Source: Nitratidesulfovibrio termitidis HI1
Lineage (GTDB): Bacteria > Desulfobacterota > Desulfovibrionia > Desulfovibrionales > Desulfovibrionaceae
Assembly: GCF_000504305.1 (NCBI RefSeq)
Contig: NZ_KI632512.1
Span: 2,613,469-2,677,468, forward strand
DNA: 64,000 nt
Direction of reading: 5' to 3'
This document shows positions 1 to 64,000 of the stretch, in pieces. The position numbers were made by a program, and so were the translations under genes. The notes under the pieces were generated by a model that saw only the letters and a program-made list of their open reading frames with translations, did not search any database and was not told where the DNA came from. How positions within the stretch are numbered: the first letter of the stretch is position 1; each line of letters starts with the position of its first letter.

Positions 1-740
1 TGCGCTCGCACATCATCCCGCTGGTGGACCTCAGCCAGTGGCTGGGCAAGCAGCGCACCGAAAGCGAACCGCCCAAGGTCATCGTCACCGAATTCAACAA
101 CGTGACCACGGCGTTCATGGTGTCCGGCGTCAACCGCATCCACCGCATCAGCTGGGAGGAAGTGGAACCGCCGAACAGGTACGTGGCGGCGCTGTCCAAC
201 AACTCCATCACCGGCGTGGTCAAGCTGGAAGGGCGGATCATCTTCATCCTGGACCTGGAGAAGATCGTGGCCGACCTGAACCCCCAGCTGGGCCTGCGCC
301 TGGACGAGGCCGTGGACTGGTCGGCCAACACCCGCTACCGCGCCCTCATCGCCGACGACTCGGGCCTGATCCGCGAAATGCTGAAGGACCTGATGCAGAA
401 GGCCAACTTCGAGGTGGAGGCCGTGAACAACGGCCGCGAGGCGTGGGAACGGCTGGTGGAACTGAAGCGCAAGGCCGAACAGGAAGCGCGGCGCGTTACC
501 GATTACGTGCAGGTGCTGGTTTCGGACATCGAAATGCCCAGCATGGACGGCCACAACCTGTGCAAGCAGGTCAAGGAAGATCCCGCGCTGAAGGATCTGC
601 CCGTGGTGCTGTTCTCGTCGCTGATCACCGACAAGCTGCGCCACAAGGGCGAGTCTGTCGGGGCCGACGACCAGATTTCCAAGCCCGAGGTCACGGCGCT
701 GGCCAAGCGCTGTCTGGCGCTCATCGAGGCCGCCAAGTAG
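1..740 (+). CDS. cheV: CheV-type chemotaxis coupling protein, 5' partial
   Basis: The frame is already open at base 3 (RSHIIPLVDLSQWL), so the gene starts before the window; the GTG at 24 is not a likely start. What remains is the C-terminal two thirds of a CheW-like domain (to about base 335), then a response-regulator receiver domain (about 340-735). In the receiver the acidic pair of ADDS (about 352), the phospho-acceptor Asp of SDIEMPSMDG (codon 525-527) and the conserved Lys of SKPE (about 680) are present. CheV proteins couple chemoreceptors to the kinase CheA and are tuned by phosphorylation of the receiver. A wobble-paired hairpin with a short T-run follows the stop codon. Identification as CheV rests on the domain order; which receptors it serves cannot be told. 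Confidence 0.9.
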   Translation, partial: RSHIIPLVDLSQWLGKQRTESEPPKVIVTEFNNVTTAFMVSGVNRIHRISWEEVEPPNRYVAALSNNSITGVVKLEGRIIFILDLEKIVADLNPQLGLRLDEAVDWSANTRYRALIADDSGLIREMLKDLMQKANFEVEAVNNGREAWERLVELKRKAEQEARRVTDYVQVLVSDIEMPSMDGHNLCKQVKEDPALKDLPVVLFSSLITDKLRHKGESVGADDQISKPEVTALAKRCLALIEAAK

Positions 741-772
741 CCGACGGGACACGGACCGGCATGAACCTTCGG

Positions 773-806
773 GGGCGGTGCGCCATGCGGCGTGCCGCCC
801 TTTCTT
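773..806 (+). terminator. Intrinsic terminator after cheV
   Basis: A 12-bp stem (773-784 with 789-800, two G-U pairs) with a 4-nt loop is followed by TTTCTT. It lies about 30 bases after the cheV stop. Confidence 0.6.
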
Positions 807-1059
807 GTGGGGCGCGGATCGTCAGCCCTGTTCGCCCGACGCTGTTCGCTGTACACTGGCGCGGATGCCGCCGGGACGATAGCCAAGGCGAAGGCGGTGC
901 TTCGGACCATCAGCAGGACAGGCCGAGGCGAGCCGGGTCAGGACAAACCAGGCCAGATCAGGGCAAGCTCAGGGCCAGCTCAGGGCAAAATCAGGACGAA
1001 GCCGGCGCGGGCTACCGCACCCGCCAACGCCTTCTCCCGCACCGGGAAACGAGCGCACC
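807..1059. other. Intergenic leader with degenerate GC-rich repeats
   Basis: No credible gene. Between about 915 and 1000 there are degenerate repeats of the types AGGACA and CTCAGGGC. The only expected function is the promoter and leader of the MocR-type gene that starts at 1060. Confidence 0.5.
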
Positions 1060-2708
1060 ATGTTCATTCTGAACCACGACGACAGCGTCCCGCTGTACGT
1101 ACAGTTGTACACCCAGATCAGGGACCGCGTGCTGACGGGTGAACTGCCCGCCGGAACCCGCCTGCCCTCCGTCCGGCATCTGGCCGACGAGCTTGGCGTC
1201 AGCCGCAACACGGTGGATACCGCCTATCTGGAACTGATCGCCGAAGGGTTTCTGCTCACCCGCCCCAGAAGCGGCTTTTTCGTCGCGCCCGTGGAGCGGC
1301 ACCAGGCCTTGCGCGCGGACCCGAACGGAGTGCCGGAAACACGTTCCGGGCCCGCCGGAATCGTCCCGCGCAAGGAATGGCCCCATGCACACAGCGAGGC
1401 CAGTGACAGGTTGCATGACGGGGCATCGCCATCTCCGTACCGGTTCGACTTCCACCCCGCCCGGCTGGACCCCGCATGCTTTCCCCTGCCCCTGTGGCGC
1501 ACCTATACCCTGGAATGCCTGCGCGAAGCCCCCCGCGACCTTGCCGAATACAACCACCCGCAAGGCGATCCGGAACTGCGCCGGGCCATTGGCGATTATC
1601 TGCAACGCTCGCGCGGGGTGGTCTGCACCCCGGACCGCGTGATCGTCTGCGCCGGGTTGCAGCACAGCCTGGAGATCGTGGCGGACATCATGACTGCCAT
1701 CGCCGCCACCGCGGCGCCTGCTCAAACCGCCCAGACCGCCCAGACCGCCCGGGGTGCCGCAAGGCCGCTGGTGGTTGGCGTGGAGAACCCCGGTTACCCC
1801 CTGCCGCAGGCCGTGTTCCGCAACCGGGGCATTGCGGTGGTTCCCATTCCCGTGGGGCCGGAGGGCATGGACGTGGACGCCCTGGCGCAAAGCCCCTGCA
1901 CGCTGGCCTACGTCACGCCGTCGCACCAGTTCCCCCTGGGGCCGTGATGCCCGTGCGCAACAGGCTGCGGCTCCTCCACTGGGCCAGGACGAACGGCAAT
2001 GTCATCATCGAGGACGACTACGACAGCGAACTGCGCTACGCGGGCACGCCCGTTCCTTCCATGCAGGGGCTGCATCCGGATCGAACGGATGGACCAGACA
2101 GGCCGAATGGGCCGGGCATATCAGAGGGGCCAGACAGGTCGGACGGGGTCGTGGTCTACACGGGCACCTTCTCCAATATCCTCTCCCCCGCCTTGCGCAT
2201 AAGCTACATGGTGCTGCCGCCCGCATTGCTGAAGGTTTACCGGCAACGCCACCGCCACCACCACGCCATGGTCCCCCTGCTGGAGCAGCGGGTACTGGCC
2301 CGGTTCATGACGCACGGCCACTGGGACCGCCACGTGCGGCGCATGCGCACCGTGTACCGGCAACGCCACGACGCCATGTTGCGCGCCATCGCCTCCCATT
2401 TCGGCGAACGTGCCACCGTGATCGGGCATGGGGCGGGGTTGCACGTGGTGGTCCGGCTGCACGGCTGCGATGCCGACGAACGGGAACTGGCCATCCGGGC
2501 CGGGCGCGCGGGCATTTACCTGCTGCCCTTCTCCGAAACCCGGCTGGCGGCCGGCCCCGAAGCGGTCCGGGGCGACGGCCCTGCCCATTCCCCAGCCTGT
2601 TCCAATGACGGTCCCCTGCTGCTGCTCGGCTTCGGCGGCATGGCTCCCGACGACTTGGAGCAGGGCGTCGCGCAACTGCACCACGCCTGCTTTCCCCCGT
2701 CCCGATGA
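1060..2708 (+). pseudogene. MocR/PdxR-type GntR-aminotransferase regulator, frameshifted
   Basis: The N-terminal part (1060-1947) has a GntR winged helix (LPSVRHLADELGVSRNTV) and the first half of a fold-type I aminotransferase domain (HPQGDPELRRAI, ENPGYPLPQ, TPSHQFPLG). At the GGGG run 1938-1941 the frame hits TGA (1945-1947). The rest of the domain continues in another frame, beginning AVMPVRNRLRLL and including EDDYDSELRY and TFSNILSPALRISY, up to 2708. One missing G restores the usual TPSHQFP-x-G-AVMP run of the family. It is therefore a recent single-base loss, a sequencing error or, less likely, a -1 slip site. MocR proteins use PLP to sense amines or amino acids, and the target here is unknown. 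Two in-frame low-complexity stretches (repeated QTA near 1720-1750; Gly/Pro/Asp-rich near 2083-2145) are unusual for the family. Confidence 0.8.
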
Positions 2709-2715
2709 AACGGCA

Positions 2716-2744
2716 CGGGGCCGGGCGATACACGCCCGGCCCCG
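2716..2744 (+). terminator. GC-rich hairpin after the MocR gene
   Basis: A perfect 12-bp stem (2716-2727 with 2733-2744) with a 5-nt loop is followed shortly by AATTT. It lies between convergent genes and may serve both. Confidence 0.55.
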
Positions 2745-2828
2745 CCGGAATTTCGCAACTGTCTGGTCGCACCGTCCGGCGCAGGCAATCGCAGATGCAG
2801 GCCAGCCCCTTCAGGCAGGCTCACCCGG

Positions 2829-3197
2829 CTACAGGGTCTGCTCCACCGATGCCACGGTGATCACCAGGGCCGCGCGTGCCCACTTGAACCGGGCGATGGA
2901 CTCGAAATCCGGGCCATCGGTGCGGAACGCCGCGGTGCCCCGGATCAGGAAACCCGTGCCAGGGCCGTTGCGCCCCGCCACCTTGCGGCTGCCCAGGGTC
3001 ATCAGCACCCGCTCGTCGCGGGCAACGTTGGCTTCGGTCTTGCGCATGCCGCCCACGGGCGCCACGATGCGGTTGCCGTCCAGCACCTTCAGGTAGCTGT
3101 TCCAGGTGTTGACGAGGTGCGGTCCGTCCTCCCCCTGCGTGGCGATGGCCACGACGCCTTCGTTCTTCAGCACTTCGAAAAAAGTATCCGGCAGCAT
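2829..3197 (-). CDS. FMN-binding protein (FMN-bp), split-barrel flavoprotein
   Basis: A 122-residue protein starting MLPDTFFEVLKNEGVVAIAT. It matches, from memory, the structurally studied FMN-bp of Desulfovibrio vulgaris Miyazaki F in length and almost all positions, with a few substitutions (for example MLPD for MLPG). That protein is a small cytoplasmic homodimer that binds FMN in a pyridoxamine-oxidase-like split barrel; its physiological electron partner is not settled. The start at 3197 is supported by a GGAGG 8 bases upstream; the open frame further upstream is not needed. It lies downstream of the pseudouridine synthase on the same strand with a 217-bp gap, so it probably has its own promoter. 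No sign of damage. Confidence 0.95.
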   Translation of the reverse strand: MLPDTFFEVLKNEGVVAIATQGEDGPHLVNTWNSYLKVLDGNRIVAPVGGMRKTEANVARDERVLMTLGSRKVAGRNGPGTGFLIRGTAAFRTDGPDFESIARFKWARAALVITVASVEQTL

Positions 3198-3414
3198 GTT
3201 GCTATCCTCCCGTGCGGTGGTTGTGCGCCATGCAGCGCGGCCCGACGCAGTCCCGGCGGAAGACTCCGGCAACTGCCCCGCCGGGCGCATTCGCGTGGCA
3301 TGCCCACCGTTGTACGGGGAAACGAAAGAGGCAACAGGTGCAGTTTTCAAAAATCCGGCGGGGGCAGATGCCCGGCGCCATGGATGCCCATGGGTGCTGC
3401 TTCGTCGGCCTGCG

Positions 3415-4656
3415 TTAGAGCAATTCTCCCTCATCCACCCGCCAGCGGTCCGCCCAGTCCGGCAGGGCCGTGAAGGATTCGCCGTCAGGCAGGGTCAGCC
3501 GCACGGCGTGCAGCAGCATGCCCTGACCGCAGGCGGGGCCGCCGTACTTGCGGTCACCCATGATGGGATGGCCGCGTTCCGCAAGCTGCACCCGGATCTG
3601 ATGGGTGCGGCCGGTGTGCAGGCGAACCAGCAGCAGCGATGCCGCATCGCCGCGCCGCAGGGGGGTTACGGTGCAGGCAGCGTGGCGGCCCAGGTCATTA
3701 CGAGACGCCGCGTGATCCGCGTCATTACGAGACGCCGCGTGATCCGCGTCTTGGCCGGATGCCGCGCGGAGCGCATCTCCACCGGCGGGTGCCGCAGCCC
3801 CCCCGCCCATCCGGCTCACCCGGCGCACCTTCTGACGGCCCGGGGCGCCCTGCTTCTCCAACTGATCGTGCAGGGTCAGTTCCCCCTCGTGGGCCCAGCG
3901 CCCCGCCACCCAGGCCAGATATTCCTTCACCAGCCCCTCCCGTGCCGCAAAGGCGTCGGACAGCGCCCGCAGCCGGGCATAGCTGGTGGCCACCAGCAGC
4001 AGGCCCGAGGTGTCGCGGTCCAGCCGGTGCGCGGGCGTGGGCAGAAAGTCCGCCCCGGCGTACTGCGCGGCAAGTCGGGCGGTGACGCAATCCGTATGGC
4101 CGGTGCCCGGCTGCACCGCAAGCCCTGCAGGCTTCAGCAGCACCAGCAGCCCTTCGGCGCGGCCCACGACGGGCAAGGGCGATGCCAGAATTTCCGGGCG
4201 CGAGGAGTATCCCCGTTCCAGGCTGTTGACGACGTCTGATTTTTGGACGCCTCCGGCGGCCAAGGGGCTGCCGCCCCTTGGAGCCCCATGCCTTGCATTC
4301 GCGCAATGCGCAGGGGACACGGATAAACATTTTGGGGCGAAGGGCCCCCCCCCTCGAAAGAATTCGGACTCGTCCGCAGGCTGGCGGGGGGCGGAGCCCC
4401 GCTCCTTTGCCCCGCCCGCATCTGCCGACGTATCCAGCATCGCACCCTCTCCGCCCGCCATGGCAAAGGGCGGCACGCGCACCACGTCACCCTCGGCCAC
4501 GCGATCAAAGGGCTTGCAGCGCCCCCCGTTGATGCGCACCTGCCCGGTGCGCACCCAGCGCTGGATGGCCGACTGCGGCGCGCCGCAGCGCCGTTGCAGG
4601 TACTGCACCAGCTTCTGTCCGGCCTCTGCGGCGGTGACCACGAGTGGTTCTGCCAT
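3415..4656 (-). CDS. RluA/RluD-family 23S rRNA pseudouridine synthase with in-frame repeat insertion
   Basis: An S4-like RNA-binding domain comes first (TAAEAGQKLVQYLQRR to about residue 65). The catalytic domain has the HRLDRDTSG motif, whose Asp is the expected nucleophile, then the LHTGRTHQIRVQLAERGHPIMGD block typical of the RluA/RluC/RluD group. It should convert uridine to pseudouridine in structured RNA, probably 23S rRNA; the exact site cannot be read from sequence. The start MAEPL at 4656 begins just before the S4 domain. Two oddities lie inside: about 64 residues between the S4 and catalytic domains are encoded by a copy of a dispersed repeat (4214-4405), and a 27-bp exact tandem duplication (3694-3747) gives a repeated HAASRND segment. 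A run of nine identical bases at 4345-4353 in the insert could make the frame unstable. Confidence 0.85.
   Translation of the reverse strand: MAEPLVVTAAEAGQKLVQYLQRRCGAPQSAIQRWVRTGQVRINGGRCKPFDRVAEGDVVRVPPFAMAGGEGAMLDTSADAGGAKERGSAPRQPADESEFFRGGGPFAPKCLSVSPAHCANARHGAPRGGSPLAAGGVQKSDVVNSLERGYSSRPEILASPLPVVGRAEGLLVLLKPAGLAVQPGTGHTDCVTARLAAQYAGADFLPTPAHRLDRDTSGLLLVATSYARLRALSDAFAAREGLVKEYLAWVAGRWAHEGELTLHDQLEKQGAPGRQKVRRVSRMGGGAAAPAGGDALRAASGQDADHAASRNDADHAASRNDLGRHAACTVTPLRRGDAASLLLVRLHTGRTHQIRVQLAERGHPIMGDRKYGGPACGQGMLLHAVRLTLPDGESFTALPDWADRWRVDEGELL
3694..3747. repeat. 27-bp exact tandem duplication inside the pseudouridine synthase gene
   Basis: Two identical adjacent 27-base units (3694-3720 and 3721-3747), with a degenerate third start after them. 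The unit length is a multiple of three, so the reading frame is kept. Confidence 0.9.
4214..4405. repeat. Dispersed MITE-like repeat, copy A (inside a coding sequence)
   Basis: The left part (CGTTCCAGGCTGTTGAC, then the GGACGCCTCCGGCGGCCAAG block, then a GGGGCTGCCGCCCCTTGG hairpin) and the right part (GAATTCGGACTCGTCCGCAG) line up with the full copies at 53885 and 57598. The central long terminator hairpin of those copies is missing here and is replaced by a short segment with nine C (4345-4353). The copy is read through in frame by the pseudouridine synthase gene. Confidence 0.85.
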
Positions 4657-4974
4657 GGATGGATTCCGTAGGTTGAAAATTGCGGCGGCGTGCCCACACC
4701 GGGTGGCGGCGGCGAAATCGGGGGCTCCGCTGACCTCCAGCGACCGGGCAGCACAGGCCGACACGATACGGGGCGGCAGCGTCACGCGGGCAGCCCTTGG
4801 CGCGCTGCTACGAAAACGCCCGGCGGGTGCTTGGGCATCCCGCCGGGCGTGGTCATCGGGCAACTGGGCGCAACCGGGGGCAACCGGGGGCAACCGGGGG
4901 CGAACTGGGGGCGAACTGGAAACGAGCCGGGGCAGGAGGCGCTCCCGCCGTGGGAAGCCCAGCCCGAAACCGGG
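4657..4974. other. Intergenic region with tandem GGGCAACCGG-type repeats
   Basis: It lies between two minus-strand genes. It holds the terminator of the upstream exported protein (4816-4850) and a short tandem array at about 4858-4920 (units of about 10 bases, GGCAACCGGG then GGCGAACTGG). Nothing else is seen. Confidence 0.6.
4816..4850 (-). terminator. Intrinsic terminator of the FG-GAP protein gene
   Basis: A perfect 12-bp stem (4816-4827 with 4839-4850). Read on the minus strand it is followed by GTTTTC. Confidence 0.7.
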
Positions 4975-6636
4975 TTACTGCTGTTCGCTCTCGGTCTTGT
5001 CCGGCGCCGTGTTGGGGTCGGCCTTGGACAGGTCGAGGGGATAGGCCAGCAGCATGGTCTTGCGGCTTTCCAGGCCCAGGGCGCCGGGGTGGGTGTTCAC
5101 GCACAGCACGACGTCGGTCACGCCGTCGTTGTTGAAGTCGCCCACGGTGAAGTCGGCCACGGAACCCTTGATGCGGCGGGTCTTCCACTGCAGGTTCAGG
5201 CCCACGCCGTCCCAGTACAGGGCGTGGATTTCGCCCTGCGGGAAGAAGCGGTACCGCTCGAAGAACTGCGCCGCGGTGGAGATGGGCCGGTTGACCAGCA
5301 GTTCCCAGTTGTCGTCGCGGTCCAGGTTCACGGCGTACATGCGCAGCGGCACGAAGTAGATGTTCTTCAGCTGCACGCGGTCCTTGCCGAGGCCCGGCAT
5401 GGAGGGTTCCTCGGGGATGCCCTTGGACGAACCGGAGTAATTCTCGTCGGTTTCGGACAGACGGGCGCCGCGGTCGGTGTGCACGCGCAGACGCTCGTTT
5501 TCGGTCAGGATCACGCACTTGTCGCCTTCACCCTTGCTGCCGGGCAGGTAGGTGAAGTTGAACACGTTGGCGCCTTCGGGCAGGTCCAGGCGCTTGCCCG
5601 TGACCAACTGGTCGCCGGACTTCAGCAGTTCGTGCACGCCGGGCTTGAACAGGCGGGGGTTGTCGCCGCGCTGGCCGATGAGCGTGGGAATGTAGTCCGG
5701 GGGCAGCTTTTCCACGTTCAGGTAGAAGCGCACCCGGCGCATCACTTCGGTGAACTGGCCGCCCTTCCAGTTGAGGATGAACGATTCCGGCTCGCCGTCG
5801 TTGTTGTACGCGCTGACGACGATTTCCTTCACGCCGTCGCGGTTCCAGTCCAGGGTGCGGATGTTCAGGCATTCGACCAGGCCCGGCGAACGGTATTCGC
5901 CCATGGGCACCAGGCGGCCGTTGTCCCAGCGGTAGGCGTAGACGGCGTGGTCGTCCAGCATGAGGATCTCGTTCTTGCCGTCGCCGTCAAGATCGTCCAC
6001 CACCATGCCGATGGCCGAATAGTTCAGCGACTGGCTGCGGATGCGGCTGTCGCCTTCGGGTGCGCCCGCGTAGCGGAACTGCGGGTTCAGATAGACCTGC
6101 TGGGGCTGCGTCTCGTTGTGCACCAGCTCTGGGTTCATCTGGTTGACCGCCTTGGGCGCGGCATTGGCGCCACCTTCGCCGGGGCGCTTGAACACCTCGG
6201 CGTTGATGGAATCGGCCACGCCCTTCAGGGCGGGGATGAGCCCGGCCACCTTGGCGTTGGCCGACTTGGGCCATTCCTTGCCGTCACGGTCGCGCACGCG
6301 CACGTCCAGGCTGCAATCCTCGCCCACCACGGTCACGCTGCCCCACACGGCATAGTCCGCACCCAGCGAGGCCTGGGCGGCCCTGGCCTGGGTTTCGGTT
6401 TCCGGGGGGGTGATCTTGGCGGAAGCTTCCTTGGAAACGGGATGGAAGTTGTCCTTCCAGTACAGACGCGAAGTGAGCATCTCGGGGATGGCCCGTTCGA
6501 GATACTTGTAGCCGGCAGGGCCGTTGACCTTGAACGGCAGCACGGCGAAGCTCTTGGGGGCCGGTGCGGCCATGGCGGTGGCGGCGGAAAGCAGCAGGGC
6601 AAGCACGAGCGCCGCCGAGCGCATGAGCAGTTGCAT
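4975..6636 (-). CDS. Exported FG-GAP/VCBS-repeat protein
   Basis: A 553-residue protein. Residues 1-24 are a cleavable signal peptide (hydrophobic LVLALLLSAATAMA, then AAPAPK). About residues 28-150 resemble the periplasmic domain of outer-membrane-associated proteins that assess or bind NTP-like ligands in lipoprotein-like folds (FAVLPFKVNG, then GADYAVWGSV). From about residue 200 there are repeated acidic loops of the FG-GAP/VCBS kind (DDLDGDGKNE, DWNRDGVKE, DFNNDGVTD), which in such beta-propeller blades usually bind calcium. It probably acts in the periplasm or on the outer membrane; no specific role can be given. It has its own terminator and no obvious operon partner. Confidence 0.8.
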   Translation of the reverse strand: MQLLMRSAALVLALLLSAATAMAAPAPKSFAVLPFKVNGPAGYKYLERAIPEMLTSRLYWKDNFHPVSKEASAKITPPETETQARAAQASLGADYAVWGSVTVVGEDCSLDVRVRDRDGKEWPKSANAKVAGLIPALKGVADSINAEVFKRPGEGGANAAPKAVNQMNPELVHNETQPQQVYLNPQFRYAGAPEGDSRIRSQSLNYSAIGMVVDDLDGDGKNEILMLDDHAVYAYRWDNGRLVPMGEYRSPGLVECLNIRTLDWNRDGVKEIVVSAYNNDGEPESFILNWKGGQFTEVMRRVRFYLNVEKLPPDYIPTLIGQRGDNPRLFKPGVHELLKSGDQLVTGKRLDLPEGANVFNFTYLPGSKGEGDKCVILTENERLRVHTDRGARLSETDENYSGSSKGIPEEPSMPGLGKDRVQLKNIYFVPLRMYAVNLDRDDNWELLVNRPISTAAQFFERYRFFPQGEIHALYWDGVGLNLQWKTRRIKGSVADFTVGDFNNDGVTDVVLCVNTHPGALGLESRKTMLLAYPLDLSKADPNTAPDKTESEQQ

Positions 6637-7093
6637 CAGGTTCTCCTTGGTTCAAGGGCGCATCCCCGCGCGCATCCCGGAAGGGGAAGGGGGATTGCCT
6701 TGGCGCTGAACGCTCTCATAATATCTCTTGATGGCCGAAGCAACCATAAGGTAGGAGCGGCGCTGGGCCGTCCGCCTCTGGTCGCGTTTGCGGGAAAGGG
6801 ACGAAGCAGCCCCGCGCCCGGGGGTGGGTTGCGGGCCGCGCCACCGCCAGACCGCGCGGGCGGCGCGCCCTTTGCCGCCGTGGCTCCGCCCAAACGGCGC
6901 TGCCCCCATGTTGCCCCCAGATTGCCCCCAGCCAGGTTGCCCCAGATTGCCTCAGGTGCCGTCGGGCAAAACGCATCGGCCCCAGTATCGGGCACCGTGC
7001 ACCAGCTTCGTTGCCCCCGTGTGTCCGTCCCGTTTCCGCGTGTATCACGGCATGCGCCACGCAGCCTTCATCAATCACATTTCCCCCAACGCC
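6637..7093. other. Intergenic region between divergent genes
   Basis: It contains the divergent leaders of the FG-GAP gene (its ATG is preceded by AAGGAGAA) and of the methyltransferase. Degenerate repeats of TTGCCCCCAG occur at about 6908-6955. No gene seen. Confidence 0.5.
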
Positions 7094-8404
7094 ATGACCG
7101 CACCCGCCGCCCGTTCCTTCCGCATCGTGTGCCCGCCCGGCCAGGCGCCCCTGGTAGAGGCCCTGCTCCGCGCCCAGGGCTACGGCTTCGAACCGGAGCC
7201 GTTCTCCCCCTGGTGCCGCCGCCTCACCGAGGAACCGCGCCCCCTGGGCGGCAGCCTGGCCGCGTTCTTCGGGCTGATCTACATCCAGGACCGCTCGTCC
7301 ATGCTGCCCCCGCTGGCGCTGGCCCCGGAAGCCGGGGCCGCCGTGCTGGACATGTGCGCCAGCCCCGGCAGCAAGACGGGGTTCCTGGCCCAGCTGGTGG
7401 GGCCGCACGGCTTGGTGGTGGGCAACGAACCCAACCACACCCGCCTCGCCACCCTGCGCCAGAATCTTTTCACGCTGAACCTGCTCAACGCGGTGACCTG
7501 CTCGCACCCCGGCGAAGCACTGCCCCTGCCCGACGGTTCGTGGACGCGCATCCAGCTTGACCCGCCGTGCTCCGGCTGGGGCACGGTGGAGCGCAACCCC
7601 TCGGTGCTCAAGCTGTGGCAGGGCGACAAGGTCAAGCCGCTCATCGGCATCCAGCGGCTGCTGCTGGCCGAGGCCGCGCGGCTGCTGGCCCCCGGCGGAC
7701 GGGTGGTGTTTTCCACCTGCACCACCAACGTGCACGAGAACGAAGCGCAAGTGCTGCACGCCCGCGACGAACTGGGGCTGGAAGTCGTGCCGCTGGCCCC
7801 GCCGCCGGGCTTCGTGTTTGCCGATCCGGAACTGCCCGGCTGCGAGGGCACCCTGCGGGTGGACCCGGAACGTTCGGGTGCGCAGGGATTTTTCATCGCC
7901 TGCCTGCGCAAGCCCGGCGGACACGGTGACGCGGGCCCCCTTGCCCACTGCCCCTCCCTGCCCGACGCCGACCGGGTACGCGCCGACGCCCTGCCCGCCT
8001 CGGACTGGCCCGACACCGGGCTGGACCCGGCCCTGCTGCCCGATGGCGTGGTGGCGCCCTTTGGCGACACCGCCTACTTCCTGCCCCGTCCAGCGCTGGA
8101 GCGGCTGCCCGCCGCATTGCGGTGGCGCGGCTACCCGGTGGGCAAATGGGGTAAGGACGGCATTCGCCCCTCGCCCCGGCTGCGCACCCTGATGCCCCTG
8201 CCGCGCCCTGCGGATGCGGAACGCCACGCTGACGGTGACATCGCCCTGCTGCACATGGACGACCCGGCGGACATCGCCGGGCTGCTCAGCGGGCGCAGCA
8301 TCGACGCCCCCCGCAACGCCACCGCCGCCCTGCTGTACTGGCGCGGCCTGCCGCTGGCGCGGCTGCGCGTGAAGGGGGGGCGGGCCTTGTGGGCCGAGCG
8401 TTAA
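7094..8404 (+). CDS. RsmF/NOL1-NOP2-Sun family RNA (cytosine-5) methyltransferase
   Basis: A 436-residue protein with the SAM-binding motif LDMCASPGSKTGFLAQL (about residues 85-105), the PPCSG motif IV and the STCTT motif VI that carries the catalytic cysteine in this family. The C-terminal region after about residue 280 ends in a PUA-like segment (ISGLLSGRS-like, LPLARLRVKGGRALWAER), which suits the RsmF/YebU type rather than Sun. It should methylate C5 of a cytosine in rRNA or tRNA. The start is uncertain: ATG 7094 (MTAPAARSF) and ATG 7052 are both in frame and neither has a good ribosome site. A second member of the family (rsmB) lies at 29621. Confidence 0.82.
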   Translation: MTAPAARSFRIVCPPGQAPLVEALLRAQGYGFEPEPFSPWCRRLTEEPRPLGGSLAAFFGLIYIQDRSSMLPPLALAPEAGAAVLDMCASPGSKTGFLAQLVGPHGLVVGNEPNHTRLATLRQNLFTLNLLNAVTCSHPGEALPLPDGSWTRIQLDPPCSGWGTVERNPSVLKLWQGDKVKPLIGIQRLLLAEAARLLAPGGRVVFSTCTTNVHENEAQVLHARDELGLEVVPLAPPPGFVFADPELPGCEGTLRVDPERSGAQGFFIACLRKPGGHGDAGPLAHCPSLPDADRVRADALPASDWPDTGLDPALLPDGVVAPFGDTAYFLPRPALERLPAALRWRGYPVGKWGKDGIRPSPRLRTLMPLPRPADAERHADGDIALLHMDDPADIAGLLSGRSIDAPRNATAALLYWRGLPLARLRVKGGRALWAER

Positions 8405-8445
8405 GGCCGCCCCGGTTCAGTAGCACCCCCCGGACGCAGCACGCG

Positions 8446-8467
8446 AAAAAGGGCGCACCTTGCGCCC
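8446..8467 (-). terminator. Intrinsic terminator of the CysQ-like gene
   Basis: A short 7-bp stem (8451-8457 with 8461-8467) that on the minus strand is followed by TTTTT. It lies 80 bases after the stop at 8549. Confidence 0.55.
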
Positions 8468-8548
8468 GTTCACTTCACATGCGTTCCCCACGCACGGCGG
8501 CTCAGCCCGCCCGGCTCCGCAAATTCAAACCGCAATGCCGCACTACGC

Positions 8549-9715
8549 TCAATCCCGCGCGTTCCGTCCTTCATCGCAAGCGGCAGGTCCGGCATTGCAG
8601 GCGCCCGGCGCGCAGGCGGAAGGCCCCACCGCAAGAATGAACTCGTTGCGCAAGTCCGGCTTGTTGTAGGCCAGCGGCGTGCCGTCCAGCAGGGTGACCG
8701 TGCCGCCCGCCCCTTCCAGCAACGCCTGGCCCGGCGCGGTATCCCACTCCCAGGTAGGGTGCATGCACGGAAAGACGTGCGCCACTCCCTCCGCCACCAG
8801 GCAGAATTTCAGCGGCCCGCCCGCCTGCATGCGCCGGTGCGGAAACAGCCCGGCGCGCAGCCTGTCCTGCGTCGCCGTGTCGGACGGCACGGGCACGGGC
8901 GCGGGCGCGCCGGGACGTCCCGGAAACGCCGCAGAGCAAATGTCCGCATGCGCGGCCAGATAGGCGTCCAGCCGGGGGGTGCGGCGCACCCGGCCCTGCA
9001 TCACCGTGGCCCGTTGCGGAAACACCCGCGCGGCGCGCACCGGCTCCGGCGGGGCGTCGTGTTCCAGCCGCCACGCGCCGCAGGCGCGCCCGCCGAACCA
9101 TGTCACCCCCAGGGCGGGAAAATGCAGGATGCCCGCCGTGGGGCGCCCCCGCTCCACCAGGGCCATGCACACCGCAAAGTCCCCTTCGCCGTTCAGGAAG
9201 CCGCGCGTACCGTCCAGCGGGTCCACCAGCAGAAAGCGCGGCCAGCCCGCACGCTCGGCATGCGGTGGGATGCGCCCTTCCTCGGACAGCACGGGCAGGC
9301 CGGGCCGCAGCCGGGCCAGTCCTTGGGCCAGCACGGCCTGCGAAGCTTCGTCCGCCTCGGTGACCGGAGAATCGTCGGCCTTGCGGCGGGTGCGCGGGGC
9401 GGCCCCGCCGCACCAGTGCAGGATGGTCCGGCCCGCCTCGATCACCAGGGGCAGCAGGTCGCGCAGGGGAAAGGACACGACGGAGGGCTGAACGCCTGGG
9501 GACGTGGCGGGCGCGCCCTCGGGCTGGGCCGCGTTGTCGGCGAGATCAATACGGCATGGACGGGCTGGGGGACGGGCTGGGGCGTCGGCGCAAGTGTCCG
9601 CAGGCACGGCCAGCACATCCGGCATCGCGCCCGGACATCCGTGCCCCGCCGCACAATTTCGTGCGCCCGCGCCATCGCGGCACTTATCGCGTTCTCTCCG
9701 CTTCCCGTCGGCCAT
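8549..9715 (-). CDS. CysQ-like 3'(2'),5'-bisphosphate nucleotidase / inositol-monophosphatase family
   Basis: The family metal-binding motifs are present: SEEG (in VLSEEGRIP), DPLDGTRGF, and the C-terminal WEWDTAPGQALLEGAGG block. The DPLDGTRGF and WDTAPGQALL forms favour CysQ, which removes the 3' phosphate from PAP or PAPS; in a sulfate reducer PAP is not a product of the main dissimilatory route, so the role may be housekeeping. The start at 9715 (MADGK) is preceded by GGAGG, but it gives an 80-residue Ala/Pro-rich N-terminal extension; MPDVL at 9625 or GTG at 9478 (just before PLRDLLPLVIEAG) are alternatives. It is divergent from the NlpC/P60 gene. Confidence 0.83.
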   Translation of the reverse strand: MADGKRRERDKCRDGAGARNCAAGHGCPGAMPDVLAVPADTCADAPARPPARPCRIDLADNAAQPEGAPATSPGVQPSVVSFPLRDLLPLVIEAGRTILHWCGGAAPRTRRKADDSPVTEADEASQAVLAQGLARLRPGLPVLSEEGRIPPHAERAGWPRFLLVDPLDGTRGFLNGEGDFAVCMALVERGRPTAGILHFPALGVTWFGGRACGAWRLEHDAPPEPVRAARVFPQRATVMQGRVRRTPRLDAYLAAHADICSAAFPGRPGAPAPVPVPSDTATQDRLRAGLFPHRRMQAGGPLKFCLVAEGVAHVFPCMHPTWEWDTAPGQALLEGAGGTVTLLDGTPLAYNKPDLRNEFILAVGPSACAPGACNAGPAACDEGRNARD

Positions 9716-9847
9716 CACGCCTCCGCATGCATGGGCATTTGCAGGATTTCGTGCTACATGGCGGCCATGCGCCCCGCACACTCCGCCGGTCTGAACCGGC
9801 GCGCGCACCCTGCCATCCTCGCCACCGCCGCTCCGCACCATGCCGGA

Positions 9848-10480
9848 ATGCGCGGCGCATCCCATTGCGCCCGTCGCACCGGCCACGCCCCTGCCGGTCA
9901 ACAGCCCGCCAATCGGATCGCCAACCGGGCCGCCGCCAGAAGCACGGCACGGCTGGCCGCGCTGACCGTCCTGCTGTTGTCCGTTGTGGCACTTGCGGGC
10001 TGCGCGGGCAAGCAGCAGATCGCCATCCCCCAGGAAACACCGCAGCAAATCCGCCAGCAAGCCCCTGCCGCGCCGTCGCAGGCGCTGGTGCGCACCGCCC
10101 GCTCCGCCCTGGGCGTGCCCTACCGCAACGGTGGCCGCACCCCGGCGGAAGGGTTCGACTGTTCGGGCTTCGTGTGGTGGACGTTCTACCAGCACGGGGT
10201 GAACCTGCCGCGCACCACCGAGGAGCAGGCCGCCTGCGGCAGCCCGGTCCCCCCCGGCAACGAACTGCGCCCCGCCGACATCATCGTGTTCCGTACCGGG
10301 TCAGGCCCGCTGGGGCTGCACACGGCCATCTACACCGGCGGCGGGCAGTTCGTGCACAGCCCCAAGCCCGGTGGCGCCGTGCGCGAGGAAAGCCTGACCG
10401 TGCATTACTGGCAGCGCGCCTTCATTGCCGCCCGGCGCATCTTCCGCCCGGCGGACCAGCCTGCAGCCAGCCAGCCCTGA
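9848..10480 (+). CDS. NlpC/P60 family cell-wall endopeptidase lipoprotein
   Basis: It has an N-terminal hydrophobic signal (LAALTVLLLSVVALAGC) ending in a lipobox, so it should be lipid-anchored, probably in the outer membrane. The NlpC/P60 domain follows: catalytic Cys in FDCSGFVWW, the TTEEQ and RPADIIVF blocks, and the catalytic His in LHTAIYTGGGQFVHSP. Such enzymes cut peptide bonds in peptidoglycan stem peptides. The start is uncertain: ATG 9848 gives a long arginine-rich n-region of about 38 residues; ATG 9767 and 9758 would make it longer. It is a single gene, divergent from the CysQ-like gene. Confidence 0.85.
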   Translation: MRGASHCARRTGHAPAGQQPANRIANRAAARSTARLAALTVLLLSVVALAGCAGKQQIAIPQETPQQIRQQAPAAPSQALVRTARSALGVPYRNGGRTPAEGFDCSGFVWWTFYQHGVNLPRTTEEQAACGSPVPPGNELRPADIIVFRTGSGPLGLHTAIYTGGGQFVHSPKPGGAVREESLTVHYWQRAFIAARRIFRPADQPAASQP

Positions 10481-10610
10481 ATTCCGTCTGTCCCGCCCCA
10501 GCCCGGCCCGACGCAAACCCGGCTCCCCCCCCCCCGAATCCGCGTATCCTGCCCCCGTTCACCCTGCGCCGCCCGCCGTCACCGACGCAACCCGCAGAAC
10601 CATGACGCCA

Positions 10611-10646
10611 CACGCCAGGCATCCCCAACACGCCAGGCATCCCCAA
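10611..10646. repeat. 18-bp tandem duplication
   Basis: Two exact copies of CACGCCAGGCATCCCCAA next to each other, just beyond the HU terminator. An 11-base C run lies upstream at 10525-10535. Confidence 0.85.
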
Positions 10647-10680
10647 AGAAAACGGCCGCACCCCGAAGGATGCGGCCGTT
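10645..10680 (-). terminator. Intrinsic terminator of the HU gene
   Basis: A perfect 10-bp stem (10651-10660 with 10671-10680). On the minus strand it is followed by TTCTTT. Confidence 0.8.
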
Positions 10681-10700
10681 CGCGTCCGGACGCGTGAATG

Positions 10701-10988
10701 CTACGTGTTCAGGCCTTCGACCAGGGTCTTGGCGGCCATGAACTTCACGGCCTTGCGGGCCGGAATGGAAATGCTCTGACCGGTCTGGGGGTTCCGGCCC
10801 GTGCGGGCGGCCCGCTCGGTGACCGAGAACGCGCCCACGCCGGGCAGACGCACGCCAGCGCCGTTGGCAACGCCATCGGCGAGCACGCGGCAGAACGCGT
10901 CATACGCCTTTTCGGCGCTCACCTTGGTCACGAACACATCGGGCAGCGCCTCTTTGAGGGCGGCAACAAATTCAGCCTTGGTCAACAT
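10701..10988 (-). CDS. HU/IHF-family DNA-binding protein
   Basis: A 95-residue protein, the usual length of HU. It has the family pattern of an N-terminal dimerisation helix pair (MLTKAEFVAALKEAL), the GVGAF turn, and the beta-arm RTGRNPQTGQSISIPARKAVKF whose RNP segment contacts the minor groove. The start is firm (AAGGAGGA a few bases upstream). It packages and bends DNA in the nucleoid as a dimer. It is one gene with its own terminator. The N-terminal half is less conserved than in main HU proteins, so it may be one of several HU paralogues. Confidence 0.93.
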   Translation of the reverse strand: MLTKAEFVAALKEALPDVFVTKVSAEKAYDAFCRVLADGVANGAGVRLPGVGAFSVTERAARTGRNPQTGQSISIPARKAVKFMAAKTLVEGLNT

Positions 10989-11253
10989 CAGGATGTCCTC
11001 CTTGCGCTATGCGGATTTCCCCCCGTAACCAAACCACGGTCAGCATGTCCCACCCTATGCAGTGACCTCGTTTTCTTGTCAATCGTTTCACGGCCCGCAA
11101 ACCAAGGATTCACGCGGTTTTCCCCTGCCGCCCCCCGTTCTGTTGCGCTTGGTTCGCATTGCGTATAGGAGAAATGATGCACACGGCCCCAGAGCAACAG
11201 GCATTGCGCACCCCCAGGACTGCGCATCCGCCACAACGCCACGGGAGCGCACC

Positions 11254-11973
11254 ATGCCAAGCCCCCTGCCGCGCGATTCCGCACAGTCCGCGCAACCGTC
11301 CGACGACGGCCTGCTGACCATCGCCGACATCGCCCGCCGCCTTGCCCTGCCGGAATCCACCGCGCGCTACTACTGCAAGCGCTTCGCGGCATTCATGCCC
11401 ACTGTGGGCGATGGGCGCCGCCGCCGTTACCGCGCGGATACCCTGACCATCATCGAAGCCATCATCGAGGCCATGCACACCGCCCGCACCGCCAGCGCGG
11501 TGGAGGCCATCCTGGCGCGACGCTTTCCCCGCAATGCCGCCGCCCAGCCCGCACCGCCCCGTGGCAACGCTGCGGACGGCACTTCCGCAACAGCCCGCAC
11601 CGCAAGCGCCGCGCCCCAGCAGGTACAGCCGATACCCGTACCGGACGGCGCCCCTGCGGTTCCGCCGGTGCCCATGGGCGGCGTGGAACCGGGGCATGCG
11701 TTGTACGCGCTCATCGAACACCAGACCCGCGCCCTGGACACCATCGCCGCCGCACTGTCCACCCTGGCGGCCCGGCAGTCGGCCATCGACCTGCTGGCCG
11801 ACCTGGCCCGCACCGCCGAAGGCGAGGTGGGCACCATCCGCAAGGATGTGGAAACCCTGCGCCTGCTGCTGGATTCTTCCGAAAAGATTCACCAGCAGGA
11901 CCTGGACCAGTTGCGCGACTGGCTGGGCCGGGTCATCGCCGACCGGCGGCAGCGGGTACGCGACCAGGTGTAG
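11254..11973 (+). CDS. MerR-like helix-turn-helix regulator with C-terminal coiled coil
   Basis: A 239-residue protein. Residues about 18-65 are a winged helix-turn-helix of the MerR kind (LTIADIARRLALPESTARYYCKRF, then GRRRRYRADTLTIIEAI). A Pro/Ala-rich linker (about 95-145) separates it from an alpha-helical, probably coiled-coil tail (about 150-239, ALYALIEHQTRALDTIAAALSTL). There are no conserved metal cysteines, so it is not a classical metal sensor. The form resembles MerR-domain proteins found near chromosome partition or phage genes, but no such partner lies next to it. The start ATG 11254 has GGAG upstream. Its targets are unknown. Confidence 0.72.
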   Translation: MPSPLPRDSAQSAQPSDDGLLTIADIARRLALPESTARYYCKRFAAFMPTVGDGRRRRYRADTLTIIEAIIEAMHTARTASAVEAILARRFPRNAAAQPAPPRGNAADGTSATARTASAAPQQVQPIPVPDGAPAVPPVPMGGVEPGHALYALIEHQTRALDTIAAALSTLAARQSAIDLLADLARTAEGEVGTIRKDVETLRLLLDSSEKIHQQDLDQLRDWLGRVIADRRQRVRDQV

Positions 11974-12541
11974 TAGATATAGCCGGGCGCGGCGGCACGG
12001 CCCCCACCGCCCGCGGTCGGCATTCCCTCCGTGCGGTGCCGCACGGAGACGGGTGCGCGGCACCACCCCATGGGGTCCGGGCCAATGACCGCGCCCAGGC
12101 CCCCCCGTCCGCCATGCGCGTCAGTCCGCCACGCCCGGCGGGGCGCCTGCACCGCATGCAGGCCGCACGGGGGGGGGGGTGCAGCGGCGCTCCTCATCCC
12201 CCCGAAGGTTCCGGACACCGCTCCTCCGTTCCCCCCGCCCCCACATTTCGCTGCCTTGCCAACCTCCTGTTTTCCCCACCCGCCCCTTTCGCGCATCTTT
12301 TTTTCCGCCCGATATTCCGGCGCATTATGTCGTATTACGAAATGCCAGCAAATTGTCATATCGTACGTCCGCCCTGTAGCCGCGCCACCTTGCCGCCCCC
12401 GCGCAGTGATTGTGGAAAAATTCTAGAGTCTGGATTTTCCCGTTCCGGCGGGTTACACCCCTGTGTGGTCACAACTGCACCCACGAAAAATTTCCCATTC
12501 CAATTCAACGAATTACAAAAACATCATCGGAAAACAGCCAC
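11974..12541. other. Long leader upstream of nrdJ
   Basis: About 570 bases without a credible gene. The first 200 are GC-rich and include a run of eleven G (12169-12179). The part after 12300 is AT-richer (GCATTATGTCGTATTACG, CAAATTGTCATATCG) and probably holds the nrdJ promoter. I found no NrdR box and no cobalamin riboswitch. Confidence 0.5.
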
Positions 12542-14872
12542 ATGACAGCGCCAGCGAACCAGCCCCTGCCCACCCCGCCCGCCATGCCCGAAGCCCTGCC
12601 CGACGTGGCCCTGAACCCCAACGCCAAGGTCGTGCTGGCCAAGCGGTACTACCGCAAGGGCCCCGACGGCACCCCGCAGGAAGACGCCCGCACGCTGTTC
12701 TGGCGCATTGCCGGGGCCATTGCCGCCGAGGAAGGCAAGTACAAGAAGTCGCCCTACAAGGCCGACGCGCTGGCCCGCGAATTCTACGACCTGATGACCG
12801 GCTGGAAATTCCTGCCCAACTCGCCCACCCTGATGAACGCCGGCACGGAGCTTGGCCAGCTTTCCGCCTGCTTCGTGCTGCCCGTGGGCGACTCCATCGA
12901 GGAAATCTTCGACGCCGTGAAGCACGCCGCCATGATCCACAAGTCCGGCGGCGGCACCGGCTTTTCCTTTTCGCGCCTGCGGCCCAAGGAGGCCCGCGTG
13001 GGCTCCACCGGCGGGGTGGCCTCCGGCCCGGTGTCCTTCCTGCGCATCTTCAACACCGCCACCGAGCAGATCAAGCAGGGCGGCACCCGGCGCGGGGCCA
13101 ACATGGGCATCCTGCGCATCGACCACCCGGACATCATCGAATTCATCCGCGCCAAAGAGCGCGACGGCGAATTCAACAACTTCAACCTGTCCGTGGGGCT
13201 GACCGAAGCCTTCATGAAGGCCGTGGAGGCCGACGAGGAATACGACCTTGTCGCCCCGCACTCCGGCCAGGTGCGCGAACGGCTGAAGGCCCGCAAGGTC
13301 TTCGAGATGCTGGTGCAGAAGGCCTGGGAAAGCGGCGACCCGGGCATCGTGTTCCTGGACCGTATCAACCGCGACAACCCCACCCCCAAGCAGGGCGAGA
13401 TCGAATCCACCAACCCCTGCGGCGAACAGCCGCTGCTGCCCTACGAGGCCTGCAACCTGGGGTCCATCAACCTTTCCGCGTTCTTCGTGCCCGGCACCCC
13501 CTCTGCCCCCACGGCGGCCACGGCCAAGGACGGCAGCCTGCCGCATCCCTCGCCGGAAAAGGCCGTCGACTGGGCGGAACTGAAGCGGGTCATCCACCTT
13601 GGCGTGCGCTTTCTGGACAACGTCATCGACGCCTCGCGCTTTCCGCTGGAGCGCATTACCGAAACCGTGCACCGCAACCGCAAGATCGGCCTTGGCGTCA
13701 TGGGCTGGGCCGACCTGCTGTACCAGTTGGGCATTCCCTACGACAGCCAGGAAGCCATCGGCCTTGGCGAACGCGTCATGCAGTTCGTGCTGGACGAGGG
13801 CCGCGCCGCCTCCAAGGTGCTGGCCAAGGAACGCGGGCCCTTCCCGGCCTATGCGGAATCGACCTTTGCCGAACGCGACATGGGCCCCTACCGCAACGCC
13901 ACGGTGACCACCATTGCGCCTACCGGCACCCTGTCCATCATTGCCGGGTGCTCGTCGGGCATCGAACCGCTGTTCGCGCTGTGCTTCTCGCGCAACGTCA
14001 TGGACGGCGAACGCCTGGTGGAGGTGAACCCCCACTTCGAGGCGGCCCTGCAGGACACCGGCAGCCACAGCAAGAAGCTGATGGAAGCCGTGGCCGAAAA
14101 GGGCACCATCCAAGCCATGGACCACCTGCCCGAAGACCTGCGCCGGGTATACGTGACCGCCATGGACATCGCCCCGGTGTGGCACCTGCGCATGCAGGCC
14201 GCCTTCCAGAAGTACACCGACAACGCCGTGTCCAAGACCGTGAACCTGCCCAACTCCGCCAGCATCGACGACATTCGCGCCATCTACTGGATGGCCTACG
14301 AGCAGGGCTGCAAGGGCGTCACCGTGTACCGCGACGGCTGCAAGTCCGTGCAGGTGCTGTGCACCGGCGAGGGCGAAAAGAAGGACGAGGGCAAGGACGA
14401 CGGCGACCACAAGAGCGCCGTGCGCCAGCGCCCGGACATCGTCTACGGCTTCACCCAGAAGGTGCCCACCGGCCTTGGGGCCATGTACCTGACCGTCAAC
14501 GAGGCCAACGGCAAGCCCTTCGAGGTGTTCGCCACCATCGGCAAGTCGGGCCGGTCCATCACCGCCAAGGCCGAGGCCATAGGCCGTCTGGTGTCGCTGG
14601 CCCTGCGCTCCGGCGTGGAAGTGCGCGACATCGTCCAGCAGCTCAAGGGCATTGGCGGCGAACACCCGGTGTTCCAGAAGAAGGGCCTCTTGCTGTCCAT
14701 CCCCGACGCCATCTCGTGGGTGCTGGAAAACCGCTACCTGAGGGGCGAACTGCCCCCCCACGGCCCGGTGAACGAACTGGACAAGCAGCGCTGCCCCGAT
14801 TGCGGCGAGGACCTGGTATTCCAGGAAGGCTGCTACATCTGCCCCGGCTGTGGCTTTACCAAGTGCGGGTAG
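12542..14872 (+). CDS. nrdJ: Adenosylcobalamin-dependent (class II) ribonucleotide reductase
   Basis: A 776-residue protein that reduces ribonucleotides to deoxyribonucleotides using a radical made from adenosylcobalamin. Seen in sequence: the N-terminal region (FLPNSPTLMNAG), the disulfide and substrate loops (QLSACFVLPV, HKSGGGTGFSFSRLRP), the active-site cluster NPCGEQPLLPYEACNLGSINL, and the PTGTLSIIAGCSSGIEP segment. A TSCPD-like region and a C-terminal zinc ribbon (CPDCG and CPGCG) that is typical of the vitamin B12 type close the protein. Between the NPCGEQ block and the next domain is a short Pro/Ala/Thr spacer. The start at 12542 (MTAPANQ) has no strong ribosome site. It is monocistronic and ends in a strong hairpin. 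Confidence 0.95.
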   Translation: MTAPANQPLPTPPAMPEALPDVALNPNAKVVLAKRYYRKGPDGTPQEDARTLFWRIAGAIAAEEGKYKKSPYKADALAREFYDLMTGWKFLPNSPTLMNAGTELGQLSACFVLPVGDSIEEIFDAVKHAAMIHKSGGGTGFSFSRLRPKEARVGSTGGVASGPVSFLRIFNTATEQIKQGGTRRGANMGILRIDHPDIIEFIRAKERDGEFNNFNLSVGLTEAFMKAVEADEEYDLVAPHSGQVRERLKARKVFEMLVQKAWESGDPGIVFLDRINRDNPTPKQGEIESTNPCGEQPLLPYEACNLGSINLSAFFVPGTPSAPTAATAKDGSLPHPSPEKAVDWAELKRVIHLGVRFLDNVIDASRFPLERITETVHRNRKIGLGVMGWADLLYQLGIPYDSQEAIGLGERVMQFVLDEGRAASKVLAKERGPFPAYAESTFAERDMGPYRNATVTTIAPTGTLSIIAGCSSGIEPLFALCFSRNVMDGERLVEVNPHFEAALQDTGSHSKKLMEAVAEKGTIQAMDHLPEDLRRVYVTAMDIAPVWHLRMQAAFQKYTDNAVSKTVNLPNSASIDDIRAIYWMAYEQGCKGVTVYRDGCKSVQVLCTGEGEKKDEGKDDGDHKSAVRQRPDIVYGFTQKVPTGLGAMYLTVNEANGKPFEVFATIGKSGRSITAKAEAIGRLVSLALRSGVEVRDIVQQLKGIGGEHPVFQKKGLLLSIPDAISWVLENRYLRGELPPHGPVNELDKQRCPDCGEDLVFQEGCYICPGCGFTKCG

Positions 14873-14892
14873 GAAAAATCAGGCAAGAATAA

Positions 14893-14932
14893 CCGGAGGA
14901 AGAAACCTTTTGGAAAAGGTTTCTTCCTCCGG
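14893..14932 (+). terminator. Terminator hairpin after nrdJ (core copy of the dispersed repeat)
   Basis: A perfect 19-bp stem (14893-14911 with 14914-14932) around GG. It is followed by CTCCATCTTCCAAAACTTTT, the same flank that follows the hairpins at 16845 and 21751, so it belongs to the dispersed repeat family. The repeat similarity extends to about 14965. Confidence 0.8.
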
Positions 14933-15057
14933 ACCTCCATCTTCCAAAACTTTTCATTTGGGCTCTCCCCCCATATTTTTCATCCGGTCACGCCCCACGC
15001 CTCTCCTGTCCCTTGCCCCTTGCAAAGTCGCGCGGGCTTTGCTTTGATGCGGCCAGC

Positions 15058-15917
<860 letters not shown>

Positions 15918-15918
<1 letters not shown>

Positions 15919-16811
15919 TGCGCACCTTCTTCCGCCTGCTGGGCCGTGGCGTGGCCGACCTGTTCCTGCACCCGTGGGCGCAACTGCTGTCCATGGCGGC
16001 GGTAACGCTGGTGGTCTTCCTGTCCGGACTGCTGCTGATGGCGCTGGCCACGGTGGACGCCGAACTCAGTGCCTCGCGCGGGGAAACGGTGTACCAGGTG
16101 TACTGGCGCCCCGGCACGGACATGACCCACGTGCGCGGCCAATGGGAAGAACTGCGCCACATGCCCTGGCTGGCCAGTCTGGAAACCTACAGCCCCGACG
16201 AAGCGCTGACGGCGCTGGCCCGCCGCATGGGCGAGACGGGTGGCCAGGCCACCGGGCTGGACATGGGTTTTCTGTCCGGCAAAAGCCCCTTGCCGCCTAC
16301 GGCCCTGCTGACCTTTGCCCCGCGCGAGGCCGACCCCGAAAAGTGGACCGCCGAAACCCAGGGTTTTCTCAAGGCCATGCCCGGCGTAGAGCGCGTGGCC
16401 GCATCGCCCCTGCGCGACGAACTGGGCAAGGCGTGGCGTTCGGCCAGCCGCTTCGTGATCTGGCCCACCGTGGGCTTTCTGGGCGTGGTGCTGGCGCTGG
16501 TGGTGGGCAACACCGTGCGGCTCACCCTGTCCACCCGACGGGAAGAAATCGAAATCCTGCAACTGGTGGGGGCGCGCAACGGGTACATCCGTCTGCCCCT
16601 GATGGTGGCCGGTGCGCTGCAAGGCCTGCTGGGCAGTGGCCTGGCCTGCCTGCTGCTGCTTGTTGTCCACTGGCGCTACCGCACCGCGCTCAACGTGCCG
16701 CCCCTGCTGCTGGAACTGCGCCTGCCCCCGCCGGAACAGGCCGCCCTGCTGCTGGCCGTGCCCGTGCTCATGGGCATTCTGGGCAGCTGGATTGCCGTCC
16801 GCAGCCGCTAG
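15918..16811 (+). CDS. ftsX: Cell division permease FtsX
   Basis: A 297-residue membrane protein with the FtsX layout: cytoplasmic N-terminus, TM1 (about 25-45, [19 protein letters not shown]), a periplasmic loop of about 120 residues ([18 protein letters not shown] onwards), then three TM segments (about 176-195, 225-250 and 270-292) with the [14 protein letters not shown] motif between TM2 and TM3. It is translationally coupled to ftsE by TGATG. It should pass ATP-driven conformational change from FtsE to cell-wall hydrolase partners. The downstream repeat provides a terminator. Confidence 0.92.
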
Positions 16812-16844
16812 GGGTACATGTTTTTCAGAACCCAAGGCACTTTC

Positions 16845-17135
16845 GGGGGAAGGGGAGAAGGCCCTTTTGGAAAAGGGCCTTCTCCCCTTCCCCCGGTCCC
16901 CCATCCCCTCATCCCCAAAACTTTTTATTTGGGTTTACGCCGTTCGTTCACAGCTGCCTCAAAATCTTCATCACCCCGCCAACACTTCATACTTTGACCA
17001 AATAAAAGTTTTGCGGGGTGGAGAGGGGGTGCGGGGGAGAGGAGGGGAGCTTTTCGCTATGCGATCGCCATCCGTAAGGTTCGCGCCAAGCGCTCACCTA
17101 ACGGCTGCCGTAAAAGCTCCCCTCCTCTCCCCCGC
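16845..17135. repeat. Mirrored pair of dispersed-repeat terminators between ftsX and ilvD
   Basis: Left unit: perfect 24-bp stem 16845-16868 with 16871-16894, then CCCCAAAACTTTTTATTTGGG. Right unit is its mirror: CCAAATAAAAGTTTTG (from 16999), then a stem 17031-17054 with 17112-17135 (24 bp, perfect) whose loop is filled by a 57-bp second element. Between them lie about 60 bases without gene. The left hairpin suits termination after ftsX; the right one sits in the ilvD leader. Confidence 0.85.
17055..17111. repeat. Nested ~57-bp mini-element in a hairpin loop
   Basis: It contains GCGATCGCCATCCGTAAGG and CACCTAACGGCTGCCGT, ends that form an imperfect inverted repeat. It lies exactly between the TTTT and AAAA at the apex of the 24-bp hairpin. 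Related copies: 24494-24550, 57642-57691 (reverse), 57761-57811 (reverse) and, more divergent, 56312-56359. Confidence 0.8.
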
Positions 17136-17172
17136 AAAAACAGCACTCTCGGCAAACAAGAGGACGCAGACA

Positions 17173-18840
17173 ATGCGCAGCAAGAAGATGACCCATGGAT
17201 TGGAGAAGGCCCCGCACCGTTCGCTGCTGCATGCCCTGGGGCTGACGCGCGAGGAAATCAAGCGCCCGCTGGTGGGCGTGGTGAACTCTGCCAACGAGGT
17301 GGTGCCCGGCCACGTGCATTTGCACACCATTGCCGAGGCGGTGAAGGCCGGGGTACGCGCGGCGGGCGGCACGCCCATGGAATTTCCGGCCATTGCGGTC
17401 TGTGATGGTTTGGCCATGAACCACGAGGGCATGCATTTTTCGCTGCCGTCGCGCGAGATCATTGCCGATTCCATCGAGATCATGGCCACGGCGCACCCCT
17501 TCGACGCGCTGGTGTTCATCCCCAACTGTGACAAGTCGGTGCCCGGCATGCTGATGGCCATGCTGCGGCTGGACATTCCGTCCATCATGGTCAGCGGCGG
17601 CCCCATGCTGGCGGGCGGCACCCTGGCGGGCCGCACCGACCTGATCAGCGTGTTCGAGGCCGTGGGCCGCGTGCAGCGCGGCGACATGACCATGGCCGAA
17701 CTGGACGAGATGACCGAAACGGCCTGCCCCGGCTGCGGTTCGTGCGCGGGCATGTTCACGGCCAACACCATGAACTGCATGGCCGAGACCATGGGCCTTG
17801 CCCTGCCCGGCAACGGCACCATCCCGGCGGTGACGGCGGCGCGCGTGCGTCTTGCCAAGCACGCGGGCATGAAGGTGATGGAACTGCTGGAAAAGAACAT
17901 CACCCCGCGCTCCATCGTCACCCCGCGCGCGGTGGCCAATGCCGTGGCCGTGGACATGGCCCTGGGCGGCTCCACCAACACGGTGCTGCACCTGCCCGCC
18001 GTGTTCGGCGAGGCCGGGCTGGACCTGACGCTGGACATCTTCGACGAGGTCAGCCGCAAGACCCCCAACCTGTGCAAGCTTTCCCCGGCCGGGCACCACC
18101 ACATCCAGGACCTGCACGCCGCAGGCGGCATCCCGGCGGTGATGGCGGAACTGACCAGGAAGGGGCTGGTGGATACCTCGGTCATGACCGTCACTGGCAA
18201 GACCCTGGCCGAAAACCTGGCCGAGCTGAACGCGCGCGTGCTCAATCAGGATGTAATACATTCCGTAGACGCTCCGTATTCGGCACAGGGCGGCATCGCC
18301 ATCCTGAAGGGTTCGCTGGCCCCGCAGGGCGCGGTGGTCAAGCAGTCTGCCGTGGCGCCGGAAATGATGGTGCGCGAAGCCGTGGCCCGAGTGTTCGATT
18401 CCGAGGGCGAAGCCCACGCCGCCATCATGGGCGGCAAGATCAGCAAAGGCGACGCCATCATTATCCGCTACGAAGGCCCGCGCGGCGGCCCCGGCATGCG
18501 CGAGATGCTGTCGCCCACCGCCGCCATTGCTGGCATGGGCCTGGGGGCGGACGTGGCGCTGATCACCGATGGCCGCTTCAGCGGCGGCACGCGTGGCGCG
18601 GCCATCGGGCACGTTTCGCCGGAGGCTGCCGACGGCGGCAACATCGGGCTGGTCAAGGAAGGCGACCGCATCCTCATCGACATTCCGGCCCGCAGGCTGG
18701 ACCTGCTGGTGGACGAGGCGGAACTGGCAGCCCGGCGCGAAACCTTTGTGCCGCTGGAAAAGCCGGTCACTTCGCCCCTGCTGCGCCGCTATGCCCGCCA
18801 GGTGACCAGCGCGGCCACCGGGGCCATGTTCCGCAAGTAG
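17173..18840 (+). CDS. ilvD: Dihydroxy-acid dehydratase
   Basis: A 555-residue enzyme of isoleucine and valine synthesis that dehydrates 2,3-dihydroxy-3-methyl acids to 2-oxo acids. The three cysteines expected to hold the Fe-S cluster are seen in NCDKSVPGM and [19 protein letters not shown]. The [19 protein letters not shown] and [10 protein letters not shown] motifs are intact. The ATG at 17173 has GAGG 10 bases upstream. The leader contains a mirrored terminator repeat that ends 37 bases before the start, which could reduce or gate transcription from upstream. It is followed by a strong terminator, so it is monocistronic. Confidence 0.95.
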
Positions 18841-18875
18841 CCCGCAGAAACGCCCGCACTCCGCTGCATTCATTG

Positions 18876-18912
18876 ACGGCCCGTCGCACCATCCGGTGCG
18901 GCGGGCCGTTTT
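18876..18912 (+). terminator. Intrinsic terminator of ilvD
   Basis: A perfect 15-bp stem (18876-18890 with 18895-18909) with loop ATCC, followed by TTTT. Confidence 0.85.
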
Positions 18913-18955
18913 GCATGGCGGCAGTGTGTGGGCTGCAAAATTCCTGTTCTCGCGC

Positions 18956-18997
18956 TTGACACTCCATCACTATATCAGTATTTGCTGATTTAGTGAT
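18956..18997 (+). promoter_or_regulatory. Promoter and palindromic operator upstream of the metE leader
   Basis: TTGACA at 18956-18961 is a good -35 box. A 12-of-13 inverted repeat (ATCACTATATCAG at 18966-18978 and CTGATTTAGTGAT at 18985-18997) follows, and its 6-bp centre TATTTG falls 17 bases after the -35 box, where the -10 box is expected. A repressor bound here would block the promoter. In Desulfovibrio the ArsR-family regulator SahR is known to control methionine-cycle genes including metE; that this is its site is inference. Confidence 0.6.
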
Positions 18998-19034
18998 GTT
19001 ATCATCCCCGAGCAACGCAGACCGCTGCATGCTC

Positions 19035-19285
19035 GAACGTGGAAGGGAAACGGAAACCGGTGCGAATCCGGTACAGGCGCGCTGCCGTGTTCGGGCATGC
19101 CGCCCGCGTCCACCGCTACCGCCATCCGGCGATCCCCTGCCCGCACGGGCAACGGGGCTGTCGGAGCGGCTCGGCGGGAAGGGCGCGGGCCACGGCTTTG
19201 GACCACGCGATGCCCCTCGCAAGGGCGTTCGCGTGGGTACGAAGCCTTTCACCCACCGCCCGTCAGTCGGAAGACGTCCCCTCCG
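19035..19285 (+). promoter_or_regulatory. Cobalamin riboswitch in the metE leader
   Basis: The core AGGGAAACGGAAACCGGTGC followed by GAATCCGGTACAGGCGCGC matches the conserved central part of cobalamin riboswitches. The 3' B12-box-like segment GTCAGTCGGAAGACG follows at 19262-19276. It should bind adenosylcobalamin and shut off metE, which makes the B12-independent methionine synthase, when B12 is available. The exact ends are approximate. Confidence 0.85.
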
Positions 19286-19396
19286 CACCGCCCAAGGCCG
19301 CGCGAACCGGACCCCGGCATGCGCCCGCCCGCTGCATTGCGGCGCGGCGCGCTCGCGAATCGCACTCACCTGTCTTCACGCATTCCGGAGGTGGCA

Positions 19397-21727
19397 ATGC
19401 GTACCCACACCCTTGGTTTTCCGCGCATCGGCGGCAACCGTGAACTGAAAAAGGCCGTCGAGGACTACTGGAAAGGCGCCGTCACGCGGCAGCAACTGGA
19501 GGACGCCGCGCGCGCCATCCGCCTGCGCAACTGGACCCTCCAGCGCAAGGCGGGCATCGACGTGGTGCCCGTGGGCGACTTCGCCCTGTACGACCACATC
19601 CTGGACGCTGCCCTGCTGCTTGGCGTGGTGCCCCCGCGCTTCCGCAACGGCGACGCCCCCCGCGACATCGACCTGATGTTCCGCATGGCGCGCGGCCAGG
19701 GCGGCGACCACCCCGTGGCCCCGCTGGAAATGACCAAGTGGTTCGACACCAACTACCATTACCTGGTCCCGGAACTGGACGCGGCTACCACCTTCGCGCC
19801 AGAGGCCGCCCCCCTGCTGGCCCAGATCGACGAGGCGCTGGCGGCTGGCTTCACCCCCAAGGCGGTGCTGCCCGGCCCCATGACCTTTCTGTGGTTGTCC
19901 AAACGCGTGGACGGCGGCACCCGCTGGTCGCTGCTGCCCGCCCTGCTCGACGCCTACGGCGCGCTGCTGCGCGATGTGGCCGCCCGCTGCCCGTTGATCC
20001 AGCTGGATGAACCCATCCTGTCGCTGGATCTGGCCGACGACATCCGCTCGCGCTTCGTGCCCGCCTATGCCCGACTGCGCGTGGCCGTGCCGGACGCCAC
20101 CCTGCTGCTGGCCAGTTACTTCGCTCCGGTGGGCGACAACCTGGCAACGGCACTGTCCCTCCCTGTGGACGTGCTGCACCTGGACCTGGTGCGCGGGCCG
20201 GAAGATCTGGCCCCGGCACTGGACATCCTGACCCGCGCGCCCCAGAAACAGACGGGCGACCCGGCGTTGCCGCAATCCGGCATTGCGCTTTCCCTGGGGG
20301 TCATCAATGGCCGCAATGTCTGGCGCGTGGACGCGGACAAGGCCGCCGCGCCGGTGCGTGACGCCGTGGCCGCCCTTGGTCCGGACCGGGTGTGGGTGGC
20401 CCCGTCCTGTTCGCTGCTGCACAGCCCCGTGGACCTTGATGCCGAAACCGGGCTGGACCCGGAAGTGGCGCAGTGGCTGGCCTTTGCCAGACAGAAGTGC
20501 GCCGAGGTGCGTCTGGTGGCCGACATGTGCGACCTGAATGGCCGCGCCGACGCGCCGGAAACCGCCGCCGCCCTTGCCCGCAACCGGGCCGCGCTGGCCG
20601 CGCGCGCCGCAAGCCCGGTCATCCACGACCCCGCCGTTGCGGTCCGCGTTGGCACCGTCACCCCGGAAATGGGCTGGCGCGCCACGCCCTACACCGCCCG
20701 CATCACCTCCCAGCGCGCCGCGTTGCGCCTGCCCGTGCTGCCCACCACCACCATCGGCTCGTTCCCCCAGACCGCCGACATCCGCGCCCAGCGCCGCAAG
20801 CTGCGCACCGGCCAGATCACCGAGGCCCAGTATGACGCCGCCATGCGCGAGGCCATCGCCACCGCCATCCGCGAGCAGGAGGCCCTTGGGCTGGACGTGC
20901 TGGTGCACGGCGAGCCGGAGCGCAATGACATGGTCGAATACTTCGGCGAGCAGTTGCGCGGGTTCTGCATCACCGCCAACGGCTGGGTGCAGAGTTACGG
21001 CACCCGCTGCGTCAAACCGCCCCTGCTCTACGGCGACGTCTCGCGTCCCGGCCCCATGACCGTACGCTGGATCACCCATGCCCAGTCGCTTACCGACAAG
21101 CCGGTCAAGGGCATGCTCACCGGCCCGGTCACCATCGCCTGCTGGAGTTTTGTCCGTGATGACGTGCCCCGGCCCGTTGTCTTCCGCCAACTCGCTCTCG
21201 CCATCCGCGACGAGGTGGCCGACCTCGAGTCCGCCGGCATCGGCGTCATCCAGATCGACGAACCCGCCCTGCGCGAGGGGCTGCCCCTGCGCCGCGCCGC
21301 CCACGCCGCCTACCTGGACGCCGCCGTGGGCGCGTTCCGCCTGGCCTCGTCCGGCGTGCAGGACGCCACCCAGATCCATACCCACATGTGCTACTGCGAC
21401 TTCCACGACATCATCGACCACGTGGCCGCCCTGGACGCCGACGTCATCAGCCTGGAAGCCAGCCGCAGCCGCATGGAACTGCTGGATATCTTTGCCACCC
21501 ACGCCTACCTCAACGAGGTCGGCCCCGGCGTGTACGACATCCACAGCCCGCGCGTGCCCTCCATCGACGAAATGGAAACCCTGCTCCGCGCCGCCACCCG
21601 CGTCCTGCCCCTGGACCGCCTGTGGGCCAACCCCGACTGCGGCCTGAAAACTCGCGACTGGCCCGAAACCCGCGCCAGCCTCGCCCACCTCGTGGCCGCC
21701 GCCGCACGGGTGCGTGACGGGGTGTAG
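19397..21727 (+). CDS. metE: Cobalamin-independent methionine synthase
   Basis: A 776-residue enzyme that transfers a methyl group from 5-methyltetrahydropteroyl-triglutamate to homocysteine. The N-terminal domain begins RTHTLGFPRIGGNRELKKA, and the C-terminal barrel has LPTTTIGSFPQT, GEPERNDMVEYF, and the zinc ligands of QIHTHMCYCDF and NPDCGLKTR. The start has a strong GGAGG site (CGGAGGTGGCAATG). It is preceded by a cobalamin riboswitch and by a palindrome over the promoter, so it probably answers both to B12 supply and to the methionine cycle. It is followed by the mirrored terminator repeat. Confidence 0.95.
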   Translation: MRTHTLGFPRIGGNRELKKAVEDYWKGAVTRQQLEDAARAIRLRNWTLQRKAGIDVVPVGDFALYDHILDAALLLGVVPPRFRNGDAPRDIDLMFRMARGQGGDHPVAPLEMTKWFDTNYHYLVPELDAATTFAPEAAPLLAQIDEALAAGFTPKAVLPGPMTFLWLSKRVDGGTRWSLLPALLDAYGALLRDVAARCPLIQLDEPILSLDLADDIRSRFVPAYARLRVAVPDATLLLASYFAPVGDNLATALSLPVDVLHLDLVRGPEDLAPALDILTRAPQKQTGDPALPQSGIALSLGVINGRNVWRVDADKAAAPVRDAVAALGPDRVWVAPSCSLLHSPVDLDAETGLDPEVAQWLAFARQKCAEVRLVADMCDLNGRADAPETAAALARNRAALAARAASPVIHDPAVAVRVGTVTPEMGWRATPYTARITSQRAALRLPVLPTTTIGSFPQTADIRAQRRKLRTGQITEAQYDAAMREAIATAIREQEALGLDVLVHGEPERNDMVEYFGEQLRGFCITANGWVQSYGTRCVKPPLLYGDVSRPGPMTVRWITHAQSLTDKPVKGMLTGPVTIACWSFVRDDVPRPVVFRQLALAIRDEVADLESAGIGVIQIDEPALREGLPLRRAAHAAYLDAAVGAFRLASSGVQDATQIHTHMCYCDFHDIIDHVAALDADVISLEASRSRMELLDIFATHAYLNEVGPGVYDIHSPRVPSIDEMETLLRAATRVLPLDRLWANPDCGLKTRDWPETRASLAHLVAAAARVRDGV

Positions 21728-21750
21728 CGAATAGAATAATTCAAGACCAA

Positions 21751-21950
21751 CCGGGGGAAGGAACCTTTTGAAAAAGGTTCCTTCCCCCGGACCCCCTACC
21801 TCCCAAACTTTTTAATTGGGGCGGGATACGCATTGCGGATAAGTCTTGCGAAATCCCATGGAGTCCCCAATTGAAACGTTTTGTGGGAAGGGGTGGGGGT
21901 CCGGGGGCGGGGAAACCCACTTTTGGAAAAGTGGGTTTCCCCGCCCCCGG
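21751..21950. repeat. Mirrored pair of dispersed-repeat terminators between metE and a methyltransferase gene
   Basis: Left unit: 19-bp stem 21751-21769 with 21772-21790, then CCCAAACTTTTTAATTGGGG. Right unit, in mirror orientation: CCCCAATTGAAACGTTTTG (21865), then a perfect 24-bp stem 21901-21924 with 21927-21950. About 45 bases separate them. No gene lies in the 327-base gap. Confidence 0.85.
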
Positions 21951-22054
21951 TTCTTTCTTCCTCTCCTCCTTCCTGTAGCTCCACACCCTTTTCGCGCGGG
22001 GGGTCTTGGCGTATGCTGCGCCCAAACCGGATGCCGGAGACAATGGGGAGGCGC

Positions 22055-22861
22055 ATGAATCAGCGGTGGGACGCGGACACGGTGCGGGGCTACATGCAGT
22101 GGCTGGAGACGCCCAAGGGGGCGTTTGCGGTACGGCACGAGCAGCGGCTGCTGCACCACATGGTGTCTGGCTGGCCCCGGCGCGGGCACACCCTGCTGGA
22201 GGTGGGCTGCGGCCCGGGGGTGTTTCTGGAATCGTTCTGGGAGGCGGGGTTCGACGTCACGGGGCTGGACAGCAGCGAGGCCATGCTGGAGGCCGCGCGC
22301 GAGCGCATGAACTGCCGGGCGGACTTTCACCTGGGCGTGGCGGACCACCTGCCATTCGACGACGATGCGTTCGATTATGTGGCCCTGCTGACCAGCCTGG
22401 AGTTCATGCCCGACCCTGCGGCGGCGCTGGCCGAAGCGTTCCGGGTGGCCTCGCGCGGGGTGCTGGTGGGCTTTCTGAACCGGGTATCGCCCTACTACCC
22501 CACCCATGGCCTGCCGGTGCCGGGGCTGCGCGGCTCCTTGCTGCGGCAGGCGCACTGGTTCAGCATCCCTTCCATGTATGCGCTGGTGCGCGGCACGGGG
22601 GTGTCCTCCTCCATCACCATGCGCTCGGTGCTGCACGGACCGGCCTGCACCTGGCGCGAATCGCGCCTGTTCGAGATGCTGAACGGCTGGATCAGCCTTT
22701 GGCCGTTCGGCGCGTACGTGGCCATGCGCATGGACTTTGGCCCCCGCATGCCGGTCACCCCGCTGGTGCTGCGCACGGGCAAGGCCGCCGTGTCACGCAT
22801 GGCGCCCGGTCGCCAGACAGCAACGGACGGGTTTTCCTGCCGCGACAAGCACGGGGAATAG
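22055..22861 (+). CDS. Class I SAM-dependent methyltransferase
   Basis: A 268-residue protein with the Rossmann SAM-binding motif LEVGCGPGVFLESF (about 48-60), the acidic motif II DVTGLDSSEAML, and motif LPFDDDAFDYVALLTSLEFM typical of the UbiE/Methyltransf_11 group. The substrate cannot be told from sequence. The ATG at 22055 has GGGGAGG upstream; an in-frame ATG at 22031 is less well placed. The gene stands alone between a terminator repeat and hisS. The C-terminal 100 residues have a basic, hydrophobic character that may contact a membrane or lipid substrate, which is inference. Confidence 0.78.
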   Translation: MNQRWDADTVRGYMQWLETPKGAFAVRHEQRLLHHMVSGWPRRGHTLLEVGCGPGVFLESFWEAGFDVTGLDSSEAMLEAARERMNCRADFHLGVADHLPFDDDAFDYVALLTSLEFMPDPAAALAEAFRVASRGVLVGFLNRVSPYYPTHGLPVPGLRGSLLRQAHWFSIPSMYALVRGTGVSSSITMRSVLHGPACTWRESRLFEMLNGWISLWPFGAYVAMRMDFGPRMPVTPLVLRTGKAAVSRMAPGRQTATDGFSCRDKHGE

Positions 22862-23122
22862 CCGGGCGCGGTTACGGCCCCGCGCAGACTCATCCCTGGC
22901 TCTCCCGCCAGGATTTTCCCGTGTCATATCGCGTGGCCGGTACCGCCGCGCGGCACACTATCCGCGCCCGCCAGCGGCATCCTACCCCAGCCCCGCGCAT
23001 GATATTCTACGATTTTGACAATACCCGCCCATTGGACTATCCATGGCTGTTTCCGCACCGGCGGGGTGCGGCGTGCCGTGCGCATGCCCCCTGCCGCGCA
23101 AGCCTGCATCCGGAAGCGAGCC

Positions 23123-24418
23123 ATGAGCACCAACAATTCCGACAAGACCGCCGCCGACAAGACCACGCAAAAGGTTACGGGCGACAAGGTGGGCACCATC
23201 AAGGGGTTCGCCGACATGTTCAGCCCCGACAGCGACGTGTTCACCTTCATGGAGAACACCGCGCGCGAGGTGTTTGGCCGTTACGGCTACACCGAGCTGC
23301 GCACCCCGCTGCTGGAGCGCACCGAACTGTTCTGCCGCTCCATCGGCACCGAGACCGACGTGGTGCAGAAGGAAATGTACACCTTCCCCGACCGCAAGGG
23401 CCGTTCGCTGACCCTGCGCCCGGAAGCCACGGCGGGCGTCATGCGCGCCTTCATCGATGCGGGCCGCCACGCGCAGGAGCCGGTCTCCAAGCTGTTCACC
23501 ACCGGCCCCATGTTCCGCTACGAGCGCCCGCAAAAGGGCCGCATGCGCCAGTTCCACCAGATCAACTGCGAATGCCTTGGCCCGCAGGAGCCGCAGGCCG
23601 ACGCCGAGCTGGTGCTGATGCTCATGACCTTTCTGCGCGCGCTCGGGCTGACCGACCTTTCGTTGCAGGTGAACTCGCTGGGTTGCCGCGAATGCCGCCC
23701 GGTGTACCGGGCCGCGCTGCGCGACTTTCTGGAGTCCATCGACCGCGAAGCCCTGTGCGAGGACTGCCGCCGCCGCATCGACACCAACCCGCTGCGGGTG
23801 CTGGACTGCAAGGTGCCCACCTGCCGCGAGCTGACCGCCGACGCTCCGCGCATCATCGACCACAACTGCCCGGAATGCCGCACCCACTTCGACACGGTGC
23901 TGCGCGTGTTCGACGCCGCGCAACTGGACTACGTGCTCACCCCGCGCCTGGTGCGCGGGCTGGACTATTACAACCGCACCACCTTCGAGGTGGTTTCCGG
24001 CTCCATCGGCGCGCAATCGTCGGTGGCGGGCGGCGGGCGGTATGACGGCCTGGTGGCCCAACTGGGCGGCCCGGACGTGCCCGGCGTGGGCTTTGCCTGC
24101 GGCATGGAACGCCTGGCCCTGATGCTGCCCGCGCTGGAGAAGAAGCGGCCCGATTTCTACATTGCCGTACTGGACCCGGCTGCCGCGGACGCGGCCATGC
24201 TGCTGGCGCAGGAACTGCGCGCAGCGGGCAAGGCGGGCGAGGTGTCCTTTGCCGCACGCGGCATCAAGGGCCAGATGCGCCAGGCCGGTCGCACCGGTGC
24301 GCGCAAGGCCCTGCTGCTGGGCGGCGACGAGATGACCAACGGCACCGTGGTCATCAAGGACATGGACAGCGGCGAGCAGTGCAGCGTGCCGCAGGGTGAT
24401 GCCGTGAACCACGTCTAG
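23123..24418 (+). CDS. hisS: Histidyl-tRNA synthetase
   Basis: A 431-residue class II synthetase. Motif 1 lies around YGYTELRTPLLERTELF, motif 2 around GPMFRYERPQKGRMRQFHQ, the histidine motifs are LVRGLDYYNRTTFEV and the SVAGGGRYDGL block, and motif 3 is GVGFACGMERLAL. The C-terminal anticodon-binding domain (from about 335) is complete. It charges tRNA(His). The start ATG 23123 leaves a 25-residue charged N-terminal extension before IKGFADMF, a bit longer than usual. aspS follows on the same strand but a hairpin repeat lies between. Confidence 0.95.
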   Translation: MSTNNSDKTAADKTTQKVTGDKVGTIKGFADMFSPDSDVFTFMENTAREVFGRYGYTELRTPLLERTELFCRSIGTETDVVQKEMYTFPDRKGRSLTLRPEATAGVMRAFIDAGRHAQEPVSKLFTTGPMFRYERPQKGRMRQFHQINCECLGPQEPQADAELVLMLMTFLRALGLTDLSLQVNSLGCRECRPVYRAALRDFLESIDREALCEDCRRRIDTNPLRVLDCKVPTCRELTADAPRIIDHNCPECRTHFDTVLRVFDAAQLDYVLTPRLVRGLDYYNRTTFEVVSGSIGAQSSVAGGGRYDGLVAQLGGPDVPGVGFACGMERLALMLPALEKKRPDFYIAVLDPAAADAAMLLAQELRAAGKAGEVSFAARGIKGQMRQAGRTGARKALLLGGDEMTNGTVVIKDMDSGEQCSVPQGDAVNHV

Positions 24419-24474
24419 CGAGGGTGCCGACCGCATTTGTCGCTACCCTTTTGAAAAGTTTGGGGGGGAGGGGT

Positions 24475-24568
24475 CCGGTGAGGGAGACCCTTTCCGCGTT
24501 GCGGTCGCCATCCGTAAGGTTCGCGCAAGCGCTCACCTAACGGCTGCCGCAAAGGGTCCCCTCACCGG
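24475..24568. repeat. Dispersed-repeat terminator after hisS with nested mini-element
   Basis: The flank AAAAGTTTGGGGGGGAGGGG (24454) and a stem 24475-24493 with 24551-24568 (one bulge) match the right-hand units at 17031 and 21901. The loop is filled by a 57-bp mini-element. Confidence 0.8.
24494..24550. repeat. Nested ~57-bp mini-element in a hairpin loop
   Basis: Same length and nearly the same sequence as 17055-17111 (TCGCCATCCGTAAGGTTCGC and CTCACCTAACGGCTGCCG). It sits again exactly at the hairpin apex. Confidence 0.8.
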
Positions 24569-24637
24569 TACTCTTCCTACCCCGTTTCCGTCCCTTTCCG
24601 ACTTGTCATCCTCGGGAAACATCCAAAGGAACCGTTC

Positions 24638-26497
24638 ATGAGCGATCAGAAACTTGACGTCCAACAGGAACACCAGCAGTACATCGAACCCCTGGGCGAC
24701 TGGGTGCGCAGCCACGATTGCTGCACGCTGACCGCCGCCGACACCGGGGCCGAAGTCTGCCTGATGGGCTGGGTGCAGTACCGCCGCGACCACGGCGGCC
24801 TCATTTTCGTGGACCTGCGCGACCGCCAGGGCCTTACCCAGATCGTGTTCAGCCCCGACGTCAATCCCGCCGCGCATGAGCGCGCGCACGTCATCCGCTC
24901 TGAATACGTGCTGGCCATTCGCGGCACCGTGCGTCCCCGGCCCGAGGGCATGACCAACCCCGGCATGAAGACCGGCGAGATCGAGGTGTACGTTTCCGAA
25001 TGGAAGCTGCTGAACACCTCCAAGACGCCCGCCTTCGTCATCGAGGACCGCACCGAGGCCAGCGAAAACCTGCGCCTGCAGTACCGCTACCTCGACCTGC
25101 GCCGCCCGCGCATGGCCAACAACTTCATCGTGCGCCACAAGGCCGCGCAGGCCACCCGCCGCTACCTGGACGAGCTGGGCTTTCTGGAAATCGAAACGCC
25201 CTACCTCACCAAGTCCACGCCGGAAGGCGCACGCGACTTCCTGGTGCCCAGCCGCCTGAACCAGGGTCAGTTCTACGCCCTGCCGCAGTCGCCCCAGTTG
25301 TTCAAACAGCTGCTGATGATGTCCGGCATGGAGCGCTACTACCAGATCGTGCGCTGCTTCCGCGACGAGGATATGCGCGCCGACCGCCAGCTGGAGTTCA
25401 CCCAGATCGATATCGAGATGAGCTTCGTGGACGAGGAACAGGTGATGGCCATGGCCGAAGGCCTGATGGCCCGCGTGTTCCGCGACGCGCTGGACCGCGA
25501 GGTCGCCACCCCCTTCCCGCGCATGAGCTATGACGACGCCATGGCCCGCTACGGCGTGGACAAGCCGGACACCCGCTTCGGGCTGGAGTTGCAGGACGTG
25601 ACGCACATTGTGCGCGGTTCCAACTTCAAGCTGTTCGCCACGGCGGAACTGGTCAAGGCCATGCGCGTGCCCGGCGGCGAAACCATGACCCGCAAGGAAA
25701 TCGACGAATTCACCGAGTTCGTGAAGATCTACGGCGCGCAGGGTCTGGCCTGGATCAAGATCCGCCCCGAGGAATGGCAGTCGCCCATCGCCAAGTTCCT
25801 GTCCGACCAGGAACGCGCCGGGCTGAAGGAAGCCCTTGGCCTTGAAACCGGCGACATCGTGTTCTTCCAGGCGGGCGCGCCGGGCATGGTCAACGCCGCG
25901 CTGGGCAACCTGCGCGTGCGCCTTGGCGAGCATCTGGGCCTCATCGACGAGAACGCCTTCAACTTCCTGTGGGTTACCGACTTCCCGCTGTTCGAATATG
26001 ACGAGGAAGAAAAGCGCTACGTGGCCTGCCACCATCCGTTCACCTCGCCCAAGGACGGCCACATGGACGTCATGGTCGAGAACCCGGCGGCGGCCCGCGC
26101 CCGCGCCTACGACATGGTGCTGAACGGCTACGAACTTGGCGGCGGCTCCATCCGCAACCACACTGCGGAAAAGCAGCGCCGCATGTTCGCGGCTCTCGGC
26201 TTCTCGCCGGAAGACGCGGAAGCGCAGTTCGGCTTCCTGAACCAGGCGCTGGAAATGGGCGCACCGCCGCACGGCGGCATCGCCTTCGGCATGGACCGTC
26301 TGGCCATGCTGCTGACCGGCTCTTCGTCCATCCGCGACGTCATCGCCTTCCCCAAGACGCAGAAGGCCACTTGCCTGCTTACCCAGGCCCCGGACACCGT
26401 GTCCGCCCGCCAGCTGCGCGACCTGGGCCTGCGCCTGCGCGAGACGGGCAAGGAAGCCGCCAAGGACGCGACCCCCACGGACGCCGCGCAAGGCTAG
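24638..26497 (+). CDS. aspS: Aspartyl-tRNA synthetase
   Basis: A 619-residue bacterial-type AspRS. The N-terminal OB-fold anticodon domain (CLMGWVQYRRDHGGLIFVDLRD) is followed by class II motif 1, the QSPQLFKQLLM loop, motif 2 (RCFRDEDMRADRQLEFTQID), the GAD insertion (about 280-420) and motif 3 (GGIAFGMDRLAMLLTG). It attaches Asp to tRNA(Asp); whether it also charges tRNA(Asn) cannot be decided here. The ATG at 24638 has AAAGGA upstream. A short extension after TGKEAAKD ends the protein. It has its own terminator. Confidence 0.96.
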   Translation: MSDQKLDVQQEHQQYIEPLGDWVRSHDCCTLTAADTGAEVCLMGWVQYRRDHGGLIFVDLRDRQGLTQIVFSPDVNPAAHERAHVIRSEYVLAIRGTVRPRPEGMTNPGMKTGEIEVYVSEWKLLNTSKTPAFVIEDRTEASENLRLQYRYLDLRRPRMANNFIVRHKAAQATRRYLDELGFLEIETPYLTKSTPEGARDFLVPSRLNQGQFYALPQSPQLFKQLLMMSGMERYYQIVRCFRDEDMRADRQLEFTQIDIEMSFVDEEQVMAMAEGLMARVFRDALDREVATPFPRMSYDDAMARYGVDKPDTRFGLELQDVTHIVRGSNFKLFATAELVKAMRVPGGETMTRKEIDEFTEFVKIYGAQGLAWIKIRPEEWQSPIAKFLSDQERAGLKEALGLETGDIVFFQAGAPGMVNAALGNLRVRLGEHLGLIDENAFNFLWVTDFPLFEYDEEEKRYVACHHPFTSPKDGHMDVMVENPAAARARAYDMVLNGYELGGGSIRNHTAEKQRRMFAALGFSPEDAEAQFGFLNQALEMGAPPHGGIAFGMDRLAMLLTGSSSIRDVIAFPKTQKATCLLTQAPDTVSARQLRDLGLRLRETGKEAAKDATPTDAAQG

Positions 26498-26518
26498 CCC
26501 GCCATATCGGATTGATCA

Positions 26519-26550
26519 CGGGGGAGGAAGGGAACACTCTTCCTCCCCCG
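26519..26550 (+). terminator. Intrinsic terminator of aspS
   Basis: A perfect 12-bp stem (26519-26530 with 26539-26550) with an 8-nt loop, followed by CTGTTT. Confidence 0.7.
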
Positions 26551-26725
26551 CTGTTTCCCCGCTGGCTTCGTAGCCCCTGCCGCCCGTATCACCCACCAGC
26601 GCCCATTGCCTCGCTTAGCCCGGCATCGCCCGGTGGACGGGGCACGCGCCTTTGCCCTTTCCTTGCCCGCACGGCGTGCTTACCGTAGGGTGACCGCATC
26701 AAACGCCCCCATCACAGGACCGCCC

Positions 26726-27280
26726 ATGATCCGAGAAGTGCTGCAATATCCCGATCCGCGCCTTGCCGTCGAATGCGAGGACCTCACCGAGATCACCGAC
26801 GAAATCCGCCAACTCGCCGCCGACATGGCCGAAACCATGTACCGGCAGGACGGCATTGGTCTTGCCGCGCCCCAGGTGGGCGAGCACTGCCGCCTGATCG
26901 TGGTGGACGTGTCCGGCCCGGAAAAACGCGAGGCGCTGATGACCTTCGTGAATCCCCGGCTGGAGCTGACCGGCGACAAGGTCGACTCGGAAGAAGGCTG
27001 CCTGTCCGTGCCCGGCGGCTACCGCGCCACGGTCACCCGCAGCGACACCGTGCGCCTTACCGCGCGCGACCTGGACGGCAACGAGGTGTGCATGGACGCA
27101 GACGGCCTGCTGGCCGTGTGCCTGCAACACGAGGTGGACCACCTGAAGGGCACCCTGTTCATCGACCACATCAGCAGGCTGAAGCGCACCCTGTACGATT
27201 CGCGCGTCAAGAAGATGCAGAAGAACGCGCCCCGGCCCATGCCCACGGCGGCGGCCAGGTCGCGCACGGGAGCGCGCTAG
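26726..27280 (+). CDS. def: Peptide deformylase
   Basis: A 184-residue metalloenzyme that removes the formyl group from new proteins. All three family motifs are present: GIGLAAPQVG (about 45-54), EGCLSVPG with the metal Cys, and QHEVDHLKG with the metal His pair and catalytic Glu. It is the first gene of a def-fmt-DUF116-rsmB operon; fmt starts one base after its stop. The C-terminus has an extra basic tail (about 15 residues). The ATG at 26726 puts the family start MIREVLQYPDPRL in place. Confidence 0.95.
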   Translation: MIREVLQYPDPRLAVECEDLTEITDEIRQLAADMAETMYRQDGIGLAAPQVGEHCRLIVVDVSGPEKREALMTFVNPRLELTGDKVDSEEGCLSVPGGYRATVTRSDTVRLTARDLDGNEVCMDADGLLAVCLQHEVDHLKGTLFIDHISRLKRTLYDSRVKKMQKNAPRPMPTAAARSRTGAR

Positions 27281-27281
27281 C

Positions 27282-28385
27282 ATGGCCGGGCAGGACGCAG
27301 TGCAGGACATCATGCAGGGCGGCAACGCCACCACCGAAGGCGAACACGTGGCGACGGCCCCTGCCGCCCCGCGTGAGCCCCTGCGCATCGTGTTCATGGG
27401 CACGCCGGGCTTTGCCGCCGTGACCCTGCGCCACCTGCTGGAATGGGACGGTTGCGAGGTGATCGCCGCGTACACCCAGCCGGACCGCCCCTGCGGGCGC
27501 GGCCAGCAGTGCCGCCCGCCCGAGGTCAAGATGCTGGCCATCGAGCACGGCGTGCCGGTGTACCAGCCCCTGAATTTCAAGACCGAGGAAGCCGTTGCGG
27601 AATTGCGTTCCCTGCGACCCGACGTGCTGGTGGTGGCTGCCTACGGGCTTATCCTGCCGCAATCTGTGCTGGACATCCCGCGCCTTGGCCCCATCAACGT
27701 GCATGCCTCGCTGCTGCCGCGCCTGCGCGGGGCCGCGCCCATCCAGCGCGCCGTGATGGCCGGGGACGCCGTGACCGGCGTGACCATCATGCGCATGGAG
27801 GCCAGCCTTGATACCGGTCCCATGCTGCTGCAAAAGGCCATGGGCATCGACATCAACGACACTGCGGGCGACCTGCACGACCAGCTGGCCGACCTTGGCG
27901 GCAGGCTGCTGACCGTGGCCCTGGGCAAGCTGGCCGACGGCACCGCCATTGCCATTCCGCAGGACCATGACCGGGCCACCTACGCCGCCAAGCTGACCAA
28001 GGCAGACGGCCTCATTGACTGGAACCACCCCGCCGCGCAGGTGCACGCGCACATTCGCGGGGTAACCCCGTGGCCCGGCGCGTACTGCACCATCCAGCGA
28101 CAGAGCCAGGGGCTCCAGAGCGGTACGGTCCAGAAGGAACTGCGCGTGGCCCTTGGCCCCGGCCGCATCGGCCCGTTGCTTTCGGATGCCCCGGAATACG
28201 AGGGGGCTGCCGCAGGCACGATAGTCGGGCTGGTGGACGAGCAACTGGCCATCGCCTGCGCCGACCGGCTGTACCTTGTGGATTCCATCCGCCCGGCAGA
28301 CCGTAAGCCCATGGATGCCCGCGCCTTTCTGTGCGGCTACCTGAACGCCTGCGAGTGCGACGGCGGCCTTGCCGTGTGCGTGTAG
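27282..28385 (+). CDS. fmt: Methionyl-tRNA formyltransferase
   Basis: A 367-residue enzyme that formylates Met-tRNA(fMet), the partner reaction of def, with which it is coupled. Seen: LRIVFMGTPGFAAVTL, the VAAYGLILPQSVLDIP region, and the formyl-transfer signature HASLLPRLRGAAPIQRA (about 141). The C-terminal tRNA-binding domain begins near TYAAKLTKADGLIDW. The start at 27282 leaves a 34-residue N-terminal extension before the core, with no better ATG nearer to it, so a non-ATG start closer in is possible. A tandem repeat lies between its stop and the next gene. Confidence 0.93.
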   Translation: MAGQDAVQDIMQGGNATTEGEHVATAPAAPREPLRIVFMGTPGFAAVTLRHLLEWDGCEVIAAYTQPDRPCGRGQQCRPPEVKMLAIEHGVPVYQPLNFKTEEAVAELRSLRPDVLVVAAYGLILPQSVLDIPRLGPINVHASLLPRLRGAAPIQRAVMAGDAVTGVTIMRMEASLDTGPMLLQKAMGIDINDTAGDLHDQLADLGGRLLTVALGKLADGTAIAIPQDHDRATYAAKLTKADGLIDWNHPAAQVHAHIRGVTPWPGAYCTIQRQSQGLQSGTVQKELRVALGPGRIGPLLSDAPEYEGAAAGTIVGLVDEQLAIACADRLYLVDSIRPADRKPMDARAFLCGYLNACECDGGLAVCV

Positions 28386-28450
28386 GCCGCTGACGCTGGC
28401 ATAGCCCCCGTCCAAGGATACAACCTTGCCGGCGTGGCCGGACCTGACGC

Positions 28451-28494
28451 GCATTCGGCGGCATCTGGCGGCATCTGGCGGCATTCGGCATCTG
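28451..28494. repeat. Short tandem repeat between fmt and the DUF116 gene
   Basis: Ten-base units of the type GGCGGCATCT / GGCGGCATTC repeated about four times in the 219-base gap. Confidence 0.7.
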
Positions 28495-28604
28495 TCCGGA
28501 AACTGCCTGACCACGCAACGGCCATGACCGGCCCCGGAGCATATCCGAACCGTCACCGGCCATCGCGTTTCCACCCCTTTCCGCATTCCGCAAGCACGAA
28601 AACC

Positions 28605-29624
28605 ATGTCCATGCCCATCCGCAAGAACCCGGATTCCCTCCCGCGAGAGGACTACCACGGCGCCCGCAAGCGGCTGTTCATCGGGCTCATCAGCCTGACG
28701 TCCGGCGCCCTGTGCCTGGTGCTGCTGGTGGGGTGGGTCATCCCGTACATCGGGCTGGGCAACATCCATCCGCTGGTGCCGGACATCACCGGCGCCCTGC
28801 TGGTGGCCTGCATCGCGCTTATCGTGTGGGCCACGCTGGGCCTTGTGCTGCACATCTACACCGGGCGGCCCTGGTTCGGCTCGCAGCGGGTGCGCGGGGT
28901 GGCGGTAAAGCTGTTCCTGCCGCTCATGGAACTGCTGGGGCGGCTGTTCGGCATCTCGCGCGAAGAGGTGCGTCACTCGTTCATCAAGGTCAACAACGAG
29001 CTTGTGCGCGGCGAGACGGGCAGCTTTGCCCCGTCCGACGTGCTGATCCTGCTGCCGCACTGCCTGCAATCCAGCAACTGCGCGGTTCGCCTGACCTACG
29101 GCGTGGACCACTGCAAACGTTGCGGCCAGTGCCCCATAGAGCAACTGCTGGCCCTGCGCGACCGCTACGGGGTCAAGCTGGCCATCGCCACCGGCGGCAC
29201 CATCGCCCGGCGCATCGTGGTCAAGGAGCGCCCCCGGCTGATCATTGCCGTGGCCTGCGAACGCGACCTTGCCAGCGGCATTCAGGACACCCACCCCATT
29301 CCCGTGTACGGCGTGCTTAACGAGCGGCCCAACGGTCCCTGCCTGGATACGCTGGTCAGCCTGACCAACGTGGAAAAGGCCCTGCGCCACTTCCTGAACG
29401 TGCTGCCGCCTGAAACTGCGAAGGCGGATATGGCCTGTGCGGGCGCATCCGCCCCCGGTGCCGTTGCGGAGGCCACCTTTGGGCCGGATAACGGACAGGA
29501 CGGGGACAACCGGGAGGATGGTTGTGCCAGCGCCGCCAGCGTCGCCAACCGTCGCACTTCCGGCGACGCGCCTGCGGCATCCCCCACCGTCTCGGACCCC
29601 GCCGCCTCCTCGGACCCGCAATGA
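28605..29624 (+). CDS. DUF116 membrane-anchored cysteine protein
   Basis: A 339-residue protein. Two hydrophobic segments (about 26-50 and 64-88) anchor it in the membrane. The DUF116 domain follows with cysteines in LPHCLQSSNCAVR, DHCKRCGQCPI and VACERD, which suggests a metal or Fe-S site. The family has no known function, but in Desulfovibrio-like genomes it sits with def, fmt and rsmB as here, so a link to translation is an inference from context only. The last 60 residues (Ala/Asp/Gly-rich) are low-complexity. The ATG at 28605 lacks a strong ribosome site. Its stop overlaps rsmB (ATGA). Confidence 0.8.
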   Translation: MSMPIRKNPDSLPREDYHGARKRLFIGLISLTSGALCLVLLVGWVIPYIGLGNIHPLVPDITGALLVACIALIVWATLGLVLHIYTGRPWFGSQRVRGVAVKLFLPLMELLGRLFGISREEVRHSFIKVNNELVRGETGSFAPSDVLILLPHCLQSSNCAVRLTYGVDHCKRCGQCPIEQLLALRDRYGVKLAIATGGTIARRIVVKERPRLIIAVACERDLASGIQDTHPIPVYGVLNERPNGPCLDTLVSLTNVEKALRHFLNVLPPETAKADMACAGASAPGAVAEATFGPDNGQDGDNREDGCASAASVANRRTSGDAPAASPTVSDPAASSDPQ

Positions 29625-31174
29625 GCACCCGACGTTCCCAGCCTCACGCAAAGGGTTCGCCCCTGCCCCCTGCCCGTGCCGCAGCCCTGGCGGCGTTGGA
29701 CAAGGTGCTCCGCAAGGGACAGGAAGTTCAGGCAGCGCTGGATGGCGTGCTTGCCGATGTTGCCCCACACAGTGGGGCAGGCACACGCGCGACAGCAAGT
29801 GACACGTCTGCCAAAAAGAGTGCACCATCTGCGCCAAAGGCCACTGCCGCCACTCTGGCTGACTCCGCAATGCGGCATGCCCGAATTTCGCGCCAGGACG
29901 CCGCCCTGGCCACGGAACTCGTCTACGGATACCTGCGGTCGGAAATCCGCATTTCGTGGCTCCTGCGCCGCTTCCTGACAGCCCCGGACAAGCTGCCGCC
30001 AGAGGCCTTGCTGACCCTGGGCGTGGCCGCGCACGAAATCGTGCACCTGGATCGCATCCCCGACTACGCGGCGGTGGACTGGGCCGTCACGCACATCCGC
30101 CAGCGTTTCGGCCTCGGCCTCGGCAAGCTGGCCAACGCGGTGCTGCGCAATGTGGCCCGGCTGGGTGACGACGCCCGCAACGCGGAACTATACCGCGAAG
30201 GCCAGTCGGACTCGCGGGATTTCCTGTCCGTGTGCCATGCCGCCCCGCGCTGGCTGGTGGACCTGTGGTGTGAGGCATACGGCATGGACCGAACCGCCGA
30301 TCTGCTGGCATCCAGCGCTCAGGCTCCGGCCCCGGCGGTGCGCGTCAATGCCGCCCGACCCGGCTGGCAGGCATTGCGTGACCGGTTGATTGCCGATCAC
30401 GGCGGCACCGCCTGCGGCCATGCCGGGGTGATGTTTCCCGTGGGCGGCTTTCCGGCGGAAGTGGCCGCGCTCGAACGCGAGGGATTGGTGTCGCGCCAGG
30501 GAGCCGCATCGCAGGAAGTGCTGGACGCGTTGCGCCCGGCAACCTGGGAAGGCCCGGTGTGGGATGCCTGCTGCGGACGCGGCGGCAAGGCGCTGGCCCT
30601 GCTTGAGCGCGGGGTGGACGTGCGTCTGTGCAGCGACCCCAATGCGGGACGCCTGCGCGGTCTGCGCGCGGACGCCGGGCGGCTGGGGCTTGCGGAACCC
30701 GCCATTGCCCGGGCATCTGCAACGCAGCCGCCATGCACGGAGGTCGCCTCCAGCGCAGCAGCCGGTCCGGAAGGGTCGGCCATGCCAATCCTGTCAGCCA
30801 CGCCAGACACCAAAGACGCAACGGCCAGACCGGGCACCTTCCGCACCATCCTCATCGATGCGCCGTGTTCCGGCCTGGGCACCCTTTCCCGCCGCCCGGA
30901 CATCAAGCTGCGCCGCACGCCAGCCGACCTTGATGCGCTTGCCGCGCTGCAAGGCAGGATAGTGGATGCCGCGCTGTCCGTGCTGCCGTCGGGCGGTCGG
31001 CTGGTGTACATCACCTGCACCCTGAACCCGGCGGAAAACGAGGCCCAGGTGGAACGCCTGCTGTCCGTCGCCGGGTCCGGAGGCATCCCTCTTTCTGTCG
31101 AGGTGCAATACACCACGCCCGCCGATACCCCGGCCCGGGAATTCTTTTTCGGCGTGGTGCTGCGCAAGGGGTAA
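29621..31174 (+). CDS. rsmB: 16S rRNA (cytosine-5) methyltransferase RsmB (Sun)
   Basis: A 517-residue protein. The N-terminal part (to about 185) is a NusB-like RNA-binding domain (ELVYGYLRSEIRISWLL, LAAHEIVHLDRIPDYAAVDWAV-like). The methyltransferase part has WDACCGRGGKALALLERG, the motif IV DAPCSGLGTLSRRPDIK and the catalytic TCTLNPAENE. It should methylate C967 (E. coli numbering) in 16S rRNA. Compared with the family there are low-complexity inserts near residues 45-75 and 365-400. The ATG overlaps the previous stop. It is the last gene of the def operon, closed by a strong terminator. Confidence 0.92.
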   Translation: MSTRRSQPHAKGSPLPPARAAALAALDKVLRKGQEVQAALDGVLADVAPHSGAGTRATASDTSAKKSAPSAPKATAATLADSAMRHARISRQDAALATELVYGYLRSEIRISWLLRRFLTAPDKLPPEALLTLGVAAHEIVHLDRIPDYAAVDWAVTHIRQRFGLGLGKLANAVLRNVARLGDDARNAELYREGQSDSRDFLSVCHAAPRWLVDLWCEAYGMDRTADLLASSAQAPAPAVRVNAARPGWQALRDRLIADHGGTACGHAGVMFPVGGFPAEVAALEREGLVSRQGAASQEVLDALRPATWEGPVWDACCGRGGKALALLERGVDVRLCSDPNAGRLRGLRADAGRLGLAEPAIARASATQPPCTEVASSAAAGPEGSAMPILSATPDTKDATARPGTFRTILIDAPCSGLGTLSRRPDIKLRRTPADLDALAALQGRIVDAALSVLPSGGRLVYITCTLNPAENEAQVERLLSVAGSGGIPLSVEVQYTTPADTPAREFFFGVVLRKG

Positions 31175-31197
31175 CCGCGCGCGTCCCTCCTGCCTGC

Positions 31198-31238
31198 GCA
31201 AAGGGCGCCCGGAGATGTCTGCTCCGGGCGCCCTTTGC
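31198..31238 (+). terminator. Intrinsic terminator of the def operon
   Basis: A perfect 17-bp stem (31198-31214 with 31222-31238) around a 7-nt loop. It lies between convergent genes and its inner TTTGC/GCAAA ends could act on both strands. Confidence 0.7.
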
Positions 31239-31279
31239 GTGTGCCGGCATGCGGAGGGCGACCATCCGCCGCCCTCCGG

Positions 31280-31684
31280 TTACACTTCGTCAGTGTCATT
31301 ACCGGCAGATTGCCCCGCTACGCGCATCCGATTGACCATGTTTCGGTAATACGCTTCGTACTCCTCGAAGTTCAGCGGTCGATTCCGGCTGGCTCCCACC
31401 TTGCGCAGCAGCAGGTTCAGCTTCTGCATCTGGCGGTACTTCTCGCGCTCGTCCGAACAATTTTCCAGCAGGTCCATCACCGTCTGAATCTCGCGGGCCG
31501 TATCCAACTGCGGAGGCAGGTAGCCCGCGTTGCGGAGCACCTTGCAGGCCATGCGCAAGTCTTCGGGCACCATGGAGTCGTCGTCCAGGTCCAGCGGGCG
31601 TCCTGCACCCGGCAGGTTGTCGAACGCGCCCTCTTCCTGCGCCTCGGCTATGCGCCGCTCGGCAATGAGCGTTATGGCGTCCAT
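31280..31684 (-). CDS. DUF1992 (DnaJ-homologue C28-like) domain protein
   Basis: A 134-residue protein starting MDAITLIAERRIAEAQEEGAFDNLPGAGRPL, which is the signature of DUF1992, a small cytoplasmic family related to the conserved region of the eukaryotic DNAJC28. Its function is unknown. The start at 31684 is firm (GGAGGT 3 bases upstream); the longer open frame is not needed. The length is normal for the family. It is alone on the minus strand. Confidence 0.88.
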   Translation of the reverse strand: MDAITLIAERRIAEAQEEGAFDNLPGAGRPLDLDDDSMVPEDLRMACKVLRNAGYLPPQLDTAREIQTVMDLLENCSDEREKYRQMQKLNLLLRKVGASRNRPLNFEEYEAYYRNMVNRMRVAGQSAGNDTDEV

Positions 31685-31974
31685 TGTACCTCCGGCATAC
31701 TGATGAAGACAGGCTCGGGCGCGCTGCGCGCGCCATGGAAAAAACACAAACACCCGGACGCGCGGACACCCGGCGCTGCCGAGAGTTTTTCTGCGCATAC
31801 CCCTCTGGCGTTCAATCGGCAATGCCCTGGCTCTCGCCGCGCGTGACTTGCCTTAGCGGGCCATAGCGGCCCGCGCACCACCGCCGCCCTGCATGCAGGC
31901 GTTGCGCGCCTTACGGCACGCCCCTCTGCCTTACCATCGAATCGTATTACGATTTGGCTTGCGTTTACACTTCG

Positions 31975-31990
31975 TGTTTCACGTGAAATC
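31975..31990. promoter_or_regulatory. parS-like site 1
   Basis: TGTTTCACGTGAAATC matches the bacterial parS consensus TGTTTCACGTGAAACA at 14 of 16 positions, with the central palindrome intact. It lies 1.2 kb downstream of parB. ParB binds such sites and spreads to organise the origin region. Confidence 0.75.
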
Positions 31991-32010
31991 GCACATTGTC
32001 ACTAAAACAA

Positions 32011-32036
32011 GCAGGGCTCCCTTTCGGAAGCCCTGC
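32011..32036 (-). terminator. Intrinsic terminator of the parB-rfaE1 genes
   Basis: GCAGGGCT pairs with AGCCCTGC with a one-base bulge near the loop. On the minus strand it is followed by TTGTTTTAG. Confidence 0.7.
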
Positions 32037-32060
32037 TGAAAACCCAAAAGAAACGACTGC

Positions 32061-33086
32061 TCAGGCCCAGCGGTCCACATGCGGCACCGGCAGGGTGGCA
32101 ATGGCCTCGCGCAGTTCATCCGGCAGCACCGATGCCGCCCCAACCTGCCCTACCACAATGCCCGCAGCGTAGTTGGCCAGCACGCAGCTTTCCAACAAAT
32201 CCACCCCTGCGGCCAGGGCAAGTGCCACCGTGGCAATCACCGTATCCCCGGCGCCGGTCACGTCGAACACGCTGCGCGCGGTGGTGGGGATGTGCCAGAC
32301 CTTGTCTGCCGCCTCGAACAGGGCCATGCCCTTGGGGCCAAGGGTTGTCAGCAGATGCTGGCAGTGCAGCGTGTCGAAAATGGCGCGCCCGGCAGCCAGG
32401 ATTTCCTCGCGCGTGCCAGTGGGCAGGTGTGCGCCTTCGCTGGTTTCCTTGGCGTTGGGCGTGGGCATGAACACGTTGCGGTACAGGTGGAAATTGGGAG
32501 TCTTGGGGTCCACCAACACGGCGGGGCGCGTCCCGCGCCGCTCCCACAGCGCTTCCAGGCCGTCCATGAACGCACCGGTCACCACGCCCTTGCCATAGTC
32601 GGACACGATGACAACGTTGCAATCGGCGCTTGCAGCATCCACCAGCCGCAGCAATTCTTCCAGATGCTGCCCGCCGATGGGGCTGGTTTCCTCGCGGTCG
32701 ATGCGCAACATCTGCTGCTGCCGGGCTATGACACGAGTCTTGAGCGTCGTGGGTCGCCCCGGAATTTCCACGAACGCGGCGTGCACTCCCTCGTCACGCA
32801 GCACCCGACGCAGCAGCGCGGATCGCGGCCCGTTGCCGCATACGCTGACCAGGCGCGGCACGCCGCCCAGGGTACGGATGTTCTTGGCAACGTTGCCCGC
32901 ACCGCCCACCAGATGCCGGTCCTCGGACACGCTGATGACGGGCACGGGGGCTTCGGGCGAAATGCGTTGCGCGTCGCCCACCAGGTATTCGTCGATCATC
33001 ACGTCGCCCACCACGCACACGCGGGCGCCCGCAAGCCGGGACACCAGCGCGCCGAGGGCAGCGCCATTGATGCTGTAGTTGACCAT
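32061..33086 (-). CDS. rfaE1: D-glycero-beta-D-manno-heptose-7-phosphate kinase (RfaE domain I)
   Basis: A 341-residue PfkB-family sugar kinase. The RfaE/HldE kinase pattern is clear: VVGDVMIDEYLVGDAQRISPEAPVPV, the VGGAGNVAKNI motif, and the anion-hole motif FDVTGAGDTVIA near the C-terminus. It phosphorylates heptose 7-phosphate for ADP-heptose and LPS core synthesis. The nucleotidyltransferase half of HldE is absent, so that reaction must be encoded elsewhere. The start is ATG 33086 with AGGA upstream; a TTG at 33101 is also in frame. It lies 60 bases after parB on the same strand, so the two may be cotranscribed. Confidence 0.92.
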   Translation of the reverse strand: MVNYSINGAALGALVSRLAGARVCVVGDVMIDEYLVGDAQRISPEAPVPVISVSEDRHLVGGAGNVAKNIRTLGGVPRLVSVCGNGPRSALLRRVLRDEGVHAAFVEIPGRPTTLKTRVIARQQQMLRIDREETSPIGGQHLEELLRLVDAASADCNVVIVSDYGKGVVTGAFMDGLEALWERRGTRPAVLVDPKTPNFHLYRNVFMPTPNAKETSEGAHLPTGTREEILAAGRAIFDTLHCQHLLTTLGPKGMALFEAADKVWHIPTTARSVFDVTGAGDTVIATVALALAAGVDLLESCVLANYAAGIVVGQVGAASVLPDELREAIATLPVPHVDRWA

Positions 33087-33145
33087 CAATACATCCTGCA
33101 AAATGTAATACGAACACCAAAGGCAGACTCAAGGGCAGTGACGCC

Positions 33146-34078
33146 CTACTGCTGCTCCAGACCAAGCCGCGACAGCAGCTGCGCAAGCTGCTCGGGCGAT
33201 TCGAAATTGAGGGTGATCTTGCCCTTGTCTTCCGTGCCGCTTACCGATACGCGCAGGCTCAACGCCTCGTGCAGGCGGCCTTGCAGGCTGCGCATGGCCG
33301 GGGCTACGCGATGCGACGGACGAACGGGGCGAGGCTCCTCACGCTTGGGAGGCACGGCCAGCGGCTCTGGCAGGGCGCCGCGGTCCCGCCAATGGGCGGC
33401 AGCTGCTTCAGCCTCGCGCACCGAAAGCCTGTCCGACAGGATGCGGCGACGCAGGGTGTCCTGCGGCTCCGGGTCGGTAACCGTCAACAGGGCACGGGCA
33501 TGCCCGGCGGAAAGACGCGCCTCGCGCAGGTCTTCGCGGGCGGCTTCCGGCAGGTGCAGCAAGCGCAAGGTGTTGGCCACGGCAGGACGGCTCTTGCCCA
33601 GCTTCTGGGCCAGATCTTCCTGGCTCAGGCCGAACTGCTCGCGCAGTTCCTGCATGGCCAGCGCCTCTTCCATGGGGTTCAGGTCCTCGCGCTGCAAGTT
33701 TTCGATAAGCGCGACGGCAAGCGTTTCCTGGTCGGTCAGTTCGCGGATGAGCACGGGCACTTCGCGCAGCCCGGCCATCTGGCTGGCCCGCCAGCGGCGC
33801 TCGCCCGCCACGATCTCGTAGGCCTGGGGGGCACCCTCGGCCTGCCCTTCCGTACCCGGGATGGGCCGAACCAGCAGGGGCTGCAACACGCCCTGGCTGC
33901 GGATGGAGGCGGCCAGCTCTTCCAGCGCCGCTTCCGTGAACATCTTGCGGGGCTGGCCGGGGTTGGGGCGCAGCGCGCGCAGGGGCAGCGTGCGGATGTC
34001 CGAGGGCTTGGGCTGTTCCTGATATCCCTTGAACAGGGCATCGAGTCCCCTGCCTAATCCGCGCGAAGGTCCTGCCAT
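33146..34078 (-). CDS. parB: Chromosome partitioning protein ParB
   Basis: A 310-residue Spo0J/ParB protein. It begins SRGLGRGLDALF, then the CTP-binding nuclease-like domain (QPRKMF, VLQPLLVRP, YEIVAGERRWRAS) and the helix-turn-helix (LSQEDLAQKLGKSRPAVANTLRLL). A linker with Pro/Arg and a C-terminal dimerisation segment (GKITLNFESPEQLAQLL) follow. It binds parS sites; three parS-like sites lie within 2.4 kb of the parAB pair. The start at 34078 has AAGGAG upstream. parA is on the same strand but an opposite-strand gene lies between, so the two are not a simple operon. Confidence 0.95.
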   Translation of the reverse strand: MAGPSRGLGRGLDALFKGYQEQPKPSDIRTLPLRALRPNPGQPRKMFTEAALEELAASIRSQGVLQPLLVRPIPGTEGQAEGAPQAYEIVAGERRWRASQMAGLREVPVLIRELTDQETLAVALIENLQREDLNPMEEALAMQELREQFGLSQEDLAQKLGKSRPAVANTLRLLHLPEAAREDLREARLSAGHARALLTVTDPEPQDTLRRRILSDRLSVREAEAAAAHWRDRGALPEPLAVPPKREEPRPVRPSHRVAPAMRSLQGRLHEALSLRVSVSGTEDKGKITLNFESPEQLAQLLSRLGLEQQ

Positions 34079-34169
34079 CGTGTTCTCCTTGACTTTGGTC
34101 CGCATTGACCCGAATCTTTATCTAAATCTGTGGACTGATGAACAAACACCCTTACGGAGTGGCAACCGG

Positions 34170-34580
34170 ATGACCGAACGTGAAGCGCATGTGGTGCACC
34201 TGCACGACCGCCATGGCGAACTCTACGGCGTACTGCTGAGCCCGCAGGTGTGGGCCGCCGTGCAGCACAAGGTGGCGCCGTTGCTGGAGCAGGCCCTGGA
34301 AAAAATGTACCCCACTGCCAGGCCGGAACCCATGGACGACTGGCAGACCTTCAAGGACTACTGGGATTTCAAGTATCCTTTCTGCGCCGACGTGCACTGC
34401 GACTGCTGCGGCGCCGCCACGGAAGACTGGGAGCACGACCCTTTTCACCCGTTCCGGCTGCGCAACGCAACCCTGAGCGGCATGCTGGTCTTCGACTGCG
34501 TGAAGTGTGGCGCCGCCGTGCGCAAGAAGCACTTCAAGGACCACATCTGTTTCGAATTCACGCCCGCCAGCCCCAAATAG
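34170..34580 (+). CDS. Unknown zinc-ribbon-like protein encoded between parB and parA
   Basis: A 136-residue protein I do not recognise. It has two CxxC knuckles, CDCCG at about 82-86 and CVKCG at about 111-115, followed by KKHFKDHICFEF, so it probably binds zinc. The N-terminal half (REAHVVHLHDRHGELYGVLLSPQVWAAVQHKVAPLLEQAL) looks like a small alpha/beta domain. No membrane or signal segment. The start at 34170 has GGAG 10 bases upstream. It runs against parB and parA, and shares a divergent region with parB (91 bases), which suggests a common or competing promoter. Its place invites a role in chromosome partition, but nothing in the sequence proves it. Confidence 0.7.
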   Translation: MTEREAHVVHLHDRHGELYGVLLSPQVWAAVQHKVAPLLEQALEKMYPTARPEPMDDWQTFKDYWDFKYPFCADVHCDCCGAATEDWEHDPFHPFRLRNATLSGMLVFDCVKCGAAVRKKHFKDHICFEFTPASPK

Positions 34581-34583
34581 ACA

Positions 34584-34613
34584 CGGTTCGCCGCGCATCC
34601 GCGCGGCGAACCG
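34584..34613. terminator. Bidirectional hairpin between convergent genes
   Basis: A perfect 13-bp stem (34584-34596 with 34601-34613) between the zinc-ribbon gene and parA, whose stops face each other. Flanking T-runs are poor. Confidence 0.5.
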
Positions 34614-34622
34614 CCTTCAAAT

Positions 34623-35411
34623 CTACCCGCCCTGCCCTTCGCGTCGCTGCGGCCTGCGCAGCACCACTTCCTTGGCCAGCGCCAGATACGATTCCGCCCC
34701 CTTGGACTTGATGTCGTAGTGGATGATGGACTTGCCGTGGCTGGGCGCCTCCGACAGGCGCACGTTGCGCGGAATGACCGTTTCGAACAGGTGATCCGGG
34801 AAGCACTTGCGCACCTCGTTCTTCACCTGGCGCGACAGCTTGTTGCGCACGTCATACATGGTCAGCACCACCCCCAGCAGCGACAGGCCGGGGTTCAGCC
34901 GCTTCTTCACCTGCTCGTACGTCTGCAGCAGCTTGACGATGCCTTCCAGCGCGAAGAATTCGCACTGCAGAGGTATCAGCAACTCGCGCGCGGCGCACAG
35001 TGCGTTCAGGGTGATCAGCCCCAGCGACGGCGGGCAGTCAAGTATGATGTAGTCGAACCGGGAGTCCAGCGGCTTCAGCAGGTCGGCCAGGTAGTATTCC
35101 CGCGCCATCTTGTCCACCAGTTCCAGCTCCAGCGCCACCAGGTCGGTAGTGGAAGGCAGGATGGAAAGGTACGGCGTCTGGGTGGGGTAGATGGCCTCTA
35201 CCACCTCATCGGGCTGGAAGAACACCGAGTAGAGGTTGTGACGCACTTCCTCCTGGTCGATGCCGAGACCGCTGGTGGAGTTGGCCTGCGGGTCGCAGTC
35301 GACCAGCAGCACCTTTTTTTCCATGATGGCGAGAGATGCGGCAAGGTTGAGCGAAGAGGTGGTCTTGCCCACGCCGCCCTTCTGGTTGGCGACTGCGATG
35401 ATTCGTGCCAC
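34623..35411 (-). CDS. parA: Chromosome partitioning ATPase ParA/Soj
   Basis: A 262-residue Walker-type ATPase: deviant Walker A KGGVGKTTSS (about 11-20), the DCDPQANSTSGLG A' motif, and Walker B YIILDCPPSLG. It lacks the long N-terminal DNA-binding extension of plasmid ParA, so it is the chromosomal Soj type. Together with ParB it segregates the origin region by ATP-dependent nucleoid binding. The start at 35411 gives MARIIAVANQ. A parS-like site lies 37 bases upstream of its start, where ParB binding could affect its promoter. Confidence 0.95.
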   Translation of the reverse strand: MARIIAVANQKGGVGKTTSSLNLAASLAIMEKKVLLVDCDPQANSTSGLGIDQEEVRHNLYSVFFQPDEVVEAIYPTQTPYLSILPSTTDLVALELELVDKMAREYYLADLLKPLDSRFDYIILDCPPSLGLITLNALCAARELLIPLQCEFFALEGIVKLLQTYEQVKKRLNPGLSLLGVVLTMYDVRNKLSRQVKNEVRKCFPDHLFETVIPRNVRLSEAPSHGKSIIHYDIKSKGAESYLALAKEVVLRRPQRREGQGG

Positions 35412-35447
35412 GGCTGCCTATCCTGTTGGGGTAAGAGGCAAAATTCA

Positions 35448-35463
35448 TGTTTCACATGAAACG
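35448..35463. promoter_or_regulatory. parS-like site 2
   Basis: TGTTTCACATGAAACG, 14 of 16 matches to the parS consensus. It lies just upstream of parA. Confidence 0.75.
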
Positions 35464-35917
35464 TGCGCGCGCCGGAGGGGGAAAACGGCGGGAAAAAGGA
35501 CCGCCGGGCTCGCCAAGCACAGCGCTATAGCTAGTTGAGGCACGACACCCTGTCAACACGCAAAACGTTAACGCAAAAGTTGAACGTCATGGCCTGGCGA
35601 GCCTTGATTCGTCAACATAGACTGACATATCGATAGAATACAGAACCAGGAATGACCACACGCGCGAAACCACTCAGCCTGGCCGCACAGGCCACGAACA
35701 TTGCGCGCAGAACAGGCAGAGCAGGCAGAACGGGCACGAGTGGAGACATTCCCGATCAGAGATGCCGACAGCCAAAAGCATTCGCCAACAAGCCTGCCCT
35801 ACCTTTTCACCGCGCCGCGCGGCCAGAAAAAAGAGCCAAAGGCGTAACGGCATTGCGGAACCGAACAGCCGCAGACATCAACTGGAAACAACAAAGAACC
35901 ATTCCAGCAAGATGTGA

Positions 35918-35933
35918 AGTTTCACATGAAACA
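35918..35933. promoter_or_regulatory. parS-like site 3
   Basis: AGTTTCACATGAAACA, 14 of 16 matches to the parS consensus. It is 470 bases from site 2 and carries the same central CACATG variant. Confidence 0.72.
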
Positions 35934-36058
35934 ACGGGTGCCATCCTTGCGGAAGGCGCCCGTTACGCATGCATGGCAATGCGGCCTGAACAAAGAAGAA
36001 AAACGCCGGACGCACCCCTCACGCAGCGAGATGGGAGACAGACGGCCGCACGACAGGG

Positions 36059-37066
36059 CTACATCTTGTAGTAGTCGCGGAACCAGCGCACGAAGGCTTC
36101 TATGCCCTGCTCCAGGGGCGTATGCGGCTTGAAGCCCGTATCGCGGATCAGGTCGTCCACATCGGCGTAGGTGGCCTCCACGTCGCCGGGCTGCATGGGC
36201 ATCAGGTTGCGCACGGCCGTGCGGCCAAGGCAGTCTTCCAGAATCTCTATGAACCGGCCAAGCTCGACGGCATTGTTGTTGCCGATGTTGTAGATGCGGT
36301 ACGGGGCCGGGCTGGTGGAGGGGTCCGGCGCGTCGCCCCGCCATTCCGGGTTGGGCTGCGGGGTGCGTTCCGTCACGCGCACAACACCTTCCACGATGTC
36401 GTCGATGTAGGTGAAGTCCCGGCGCATGCGCCCTTCGTTGAACACGTTGATGGGCTTGCCTTCCAGAATGGCCCTGGTGAACAGGTACAGGGCCATGTCC
36501 GGCCTGCCCCACGGCCCGTAAACCGTAAAGAAACGCAACCCGGTGGTGGGCAGGCGGTACAGGTGGCTGTACGTGTGGGCCATCAGCTCGTTGGCTTTCT
36601 TGGAGGCGGCGTACAGGCTGATGGGATGGTCCACGTTGTGGTGCACGCTGAACGGCATGGCCGTGTTCAGCCCGTAGACGGAACTGGAAGAGGCATACAC
36701 AAGGTGCTGCACGCCATTGTGGCGGCAGCCTTCCAGAATGTTGCCGAAGCCCACCAGGTTGGACTGCACGTACGAACGAGGATTCTTGAGCGAATAGCGC
36801 ACACCGGCCTGAGCCGCCAGATTGACCACATGGGTGAACTTCTGTTCGGCAAACAGGGCATCCATGCCCGCATCATCGGCCATATCCAGCTGGGCGAAGA
36901 CAAAGCCCGGATACGGTTCCAACTGCTTCAGGCGGTCTTTCTTCAGCTGCACGTCGTAGTAGTCGTTCAGGCAGTCCAGGCCCACCACGGTGTGCCCGGC
37001 CTCCAGAAAACGGCGGGAAAGATGATACCCGATGAACCCGGCAGCGCCGGTAACGAGAATATGCAT
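36059..37066 (-). CDS. NAD-dependent nucleotide-sugar epimerase (UDP-glucuronate 4-epimerase type)
   Basis: A 335-residue short-chain dehydrogenase-type epimerase. The NAD-binding motif TGAAGFIGYHLSRRF is at the start, and the catalytic pair is in SSSSVYG and YAASKKANELMAH. The blocks GLDCLNDYYDVQLKKDRL, YSLKNPRSYVQSNLVGF and FFTVYGPWGRPDMALYLFT are characteristic of the UDP-glucuronate/UDP-galacturonate epimerase group, so it probably supplies galacturonate for LPS or capsule. The start at 37066 (MHILVTG) has AGGA upstream. It is a single gene, with no polysaccharide gene next to it. Confidence 0.88.
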   Translation of the reverse strand: MHILVTGAAGFIGYHLSRRFLEAGHTVVGLDCLNDYYDVQLKKDRLKQLEPYPGFVFAQLDMADDAGMDALFAEQKFTHVVNLAAQAGVRYSLKNPRSYVQSNLVGFGNILEGCRHNGVQHLVYASSSSVYGLNTAMPFSVHHNVDHPISLYAASKKANELMAHTYSHLYRLPTTGLRFFTVYGPWGRPDMALYLFTRAILEGKPINVFNEGRMRRDFTYIDDIVEGVVRVTERTPQPNPEWRGDAPDPSTSPAPYRIYNIGNNNAVELGRFIEILEDCLGRTAVRNLMPMQPGDVEATYADVDDLIRDTGFKPHTPLEQGIEAFVRWFRDYYKM

Positions 37067-37390
37067 GATGGCGTCCTGTGATGGTGTTGCGTGGGCTGGC
37101 GCGGCACACGCCTGATACGGGGCGGTCGCGCTCACCGTAAGAAGAAGGTGGTGACGGCGTGACGACAGGGCGAGAGTAGCGAAAGACGGCCACAAGGGAA
37201 AGGCGGTTTGGCCTGCGGCGTCACCGCATACCGAACCGCCCTGCCCTTACCTGGTCTGGCCTGCTCTGGCCTGCTCTGGCCTGCTCTGGCCATATCTGGC
37301 CTGCTCTGGCCTGCTCTGGCCATATCTGGCCTGCGGAAACCTGCTCCTGACGCCGTCCATGCCAATGGCGCAGACGAACGCGCGGCATGC
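37067..37390. other. Intergenic region with a 10-bp tandem array
   Basis: Between the epimerase start and the end of the SPFH gene. Besides the array at 37251-37330 nothing is seen. Confidence 0.5.
37251..37330. repeat. Tandem array of 10-bp units (CTGCTCTGGC type)
   Basis: Eight consecutive 10-base units ending in TCTGGC. The first four bases vary as CTGG, CTGC, CTGC, CTGC, CATA, CTGC, CTGC, CATA, which shows a higher-order pattern made by unequal duplication. Confidence 0.92.
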
Positions 37391-38140
37391 CTACCCCTTG
37401 GGCAACAGCCCGCGCAGCAGGTCGAGCGGAATGGGCAACACCGTGGAGGAGCTTTCCGAAGCCATCTCGCGGATGGTTTGCAGATAGCGCAGTTGCAGCG
37501 CCTCGGGGTGCAACGCGATGATGGACGCCGCCTGGGCCAGCTTGTCCGCGGCCTGGAATTCGCCCTCTGCGCTGATGACCTTGGCCCGGCGCTCGCGCTC
37601 GGCCTCTGCCTGCTTGGCCATGGCCCGCTGCATTTCCTGCGGCAGGTCGATGTGCTTCAATTCCACCGACTGCACGGCTATGCCCCACTCTTCGGTCTGG
37701 GTGTCCAGCAGCGCCTTGATGTCCTGATTGACCTTGTCGCGGTGGGCCAGCAGGTCGTCCAGTTCCACGCCGCCGCACACGCTGCGCAAGGTGGTCTGGG
37801 CCAGTTGCGAGGTGGCGTACAGATAGTCTTCCACCTCGTTGATGGCCTTCACCGGGTCCACAACCCGAAAGTAGACCACGGCGTTGACCTGGATGGACAC
37901 GTTATCGCGGGTGATAACGTCCTGATTGGGCACGTCCATGGTCAGCACGCGCATGCCCACCCGCACCATGCGGTCGATGACCGGGATGACGATGATCAGC
38001 CCGGGGCCCTTGGGCCGGATGAGCCGCCCCAGACGGAAAAGCACGGCCCGCTCATACTCGTTGAGCACCTTCAGCGACGCCACCAGCACCAACACGGCCA
38101 GCGCGGCGACAGGGGCAAGAAAGGAAGTGAACTCGAACAT
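37391..38140 (-). CDS. SPFH/stomatin-like membrane protein (slipin)
   Basis: A 249-residue protein with one N-terminal membrane segment (about 8-25), then an SPFH/band 7 domain: [30 protein letters not shown], the [15 protein letters not shown] strand, and the C-terminal helix with [17 protein letters not shown]. Slipins form oligomeric membrane platforms and are often paired with an NfeD-type protein; none is seen next to it. The start has TGGAGGT upstream. Its client is unknown. Confidence 0.9.
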
Positions 38141-38438
38141 GGTTACCTCCAGCAGGGAGTCTGCGCGTAGCGTTGTGCCGAGACCCGGCGAATCTGGCGC
38201 GCAAATGGACCTGTATGACCATCATAACCACGTGATGGCGTATGCGCCACGGATTTGCGCGAAATGGGCGAAGGAAAGGAGCCGGGATAACAGCGGGAGG
38301 GAGGGCGCGCACGTGAAGCAACAGCAAAACACGGTGTGACCGGAAGGCCGACTTGCACTGCGTGAAGACAATCAGGCAGGGAAAATCAACAGGAGGGCAG
38401 GAACGGGGGGACAGCGCTGACGCGGCACCCGTAAGACG

Positions 38439-39512
38439 CTACCGGGTGGCGGGCTTCAGCGCCGTGCGCAGGTAGGCGATGACCGCCTCCACCGTGGCCG
38501 GTGCGGCGATCAGATTGTCCATGTCCGGAAGGACGATGAGCAACCGGCCACGCCACGGTATCTGCTGGTACGGACGGGCACGCAGATCTGGCGCGAACGC
38601 GCGCAAGGCCTTGGAGCCCATGACCACCACCAGGCGCGGCGCAATACGCTCCACCCCGGCCAGGAACAAGCCGGAATCGCACACGGGTTCCGTGGCCGAT
38701 GCGGTGGATCCATCGGCAGCGGGGGAAGGCGTGGCTTCAGCGCCTGATTCAGGCATGGCCACGGGCCAGAACGCATTGCTGCCCTTGGGCTGCTGCAACG
38801 CACCCAGGATGCGGCGCAGGGTGTCGCGCCGGGCCGCATCGGCACAGCCGGAAAGATCAAGGCCCAGCGCCCAGTAGGTCCACAGCACGGGTGCGGGTTG
38901 GGGGGTCTTGCCCAGCAGCGCGCGCCATGGTCCGGGCCATTGTTCAGGCGGCAAGGTGCTGGCGGCAGGGCCGCTGCCAACGGGCGGCAAGGTTTCGGCA
39001 AGGCCTGCCCCAGGTGCAGGCTGCGCGGCCTGGCTGGAGGGGTGAGCGGGATTGACGGATTGCGCGTTGCGGGGGGGCGGCTGACGGTAGCCTTGCGCAG
39101 GTCCGGCAGCACGACTCATGCCTGCCCCACCATCGGAGTACGAGCCGCGCCTCGTGCCCGTGGACACGCCGCCATGGGCGTACGGAGAATCCATGGAATC
39201 AGAGGGGTCCGGAGGAATGCCGTAGGCGTCGGGATCAAAGGAAGGGTCGCCCTGCATGGACCGGGGAGCTTCGCAGGCAGCGGGAAAGGCACGCATGTCC
39301 GGGGCATCGGCATCTGGGGTACCGGCATCTGGGGCATCGCCACCGCGGCGGCCAGCCTGCGCTGCGCTGCCTGCTGCATCCCCGCCGGGCGCATCACCAG
39401 ATGCCGCACCCTGCCCTTCGGGCAGCAGCACATGCAGCAGTCCCGCGCCGTGCCATGGGCGCAGGGTTTCCAGCAGGCCTAGCGGCGGACGAGCCAATCC
39501 ACGATCCTCCAT
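38439..39512 (-). CDS. Hypothetical protein, C-terminal domain possibly uracil-DNA-glycosylase-like
   Basis: About 357 residues if the ATG at 39512 is used (MEDRGLARPPLGLLETL); an ATG at 39542 is also in frame. The start overlaps the end of coaBC by 34 bases, which suggests coupling. Residues about 35-190 are low-complexity (Ala/Gly/Pro/Asp). The C-terminal 160 residues are ordered: ALGLDLSGCADAARRDTLRRILGALQ and VERIAPRLVVVMGSKALRAF, then GRLLIVLPDMDNLI. The layout of a VVVMGSKAL strand followed by a short final motif is like DNA glycosylases of the UDG superfamily, but key catalytic motifs are not clear, so I leave it as unknown. An alternative is a domain found only in this group. Confidence 0.6.
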   Translation of the reverse strand: MEDRGLARPPLGLLETLRPWHGAGLLHVLLPEGQGAASGDAPGGDAAGSAAQAGRRGGDAPDAGTPDADAPDMRAFPAACEAPRSMQGDPSFDPDAYGIPPDPSDSMDSPYAHGGVSTGTRRGSYSDGGAGMSRAAGPAQGYRQPPPRNAQSVNPAHPSSQAAQPAPGAGLAETLPPVGSGPAASTLPPEQWPGPWRALLGKTPQPAPVLWTYWALGLDLSGCADAARRDTLRRILGALQQPKGSNAFWPVAMPESGAEATPSPAADGSTASATEPVCDSGLFLAGVERIAPRLVVVMGSKALRAFAPDLRARPYQQIPWRGRLLIVLPDMDNLIAAPATVEAVIAYLRTALKPATR

Positions 39513-40735
39513 GCCACATCGGGCTTGGGCAGCACCGGCCATTCCTCCGGCTGGGCGCCCTGCGCCAGCACGGTGACGCGGTTGGTTGCGGAACCGAACC
39601 CGGCATCCGCGCCGCCCACAAGGTTACCCACGATCATGTCCGCGTTCTTGGATGCCAGCTTGCGGGCCATGCTTTCCGCAAGGCCGGACGTTTCGGCGGC
39701 AAAGCCCACAACAGTCTGCCCGGCACGCTTGCGCTTGCCAAGGGTTGCCAGAATGTCCGGGTTGGGCGTGAAGGCCACGCTGAAGCCGTCCTGCGCGTCG
39801 GCCTTCTTGAATTTTTCCGCACCTAGCGGCACGGGGCTGAAATCGGCCACGGCAGCGGTGAACACGCCTGCGTGCATGGCATCCCACGCCGCGTCGGCAG
39901 CGTCGAACATCTGCCGCGCGCCGGTCACATCATGCCTGTGGATGCCCGCAGGCAGCCACGGCGTGCCGGGGCCGCACACGGCCTGCACCTCTGCCCCGCG
40001 CAGCCACAGGGCCACGGCCACGGCCGCGCCCATGGCGCCGCTGGAAGGATTGGTCCAGTAGCGCACGCCGTCCCACTGTTCGCGCGTGGGGCCAAGGGTG
40101 ACCAGCACGTGCTTGCCGTGCATGTCCTGCGGGGATGCGGCGCGCAAACCGTGCAGGTACACATCGCGCGGGTCGGCCAGCCTGCCCTGCCCTTCTTCCA
40201 TGCACGCGGTGCGCCCGCAGCCGGGTTCCACCACCACATGACCCCGGCGGCGCAGGGTGGCCACATTTTCCTGCGTGGCGGCATTGGCCCACATTTTGGG
40301 GTTCATTGCCGGTGCGATGACCAGCGGGCCGGGAAAGGCCAACGCCTGTGCCGAAAGCATGTCGTCCGCAAGGCCGTGCGCAAGGCGGGCCATGGTGGAT
40401 GCGCTGGCCGGGGCAATGACGAAGGCATGCGCCGACTGGCCGGGCATGAGGTGCCCGAACACGTCGTCGTCTGGTGAAAGGGGTGACGCGGCGGTTTCAC
40501 CTCCGGGCTGCCCGCCCGCGAACATGGTGGTGAACACCGGCGAGGCCCCCAGCGCCGCGAAGGTCAGCGGCGCGATGAAGCGCCGGGCGGCATCGGTAAG
40601 GGTGACGCCAACGTCCATGCCCGCATCGCGCCACATGCGCACGAAGTCGGGAGCCTTGTAGGCCGCAATGGAACCGCAGACCCCAAGATGGAGCCTGCGG
40701 CCTGTGAAGCGGGTAAAGGCGAGATGCGCGTCCAT
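39479..40735 (-). CDS. coaBC: Bifunctional phosphopantothenoylcysteine decarboxylase / phosphopantothenate-cysteine ligase
   Basis: A 418-residue enzyme of coenzyme A synthesis. The N-terminal CoaC flavoprotein domain has GVCGSIAAYKAPDFVR, the APASASTMARLAHGLADD block and the substrate clamp APAMNPKMW. The C-terminal CoaB domain has VLVTLGPTREQWDGVRYWTNPSSGAMG, the AVADFSPV motif and the KFKK lysine. It makes 4'-phosphopantothenoylcysteine and decarboxylates it to phosphopantetheine. The start has GGGGGAA upstream. It may be cotranscribed with the hypothetical gene that overlaps its end. Confidence 0.95.
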   Translation of the reverse strand: MDAHLAFTRFTGRRLHLGVCGSIAAYKAPDFVRMWRDAGMDVGVTLTDAARRFIAPLTFAALGASPVFTTMFAGGQPGGETAASPLSPDDDVFGHLMPGQSAHAFVIAPASASTMARLAHGLADDMLSAQALAFPGPLVIAPAMNPKMWANAATQENVATLRRRGHVVVEPGCGRTACMEEGQGRLADPRDVYLHGLRAASPQDMHGKHVLVTLGPTREQWDGVRYWTNPSSGAMGAAVAVALWLRGAEVQAVCGPGTPWLPAGIHRHDVTGARQMFDAADAAWDAMHAGVFTAAVADFSPVPLGAEKFKKADAQDGFSVAFTPNPDILATLGKRKRAGQTVVGFAAETSGLAESMARKLASKNADMIVGNLVGGADAGFGSATNRVTVLAQGAQPEEWPVLPKPDVAWRIVDWLVRR

Positions 40736-40944
40736 GTTCCCCCTGGCACGTCATGGCGTGCTGGGCTTGTCCGATGGAAATGGGTCGATACGCCACGCTG
40801 GTACGAAGGGGGCAGGCCCAATGCGCCGGCCCCCATTACCGGCAGCCTACACGGCTGTACGACATGCGCTGTCAGGACCGCACCATGCCGCCGCACCGGT
40901 CGGCAGCGGCACGTCAGCATACTGGACAGCCGCCGCCGGACGGA

Positions 40945-41505
40945 CTACTGCGAAAGCCCCTGTTCCTTCACGCCGCCGCCCGAGGGCACCGGCGCGTTGG
41001 GCGCCACCGAGAAGTTGCCGGTGGGGTACGTGCCTTCCGACGCGGTGTTCGCGCCAGCGGACACGCCCGCGCCTTCCGGCAGGCGCTGGGCCACCCACAC
41101 TTCCAGCGTGGAGTAGGCCTGGCCGTCGGTGATGCCGAGGATGGCGTTGCGGTCGCCCTTTTCGAACAGCAGCACGCTGCGCTGCCCACGGAACACCGAG
41201 CGCAGCGCCCAACCCTGGCGGGTCATGTTGTGGATCATGGCGTTGACCAGCGACTGCCGGTCGATGCGCCCGTCGAACACCTGGGTGCCGGTCTTGGAAC
41301 CGTCGGAATTCTGCGAAACCGCCGTGTACTTGGTCTGCTCGGTCATGTCGCTGGGGATGGGCACGTCGCGGAACTCGCCGTAGTACACCTCGTTGACATT
41401 GGCGGGCGGGGCGGGTTCGAACGGGTTCGGGATGGACGTGGAAGAGCAGCCCTGCACGGTGAGCAGGGTGGCGGAAAGGGCGGCGGCTATGACGAGCTTG
41501 CGCAT
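40945..41505 (-). CDS. Putative lipoprotein
   Basis: A 186-residue protein. MRKLVIAAALSATLLTVQGC is a lipoprotein signal with a lipobox at residue 20. The mature part starts with a Pro-rich linker (IPNPFEPAPPANVNEVYYGEF) and contains a compact domain (FDGRIDRQSLVNAMIHNMTRQGWALRSVFRG) that resembles small periplasmic lipoproteins whose function is unknown. The ending is Gly/Pro/Val-rich. The start at 41505 is firm (AGGAG). It is divergent from queA with 210 bases between. Confidence 0.82.
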   Translation of the reverse strand: MRKLVIAAALSATLLTVQGCSSTSIPNPFEPAPPANVNEVYYGEFRDVPIPSDMTEQTKYTAVSQNSDGSKTGTQVFDGRIDRQSLVNAMIHNMTRQGWALRSVFRGQRSVLLFEKGDRNAILGITDGQAYSTLEVWVAQRLPEGAGVSAGANTASEGTYPTGNFSVAPNAPVPSGGGVKEQGLSQ

Positions 41506-41715
41506 GGGGTTCTCCTGTGCTTGATGATGCGGACGGCCAGGGTCTTTCGGCGGCATCCGCAACCGGCTGGCAGTGGCTGGCCGGGGTTCCGGTACGGCCC
41601 GCGCGCGGGCCATGCGGGGGGCAACGCCCACCGCGAAAACTGCGCCGACACTAGCGGATGTCGTGCCGGACTGCAAACGGCACGCGCCACGCGGGGCAAG
41701 CCCCGCGAGGAATAT

Positions 41716-42981
41716 ATGGATACGGATGACACGATGGGCAACACCGGAAACAAACAGATGCGCACCACGACGGAACCCGCTGCCGACACGGACACCATGA
41801 CCGGGAACGACAAGGGCATCGTGCCCGAGGACGACCGGCTGGAATCGTACCGCTTCCACCTGCCGGAAGACCAGATAGCCCAGCACCCCGCGCCGGAGCG
41901 GGGCGGTTCGCGCCTGCTGGTGCTGGATCGCAGGGCGTCTGGCCCGGGCACGCTGACCCACGCCCGTTTCGCGGACCTGTGCGATCATCTGCCGGAAGGC
42001 TGTCTGCTGGTGGCCAACAACTCCAAGGTACTGCCCGCCCGACTGCTGGGGGTGCGCCCCACCGGCGGCAAGGTGGAATTTCTGCTGCTGACTCCCCTGC
42101 CCTTGCTGGAGGAACTGGCCGGTGGCGACAGCGGGATGGGTGATGCCGCCCGCAAGTCCGACGGCCTGCGCGATGAAGGGGCTGGCTGGCGCTCCGTCCC
42201 TGCCGAAGGGCTGCTGCGCGCCTCCAAGAAGATCCGCCCCGGCGATGTCATGGATTTCGGCCCGCACCTGCGCGTGGAGGTCATCCAGCCCGGCGACTTC
42301 GGGCGCAGCACGGTGCGCCTGCACTGGCGGGGCGAGTTGCGCCAGTTGTTCCTGCAACAGGGCCACCTGCCCCTGCCCCCGTACATCCGACGCGAAACCG
42401 GCGCAGCCACGCCCGACGCGCCGGAAGACCGAGACCGCTACCAGACCGTGTACGCCGACGACAGCCGCCTTGGCTCCGTGGCGGCACCCACCGCAGGCCT
42501 GCACTTTACCGACGGCCTGCGGGCCCGCCTTGCCGCAACCGACAGGCAGTGGGCGGAAGTGACCCTGTACGTGGGCTACGGCACCTTCAGCCCGGTGCGC
42601 TGTGCGGACATCCGCCAGCACGCCATGCACCGCGAATACATCGAGGTCAGCGAGGCCACCGCCGCCGCCATCCGCGCTGCCAAGGCGGAAGGCAGGCCGG
42701 TGGTCACCGTGGGCACCACCTCCACCCGCACCCTGGAAGGCACGGTGCGTGCCTGCGGCGAGGTGCGCGCCTTCACCGGCTGGACGGACATCTTCATCAA
42801 GCCCGGCTACCGGTTCACGGTGGCGGACCACATCATCACCAATTTCCACTTGCCGGAATCGTCGCTGCTGATGCTGGTTTCCGCCTTTGCCGGGCGCACG
42901 CGGGTGCTGTCCGCCTATGCAGAGGCGGTGGCGCGCGGATACCGGTTTTTCTCATACGGCGACGCAATGCTGCTGTTGTGA
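41716..42981 (+). CDS. queA: S-adenosylmethionine:tRNA ribosyltransferase-isomerase
   Basis: A 421-residue enzyme of queuosine synthesis that transfers the ribosyl part of SAM to preQ1 in tRNA. Seen: YRFHLPEDQIAQHPAPERG, VANNSKVLPARLLG, the HLPLPPYIRR block, DRYQTVYADDSRLGSVAAPTAGLHF and the C-terminal TDIFIKPGYRFTVADHIITNFHLPESSLLML. The ATG at 41716 has GAGGA 5 bases upstream, and leaves a 40-residue extra N-terminus rich in Asp/Thr before the core. An insert of about 25 residues (GGDSGMGDAARKSDGL) follows LLTPLPLLEEL. Confidence 0.94.
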   Translation: MDTDDTMGNTGNKQMRTTTEPAADTDTMTGNDKGIVPEDDRLESYRFHLPEDQIAQHPAPERGGSRLLVLDRRASGPGTLTHARFADLCDHLPEGCLLVANNSKVLPARLLGVRPTGGKVEFLLLTPLPLLEELAGGDSGMGDAARKSDGLRDEGAGWRSVPAEGLLRASKKIRPGDVMDFGPHLRVEVIQPGDFGRSTVRLHWRGELRQLFLQQGHLPLPPYIRRETGAATPDAPEDRDRYQTVYADDSRLGSVAAPTAGLHFTDGLRARLAATDRQWAEVTLYVGYGTFSPVRCADIRQHAMHREYIEVSEATAAAIRAAKAEGRPVVTVGTTSTRTLEGTVRACGEVRAFTGWTDIFIKPGYRFTVADHIITNFHLPESSLLMLVSAFAGRTRVLSAYAEAVARGYRFFSYGDAMLLL

Positions 42982-43250
42982 CGCATCGTTGCGGACCACA
43001 GTGCCCCGGCTGTGGAGGCCGTGCGGCCCCGCACGCCGGACGCACGAGCAGGCTTTGAAAAGCTGCGAAACTTGTCCTATAGGTAAAAGCCGCCGCGCGG
43101 CATCCCCACGCCCTTTGCGGTCAGCGCGGGGCGCCGCCGGGCGGACACGCCGCCACCGGCATGCAGGTCCGGTTGCGCGGGCACCCGGTTGCCGCCGGGT
43201 GCGCAACACATCCACCAGCCTTTCGAACCTCCACCCCAAAGGACGGTTTC

Positions 43251-43490
43251 ATGTCACGGGTCGTATTTCTGGACGAGCGCTGCAAGGGGTGCCTGCTGTG
43301 CACCACGGTGTGCCCAAAGGGCATCATCGTGCAGTCCTCGCGCTTCAACAGGCAGGGCTACAAGGTCGCCGAGGTTCCGGCGGATGCCATGAAGGACTGT
43401 ACCGGCTGCGCCTCGTGCGCGCTGATCTGCCCGGACGTCGCCATCCGCGTCATCAAGTCGCGCAAGGCCAAGAAGGCCGGGAAGGAGTAG
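43251..43490 (+). CDS. korD: 2-oxoacid:ferredoxin oxidoreductase delta subunit (2x[4Fe-4S] ferredoxin)
   Basis: A 79-residue bacterial ferredoxin with two full 4Fe-4S motifs, CKGCLLCTTVCP and CTGCASCALICP, as in the delta subunits of multi-subunit 2-oxoacid oxidoreductases. It accepts electrons from the thiamine-diphosphate subunit and passes them to soluble ferredoxin. The start at 43251 has AAAGGA upstream. It is first in a tight four-gene operon; the next start is 4 bases after its stop. A lysine-rich tail ends the protein. Confidence 0.92.
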   Translation: MSRVVFLDERCKGCLLCTTVCPKGIIVQSSRFNRQGYKVAEVPADAMKDCTGCASCALICPDVAIRVIKSRKAKKAGKE

Positions 43491-43494
43491 CCCC

Positions 43495-44580
43495 ATGCCG
43501 CACAACACAACCGACACGGGCACGCCGGAACGCATCTTCATCAAGGGCAACGAGGCCATCGCCCACGGCGCGCTGGCTGCTGGCTGCCGCTGCTACTTCG
43601 GCTACCCCATCACCCCGCAGAACGACATTCCGGAAATGATGTCCTACGCCCTGCCCGACGCAGGCGGCGAATTCGTGCAGGCGGAAAGCGAAGTGGCCTC
43701 GGCCAACATGCTGCTGGGCGCGGCCGCCGCGGGCATCCGCGCGCTGACCTCGTCGTCCAGCCCCGGCATCTCGCTGATGCAGGAAGCCATTTCGTACATG
43801 GCGGGCAGCGAACTGCCCGGCGTCATCGTGAACATGAACCGCGGCGGCCCCGGCCTTGGCGACATCGGCCCCTCGCAGGGCGACTACTTTCAGTCGGTGA
43901 AGGGCGGCGGCCACGGCGACTACAAGCTGCTGGTGCTGGCCCCGGCCACCTGCCAGGAATGCTACGACATGATGGTGCAGGCCTTCGACCTGGCCTTCAA
44001 GTACCGCAACCCGGTCATGGTGCTGGGCGACGCCATCGTGGGCCAGATGAAGGAACCGGTCACCCCGTGGAAGCCTGCCGCCGTGCCGCCCACCGAAGCA
44101 GCCGACTGGCGGCTGGAAGGGGCCAGGGGGCGCAAGCCGCGCCTGCTGAAGTCGCTGTTCCTTGAAGACGGCGCGCTGGCAGGCCAGAACCGCCACTTGC
44201 AGGCCAAGTACGCCGACATGCAGGCCGAGGCCAGGGCAGAAAGCTTTCTGACCGACGATGCGGAACTGATCGTGGTGGCCTACGGGTCCATCGGGCGCAT
44301 CGCAAAGTCCGCCATCCGCAAGCTGCGCGCCCAGGGCCACAAGGTGGGCCTGGTGCGGCCGCAGACGCTGTTCCCCTTCCCCGGTGCGCTGCTGCGCGGC
44401 CTGGCGGAGCAGGGAAAGCGCTTCCTGACCATCGAGCACAACTGCGGCCAGATGGTGGAGGACGTGCGGCTTTCCATTCGCGGCATCGTGGATTCGGCCT
44501 TCTACGGGCACATGCCGGGCGAAATGCCCGGTTCTGACGATTTCCTCGCGCCCATTCTGGACGCCATGGGGGGCAAGTGA
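43495..44580 (+). CDS. korA: 2-oxoacid:ferredoxin oxidoreductase alpha subunit
   Basis: A 361-residue protein with the pyrimidine-binding domain I of the family (GNEAIAHGALAAGCRCYFGYPITPQNDIPEMM), the EFVQAESEVASANMLLGAAAAG block, and domain II near the C-terminus (LIVVAYGSIGRIAKSAIRKLR, VRPQTLFPFP). It binds the substrate side of thiamine diphosphate with KorB. The layout DABC and the lack of a fused gamma domain fit the 2-oxoglutarate or branched-chain (Vor/Kor) type; the substrate cannot be fixed from sequence. It overlaps korB by one base (TGATG). Confidence 0.92.
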   Translation: MPHNTTDTGTPERIFIKGNEAIAHGALAAGCRCYFGYPITPQNDIPEMMSYALPDAGGEFVQAESEVASANMLLGAAAAGIRALTSSSSPGISLMQEAISYMAGSELPGVIVNMNRGGPGLGDIGPSQGDYFQSVKGGGHGDYKLLVLAPATCQECYDMMVQAFDLAFKYRNPVMVLGDAIVGQMKEPVTPWKPAAVPPTEAADWRLEGARGRKPRLLKSLFLEDGALAGQNRHLQAKYADMQAEARAESFLTDDAELIVVAYGSIGRIAKSAIRKLRAQGHKVGLVRPQTLFPFPGALLRGLAEQGKRFLTIEHNCGQMVEDVRLSIRGIVDSAFYGHMPGEMPGSDDFLAPILDAMGGK

Positions 44581-45371
44581 TGCAGGCTGACGAAAGACTG
44601 GCGCTCGCCGACGACGAGCAGATGGCCTTCGAGGTTCCCGACGTGCTGGTGGACCGCGCCACCCACTACTGCCCCGGTTGCCACCACGGCATCGCCCACC
44701 GCCTGGTGGCCGAAGTGCTGGAGGAAATGGACGTGGTGGACGACACCATCTGCGTGGCCTCCATCGGCTGTTCGGTGTTCATCTACAACTACCTGGCCGT
44801 GGATTCGGTAGAGGCCCCGCACGGGCGCGCCCCTGCCGTGGCCACCGGCGTCAAGCGCAGCCGCATGGACAAGATCGTGTTCGCCTATCAGGGCGACGGC
44901 GACCTTGCCTCCATCGGCCTCGCCGAGGTGATGCACGCCGCCAACCGGGGCGAGCGCATCACCATCGTGTTCGTGAACAACACCGTGTACGGCATGACCG
45001 GCGGCCAGATGGCCCCCACCACCCTCATCGGCCAGAAGACCACCACCTGCCCCGGCGGCCGCTGCCGCGACCGCGAGGGCATGCCCATCCGCATGGCCGA
45101 AATCATTGCCGGGCTTGGCGGGGTGGCCTATTCCGCCCGCGCCTCGCTGGACAGCGTCAAGAACATCCGCGCCGCCAAGAAGGCCGTGCGCAAGGCCTTT
45201 GACGTGCAGCAGCAGGGACTGGGCTTCGGGTTCGTTGAACTGCTGTCCGGCTGCCCCACCAACTGGCGCATGGACGCGGTGAAGGCCAATACCCGCATTC
45301 GCGAAGAGATGATCCCCTACTTTCCGCTGGGGGTGTACAAGGACGTGACCGAAGGCGAGGGGGTGTGCTGA
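44580..45371 (+). CDS. korB: 2-oxoacid:ferredoxin oxidoreductase beta subunit
   Basis: A 263-residue thiamine diphosphate subunit: CPGCHHGIAHRLVAEVLEE, the Mg-thiamine motif region GDGDLASIGLAEVMHAANRGE and NNTVYGMTGGQMAPTT, and the FVELLSGCPTNW ending. Together with the alpha subunit it decarboxylates the 2-oxoacid and forms the acyl-CoA. The start is ATG 44580, coupled to korA; the next gene starts in its stop codon. Confidence 0.93.
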   Translation: MQADERLALADDEQMAFEVPDVLVDRATHYCPGCHHGIAHRLVAEVLEEMDVVDDTICVASIGCSVFIYNYLAVDSVEAPHGRAPAVATGVKRSRMDKIVFAYQGDGDLASIGLAEVMHAANRGERITIVFVNNTVYGMTGGQMAPTTLIGQKTTTCPGGRCRDREGMPIRMAEIIAGLGGVAYSARASLDSVKNIRAAKKAVRKAFDVQQQGLGFGFVELLSGCPTNWRMDAVKANTRIREEMIPYFPLGVYKDVTEGEGVC

Positions 45372-45913
45372 TGGCGCTCTACCAGGACGTGATCATGGCC
45401 GGCTTCGGCGGTCAGGGCGTGATGCTGATCGGCAACCTGCTGGCCTACGCGGGCATGAACGCCGGGCTGAACGTGACGTACATTCCCGTGTACGGGCCGG
45501 AAATGCGCGGCGGCACCGCCAACTGCACGGTGGTGGTGTCTGACGAGGACATCGGTTCACCCATCATCCAGCGGCCCAAGAGCCTCATCGTCATGAACCA
45601 GCCGTCGCTGGACAAGTTCCAACCCCGGCTGGAAGACGGCGGGGTACAGGTGCTCAATTCGTCGCTGGTGGATGCATCGCAGGCCGAGGCGCGCGTGCGC
45701 ACCGTGGCCGTGCCCGCCAACGAGATCGCCGACAAGCTGGGCAACACCAAGATGGCCAACATGGTGGCGCTGGGCGCTTACGTGCGGGCCACCGGCGTGG
45801 TGGACCTGGACGTGGTGAAGAAGAGCCTGGCCAGCGTCATTTCCGCCCACTACAGCCATCTGATTCCCAAAAACGCGGATGCGTTGCAGGCGGGCTTTGA
45901 CCACGCCGGGTAA
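45371..45913 (+). CDS. korC: 2-oxoacid:ferredoxin oxidoreductase gamma subunit
   Basis: A 180-residue subunit with the family start QDVIMAGFGGQGVMLIGNLLAYAG and the CoA-domain motif YGPEMRGGTANCTVVVSDEDIGSP. It binds CoA near the active centre. The ATG overlaps the korB stop (TGATG). It closes the operon, which ends in a strong bidirectional terminator at 46069. The full set korDABC is complete with no fused or damaged gene. Confidence 0.93.
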   Translation: MALYQDVIMAGFGGQGVMLIGNLLAYAGMNAGLNVTYIPVYGPEMRGGTANCTVVVSDEDIGSPIIQRPKSLIVMNQPSLDKFQPRLEDGGVQVLNSSLVDASQAEARVRTVAVPANEIADKLGNTKMANMVALGAYVRATGVVDLDVVKKSLASVISAHYSHLIPKNADALQAGFDHAG

Positions 45914-46068
45914 TGCGCTGAATCGACAGGAGGATACCTGCCGGTAGCGACAAACCGCATCGCGTTGCCCCGCCCCGCCCGCAACCGGAGCGCAACGGCA
46001 ACGCGGGGCGTGAAGCCCCACGAAACCCATGGGCCGCAAGGCCTGCGGGAAGAACGACGAAAAAATGA

Positions 46069-46102
46069 CCGCCCGCCGCGAGCATTCGCGGCGGGCGGTT
46101 TT
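46069..46102. terminator. Bidirectional terminator between korC and the large helicase gene
   Basis: A perfect 13-bp stem (46069-46081 with 46086-46098) with loop GCAT. TTTT follows on the plus strand, and AAAAAATGA precedes it, giving a T-run on the minus strand too. Confidence 0.85.
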
Positions 46103-46123
46103 GTCTCTTCGCCTGACAGACAG

Positions 46124-49100
46124 CTAGCTGAGTGCCGCTGGTGTCAGGATATCCGCCTGCAGCACAAGAGCTCCGGATGCAACCGCCTCGTCTATCTGTT
46201 GCTCTATGACAGCCCGCACGGCTGCGCTGGTCACCTTGATGCCCAGCATGCGGGACGTCGCCTGCACCATCTGGTCTCTTGTCGCGCCAAAGTTATTCCG
46301 AGCAATATCCAGAATGGCGGCATCTATTTCCGCTGGCGGCAGCATGTCCGCCCGGCGCAAATTGAAAGACTTCGTGGTGCTTCTGTCACGTATGCGCACG
46401 GGTTCGTTGGGGATGGACAAGAATTGCGACACACGCTCGATCCGCCCCGTCTTCACCGCCACTTTTACTGCGGCCTCAATGGCGTCCTGAATACGTCCGC
46501 CTGCCCTCTTCAATCCCCAGGCATCACGAATGCGATGAACGACCTCATCGACATGCACCGGCCCTTCAACACTAACGGCTTCAACGACAAGATTTGTCAG
46601 TATGCCTGTCGGCGTTTCGTGCAGTTCGTCGGTGCGATATGTCGGCCGTTGCAACACGGCTTCAACATATTCAGCTCCGGCAGACGGGCTCTCATCGTCC
46701 GTGGGGACAAGCCCGATCTCGGTCACATCCTCTCGCTCGATAGCCACAATTTCAATGGGCACCGCCCGTGTGGAACGGCTCGCGGCCTTGGTGTCATACT
46801 CTTCCTTGGCCGCCTCGATCCTGGCAATAATGAGTTCAAGCTGCTCCGCAGGCCGCTGAAACCAGTCCGTGCTCCAGACCCGGTGGATTACCCAGCCGTG
46901 GCTTTCCAGAACGGATTGCCGCAGCCGGTCGCGATCACGCGCGGAACGGGCGTCATGGTAAGATGCGCCGTCGCACTCGATGCCAAGCAGATAGCGACCG
47001 GGACGTTCGGCATCGGCTATGGCGAGATCAATGAAGAAACCCGCGAGCCCGACCTGCCGATGCACCTGATACCCTCGTGTCTGAAGCGCCTGGGCCACTT
47101 GCTCCTCGAAGACGCTGTCGTAGTCCCGTCCGGTGCTTTCCGCCATGGTCATCCGCCCGGTCCGGGCATAGTGCAGGAACAGGCGGAACGCCAAAACGCC
47201 CTTGCGGGTCGCGGCGAAGTCAGGGTCAATATCCTCGTCGGTCATGGACGAAAACACCTCGCAGCGCTGTTTGGCGCGCGAAATCAAGACATTGAGACGC
47301 CGCTCTCCCCCCTCGGAGCCAAGCGGACCAAAGCGCATGGGAGGACGTCCACCCGGAGTGGTGGGACCGTAGCCCACTGAGATGAAGATCACATCGCGTT
47401 CATCACCCTGAACATTTTCCAGATTCTTGACAAAAAACGGTTCTGCAGGGTGCGCTTGAAAGAACGCTTCTGTGTCAGACGGCAAACTACGCCGCATCAG
47501 TTCCAACTGATCAAGAATGGCCCGCCGTTGCGCGGCGGAGAAGGCGGCAACCCCCAGCGACAGGTGCGGGCATTCGCGCGCATGGTCGATGATGGCCTGT
47601 GCGACGATCTTCGCCTCTATCTTGTTGGTCCGTGTGCCGCCTGCGTCGAACAGGCCCTCCGAAATGTAATGGAAGCGAAGCCCCATGCCTGCCTCTGCCG
47701 TATAGGGGCTTGGAACGATAAACAGCTTGCCTTCGTAAAACTGACGGTTGCTGACCGCGATCAGCGACTCGTGTTTGCTGCGGTAGTGCCAGCGCAGCAT
47801 GCGCGTCGGCAGGCCTCGCGCGGTAAACAGGCCGAGAATACTCTCGATATCGGCCACACGCCCGCCGTCACTGTCATCGTCCTCACTCCCGTTGCCCGTT
47901 ATCTTTGAAAAGAAGGCCGTAGGGGGTAGCTGTTTGGGGTCACCCACCACGACCACCTGCCTTGCACGAGCAATGGCGCCAAGCGCGTCCACCGGCTGAA
48001 TCTGGCTTGCTTCGTCCATCACCAGAAGGTCGAAATCGAACACGCCCGGTGCAAGAAACTGCGCGACAGAGAGCGGACTCATCATGAACACCGGCTTGAG
48101 CGCCTGGACGGCCTGTCCTGCCCGCTCCATCAGCTTGCGAATGGGCATATGGCCGCGCTTCCTCTGCATTTCGGCACGCAGCACCCCCAGCGGTCCAATG
48201 GCCGATCCATCACGAGGGGGGACACGTTTGTGATGCGCCTGGACTACCTCCACTCCGGCATGGGCAATCCGCTTCCGATCAAGATCGGCAAAGTCTCGCA
48301 CGAGCCGCCCATGCAACGTGCCGTCAAATCGGCCCAGATCGGGGTTCATGCGCACCAATTCCGCATAGATGGCCTCGTAATACGCCATCTCGAAGGCTGG
48401 CAGCACCTCGCCTGGCGTTAGCCTGCCATCTTCAAGCCGCATGACGACATCGCCGCAACCAAGCGCCCTGCCGCGATCTGCGCGGTCACGATAGGCAACC
48501 CACTTGAAAAGCTGTTCTCCGCTTGCCGCCCACTCGCCAAAGCTAGCGCACAGCCGCGCAATGGGAACCGTCCCAATCCGGGCGGTATCGAAATCATGCC
48601 TGGGAGCGAGACGGATATCCTCCAGAAGGCACACGCCATCGGCAATCAGTGAGGCGCGCTCTGACTTGATGGCCTCGACCTGGGCGGCAACGTGTCGGCG
48701 ATCCTCCACACGGCTCGCCAGCAGCCGGATATCCCCATTGGAGGCAATCCATGTGGCGGCCACATCCAGTTCGCGCCAATCGGAGTCACTGCCAATCCAG
48801 CTTGTTGCAAATGCAGAGCGTCCAAGTGCATCGCCTGCGTCGAGAAACCGCGCACACACCTGGCCTTCGGCAAGCCGTTCCAACATGTTGAGCCGTTCGG
48901 AAAGCGATGTGGGAACTTCCGTAAATATGGCCCCCGTTGCACGAGCGGCATCCGTAAAAGACGTGGCGGCGACAAGCAGCGAAGCGATATTCGCCCTTTC
49001 CGCAGTCGGCGCATCGCCAAACACGGCAGCCGATGCAGGCAACTCGCTCCAGACTTTGGCGACAATCGGGCTCACTTCGGCAAGCAGATTCTCCGTGCCC

Positions 49101-51709
49101 GCGACATGCCGCGCAATGACATCCCGGTCAGGATTTGCAGCCACCACCGTACGCGGCTCTGCTCCAAGCCCTTCAACGGATTGCATCCACTCCACCAGTG
49201 CCAGCAGGGGGCCGGAAACCGAGCGATCTTGCCGCCAATCCGTTGCAAAAAGGGTCTTGCCCAAAGCGTCTTCCGCTTCCAGCAAACGCTTCGCCGCCTG
49301 GCCCCGCGCAAGCGCATCCAGTTGCGTCAGTGTGGCCGCCAACGGCTGCTCTGGATGCACAAGAATGGACCGGACAAGCCGATTGGCCCGCCGCCACTCA
49401 CCACTGAATATTTTGAAAAATCCCGTGCCGTGTGCGGCAAGGGCCGTACGCGCCGCAGCCAGATCCATGCCCCACGCGGCATCGGAAATTGATGCGCCGA
49501 TTTCGGATCGGACTTGTTCGAGGGCGAGAGCTGCGCCAGCCAAATCTGCCGCACGCCCTGTATTGCCATCCCACGCATCTGCCGCGAACGCTTCGCGGCT
49601 GGAAGGCGGCGCAGCCAGAACGCGTTCGCCAACCTTCACTAGGCGCAGGATATCAGCAAGAGCCAACGGCGCAGGACGCTCCATCGCCCTGGCCAATGCT
49701 TCCGCCTCTGCGGTCAGCATCGGAAGCCGGTCAACCAGGATCGCCAACCGGCCAAATCCGTCCGGGGAAAAGGAGAGCGGCAACCGGGACAGCGTGGCAC
49801 GGGCAGTTCCTGTCTCCGTTTCCCACGCCGCACTGGTAAAGCCCGATGCCAGTTCTTCCCTCAGTTGGGTGTACCGCTTGCCGGTCGTCAGCAACGCCCG
49901 GATATCGTCATATTTCTCCTGCCACGCAGGTGAGGAAAGCGCGCTCTGCGGAAGTCCCGGCGTGCCAGCAATCCGAACGGCCAATTCGATGAGGGGTGAA
50001 AGGGCATCAAGAGTTGCGGCGCGTTCACGTTCCAACAGGGTGGCCATGTCGGCCTGTTTCTCGTCAAGCGCCACCAGACGCTCAGCCAAGGCGGAAAAAC
50101 GGCCTGTAAACCTCTCCACATCCATCGGCGTTATCGACGCCAACCCGACGCCGCTCCAGACGTGATCGGACGGCGTGCCGATCTCCTCCACGCGCGACGC
50201 CAATTCGGCAAGCACGGCATGCCGGTCCGCAAACCCGTCAGATGTCCACTCCCCAGGGTTTTCAAGTACGATATCGTTGGGCCGTTCGCCTGCCTGACGC
50301 AGCCGGACAAGTTGCCCGATCACCTGATACGGGCTGAGTCCCGCAGTGACATGACAACAATGCAGCCTCGCGGCATGGGCATTCAGGCCATCACGCAGTT
50401 CCGCAAGCCTGGCGTACAAGGTGCCCGCATCTTGCGTTTTGGGCACACCCAGATGCCATGTACGGCGCAATTCATCGAGCAATGCCCGCTTGTTCGCCTT
50501 GTTGCTGTGCAGTTCAAGGCAGGCGTCACCCACTCCAGTGGCATCAAGCCGACGCTTCACCACCTCCAACGCAGCCATCTTTTCCGCAACGAAAAGCACT
50601 GTCTTTCCGTCCGCAACGGCGGCGGCGATGATGTTGGCGATCGTCTGGCTTTTACCGGTGCCGGGGGGCCCCTGGATCACCATGTCGCGCCCACGCCGGA
50701 CCTCGTGGACAGCCAAGGCCTGACTGCTGTCGCTGTCCACGATGTGCAGCATTTCCGAAGGAGGTATGAAGGGGTCGATCTTGGCGTCTTCGGGAATCAT
50801 TCCGTCGGAGCCAGCGAAACCATCGGCGAGAGCACAGCGGATCAGCGGCCTGTCGCTTATTCGGGCGTGGGCTGGCCATGTTTCCGGGTCAAGATCGCGG
50901 TACATCAAGAACTTGGCGAACGAAAAAAAACCTAACGCCATCTCGTCATGCTGGACTGTCCAGCCCGCCTTGCCAGCCACCGCATCCGCGACGCTTTCAA
51001 AATATGAAAGCGGCTCAAAGGAATCCGTGGCTTCAAACGTCGGCAAGGAAATACCGTGAACACGGTCAAGGAAGGTTTCAAGCGACAGGTTTGAGGAAAA
51101 ATCCTCCTGCCGCGCACGAAGCTTGAATTTTTCCGCGGCATTGCCACGATCCAGCGAAACAGGAATCAAGAGCAGCGGGGCATGCCTGATGTTGGCGGCA
51201 TTGGCCGGGTCGACCCACTTGAGAGTCCCCAATGTAAGGTAAAGAATGTTGACGCCTTGTTCCTCCTCCAATGTCCGGGCATCGAAATAGAGTTCGAGCA
51301 GCCGTTTCTGAAGGCCCTGCGGGGTCAACCGGGTCTGAAGGCGGGTGTCGGCATGGCGGCTGAAAACACCCCGTTCATCAACAACATCATCATCCGGTTG
51401 CGCAAGATCCGTGATCTCATACGCTTCGGTGTCCGCCTCATCACCTTCCGTACGGGCGGATTTACCCGCCACAAACGTAAAGAGTTTACCTTCGCGGACC
51501 AGCAGCCTGAAAATTTCAGAGCTTATTTCATCCACTATCTCGATGGTCCTCGCGCTCTTTCCGGAGCGAGGCATGTTGAGCAACCGGTTACGCGCCGATA
51601 AATCAAGTAACTCCACTCTGGCCTTGTCGAGTTTCTCAGCCAATGGCAACGTGCTCTGAAAAACTGAAATACTTTCGTTTTCCGTGTGTGAAGCCCAGTC
51701 TGTAGTCAT
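46124..51709 (-). CDS. Hhe-type antiphage protein (DUF4011 - SF1 helicase - Vsr-like nuclease - DUF3320)
   Basis: A single gene of 1861 residues. Domains in order: DUF4011 (about 20-90, ARVELLDLSARNRLLNM); a superfamily 1 helicase split by a long helical insertion, with Walker A GPPGTGKSQT (about 343), Walker B VMDEASQIQP (about 1231), GDPKQLPPT (about 1256) and the C-terminal QGDERDVIFISVG and NVLISRAK motifs (about 1436 and 1473); a Vsr/DUF559-type nuclease fold (about 1530-1630, FEEQVAQAL, FFIDLAIA, GIECDGASYHDA, GWVIHRVWSTDW); and DUF3320 (about 1705-1770). This order matches the single-protein Hhe defence system reported in large antiphage screens. The start ATG 51709 has AGGGGG upstream. 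Codon use is less GC-biased than its neighbours, and the upstream 100 bases are AT-rich, which suggests transfer. No frameshift is seen. Confidence 0.85.
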   Translation of the reverse strand: MTTDWASHTENESISVFQSTLPLAEKLDKARVELLDLSARNRLLNMPRSGKSARTIEIVDEISSEIFRLLVREGKLFTFVAGKSARTEGDEADTEAYEITDLAQPDDDVVDERGVFSRHADTRLQTRLTPQGLQKRLLELYFDARTLEEEQGVNILYLTLGTLKWVDPANAANIRHAPLLLIPVSLDRGNAAEKFKLRARQEDFSSNLSLETFLDRVHGISLPTFEATDSFEPLSYFESVADAVAGKAGWTVQHDEMALGFFSFAKFLMYRDLDPETWPAHARISDRPLIRCALADGFAGSDGMIPEDAKIDPFIPPSEMLHIVDSDSSQALAVHEVRRGRDMVIQGPPGTGKSQTIANIIAAAVADGKTVLFVAEKMAALEVVKRRLDATGVGDACLELHSNKANKRALLDELRRTWHLGVPKTQDAGTLYARLAELRDGLNAHAARLHCCHVTAGLSPYQVIGQLVRLRQAGERPNDIVLENPGEWTSDGFADRHAVLAELASRVEEIGTPSDHVWSGVGLASITPMDVERFTGRFSALAERLVALDEKQADMATLLERERAATLDALSPLIELAVRIAGTPGLPQSALSSPAWQEKYDDIRALLTTGKRYTQLREELASGFTSAAWETETGTARATLSRLPLSFSPDGFGRLAILVDRLPMLTAEAEALARAMERPAPLALADILRLVKVGERVLAAPPSSREAFAADAWDGNTGRAADLAGAALALEQVRSEIGASISDAAWGMDLAAARTALAAHGTGFFKIFSGEWRRANRLVRSILVHPEQPLAATLTQLDALARGQAAKRLLEAEDALGKTLFATDWRQDRSVSGPLLALVEWMQSVEGLGAEPRTVVAANPDRDVIARHVAGTENLLAEVSPIVAKVWSELPASAAVFGDAPTAERANIASLLVAATSFTDAARATGAIFTEVPTSLSERLNMLERLAEGQVCARFLDAGDALGRSAFATSWIGSDSDWRELDVAATWIASNGDIRLLASRVEDRRHVAAQVEAIKSERASLIADGVCLLEDIRLAPRHDFDTARIGTVPIARLCASFGEWAASGEQLFKWVAYRDRADRGRALGCGDVVMRLEDGRLTPGEVLPAFEMAYYEAIYAELVRMNPDLGRFDGTLHGRLVRDFADLDRKRIAHAGVEVVQAHHKRVPPRDGSAIGPLGVLRAEMQRKRGHMPIRKLMERAGQAVQALKPVFMMSPLSVAQFLAPGVFDFDLLVMDEASQIQPVDALGAIARARQVVVVGDPKQLPPTAFFSKITGNGSEDDDSDGGRVADIESILGLFTARGLPTRMLRWHYRSKHESLIAVSNRQFYEGKLFIVPSPYTAEAGMGLRFHYISEGLFDAGGTRTNKIEAKIVAQAIIDHARECPHLSLGVAAFSAAQRRAILDQLELMRRSLPSDTEAFFQAHPAEPFFVKNLENVQGDERDVIFISVGYGPTTPGGRPPMRFGPLGSEGGERRLNVLISRAKQRCEVFSSMTDEDIDPDFAATRKGVLAFRLFLHYARTGRMTMAESTGRDYDSVFEEQVAQALQTRGYQVHRQVGLAGFFIDLAIADAERPGRYLLGIECDGASYHDARSARDRDRLRQSVLESHGWVIHRVWSTDWFQRPAEQLELIIARIEAAKEEYDTKAASRSTRAVPIEIVAIEREDVTEIGLVPTDDESPSAGAEYVEAVLQRPTYRTDELHETPTGILTNLVVEAVSVEGPVHVDEVVHRIRDAWGLKRAGGRIQDAIEAAVKVAVKTGRIERVSQFLSIPNEPVRIRDRSTTKSFNLRRADMLPPAEIDAAILDIARNNFGATRDQMVQATSRMLGIKVTSAAVRAVIEQQIDEAVASGALVLQADILTPAALS

Positions 51710-51994
51710 GCGTACCCCCTGTACTCGCATCGGGTGTAAGAAACTCCCAAGTATCTGGCAATAAGTAATTTGCGTGTCTGAACTGCTGTGAAATATCGAA
51801 AAAAATTGCAACAAATCAATGCCATTATATAACAGGGCGTGTACCGTTGAAAGATATTAACCTCCGCCTCACCCCGCCCTTGCCGTTCCTCGTCCCCATG
51901 CCTACCTGTAGGGGTAAGGTGCGGCACGAAGCAGCCGCGCGCATGCCGGACATTCCGGCCTGTTGAAACAACCCCAGCCACGGGAGTGCAGACC

Positions 51995-52285
51995 ATGCCC
52001 AACACCAGGGAAGAGTACATCCGCACCCTTCGCGACAAGCTCGAACTGTGGAAGGCCCAGCTCGAGAAGCTGGAAGTGCAGGCCGCGCTGGCCAAAGCCG
52101 AAGCCCGCGTGGAATACCACGAACAGCTCACCGACCTGCGCCACAAGCGCGACGAAGCCAAGCGCAAGCTGGATGAATTGCAGCATGCCGGCGGGGATGC
52201 CTGGAAGGACATGAAGGCCGGGCTTGAACTGGCCTGGGACGCCGTGGAAGCGGCCTTTGCCTCGGCGCGGTCGCGCTTCAAGTAG
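51995..52285 (+). CDS. Small coiled-coil protein (sll1863-like stress-response type)
   Basis: A 96-residue, highly charged alpha-helical protein: REEYIRTLRDKLELWKAQLEKLEVQ and LTDLRHKRDEAKRKLDELQHAGGDAWKDMKAGLELAWDAVEAAF. The heptad-like helices followed by a GDAWKDMKAG hinge and a second amphipathic helix recall small stress-induced coiled-coil proteins of the sll1863 kind; function unknown. ATG 51995 has GGAG upstream; a GTG at 51986 is also in frame. It is divergent from the Hhe-type gene but its base composition is that of the core genome. Confidence 0.75.
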   Translation: MPNTREEYIRTLRDKLELWKAQLEKLEVQAALAKAEARVEYHEQLTDLRHKRDEAKRKLDELQHAGGDAWKDMKAGLELAWDAVEAAFASARSRFK

Positions 52286-52620
52286 CCCGCCCTGCCCCGC
52301 GCCTGAAACCCGCAGCATCGACAAGCGCTGCACTGACGGCACACAAGCCCCGACTTTGAGGGCCGTCCGTTCCGCCCCGGTTCATTCCCCGGTTCCGCCC
52401 GAGGATTGTCCGTAACGGCGGGGCGGGCGGCCTTTCGCATGCACCGCGCGGCCAGCGCGGCACGCTGCGGGGTGGGCAGCCGCGCACTCGGTCCCTCTCC
52501 CCGGCGTGGCTGCGCGCTATCACCTGCCCGCGCCGCTGTAGGCACAATCCGATATTATCATGTCTCCGGTCCGGCACGGGTGGTACTGCGCGAGCAATAT
52601 CCCCCATTGCCGGAGGCGTC
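52286..52620. other. Intergenic region before the diguanylate cyclase gene
   Basis: It holds a long imperfect hairpin (about 52362-52435: GGCCGTCCGTTCCGCCCCGG and CGGCGGGGCGGGCGGCC, then TTTCGC) that may end transcription of the small coiled-coil gene. The region before 52621 includes CGATATTATCATGTC, possibly part of the next promoter. No gene seen. Confidence 0.5.
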
Positions 52621-53826
52621 ATGAAACACACGGAACTGACCCTTTGCGAACAGATGCACATCGGTGTGCAGGCCGTGGATCGTCGGTTGCGCCTGGTGGG
52701 CGTGACCAGGGAAGACTGCGCCACCCTGAAGCGCTTCAAGTCCGTCATCACCGCCAACACCGAAGAACTGGTGGACGAATTCTACGATGTGCTGTCCAAG
52801 GTGGACGAGGTGGCCCGGCTCATCGGCGACAAGGAGGGGCTGCTGCGGCTCAAGCGCTCGCTGACCAGCTACGTGCTCACCCTGTTCGATGGCGAGTACG
52901 GGCTGGACTACGTGCAGAGCAGGTTGCGGGTGGGGCTGGTGCACAAGCGCATCGGCGTCACGCCCAAGCTGTTCATGACCGCCGTGCTGCATCTGATCAA
53001 GATGCTGCGCCTGCGCATCCGCAGCGAAGTGCCCGGCATGGAGCAGCAACTGGAGGTGCTGCACGCCCTGGAGAAGGTGGTGTTTTTCGATCTGGCACTC
53101 ATCTTCGACACCTACATCCAGAGCCTGATGGATGAAATCCTGTTCCGCAGCGAGGACCTGACCACCTACGCCAAGGAACTGGAACAGATGGTGGCCGAGC
53201 GTACCCGCGAACTGGAAGACCTGGCCCACCAGGACGGGTTGACCGGCATCCCCAACCAGCGCCACTTTCGTGCTGAGCTGCGGCGCGAATTCCTGCGCGC
53301 CCAGCGCATGGGCACCCACTTCGTACTGGCCTACGTGGATCTGGACCAATTCAAGGCCGCCAACGATACGTGGGGGCACAAGGCAGGCGACCAGATACTG
53401 GAAATGATGGCGGAATGCCTGCGCGGCTGCAGCCGTGAAGGCGACGTGCCCGCCCGTTACGGCGGCGACGAATTCTGTGCCATCCTGGTGGATACGGACA
53501 TGGAAGGGGCCAAAAAGTGGGCGTGCAGGCTCATCGATTCGTTCGACGCCAGCGGCGACACCCGGGGGGTGACCCTGAGCATCGGCCTTGCCAGATACGA
53601 CCCGGCCCAGGACATGGAACCGGAACATCTGCTGAAGCGGGCGGATGCGGCCATGTACCGTGCCAAACTGCTGCCGGGCCACGCCACCATGGCCAGCGAA
53701 TGCGACGAGGTGGAACTGGAGTGCGAAGCCCCGCAACCACGACAGGGGCGCCATGAGCGACAGGGGCGTTCGCGGGCCAGGGCAGTGCAGGAGACACCAG
53801 CAACCCAGATTGCGGAAACCGCATGA
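52621..53826 (+). CDS. Globin-coupled diguanylate cyclase
   Basis: A 401-residue soluble protein. Residues about 10-165 are a sensor globin (FKSVITANTEELVDEFYDVL, with the likely heme-binding His108 in VGLVHKRIGVTPKLF). A short helical linker (about 175-205, EDLTTYAKELEQMVAERTRELEDLAHQ) leads to a GGDEF domain with an intact YGGDEF (281-285) and DGLTGIPNQRHF. The RxxD inhibitory site (REGD, 272-275) is also present, so the enzyme is probably product-inhibited. It should make cyclic di-GMP in response to oxygen, NO or CO. The last 45 residues are charged and low-complexity. The start has CGGAGG upstream. Confidence 0.92.
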   Translation: MKHTELTLCEQMHIGVQAVDRRLRLVGVTREDCATLKRFKSVITANTEELVDEFYDVLSKVDEVARLIGDKEGLLRLKRSLTSYVLTLFDGEYGLDYVQSRLRVGLVHKRIGVTPKLFMTAVLHLIKMLRLRIRSEVPGMEQQLEVLHALEKVVFFDLALIFDTYIQSLMDEILFRSEDLTTYAKELEQMVAERTRELEDLAHQDGLTGIPNQRHFRAELRREFLRAQRMGTHFVLAYVDLDQFKAANDTWGHKAGDQILEMMAECLRGCSREGDVPARYGGDEFCAILVDTDMEGAKKWACRLIDSFDASGDTRGVTLSIGLARYDPAQDMEPEHLLKRADAAMYRAKLLPGHATMASECDEVELECEAPQPRQGRHERQGRSRARAVQETPATQIAETA

Positions 53827-53884
53827 ATCGCGCTGCCCCTGCTGCTACGGCACGGGCCAGCGCAAAGGCGAATGCACTAAAACA

Positions 53885-54128
53885 CGAAGGGGCGGAAACG
53901 CCCCCTTCCAGGTTGTTGACAAAGTCTGCTTTTTGGACGCCTCCGGCGGCCAAGGGGCTACCGCCTCTTGGAACCCCGCATTTTGTGTTTCCGTAATGCC
54001 TCGAGAACACAAATAAAAGTTTTGGGGGGAGGGGGTCCGGGGGAGGAGACCCTTTTCCAAAAGGGTCCCTCCCCCGGAAGAATTTGGGTTTGTCAGCAGC
54101 CTGGAAGGGGGCGGAAACGCCCCCTTCG
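53885..54128. repeat. Dispersed MITE-like repeat, copy B (full length)
   Basis: About 39-bp terminal inverted repeats: the left end 53885-53923 and the right end 54089-54128 share CGCCCCCTTCCAGG-TG-TGACAAA with few differences. Inside are GGACGCCTCCGGCGGCCAAG, then AATAAAAGTTTTGGGGGG, and a long hairpin 54037-54056 with 54059-54077 (one bulge). No coding sequence. It lies between convergent genes (the cyclase and an ABC ATPase) and can serve as terminator for both. The 390-base gap holds nothing else. Confidence 0.9.
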
Positions 54129-54216
54129 CATTCGCGGCACGATGAAAACCGCAAGACCGCCAACACCATCACCCGGTGGTGGCACGTCTGTCGCGCCCGC
54201 CGAAACGGGCCCTGCA

Positions 54217-54933
54217 TCAGTCAAGGCCGTCCACCATCAGGCCGTCGCGCATGACCAGTGTGCGGTGGGCGCGGCGGGCGTATTCCGGGTTGTGGGTGAC
54301 CATCACCGTGGTCAGGCCGTCGCGGCCCAGTTCGGCCAGCAGTTCCATGATGGCCTCGCCCGTGGCGGTATCCAGGCTGCCGGTGGGTTCGTCGGCAAAC
54401 AGCACGCGGGCGTCGCGCACCAGGGCGCGGGCAATGGCCACGCGCTGCTGTTCCCCGCCGGAAAGCGCGCCGGGCAGTGAACCGGCCTTGCCGCACAGCC
54501 CCACCCTGTTCAGCACGCGGCAGCCCTTTTCGGCCATGGCCGCGGGCACCGGAGCCAGGCCGTTCATGAACGGCAGCAGCACGTTCTCCAGCGCGGTCAG
54601 GTAGGGCATCAGGTGGTGGGCCTGAAAGATCACGGCAAAGTCGCTGTGACGCAGGCGGTTGCGCCGGGCCTCGGATACCTGGGTGATGTCCTGCCCGTCG
54701 AACAGCACCGTGCCCGAATCGGGCAGGGTCAGCGAGGCCAGCACGTTGAGCAGGGTGGATTTTCCCGAGCCGGAACGGCCCGCCACGGCCACGAATTCTC
54801 CGGGGGCCACGCGCAACGAAACGCCGCGCAGCACGGGCGCGGGCGCGCCGCCGTCGGTGGCAGGGTAGCTCTTGCAAAGGTCGCGCGCCTCGATGATGAT
54901 GGCCGGGGCGCTGGCAGTGTGATCTGTGGTCAT
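54217..54933 (-). CDS. ABC transporter ATP-binding protein (LolD/MacB type)
   Basis: A 238-residue ATPase: Walker A GRSGSGKSTLLN (about 52), Q-loop FQAHHLMPYLTALENV, signature ALSGGEQQRVAIARA, Walker B VLFADEPTGSLD and the H-loop VTHNPE. The LMPYLTALENVLLP form and the partner permease of the MacB/FtsX superfamily place it in the group that moves substrates out of the inner membrane outer leaflet or drives periplasmic changes. It follows the permease by 38 bases. The start at 54933 has AAAGG upstream. The substrate cannot be told from this subunit. Confidence 0.9.
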   Translation of the reverse strand: MTTDHTASAPAIIIEARDLCKSYPATDGGAPAPVLRGVSLRVAPGEFVAVAGRSGSGKSTLLNVLASLTLPDSGTVLFDGQDITQVSEARRNRLRHSDFAVIFQAHHLMPYLTALENVLLPFMNGLAPVPAAMAEKGCRVLNRVGLCGKAGSLPGALSGGEQQRVAIARALVRDARVLFADEPTGSLDTATGEAIMELLAELGRDGLTTVMVTHNPEYARRAHRTLVMRDGLMVDGLD

Positions 54934-54971
54934 GCGGTGCCTTTGGGGATGCGAGGATATGCGCGGGACGA

Positions 54972-56165
54972 CTACAGGGACACGAGCGCGGCCGCAGGCT
55001 CCACCCTCGACGCCTTCCACGCCGGGAAGGCCGCCGCCAGCACGGACACGGCGGCGATGCCGCAGGTCGTCAGGGCCAGCGCACCGGGGCTGAACGCGGG
55101 CGGGGCAACGTCGGCCATGTGCAGCAGCGCCAGCACCTTCAGGGCCAGGCCATGCCCGGTCAGATGCCCGGCAAGCCCGGCGGCCACGCCCACCAGCAGC
55201 GCCTCGGACGCGAACACGGTGAACACCCCGAAGCGCGAAAAGCCCACCGAACGCAGGATGCCGATCTCGCGTCGCCGCTCGTTGACGGCGGACAGCATGG
55301 ACATGACCACCATGGCGCAGGCCGTCAGCAGGATGACCAGGCTGACAACCAGCGCCAGTTGCTGGGCAAAATGCACGGAATACATGCGCTGCTCCACCAC
55401 ATGGCGCAGGGCCTTGATGTCCTGCCCCGGCAGCGCGGCGCGCAACTGGGCGACGATGTCGTCGATGGGGCAGCCCGCGCACAGGGCCGCCACTTCCACG
55501 AAGCTGGCCTTGTCCGGCAGGTTGAAGGCCCGCTGCACGAAGCCGATGTCCGCCAGCAGCACGTTGTCGTCGTCGCTGCCGGTGGACCCGATGACCCCGG
55601 TGACGGTCACCGCATGGCCGTTGACGTCCACCACGCTGCCCGGCGCAAGGCCCAGCCGCGCGGCCACGGCGTGGCCCGCCAGCGCCCCGTCCGGGGATTT
55701 GGGGGTGGCGCCGTCGATGGCCCAGTAGCCCTTCAGCGAAAGTTCCTCCGGCCAGTCCACGCCCACGACCGCAACCGGCAGCGGCGCCACGGGCGTGGCC
55801 GCCCCTGCGGGCGAGCCGATGCGGGCCATGGTCACCAGCTTGGGGGCCACGGCGGCGATGTTGGCGTTGAACTCGATGGACCGGATGCGCCTGGCGGTGT
55901 CCGCCTGCGGCAGATGCCCCTCGTCCAGCAGCAGGTCGCCAAGGGGCAGACCGCCATAGCTGATGGTAAGCGTCTCGCGCGCCGGGGAAACCATGATGTT
56001 GGCGCCAAAGCTGGTCAGCTTGCGCTCCAGGCTTTCGCCCACCACGGCGGACACCTCGCGCAGGGCCACGATGGATGCCACACCAAGGGTGAAGATGCAG
56101 AACAGCGAGAGGGTGCGCAGCCACTTCTTGCGGGCGCAACGCAGCGGAATGGTCAGGATGTTCAT
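54972..56165 (-). CDS. ABC transporter permease, FtsX/MacB superfamily
   Basis: A 397-residue membrane protein with the MacB-like layout: TM1 (about 17-36, TLSLFCIFTLGVASIVALRE), a large periplasmic domain (about 40-265), then three TM segments (about 270-295, 318-345, 360-385) and the signature NERRREIGILRSVGFSR. In the periplasmic part are ANIMVSPARETLTISYGG and two cysteines in CAGCPIDDI. It works with the ATPase downstream and follows a DUF2318 gene, a set often linked to iron or heme handling in anaerobes, which is inference. The start at 56165 (MNILTIPLRCARKKW) is at the family position. Confidence 0.9.
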   Translation of the reverse strand: MNILTIPLRCARKKWLRTLSLFCIFTLGVASIVALREVSAVVGESLERKLTSFGANIMVSPARETLTISYGGLPLGDLLLDEGHLPQADTARRIRSIEFNANIAAVAPKLVTMARIGSPAGAATPVAPLPVAVVGVDWPEELSLKGYWAIDGATPKSPDGALAGHAVAARLGLAPGSVVDVNGHAVTVTGVIGSTGSDDDNVLLADIGFVQRAFNLPDKASFVEVAALCAGCPIDDIVAQLRAALPGQDIKALRHVVEQRMYSVHFAQQLALVVSLVILLTACAMVVMSMLSAVNERRREIGILRSVGFSRFGVFTVFASEALLVGVAAGLAGHLTGHGLALKVLALLHMADVAPPAFSPGALALTTCGIAAVSVLAAAFPAWKASRVEPAAALVSL

Positions 56166-56311
56166 CAGGTGCTCGTGGTCGGGACCGGTTTCTCACGCTC
56201 CGGGACTATCCCCAAATGAGGATTTTCGTTCGTTGGCAAGGAAAACGAGTCCCGACATGAGGGAGTATACTCATGCCGTATTCGACCGAGTGGCGGGCGA
56301 AGTTTGACCTC

Positions 56312-56359
56312 GTTGCGCACGATGTCCGTGGGGCTCGCAAGCTCGCCCAACGGCCACGC
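56312..56359. repeat. Divergent copy of the ~50-bp mini-element
   Basis: GTTGCGCACGATGTCCGTGG then CTCGCAAGCTCGCCCAACGG follows the same plan as the mini-elements in hairpin loops: TGCG, then TCCGTxxGG, a short GC-rich centre and CxxAACGG. It lies in the 243-base gap between the DUF2318 gene and the permease. The similarity is moderate. Confidence 0.45.
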
Positions 56360-56408
56360 TTCGCGCCCTTCGGGTCGGTCAGCCAACGGGCGAAAGGACC
56401 ATTTGGGC

Positions 56409-56870
56409 TTACTTCGCGGTGGCGAAGTACTTGGCCCCGGCCTTCAACTCCGCCACGCGCAGCAGCAGATCGCCGCCGTCCATGGTGCGTTCCAGCGGGT
56501 GCGGGTTGCAGCCGCCGCGCACCTCGTTGATGCGCGCGGTATTGAAGACCATGCCGCAGTTCTCGCAGATCATGTTGGCCCCTTCCTGGCGATAGCCCTT
56601 GCCCTCGCGCCAGCACACGTCGCAGGCATCCAGCGCGGCGCGGGGGGTGCCGTCAGGGCCCTTCACCACGAAAAAGCGGATTTCGGTGGTGCCGTCCTTG
56701 GTGGCGTAGAACTTCGCCGTGGGGGTGATGTCGGCGGCCTTGATGCGGATGGTATCGCCTTGCGGCTGCACGGTTTCATACTTGCTGCCGAAGCCGAAAA
56801 AGGCGTGGGCCGCGCCGGTCAGGACCAACACCATGAGGGTGGCCGAAAGAATCAGACGGAAAAGCTTCAT
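56409..56870 (-). CDS. DUF2318 periplasmic Cys-rich protein
   Basis: A 153-residue protein with a signal peptide (MKLFRLILSATLMVLVLTGAAHAFF). The DUF2318 domain follows: FYATKDGTTEIRFFVVKGPDGTPRAALDACDVCW, then MICENCGMVFNTARINEVRGGCNPHPL. The CDVC and CENC pairs plus the C and H of the final motif probably bind a metal. The family is often next to iron transport and FtsX-like permeases, as here. The start at 56870 has AGGAG upstream. It probably is the first gene of an operon with the permease and ATPase. Confidence 0.85.
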   Translation of the reverse strand: MKLFRLILSATLMVLVLTGAAHAFFGFGSKYETVQPQGDTIRIKAADITPTAKFYATKDGTTEIRFFVVKGPDGTPRAALDACDVCWREGKGYRQEGANMICENCGMVFNTARINEVRGGCNPHPLERTMDGGDLLLRVAELKAGAKYFATAK

Positions 56871-57082
56871 GCACTGCTCCTGAAAAATAGGGACGTACCG
56901 CCTCACATAGGCATGCCCGCCAAGGCGAGCAACCGCTGACCGGGCGGAAAGCCACCTACAGGGTCGGGACAGGCCTGCCCCGTTGCACGCCCGGCGCAAC
57001 GGGGGTATGGCGCGGTGTCGGCATTCTATCGTGCCCACCGGCACGCGACAGTCTTCGACCGTATCCGCAGGGAGGCCCCACC

Positions 57083-57547
57083 ATGACTCCGGCCATCGAC
57101 CGCGCCAAAAAGGCCAGGATCGCCTACACCATCCATGAATACACCCACGACCCGGCAGCGGAATCCTATGGCCGCGAAGCGGCGGACAAGCTGGGCGTGG
57201 ACCCGGCCCGCGTGTTCAAGACCCTGGTGGTGGCCGCTGGCGACGGGTTGGTGGTGGCCGTGGTGCCCGTGCTGCACCAGTTGGACCTGAAGCAGCTGGC
57301 CCGCGTGGTGGGCGCCAAGAAAGCCGCCATGGCCGACGTGGCCATGGCCGAGCGCGTGACCGGCTACGTGGTGGGCGGGGTAAGCCCGCTGGGCCAGAAA
57401 AAGCGCCTGCCCACGGTCATCGACGCTTCCGCGCAGGAATACCCCACCATTTACGTCAGCGCGGGTCGCCGGGGCGTGGAGATAGAACTTTCGCCCGCCG
57501 ACCTTGCCGCCCTGACCGGGGCCGCTTTCGCCGACGTGGCGGCCTGA
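57083..57547 (+). CDS. ybaK: YbaK/EbsC-family Cys-tRNA(Pro) deacylase
   Basis: A 154-residue editing enzyme: ESYGREAADKLGVDPARVFKTLVV, the VVPVLHQLDLKQLARVVGAKKAAMAD block with the YbaK-type lysine, and GYVVGGVSPLGQKKRLPTVID. It hydrolyses Cys wrongly attached to tRNA(Pro). The start has GGGAGG upstream. It is divergent from the DUF2318 gene. A short hairpin (57575-57595) and the MITE-like copy C follow. Confidence 0.92.
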   Translation: MTPAIDRAKKARIAYTIHEYTHDPAAESYGREAADKLGVDPARVFKTLVVAAGDGLVVAVVPVLHQLDLKQLARVVGAKKAAMADVAMAERVTGYVVGGVSPLGQKKRLPTVIDASAQEYPTIYVSAGRRGVEIELSPADLAALTGAAFADVAA

Positions 57548-57574
57548 GCCGCCCTTCCCCCCACCCAAATCAAA

Positions 57575-57595
57575 ACCACCCGAATAGCGGGTGGT
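57575..57595 (+). terminator. Short hairpin after ybaK
   Basis: ACCACCCG (57575-57582) pairs perfectly with CGGGTGGT (57588-57595). There is no T-run after it, so on its own it is a weak terminator. Confidence 0.35.
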
Positions 57596-57641
57596 CATGT
57601 TGTTGACAAAGCCTGCTTTTGTACGCCTCTGGCGGCCAAGG

Positions 57642-57691
57642 ACGGCAGCCGTTAGGCGCGCTTGTGAGCCTTACGGATGGCGATCGCAACG
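57642..57691. repeat. Nested mini-element, reverse orientation
   Basis: On the minus strand it reads GCGTTGCGATCGCCATCCGT and CGCGCCTAACGGCTGCCGT, which matches the elements at 17055 and 24494. It interrupts the GCCAAGG/GGCTGCCGCC block of copy C. Confidence 0.8.
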
Positions 57692-57760
57692 CGGCTGCCG
57701 CCCCTTGGAACCCTGTATTTTCGTAATGCACAGAAAGCACAAATAAAAGTTTTTGGGGGA

Positions 57761-57811
57761 GCCTCAGCCGTTATGCGAGTCTTCGAGTATTACGGATGAG
57801 GACAGCAGCGC
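57761..57811. repeat. Second nested mini-element in copy C, divergent
   Basis: Its centre CCGTTATGCGAGTCTTCGAG then TATTACGG is a hairpin, and it keeps the CATCCGTAA and TAACGGCTG ends of the family on the minus strand. Confidence 0.6.
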
Positions 57812-57892
57812 GGGGGTCCGGGGGAGGAGACCCTTTTCCAAAAGGGTCCCTCCCCCGGAAGATTTTGGGTTTGTCAGCAGCCTCACCCACCC

Positions 57893-60376
57893 CTACGCCT
57901 TGGGGCGCAGCAGGCGCAGGCCGTTCATGATCACCAGGAACGAGCCGCCGATGTCGGCCACGATGGCCATCCACAGGCTGGCCACCTGAAACACCGCAAG
58001 CCCCAGGAACAGCGCCTTCAGCCCCAGGGCAAAGCCGATGTTCTGGCGGATGACGCCCAGGGTGCGGCGCGAATGGCGCACCAGCCACGGCAGCTTGCCT
58101 AGGTCGTCGGACATCAGGGTGATGTCGGCGGTTTCGATGGCCGCATCGCTGCCTATGCCGCCCATGGCGATACCAAGGTGCGCGGTGGCCAGCGCGGGCG
58201 CGTCGTTGACGCCGTCGCCCACCATGGCCACCCGTTCGCCTTCGGCCACCAGTGCGGCCACGGCGGCGGTCTTGTCGGCGGGCAGCAGGTCGGCCCGGAT
58301 GTCGGTCACACCGCAGGCGGCGGCCACGCGGGCGGCGGTAGCCGCGTTGTCGCCGGTCAGCATGACCATCCGGCGCAGCCCGGCGGCGCGCAGGTCGTCC
58401 AGCACGGCGCGGGCGTCGGGGCGCAGATCGTCCTCCAGTTCCATGACGGCGGCAAGGCCCGCGTCGTTCCACAACAGCACGGAAGACCCGGTGTCGGCGT
58501 CTTCAGTACCAATGGATTGACCGTCCTGTGCTCCGGCCTGCGCCCCATCCTGCTCGAAAAAGCGGCGATTGCCGATGCGCCAGCGCACGCCGTCCACCAC
58601 GCCTTCGGCCCCCAAGCCGGGCAGGGTGCGGTGGTTGCTGGCCGTGGCGCCATCATCCAGCGCGGTCCCCAGCACCTGCCGGGCATGCTGCACGATGGCG
58701 CGGGCAAGGGGGTGGCTGCTGGGGCCTTCCAGCGCTGCGGCAATGCGCAATGCGGATGCTGCGTCCCGCACCTGCAGGTGCCCGTCCACGGGCAATACGC
58801 GGGCCACGCGCGGGCGGCCCAGGGTCAGGGTGCCGGTCTTGTCGAAGGCCACGGCGGTGAGGCTGGCGGGCAGTTCGAGGAACGAGCCGCCCTTGACCAG
58901 CACGCCGTTGCGGGCCGCACTGGTCAGCCCGGCCACGATGGACACGGGCGTGGAAATGACCAGTGCGCACGGGCAGGCGATGACCAGCACCACCAGCGCC
59001 TCGTACACCCAGGCCGACCACGCCCCGCCGAAGAACAGCGGCGGCGCCACGGCCACCAGCGCGGCCACGGCCAGCATGGCCGGGGTGTACACGGCGGCGA
59101 AGCGGTCCACCCACTGCACGGCGCGGGCGCGGCGCGACTGGGCCGCCTCCACCATGTGCAGGATGCGCGCGAGGGTGGTGTCCGAGGCGGCGCGGGTGGT
59201 CAGCACCTCCAGCACGCCGCCGCCGTTGATGGTGCCCGCGTACACCGGCTCGCCCACCCGCTTGGGCACGGGCATGGATTCGCCGGTAATGGGCGACTGG
59301 TCGATGTCCGAGCTGCCCGCCGCCACCGTGCCGTCCAGGGGTATGCGGTCGCCCGCGCGGATGAGAATGCGCGAACCCACGGGCACGTTTTCCACGGCGG
59401 TTTCCACGGGCAGGCCGGGCAGGCCACCCCCAACAGTACCCCCAACATCACCGGGACGCGACAGCAGCAGGGCACGCGAGGGCGAAATGTCCAGCAGCGC
59501 GGCAATGGCCGAGCGCGCCCGGTCCACGCTCCACGATTCCAGATGGTTGGCCACGGCGAACAGGAACGCCACCGAGGCCCCTTCGAAAAACTGGCCGATG
59601 GCCGCCGCGCCGATGACCGCCGTGACCATCAGCAGGTTCATGTCCGGCCGCAGGCTGCGCACCGAATGCACCGCGCGCGGCAGCACCCGCCAGGCGCCCG
59701 CCACCGCCGCCGCCAGCCACAGAATCAGGGTGGCCGCATGCGGCACGCCCGTTTCGGCGAAAACGGCCAGCAGCGAGCCGCTGCGCGCCCATTCCACGCC
59801 GATGCCCGCCGCAAGGGCCACACCGCTCAATGCGCACAGCAGCAGCGAGGACTGGCGCTGCCACAACGCGGTCAGGCCGGGCGGCAGCAGGGACAGCAGG
59901 CCGGAAGGCACGTCGCCGGGCGCGGGCACGGCGCACGCGCCGCCGCAGCACGAGCACCCGGCCAGGGCAGGAATCTGCGCGGGCCGGGGGGCTATGGCCT
60001 GAAGGTCGGCCTGTACGTGGTCATGCCCGTGTTCACTGGACATGGGGTGCCCGTGACCGTCCGCAGGGCCGTGACTCTGGCAATCGCCCTGGCAATGCGC
60101 ATGCTCATGATGGCGACCCTGGCTGGCCGAAGGCAACGGACCCAGCACCACGCCGGACCTGCCAGCCGTCTCGGGCGCGGCGCGCATGCCGGTGCGGGCC
60201 ACGGCGGCCACCACGTCGTCGGGACGCAGCTCCAGGCCGTCCATGTCCACGCGCATGCGCCGGGACAGCACGTCGAATTCCAGCCGGTCGGGGTTGCCCA
60301 CCAGCGGGGTCAGCGCGCGCCGCAGGATGCTCACCTCGTTGGCGCAGTCCATTTCCTCGATGCGAAAGGCGGTCAT
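57893..60376 (-). CDS. Heavy-metal P1B-type ATPase (Zn/Cd/Pb type)
   Basis: An 827-residue membrane pump. The N-terminus is a heavy-metal-associated-like domain with a degenerate site (FRIEEMDCANE), then a His-rich loop (HHEHAHCQGDCQSHG, HGHDH) and a CSCCGGAC cluster that may bind metal. Membrane segments follow from about 190. The P1B motifs are intact: TGESMP (phosphatase), CPCALVIST (metal site in TM6, about 467), DKTGTLTLG (phosphorylated Asp about 511), the SSHPLA HP motif, and GDGVNDAPAL. The CPC type with an EEMDC domain fits Zn/Cd/Pb export. The start at 60376 (MTAFRIEEMDC) has GGAG upstream. A perfect palindrome lies 63 bases upstream. Confidence 0.93.
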   Translation of the reverse strand: MTAFRIEEMDCANEVSILRRALTPLVGNPDRLEFDVLSRRMRVDMDGLELRPDDVVAAVARTGMRAAPETAGRSGVVLGPLPSASQGRHHEHAHCQGDCQSHGPADGHGHPMSSEHGHDHVQADLQAIAPRPAQIPALAGCSCCGGACAVPAPGDVPSGLLSLLPPGLTALWQRQSSLLLCALSGVALAAGIGVEWARSGSLLAVFAETGVPHAATLILWLAAAVAGAWRVLPRAVHSVRSLRPDMNLLMVTAVIGAAAIGQFFEGASVAFLFAVANHLESWSVDRARSAIAALLDISPSRALLLSRPGDVGGTVGGGLPGLPVETAVENVPVGSRILIRAGDRIPLDGTVAAGSSDIDQSPITGESMPVPKRVGEPVYAGTINGGGVLEVLTTRAASDTTLARILHMVEAAQSRRARAVQWVDRFAAVYTPAMLAVAALVAVAPPLFFGGAWSAWVYEALVVLVIACPCALVISTPVSIVAGLTSAARNGVLVKGGSFLELPASLTAVAFDKTGTLTLGRPRVARVLPVDGHLQVRDAASALRIAAALEGPSSHPLARAIVQHARQVLGTALDDGATASNHRTLPGLGAEGVVDGVRWRIGNRRFFEQDGAQAGAQDGQSIGTEDADTGSSVLLWNDAGLAAVMELEDDLRPDARAVLDDLRAAGLRRMVMLTGDNAATAARVAAACGVTDIRADLLPADKTAAVAALVAEGERVAMVGDGVNDAPALATAHLGIAMGGIGSDAAIETADITLMSDDLGKLPWLVRHSRRTLGVIRQNIGFALGLKALFLGLAVFQVASLWMAIVADIGGSFLVIMNGLRLLRPKA

Positions 60377-60438
60377 GGGCGGATCTCCGTGAAAAGATGG
60401 CGGGACGCATATGCGTGCCACCCGGCCGTTGGCACTGT

Positions 60439-60470
60439 CTGCACATATGAACACGTGTTCATATGTGCAG
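60439..60470. promoter_or_regulatory. 32-bp perfect palindrome, likely ArsR/SmtB-type operator
   Basis: CTGCACATATGAACAC is followed directly by its exact reverse complement. The inner ATATGAACA / TGTTCATAT arms match the operator form of SmtB/CadC-type metal sensors. It lies upstream of the P-type ATPase, so it probably gives metal-induced expression. The regulator gene is not in the window next to it. Confidence 0.8.
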
Positions 60471-60882
60471 AGTATGCGGGAGAGGTCACGGTGTCAACAG
60501 CCCGGCACGGCAGGGCTGGCGAAAACGCGTCATGCCATTCCGCCCGGTGTGCAACACTCTGAAAACGCGAAAAATCCGGCCTGCTCGTGATGCGAACAGG
60601 TCGGAGATGCATGGTGGAAGACACAAAAGGATACACGGCCCGAACGGGCACGCCAGAAAACGAGCGAACGCGCCAAAAGACCGACACCCGGACTTTCACC
60701 GGCAATCGGCAATTGGCGCACAAGGGGCGTGCACTGGCAACGAGGGCGCAGGGGTGGAACCGGACCGGCGGATCGACCCAGTCCTAAGCTTCTGGCATTC
60801 TCGGCACGACGTCCTGACCCTCCGCACCCGACCACCCGACCACCCGACCACCCGACTGGCAGGCCATGCCGGAACAGGCCCG
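60471..60882. other. Intergenic region without gene
   Basis: Between two minus-strand genes. It contains a tandem array of 8-bp ACCCGACC units at 60826-60856. The stretch 60590-60780 is of ordinary composition and has no credible open frame. Confidence 0.5.
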
Positions 60883-62169
60883 CTACGCGCGGTTCTTGCC
60901 GTCGGTCATGGCCAGGGCCAGCTTCATCTCGCGGTCCAGGCGGTTGTGCACGGCTGCCTGCACCCGTTCGGACGAAGACCCGAACTGGCCGGACCGCACG
61001 GCGTACACCTCGCGGATGAGCTGCTTTTCGAAGTTGCGGCCCGCCTTGGCGGTGCCTGCCTGCACGGTGGCGTCGCCCTGCCCGCCTTCGTGCGCCGCCG
61101 ACTGATGCTCGGCCATGTTGTCCAGCGCGCGGGCGAAGATGCGGGTGGCCCCGGCGGGTCCGTGCTGCACGGCGGTGCTCCACAGCACCTCGCGCAGGGC
61201 GGGCGACAGCGCGCTCTTGTCCAGGCCGGCGGCGCGGCTTACGGCCTGCAGCGCGGGCGCGTAGTGGCTTTCATGGATGAACTGCTCTTGCAGGGCCTCG
61301 AACCGTTCCGGTTGTTCGTCGGCTATTTCCCGCCACACGCGCGGCATTTCGCCGGTCTTGCCGCCGGTGTTGGCGGGACCTGCGGCGTCCAGACGCGAGG
61401 CGATGTCCGGCGCGGCCTGCCGGGCAAAATCAAGGAAGCGGTCCATGGTCCCGGCCCGCGACGAAATCTGGTACTTGCCGTACGAGGTGCCCCCGTGCCG
61501 GTCGTAGCCGATGGCGGCTACGCCGTCCTCGCCCGATTCGAACTGCGCGGACAGCCCGCCCAGGTCGTCAGCGGAGCCGCCCGCCGCGTCACGACGGCCC
61601 GACTTGTCCGTCTTATCGGTTCGCTCCCGCCGCGTGGACTTGCCCGCGCCCCCCTGCGCACCGCCGCGCCCGGGTCCGCCAGCCACGGCATTCATGGGCG
61701 CTCCGCCGCCCACGCCACCCAAGCCAGAGGCCGCCATGTCCAGGTTGCCGGAAAGGGCCATCAGGTTGCGCGAGGTCATGGCCCCGCGCAGCGAATCCAG
61801 CCCGCCCGTGCCGCCTTCCATGACCTTGGCCAGCGTGGCCAGGGCACGGGAATTGACGATGTCCATGGCCGCGCGCGAGGCGCGGTCATCGGCGGCCAGG
61901 GCGCTTTCCGTCGCGCCGCCCGCCGCCGTCAGGCCGGGCAGGGCCGCCAGTTGCGGCGACGCCGCAGCCCCGCCGCCAAGACCGCCCGCAAGCACTCCCC
62001 CCAGGGGTGATGTGCCAGCGCCCTTGGCCAGCAATGCGGCAAAACGCGGGTCGGCGGTGCCGCGCTGGCCCGCCCTGGGGGCGGCGCCGGCGCGCCGGGT
62101 ACCTTCGGTGGCCCGCCCTTCGACCAGTGTCTGAAGGGCGTCCATGGAGATGTTCTTTCCGTAGGCCAT
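60883..62169 (-). CDS. Lysozyme-like domain protein without signal peptide
   Basis: A 428-residue protein. The N-terminal 200 residues are Ala/Gly-rich and low-complexity after MAYGKNISMDALQTLVEG. The C-terminal domain (about 200-428) is ordered: FESGEDGVAAIGYDRHGGTSYGKYQISS, then FIHESHYAPALQAV and REVLWSTAVQHGPAGATRIFARAL. The Glu of FESG and the SYGKYQI block look like the active-site region of lysozyme- or transglycosylase-like proteins that occur in phage tail and secretion-tip proteins. There is no export signal, so delivery or a cytoplasmic role is open. The start at 62169 has GGAGG upstream. Confidence 0.7.
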   Translation of the reverse strand: MAYGKNISMDALQTLVEGRATEGTRRAGAAPRAGQRGTADPRFAALLAKGAGTSPLGGVLAGGLGGGAAASPQLAALPGLTAAGGATESALAADDRASRAAMDIVNSRALATLAKVMEGGTGGLDSLRGAMTSRNLMALSGNLDMAASGLGGVGGGAPMNAVAGGPGRGGAQGGAGKSTRRERTDKTDKSGRRDAAGGSADDLGGLSAQFESGEDGVAAIGYDRHGGTSYGKYQISSRAGTMDRFLDFARQAAPDIASRLDAAGPANTGGKTGEMPRVWREIADEQPERFEALQEQFIHESHYAPALQAVSRAAGLDKSALSPALREVLWSTAVQHGPAGATRIFARALDNMAEHQSAAHEGGQGDATVQAGTAKAGRNFEKQLIREVYAVRSGQFGSSSERVQAAVHNRLDREMKLALAMTDGKNRA

Positions 62170-62491
62170 GCGCAATCCTCCTGCCGCCGGGGAACGGAGT
62201 GGCGGCGCAAGGGGCAAAGCAAGGGCAATGCCAGCATGACCACTCTGCCTTGCATGACGGCGGGTTGCGGGCGTGCTGCGAACACCCGGCAACGCCTGGC
62301 GGGCGGTGGATGCGGGAATTGCGTCAAGCCGCCGACGGCAGCCCGGAAGCGGTATGCCGGAGGGGGCTCCGGCAGGGGCAGGCGGACGAACGCCGTGGAG
62401 CGGAACCCACCTTCGACCACGCGGGAAACGAGAAAGGCCCCGTGCTTTCGCGCGGGGCCATGCAGATACAAAAAGCGGCAGACGAACCGGG
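62170..62491. other. Intergenic region with the M48 gene terminator
   Basis: It holds a terminator (62436-62459) and otherwise nothing recognisable. Confidence 0.5.
62436..62459 (-). terminator. Intrinsic terminator of the M48 protease gene
   Basis: GGCCCCG pairs with CGGGGCC; on the minus strand the stem is followed by TTTCTCG. Confidence 0.65.
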
Positions 62492-63451
62492 CTACTTTCC
62501 GGCAGGTGTCGCGCCGCTGGTTCCGGCTCCGGCGGCCTTGCCGCCCGCACTGCCCCCGGCGCTTCCGGACCCGCCGTCGTCGCGCGGGCGGTAATAGCGC
62601 ATGGCCTCGGGCAGCATGGCCCGCAACGCGTCGATGCGCTTGGCCTCTGTGGGGTGGGTGGACATGAAGTCCGACTTGCCCTTGCCGCCCGCCTTGTTGA
62701 GCATCTTCTGCCAGAATTCGAGGGCCGCGTGCGGGTCGTACCCGGCCTTGGCCATGAGCAGCAGGCCGATGTGGTCGGCCTCGTATTCCATCTCGCGGCT
62801 GTTGGGCAGCATGACGGCCATGTTCATGGCCCCGGCGTAGCCGTCGCCCACGGCCTGGGCCGCCTGCGACGAACCGCTGGCCGCGGCCACGCCCACCATG
62901 GCGGCCAGCTGGCCCACCTGCACCATGCGCGCCCGGCTCATCTTCTCGTTGCTGTGCCGGGCCAGGGCGTGGGCCACCTCGTGCCCCATGACGGCGGCCA
63001 GTTCGGCATCGGTGTCGGCAAGGTCCAGCAGGCCGGTGTACACGGCCACCTTGCCGCCGGGCAGGCAGAAGGCGTTGACCTCGTTCTTCTCTATGGTGTG
63101 GAATTCCCAGCGGTACTGGGGGCGTTCGGCCACGGCGGCAATGCGTCGGCCCACCCGCTCCACGCGGGCGGCTTCCGGCGTGCCGGTGACCTCCTTTTCC
63201 TTCTTCAGCACCTGCTGCATGGCGGCCAGGCCCATTTTGACCTCGTCCGCCTCGGAATACATGATCAGCTGGCTGCGTCCGGTGTACGGGGCCTTGGCGC
63301 ACCCGGCCAGGCCCAGCAACAGCACGCACAGCGCAAGAGCCGCCACACGGCTAAAGCAGCGCGCGCCATAACGGGCGCCCAGACGAGAGCCATCCAGCGC
63401 GGGGCGGTCCATATCCCTGTTCATATCCTTGATATTGACGAACGATTGCAT
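62492..63451 (-). CDS. M48-family zinc metalloprotease lipoprotein
   Basis: A 319-residue protein. The signal ends in a lipobox (LLLGLAGCAK). The peptidase M48 domain has the zinc motif HEVAHALARHSNEKMSR and the third ligand in MEYEADHIGLLLM. Such proteins (LoiP/YcaL/BepA-like) act in the outer membrane or periplasm to clear or assemble damaged envelope proteins. A Gly/Ser/Ala tail follows RPRDD. The start is uncertain: ATG 63451, 63424 and 63412 are all in frame, and the later ones have better ribosome sites. It is divergent from topA. Confidence 0.88.
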   Translation of the reverse strand: MQSFVNIKDMNRDMDRPALDGSRLGARYGARCFSRVAALALCVLLLGLAGCAKAPYTGRSQLIMYSEADEVKMGLAAMQQVLKKEKEVTGTPEAARVERVGRRIAAVAERPQYRWEFHTIEKNEVNAFCLPGGKVAVYTGLLDLADTDAELAAVMGHEVAHALARHSNEKMSRARMVQVGQLAAMVGVAAASGSSQAAQAVGDGYAGAMNMAVMLPNSREMEYEADHIGLLLMAKAGYDPHAALEFWQKMLNKAGGKGKSDFMSTHPTEAKRIDALRAMLPEAMRYYRPRDDGGSGSAGGSAGGKAAGAGTSGATPAGK

Positions 63452-63634
63452 GTGGTTCCACCTCGTGGACCCGCCGTCCACCGCAGCGTGGCGAACCCGC
63501 GCGGCTTGACGGAATCGTCGATTGCCGTATTTTCCCCTACCTGACGGGGCCGAACGCGACCCCGGGCGGCAGGGCATCCGGCTCCCTGCCGGAAACGCGC
63601 CCCCAATAGCGCATTTTCCCGGAAAGGAACAGTC

Positions 63635-64000
63635 ATGGGCAAGGACCTGATCATCGTCGAATCTCCCGCCAAGGTGAAGACCATCAAGAAATTCCTTGGC
63701 GGCAATTACGCCGTGCATGCCAGCGTGGGCCACGTGCGCGACCTGCCCACCAGCGAACTGGGCGTCGACGAGGCCAACGGCTTTGCCCCCCGCTACCAGG
63801 TCATCGACGGCAAGCAGAAGGTGGTTTCCGCCCTCAAGGAAGCCGCCGCCAAGGCCGACAACGTGTACCTGGCGCCCGACCCCGACCGCGAGGGCGAGGC
63901 CATTGCCTGGCACGTGGCGGAACTGATCCGCGACAAGAACACCAACATCCAGCGCATCCAGTTCAACGAAATCACCGCCCGCGCGGTAAAGGAAGCGCTG
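63635..64000 (+). CDS. topA: DNA topoisomerase I, 3' partial
   Basis: The window holds only the first 122 codons. They carry the TOPRIM domain: DLIIVESPAKVKTIKKFLG, GHVRDLPTSELGVD and the acidic APDPDREGEAIAWHVAE that binds Mg. The enzyme relaxes negative supercoils through a single-strand break; the catalytic Tyr lies outside the window. The ATG at 63635 has GGAAAGGA upstream. Confidence 0.95.
   Translation, partial: MGKDLIIVESPAKVKTIKKFLGGNYAVHASVGHVRDLPTSELGVDEANGFAPRYQVIDGKQKVVSALKEAAAKADNVYLAPDPDREGEAIAWHVAELIRDKNTNIQRIQFNEITARAVKEAL

What the first reader, a model, noticed from the sequence alone, without database searches (positions are those of the whole stretch)
53885..54128. MITE-like dispersed repeat family that carries transcription terminators
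Copy B has about 39-bp terminal inverted repeats (CGCCCCCTTCCAGG-TG-TGACAAA core), no coding sequence and a long GC-rich hairpin in the middle. Copy C (57598-57883) has the same blocks in the same order, and copy A lies inside a gene. Core units with the same hairpin and AAAACTTTTTATTTGGG flank follow nrdJ, ftsX, metE and hisS. Every copy except A sits at a gene 3' end. The family may be a non-autonomous mobile element that has been kept because it ends transcription. I know of no named family with this structure.
Basis: partly seen in the sequence, partly recalled or inferred. Interest (0 to 1): 0.7.

Follow-up and report, generated by a model that had tools for sequence, protein, structure and literature searches.

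The report
Mobile element that duplicates transcription terminators
A short non-coding mobile DNA element in a sulphate-reducing bacterium lands at the foot of transcription-terminator hairpins and leaves a full copy of the hairpin on each side, and full-length relatives with a transposase gene do the same in distant bacteria, which suggests that they choose their target by DNA shape.

Summary
The finding is real, but its edges and family were misread. The element is 195 bp (53909-54103). The outer part of the '39-bp inverted repeat' is host DNA: a 23-24 bp terminator-like hairpin present on both sides. Joined-flank searches for ten own-genome copies found orthologous sites with one hairpin and no element for six (B, c2, c4, c8, c9, c10); four gave no clean answer; copy A, tested apart, is empty in one relative. 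Of 24 copies in the genus, 14 carry the same whole hairpin on both sides. IS1182-family insertion sequences of other genera have matching ends and the same habit (10 of 15 copies). Of 65 testable relatives in a capped list of 80, 45 have a long flanking repeat, and all 45 are centred hairpins of 16-33 bp (control 24 of 9000). Best reading: a MITE moved by an IS1182-type transposase that attacks the foot of a terminator hairpin, so that duplication length equals hairpin length. IS1272 (IS1182 family) was reported to enter such hairpins but to replace or partly delete them; whole-hairpin duplication was drawn only as a possible pathway (Wan et al. 2017). The solo 'core units' look like host terminators, not copies of the element.

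The parts
53909..54103 (+). Copy B of the element, 195 bp, ends CAGGTTGTTGACAAAG and GGGTTTGTCAGCAGCCTG
53886..53908 (+). Left copy of the duplicated target hairpin of B (23 bp)
   Evidence: one hairpin and no element at the orthologous site of G004, G001 and G002
54104..54127 (+). Right copy of the duplicated target hairpin of B (24 bp)
   Evidence: same orthologous sites
57596..57884 (+). Copy C of the element, 289 bp, with two nested ~50-bp repeats
   Evidence: site also filled in G004 and G006
57575..57595 (+). Hairpin abutting the left end of C (ACCACCCGAATAGCGGGTGGT); no matching copy on the right
4219..4383 (+). Copy A, decayed, inside a minus-strand open reading frame of 492 aa; a hairpin (GCGGGGGGCGGAGCCCCGC) abuts the right end
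   Evidence: G007 has one hairpin and no element there
24495..24550 (+). Second, unrelated ~50-57 bp repeat in the loop of a host terminator hairpin (not part of the element, but the same kind of repeat is nested in copy C)
   Evidence: filled in G002, unfilled in G007, G003 and G001

Best explanation
A, B and C are copies of a ~195-bp MITE family mobilised in trans by an IS1182-family DDE transposase. The target is the palindrome of an intrinsic terminator, probably extruded as a cruciform. The element ends are joined at the foot of the hairpin on opposite strands, and gap repair leaves the complete hairpin on both sides, so the target duplication is as long as the hairpin. Shown by sequence: mobility (empty sites), a single-hairpin target, whole-hairpin duplication, ends shared with IS1182-family elements, and the same habit in a wide clade. 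Inferred: that a transposase of this clade moved the MITE (none with these ends was found in the eight genus genomes), that the DNA is cruciform when attacked, and the strand polarity. Near-neutral landing in terminators, rather than use as a terminator, is my reading of why copies persist.
For: Same whole hairpin on both sides in 14 of 24 genus copies, 19-32 bp, different at each site; a hairpin abuts the left end in 21 of 24, against 199 of 6200 random positions. Orthologous sites with one hairpin and no element for B, c2, c4, c8, c9, c10 and A. IS1182-family elements in other genera have the same ends; in 10 of 15 copies the same hairpin of 21-40 bp stands on both sides. In 45 of 65 testable relatives a long flanking repeat exists and all 45 are centred hairpins of 16-33 bp; control 24 of 9000. 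31 of 44 right copies are followed by a T-tract and 41 of 44 have a T-tract after or an A-tract before; random T-tracts 712 of 8800. Elements with the same DDE domain but other ends show short repeats and no hairpin copies.
Against: No autonomous partner in the eight genus genomes. 10 of 24 genus copies, 5 of 15 family IS copies and 20 of 65 wide relatives lack the same hairpin on both sides; some stand between two different hairpins, which I ascribe to recombination or decay without proof, and L028, L066, L096 and L283 show no abutting hairpin. In L063, L080 and L211 the loop of one hairpin copy is inverted relative to the other, which simple duplication does not give. No biochemical evidence for a cruciform. 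Four of ten joined-flank sites (c3, c5, C, c11) gave no clean empty site.
Confidence: 0.85

Rival explanations
1. The family is kept because it ends transcription: copies persist as useful terminators at gene 3' ends, and the solo cores are part of the same family.
For: A terminator-like hairpin lies inside the element, and the core resembles host terminators.
Against: Relatives without the element already have a terminator hairpin at the site; solo cores lack the ends and several stand at the same place in relatives; outside the genus, listed matches cover only the core. No measurement of termination.
Confidence: 0.1
2. The flanking hairpins are not a duplication: two terminators already stood there, or the hairpin travels with the element as its outer terminal repeat.
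For: In copy B the hairpin extends the inverted repeat of the element (pair I12).
Against: The hairpin differs from site to site and matches the single hairpin of the empty orthologous site.
Confidence: 0.03
3. The transposase has a long fixed stagger and a preference for palindromic sequence in ordinary double-stranded DNA, with no cruciform.
For: Palindrome preference of some IS1182 members is on record (quoted in PMC4923244, passages); many duplications cluster around 20-30 bp.
Against: Lengths run from 16 to 40 bp and repeats are centred on the hairpin; no strong shared sequence in the arms beyond an A start and T end.
Confidence: 0.2

Closest known systems
IS1182 family, in particular IS1272 / TnSha1
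   Same: IS1272 is placed in the IS1182 family; it inserts into stem-loops, often terminators, without a primary sequence consensus (PMC4923244, passages; PMC5678879, abstract and sections 22 and 29 part 1). Direct repeats of 2-60 bp are reported for the family (PMC7335449, passage).
   Different: IS1272 and TnSha1 replace or partly delete the hairpin and make no target duplication; here the whole hairpin is duplicated, which Wan et al. drew as a possible pathway b. The element here has no transposase.
Bacterial MITEs in general (reviewed in PMC10969869)
   Same: Short, non-coding, inverted ends, target duplication, dispersed copies.
   Different: Target is a terminator hairpin and the duplication is that hairpin, 19-32 bp, not a short fixed length.
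SPRITE, BOX and RUP repeats of pneumococcus
   Same: Small repeats, SPRITE terminator-like, nesting in one another (PMC10969869, passages).
   Different: No relationship was tested; ends and target differ from what is described here.

Membership tests
MITE | Short, no transposase gene, dispersed copies in one genome | tested here: met
   194-195 bp base form; twelve places in the own genome with one or both ends; no open frame of its own was examined further
MITE | Terminal inverted repeats shared with an autonomous element | tested here: met
   MITE c2 right end and the G118 IS end both read CAGACTGCTGACAAACCC
MITE | Target-site duplication and empty sites | tested here: met
   14 of 24 copies with the same hairpin on both sides; empty sites
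MITE | Mobilised by the parent transposase in trans | not testable with these tools
   needs a transposition assay; no parent found in the eight genus genomes
IS1182 family (autonomous relatives) | IS1182-type transposase | tested here: met
   NF033551 at 457.7 and 463.3 bits, cut-off 270; PF05598 and PF13751
IS1182 family (autonomous relatives) | Palindromic target | tested here: met
IS1272-type hairpin replacement | Hairpin lost or partly deleted, no target duplication | tested here: not met
   hairpin present on both sides in 45 of 65 wide relatives and 10 of 15 family copies
Known RNA family (Rfam) | Match above a gathering score | tested here: not met
   0 matches in the window

The most novel reading that the evidence does not exclude
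A clade of IS1182-type transposases, from Bacillota to Desulfovibrionaceae, chooses its target by DNA shape: it attacks the feet of an extruded terminator cruciform, which turns a long palindrome into a short-stagger target, so the duplication is exactly one hairpin. The replacement reported for IS1272 would be the other diagonal of the same junction. This would explain the 2-60 bp direct repeats listed for the family and make insertions nearly harmless, because one terminator with its T-tract is left behind.
Probability: 0.6. Interest if true: 0.75.

Novelty: new variant of a known kind. Interest (0 to 1): 0.62.

Why it matters
For DDE transposases the length of the target duplication is usually set by the protein (general knowledge). 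Here it follows a feature of the target, which gives a testable case of structure-directed integration and a natural record of which palindromes may extrude in cells. It offers an account of the very variable direct repeats reported for the IS1182 family and natural examples of a pathway that I found drawn only as a possibility. It also warns annotators that a duplicated palindromic target can pass for a long terminal inverted repeat, as happened here.

Tried and rejected
Parent search in the genus: PF13751 gave one hit, in G001, without matching ends; PF01609 gave four hits, of which L112-L114 were checked for end pairs without success and the fourth is the G001 hit again. An IS1202-type parent was considered at first (recalled) and dropped when the IS1182 match appeared. 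Copy B against plasmid records: no match. Rfam at gathering thresholds: none. Triplex literature (PMC4666352, passages) was looked at because of the G-rich core and not followed. PF01797 as mover of the nested ~50-bp repeat: no match in the own genome.

Literature: nine searches. Seen: listings; passages of PMC4923244, PMC10969869, PMC3281130, PMC12056078, PMC4666352 and PMC7335449; of PMC5678879 the abstract, section 22 and the first of two parts of section 29. ISfinder, TnPedia and the Siguier 2015 review could not be read, so whole-hairpin duplication may be noted there; I claim only that these nine searches did not show it as an observation.

Rows dropped: one search listed 31 rows. Five had 7 or more end mismatches (L006 1285-1974, L044, L091, L095, L008), one was a chance pairing (L001 1525-2018) and one a 92-bp piece (L108), leaving 24; the control of 6200 used all 31 rows. 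Two of the 24 are likely shared insertions (L098 with C, L087 with c8). Sixteen of 24 score a hairpin on both sides; L071 (two different hairpins) and L098 (weak right one) were not counted, leaving 14. In one search, 15 of 80 loci had too short flanks. In one search one of 45 was dropped because its two copies are not identical. Control groups: five groups, 20 loci; G109 runs into contig ends and is uninformative.

Full report
What is there. Copy B is a 195-bp element at 53909-54103 flanked by two direct copies of a hairpin, 53886-53908 and 54104-54127. The own genome (4.26 Mb, one contig) gave 60 matches to copy B, a lower bound because 40 of 116 first-look candidates were scored. Twelve places carry one or both element ends; many of the other matches cover only the inner terminator-like core.

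Target duplication. From own-genome and same-genus loci I kept 24 of 31 rows (dropped rows are named in Tried and rejected). A hairpin abuts the left end in 21 of 24 and the right end in 16 of 24; 14 of 24 have the same hairpin on both sides. The same test at random positions succeeds in 199 of 6200. The 14 duplications are 19-32 bp and differ from site to site, for example ACGCCGGACACGAAAGTGCCCGGCGTT at c4, where a T-tract follows the right copy. In L064 and L086 the loops of the two copies differ, and in L063 and L080 one loop looks like the reverse complement of the other; this is unexplained.

Empty sites. Joined flanks of ten own-genome copies were searched in the eight genus genomes and the orthologous stretches aligned. 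Matches run through the site with one hairpin and no element for B (G004, G001, G002; 73-77% identity), c2 (G006, G002, G007, G004), c4 (G006, G007, G004, G003, G005), c8 (clearest in G001 and G007) and c10 (G005). For c9 a single hairpin is seen in G007 and G006, but the right flank aligns poorly. The other four gave no clean answer: c3 (no conserved hairpin), c5 (nested repeats in the hairpin of two relatives, a diverged one in a third), C (filled in G004 and G006, another hairpin elsewhere) and c11 (one flank only). Site c8 is filled in G006, where both ends are present (L087); the own copy c8 has lost its right part. Copy A, tested apart, is absent from G007, which has one hairpin there; G004 has other sequence.

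The likely mover. In the eight genus genomes PF13751 and PF01609 searches gave no transposase with these ends. In the family, PF13751 matches 29 of 149 genomes. Copies in G015, G118 and one in G140 have matching ends; 12 of the 15 copies examined are 1571-1573 bp long. One G118 end, CAGACTGCTGACAAACCC, equals the right end of MITE c2. Ten of 15 have the same hairpin of 21-40 bp on both sides; the other five are L196, L200, L205, L208 and L209. The left hairpins of L200 and L205 are reverse complements of each other, as recombination between two copies would give. The transposase is IS1182 family by NCBIfam (457.7 and 463.3 bits, cut-off 270); the G140 frame is split.

Generality. A two-sequence profile was scanned over genome contigs with two peptide patterns; 232 relatives were confirmed and the best 80 returned. 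Sixty-five have at least 150 bp on both sides; 45 of these have a flanking direct repeat of score 15 or more, and all 45 repeats are hairpins centred within 1 nt, 16-33 bp long. Random pieces of the same loci do as well in 24 of 9000. They come from Bacillota, Proteobacteria, Lentisphaera and others (record titles). Of the 20 without such a repeat, 16 have a recognisable pair of ends and 4 (L224, L258, L261, L275) do not. By eye, L217, L218, L219, L256, L257, L260 and L269 stand between two different hairpins; in Dechloromonas denitrificans L256, L257 and L260 three hairpins each occur twice in exchanged order, as recombination or misassembly would leave. In L211 the two hairpins are reverse complements of each other. 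L283 shows no hairpin. After the right copy, 31 of 44 have a T-tract; 35 of 44 have an A-tract before the left copy; 41 of 44 have at least one; random T-tracts 712 of 8800.

Control elements. Five groups of elements with a PF13751 match but other ends (20 loci) were compared by eye. Four groups are informative and show short flanking repeats such as TATTA, CGCTT, ACTTC or GAAGT, without hairpin copies; G109 runs into contig ends. Their family by NCBIfam was not tested.

Mechanism. If the two 3' ends are joined to opposite strands at the feet of an extruded hairpin, repair leaves the hairpin on both sides. Wan et al. drew this as pathway b while reporting replacement for IS1272 (PMC5678879, section 29 part 1 and section 22). 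Furi et al. saw insertion into terminator hairpins with partial deletion (PMC4923244, passages). The spread of lengths and the centring on the hairpin argue for a target defined by structure; cruciform extrusion, strand polarity and the transposase that moved this MITE remain inferred.

Solo cores. In a 10.2-kb stretch (window 14600-24800) four places with solo core terminators were compared with relatives. The 21753/21909 pair is at the same place in several relatives; at the other places the terminator is conserved in some and replaced or missing in others. They lack the element ends. In a family search of 149 genomes the genus members match along the element, and the six other genomes listed match only its core, positions 106-173 (5 candidates scored per genome, E at most 1e-12).

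Upkeep. At c4 the insertion separates the left hairpin from the T-tract and leaves the right copy with it. That fits a near-neutral landing site; selection for termination was not tested.

Noticed in passing
window 24495-24550, about 17030-17140, and inside copy C; L290-L319: A second repeat family of ~50-57 bp (51 matches in the own genome) that in many copies sits in the loop of a terminator hairpin. At 24446 and 16853 relatives hold the same terminator with an intact short loop, so it too seems mobile and aimed at terminator loops. No PF01797 transposase in the own genome.
   Followed up: partly
window 4219-4383: Copy A lies within a 492-aa minus-strand open frame that looks like an RluA-type pseudouridine synthase (motif recalled, no family search); the insertion appears to be read through in frame.
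   Followed up: partly
L063, L080, L211: The loop of one flanking hairpin is the reverse complement of the other, as if one palindrome had been inverted.
   Followed up: no
L256, L257, L260 (Dechloromonas denitrificans): Three IS copies whose flanking hairpins are exchanged in a ring, each hairpin occurring twice.
   Followed up: no
window 37230-37349: Tandem 10-bp repeats (CCTGCTCTGG and variants).
   Followed up: no
L114 (G005:C411): Contig of a 75%-complete genus genome whose frames repeat PRERGSS / VPARAGVI, which looks like a CRISPR array (recalled); it may be a contaminant.
   Followed up: no
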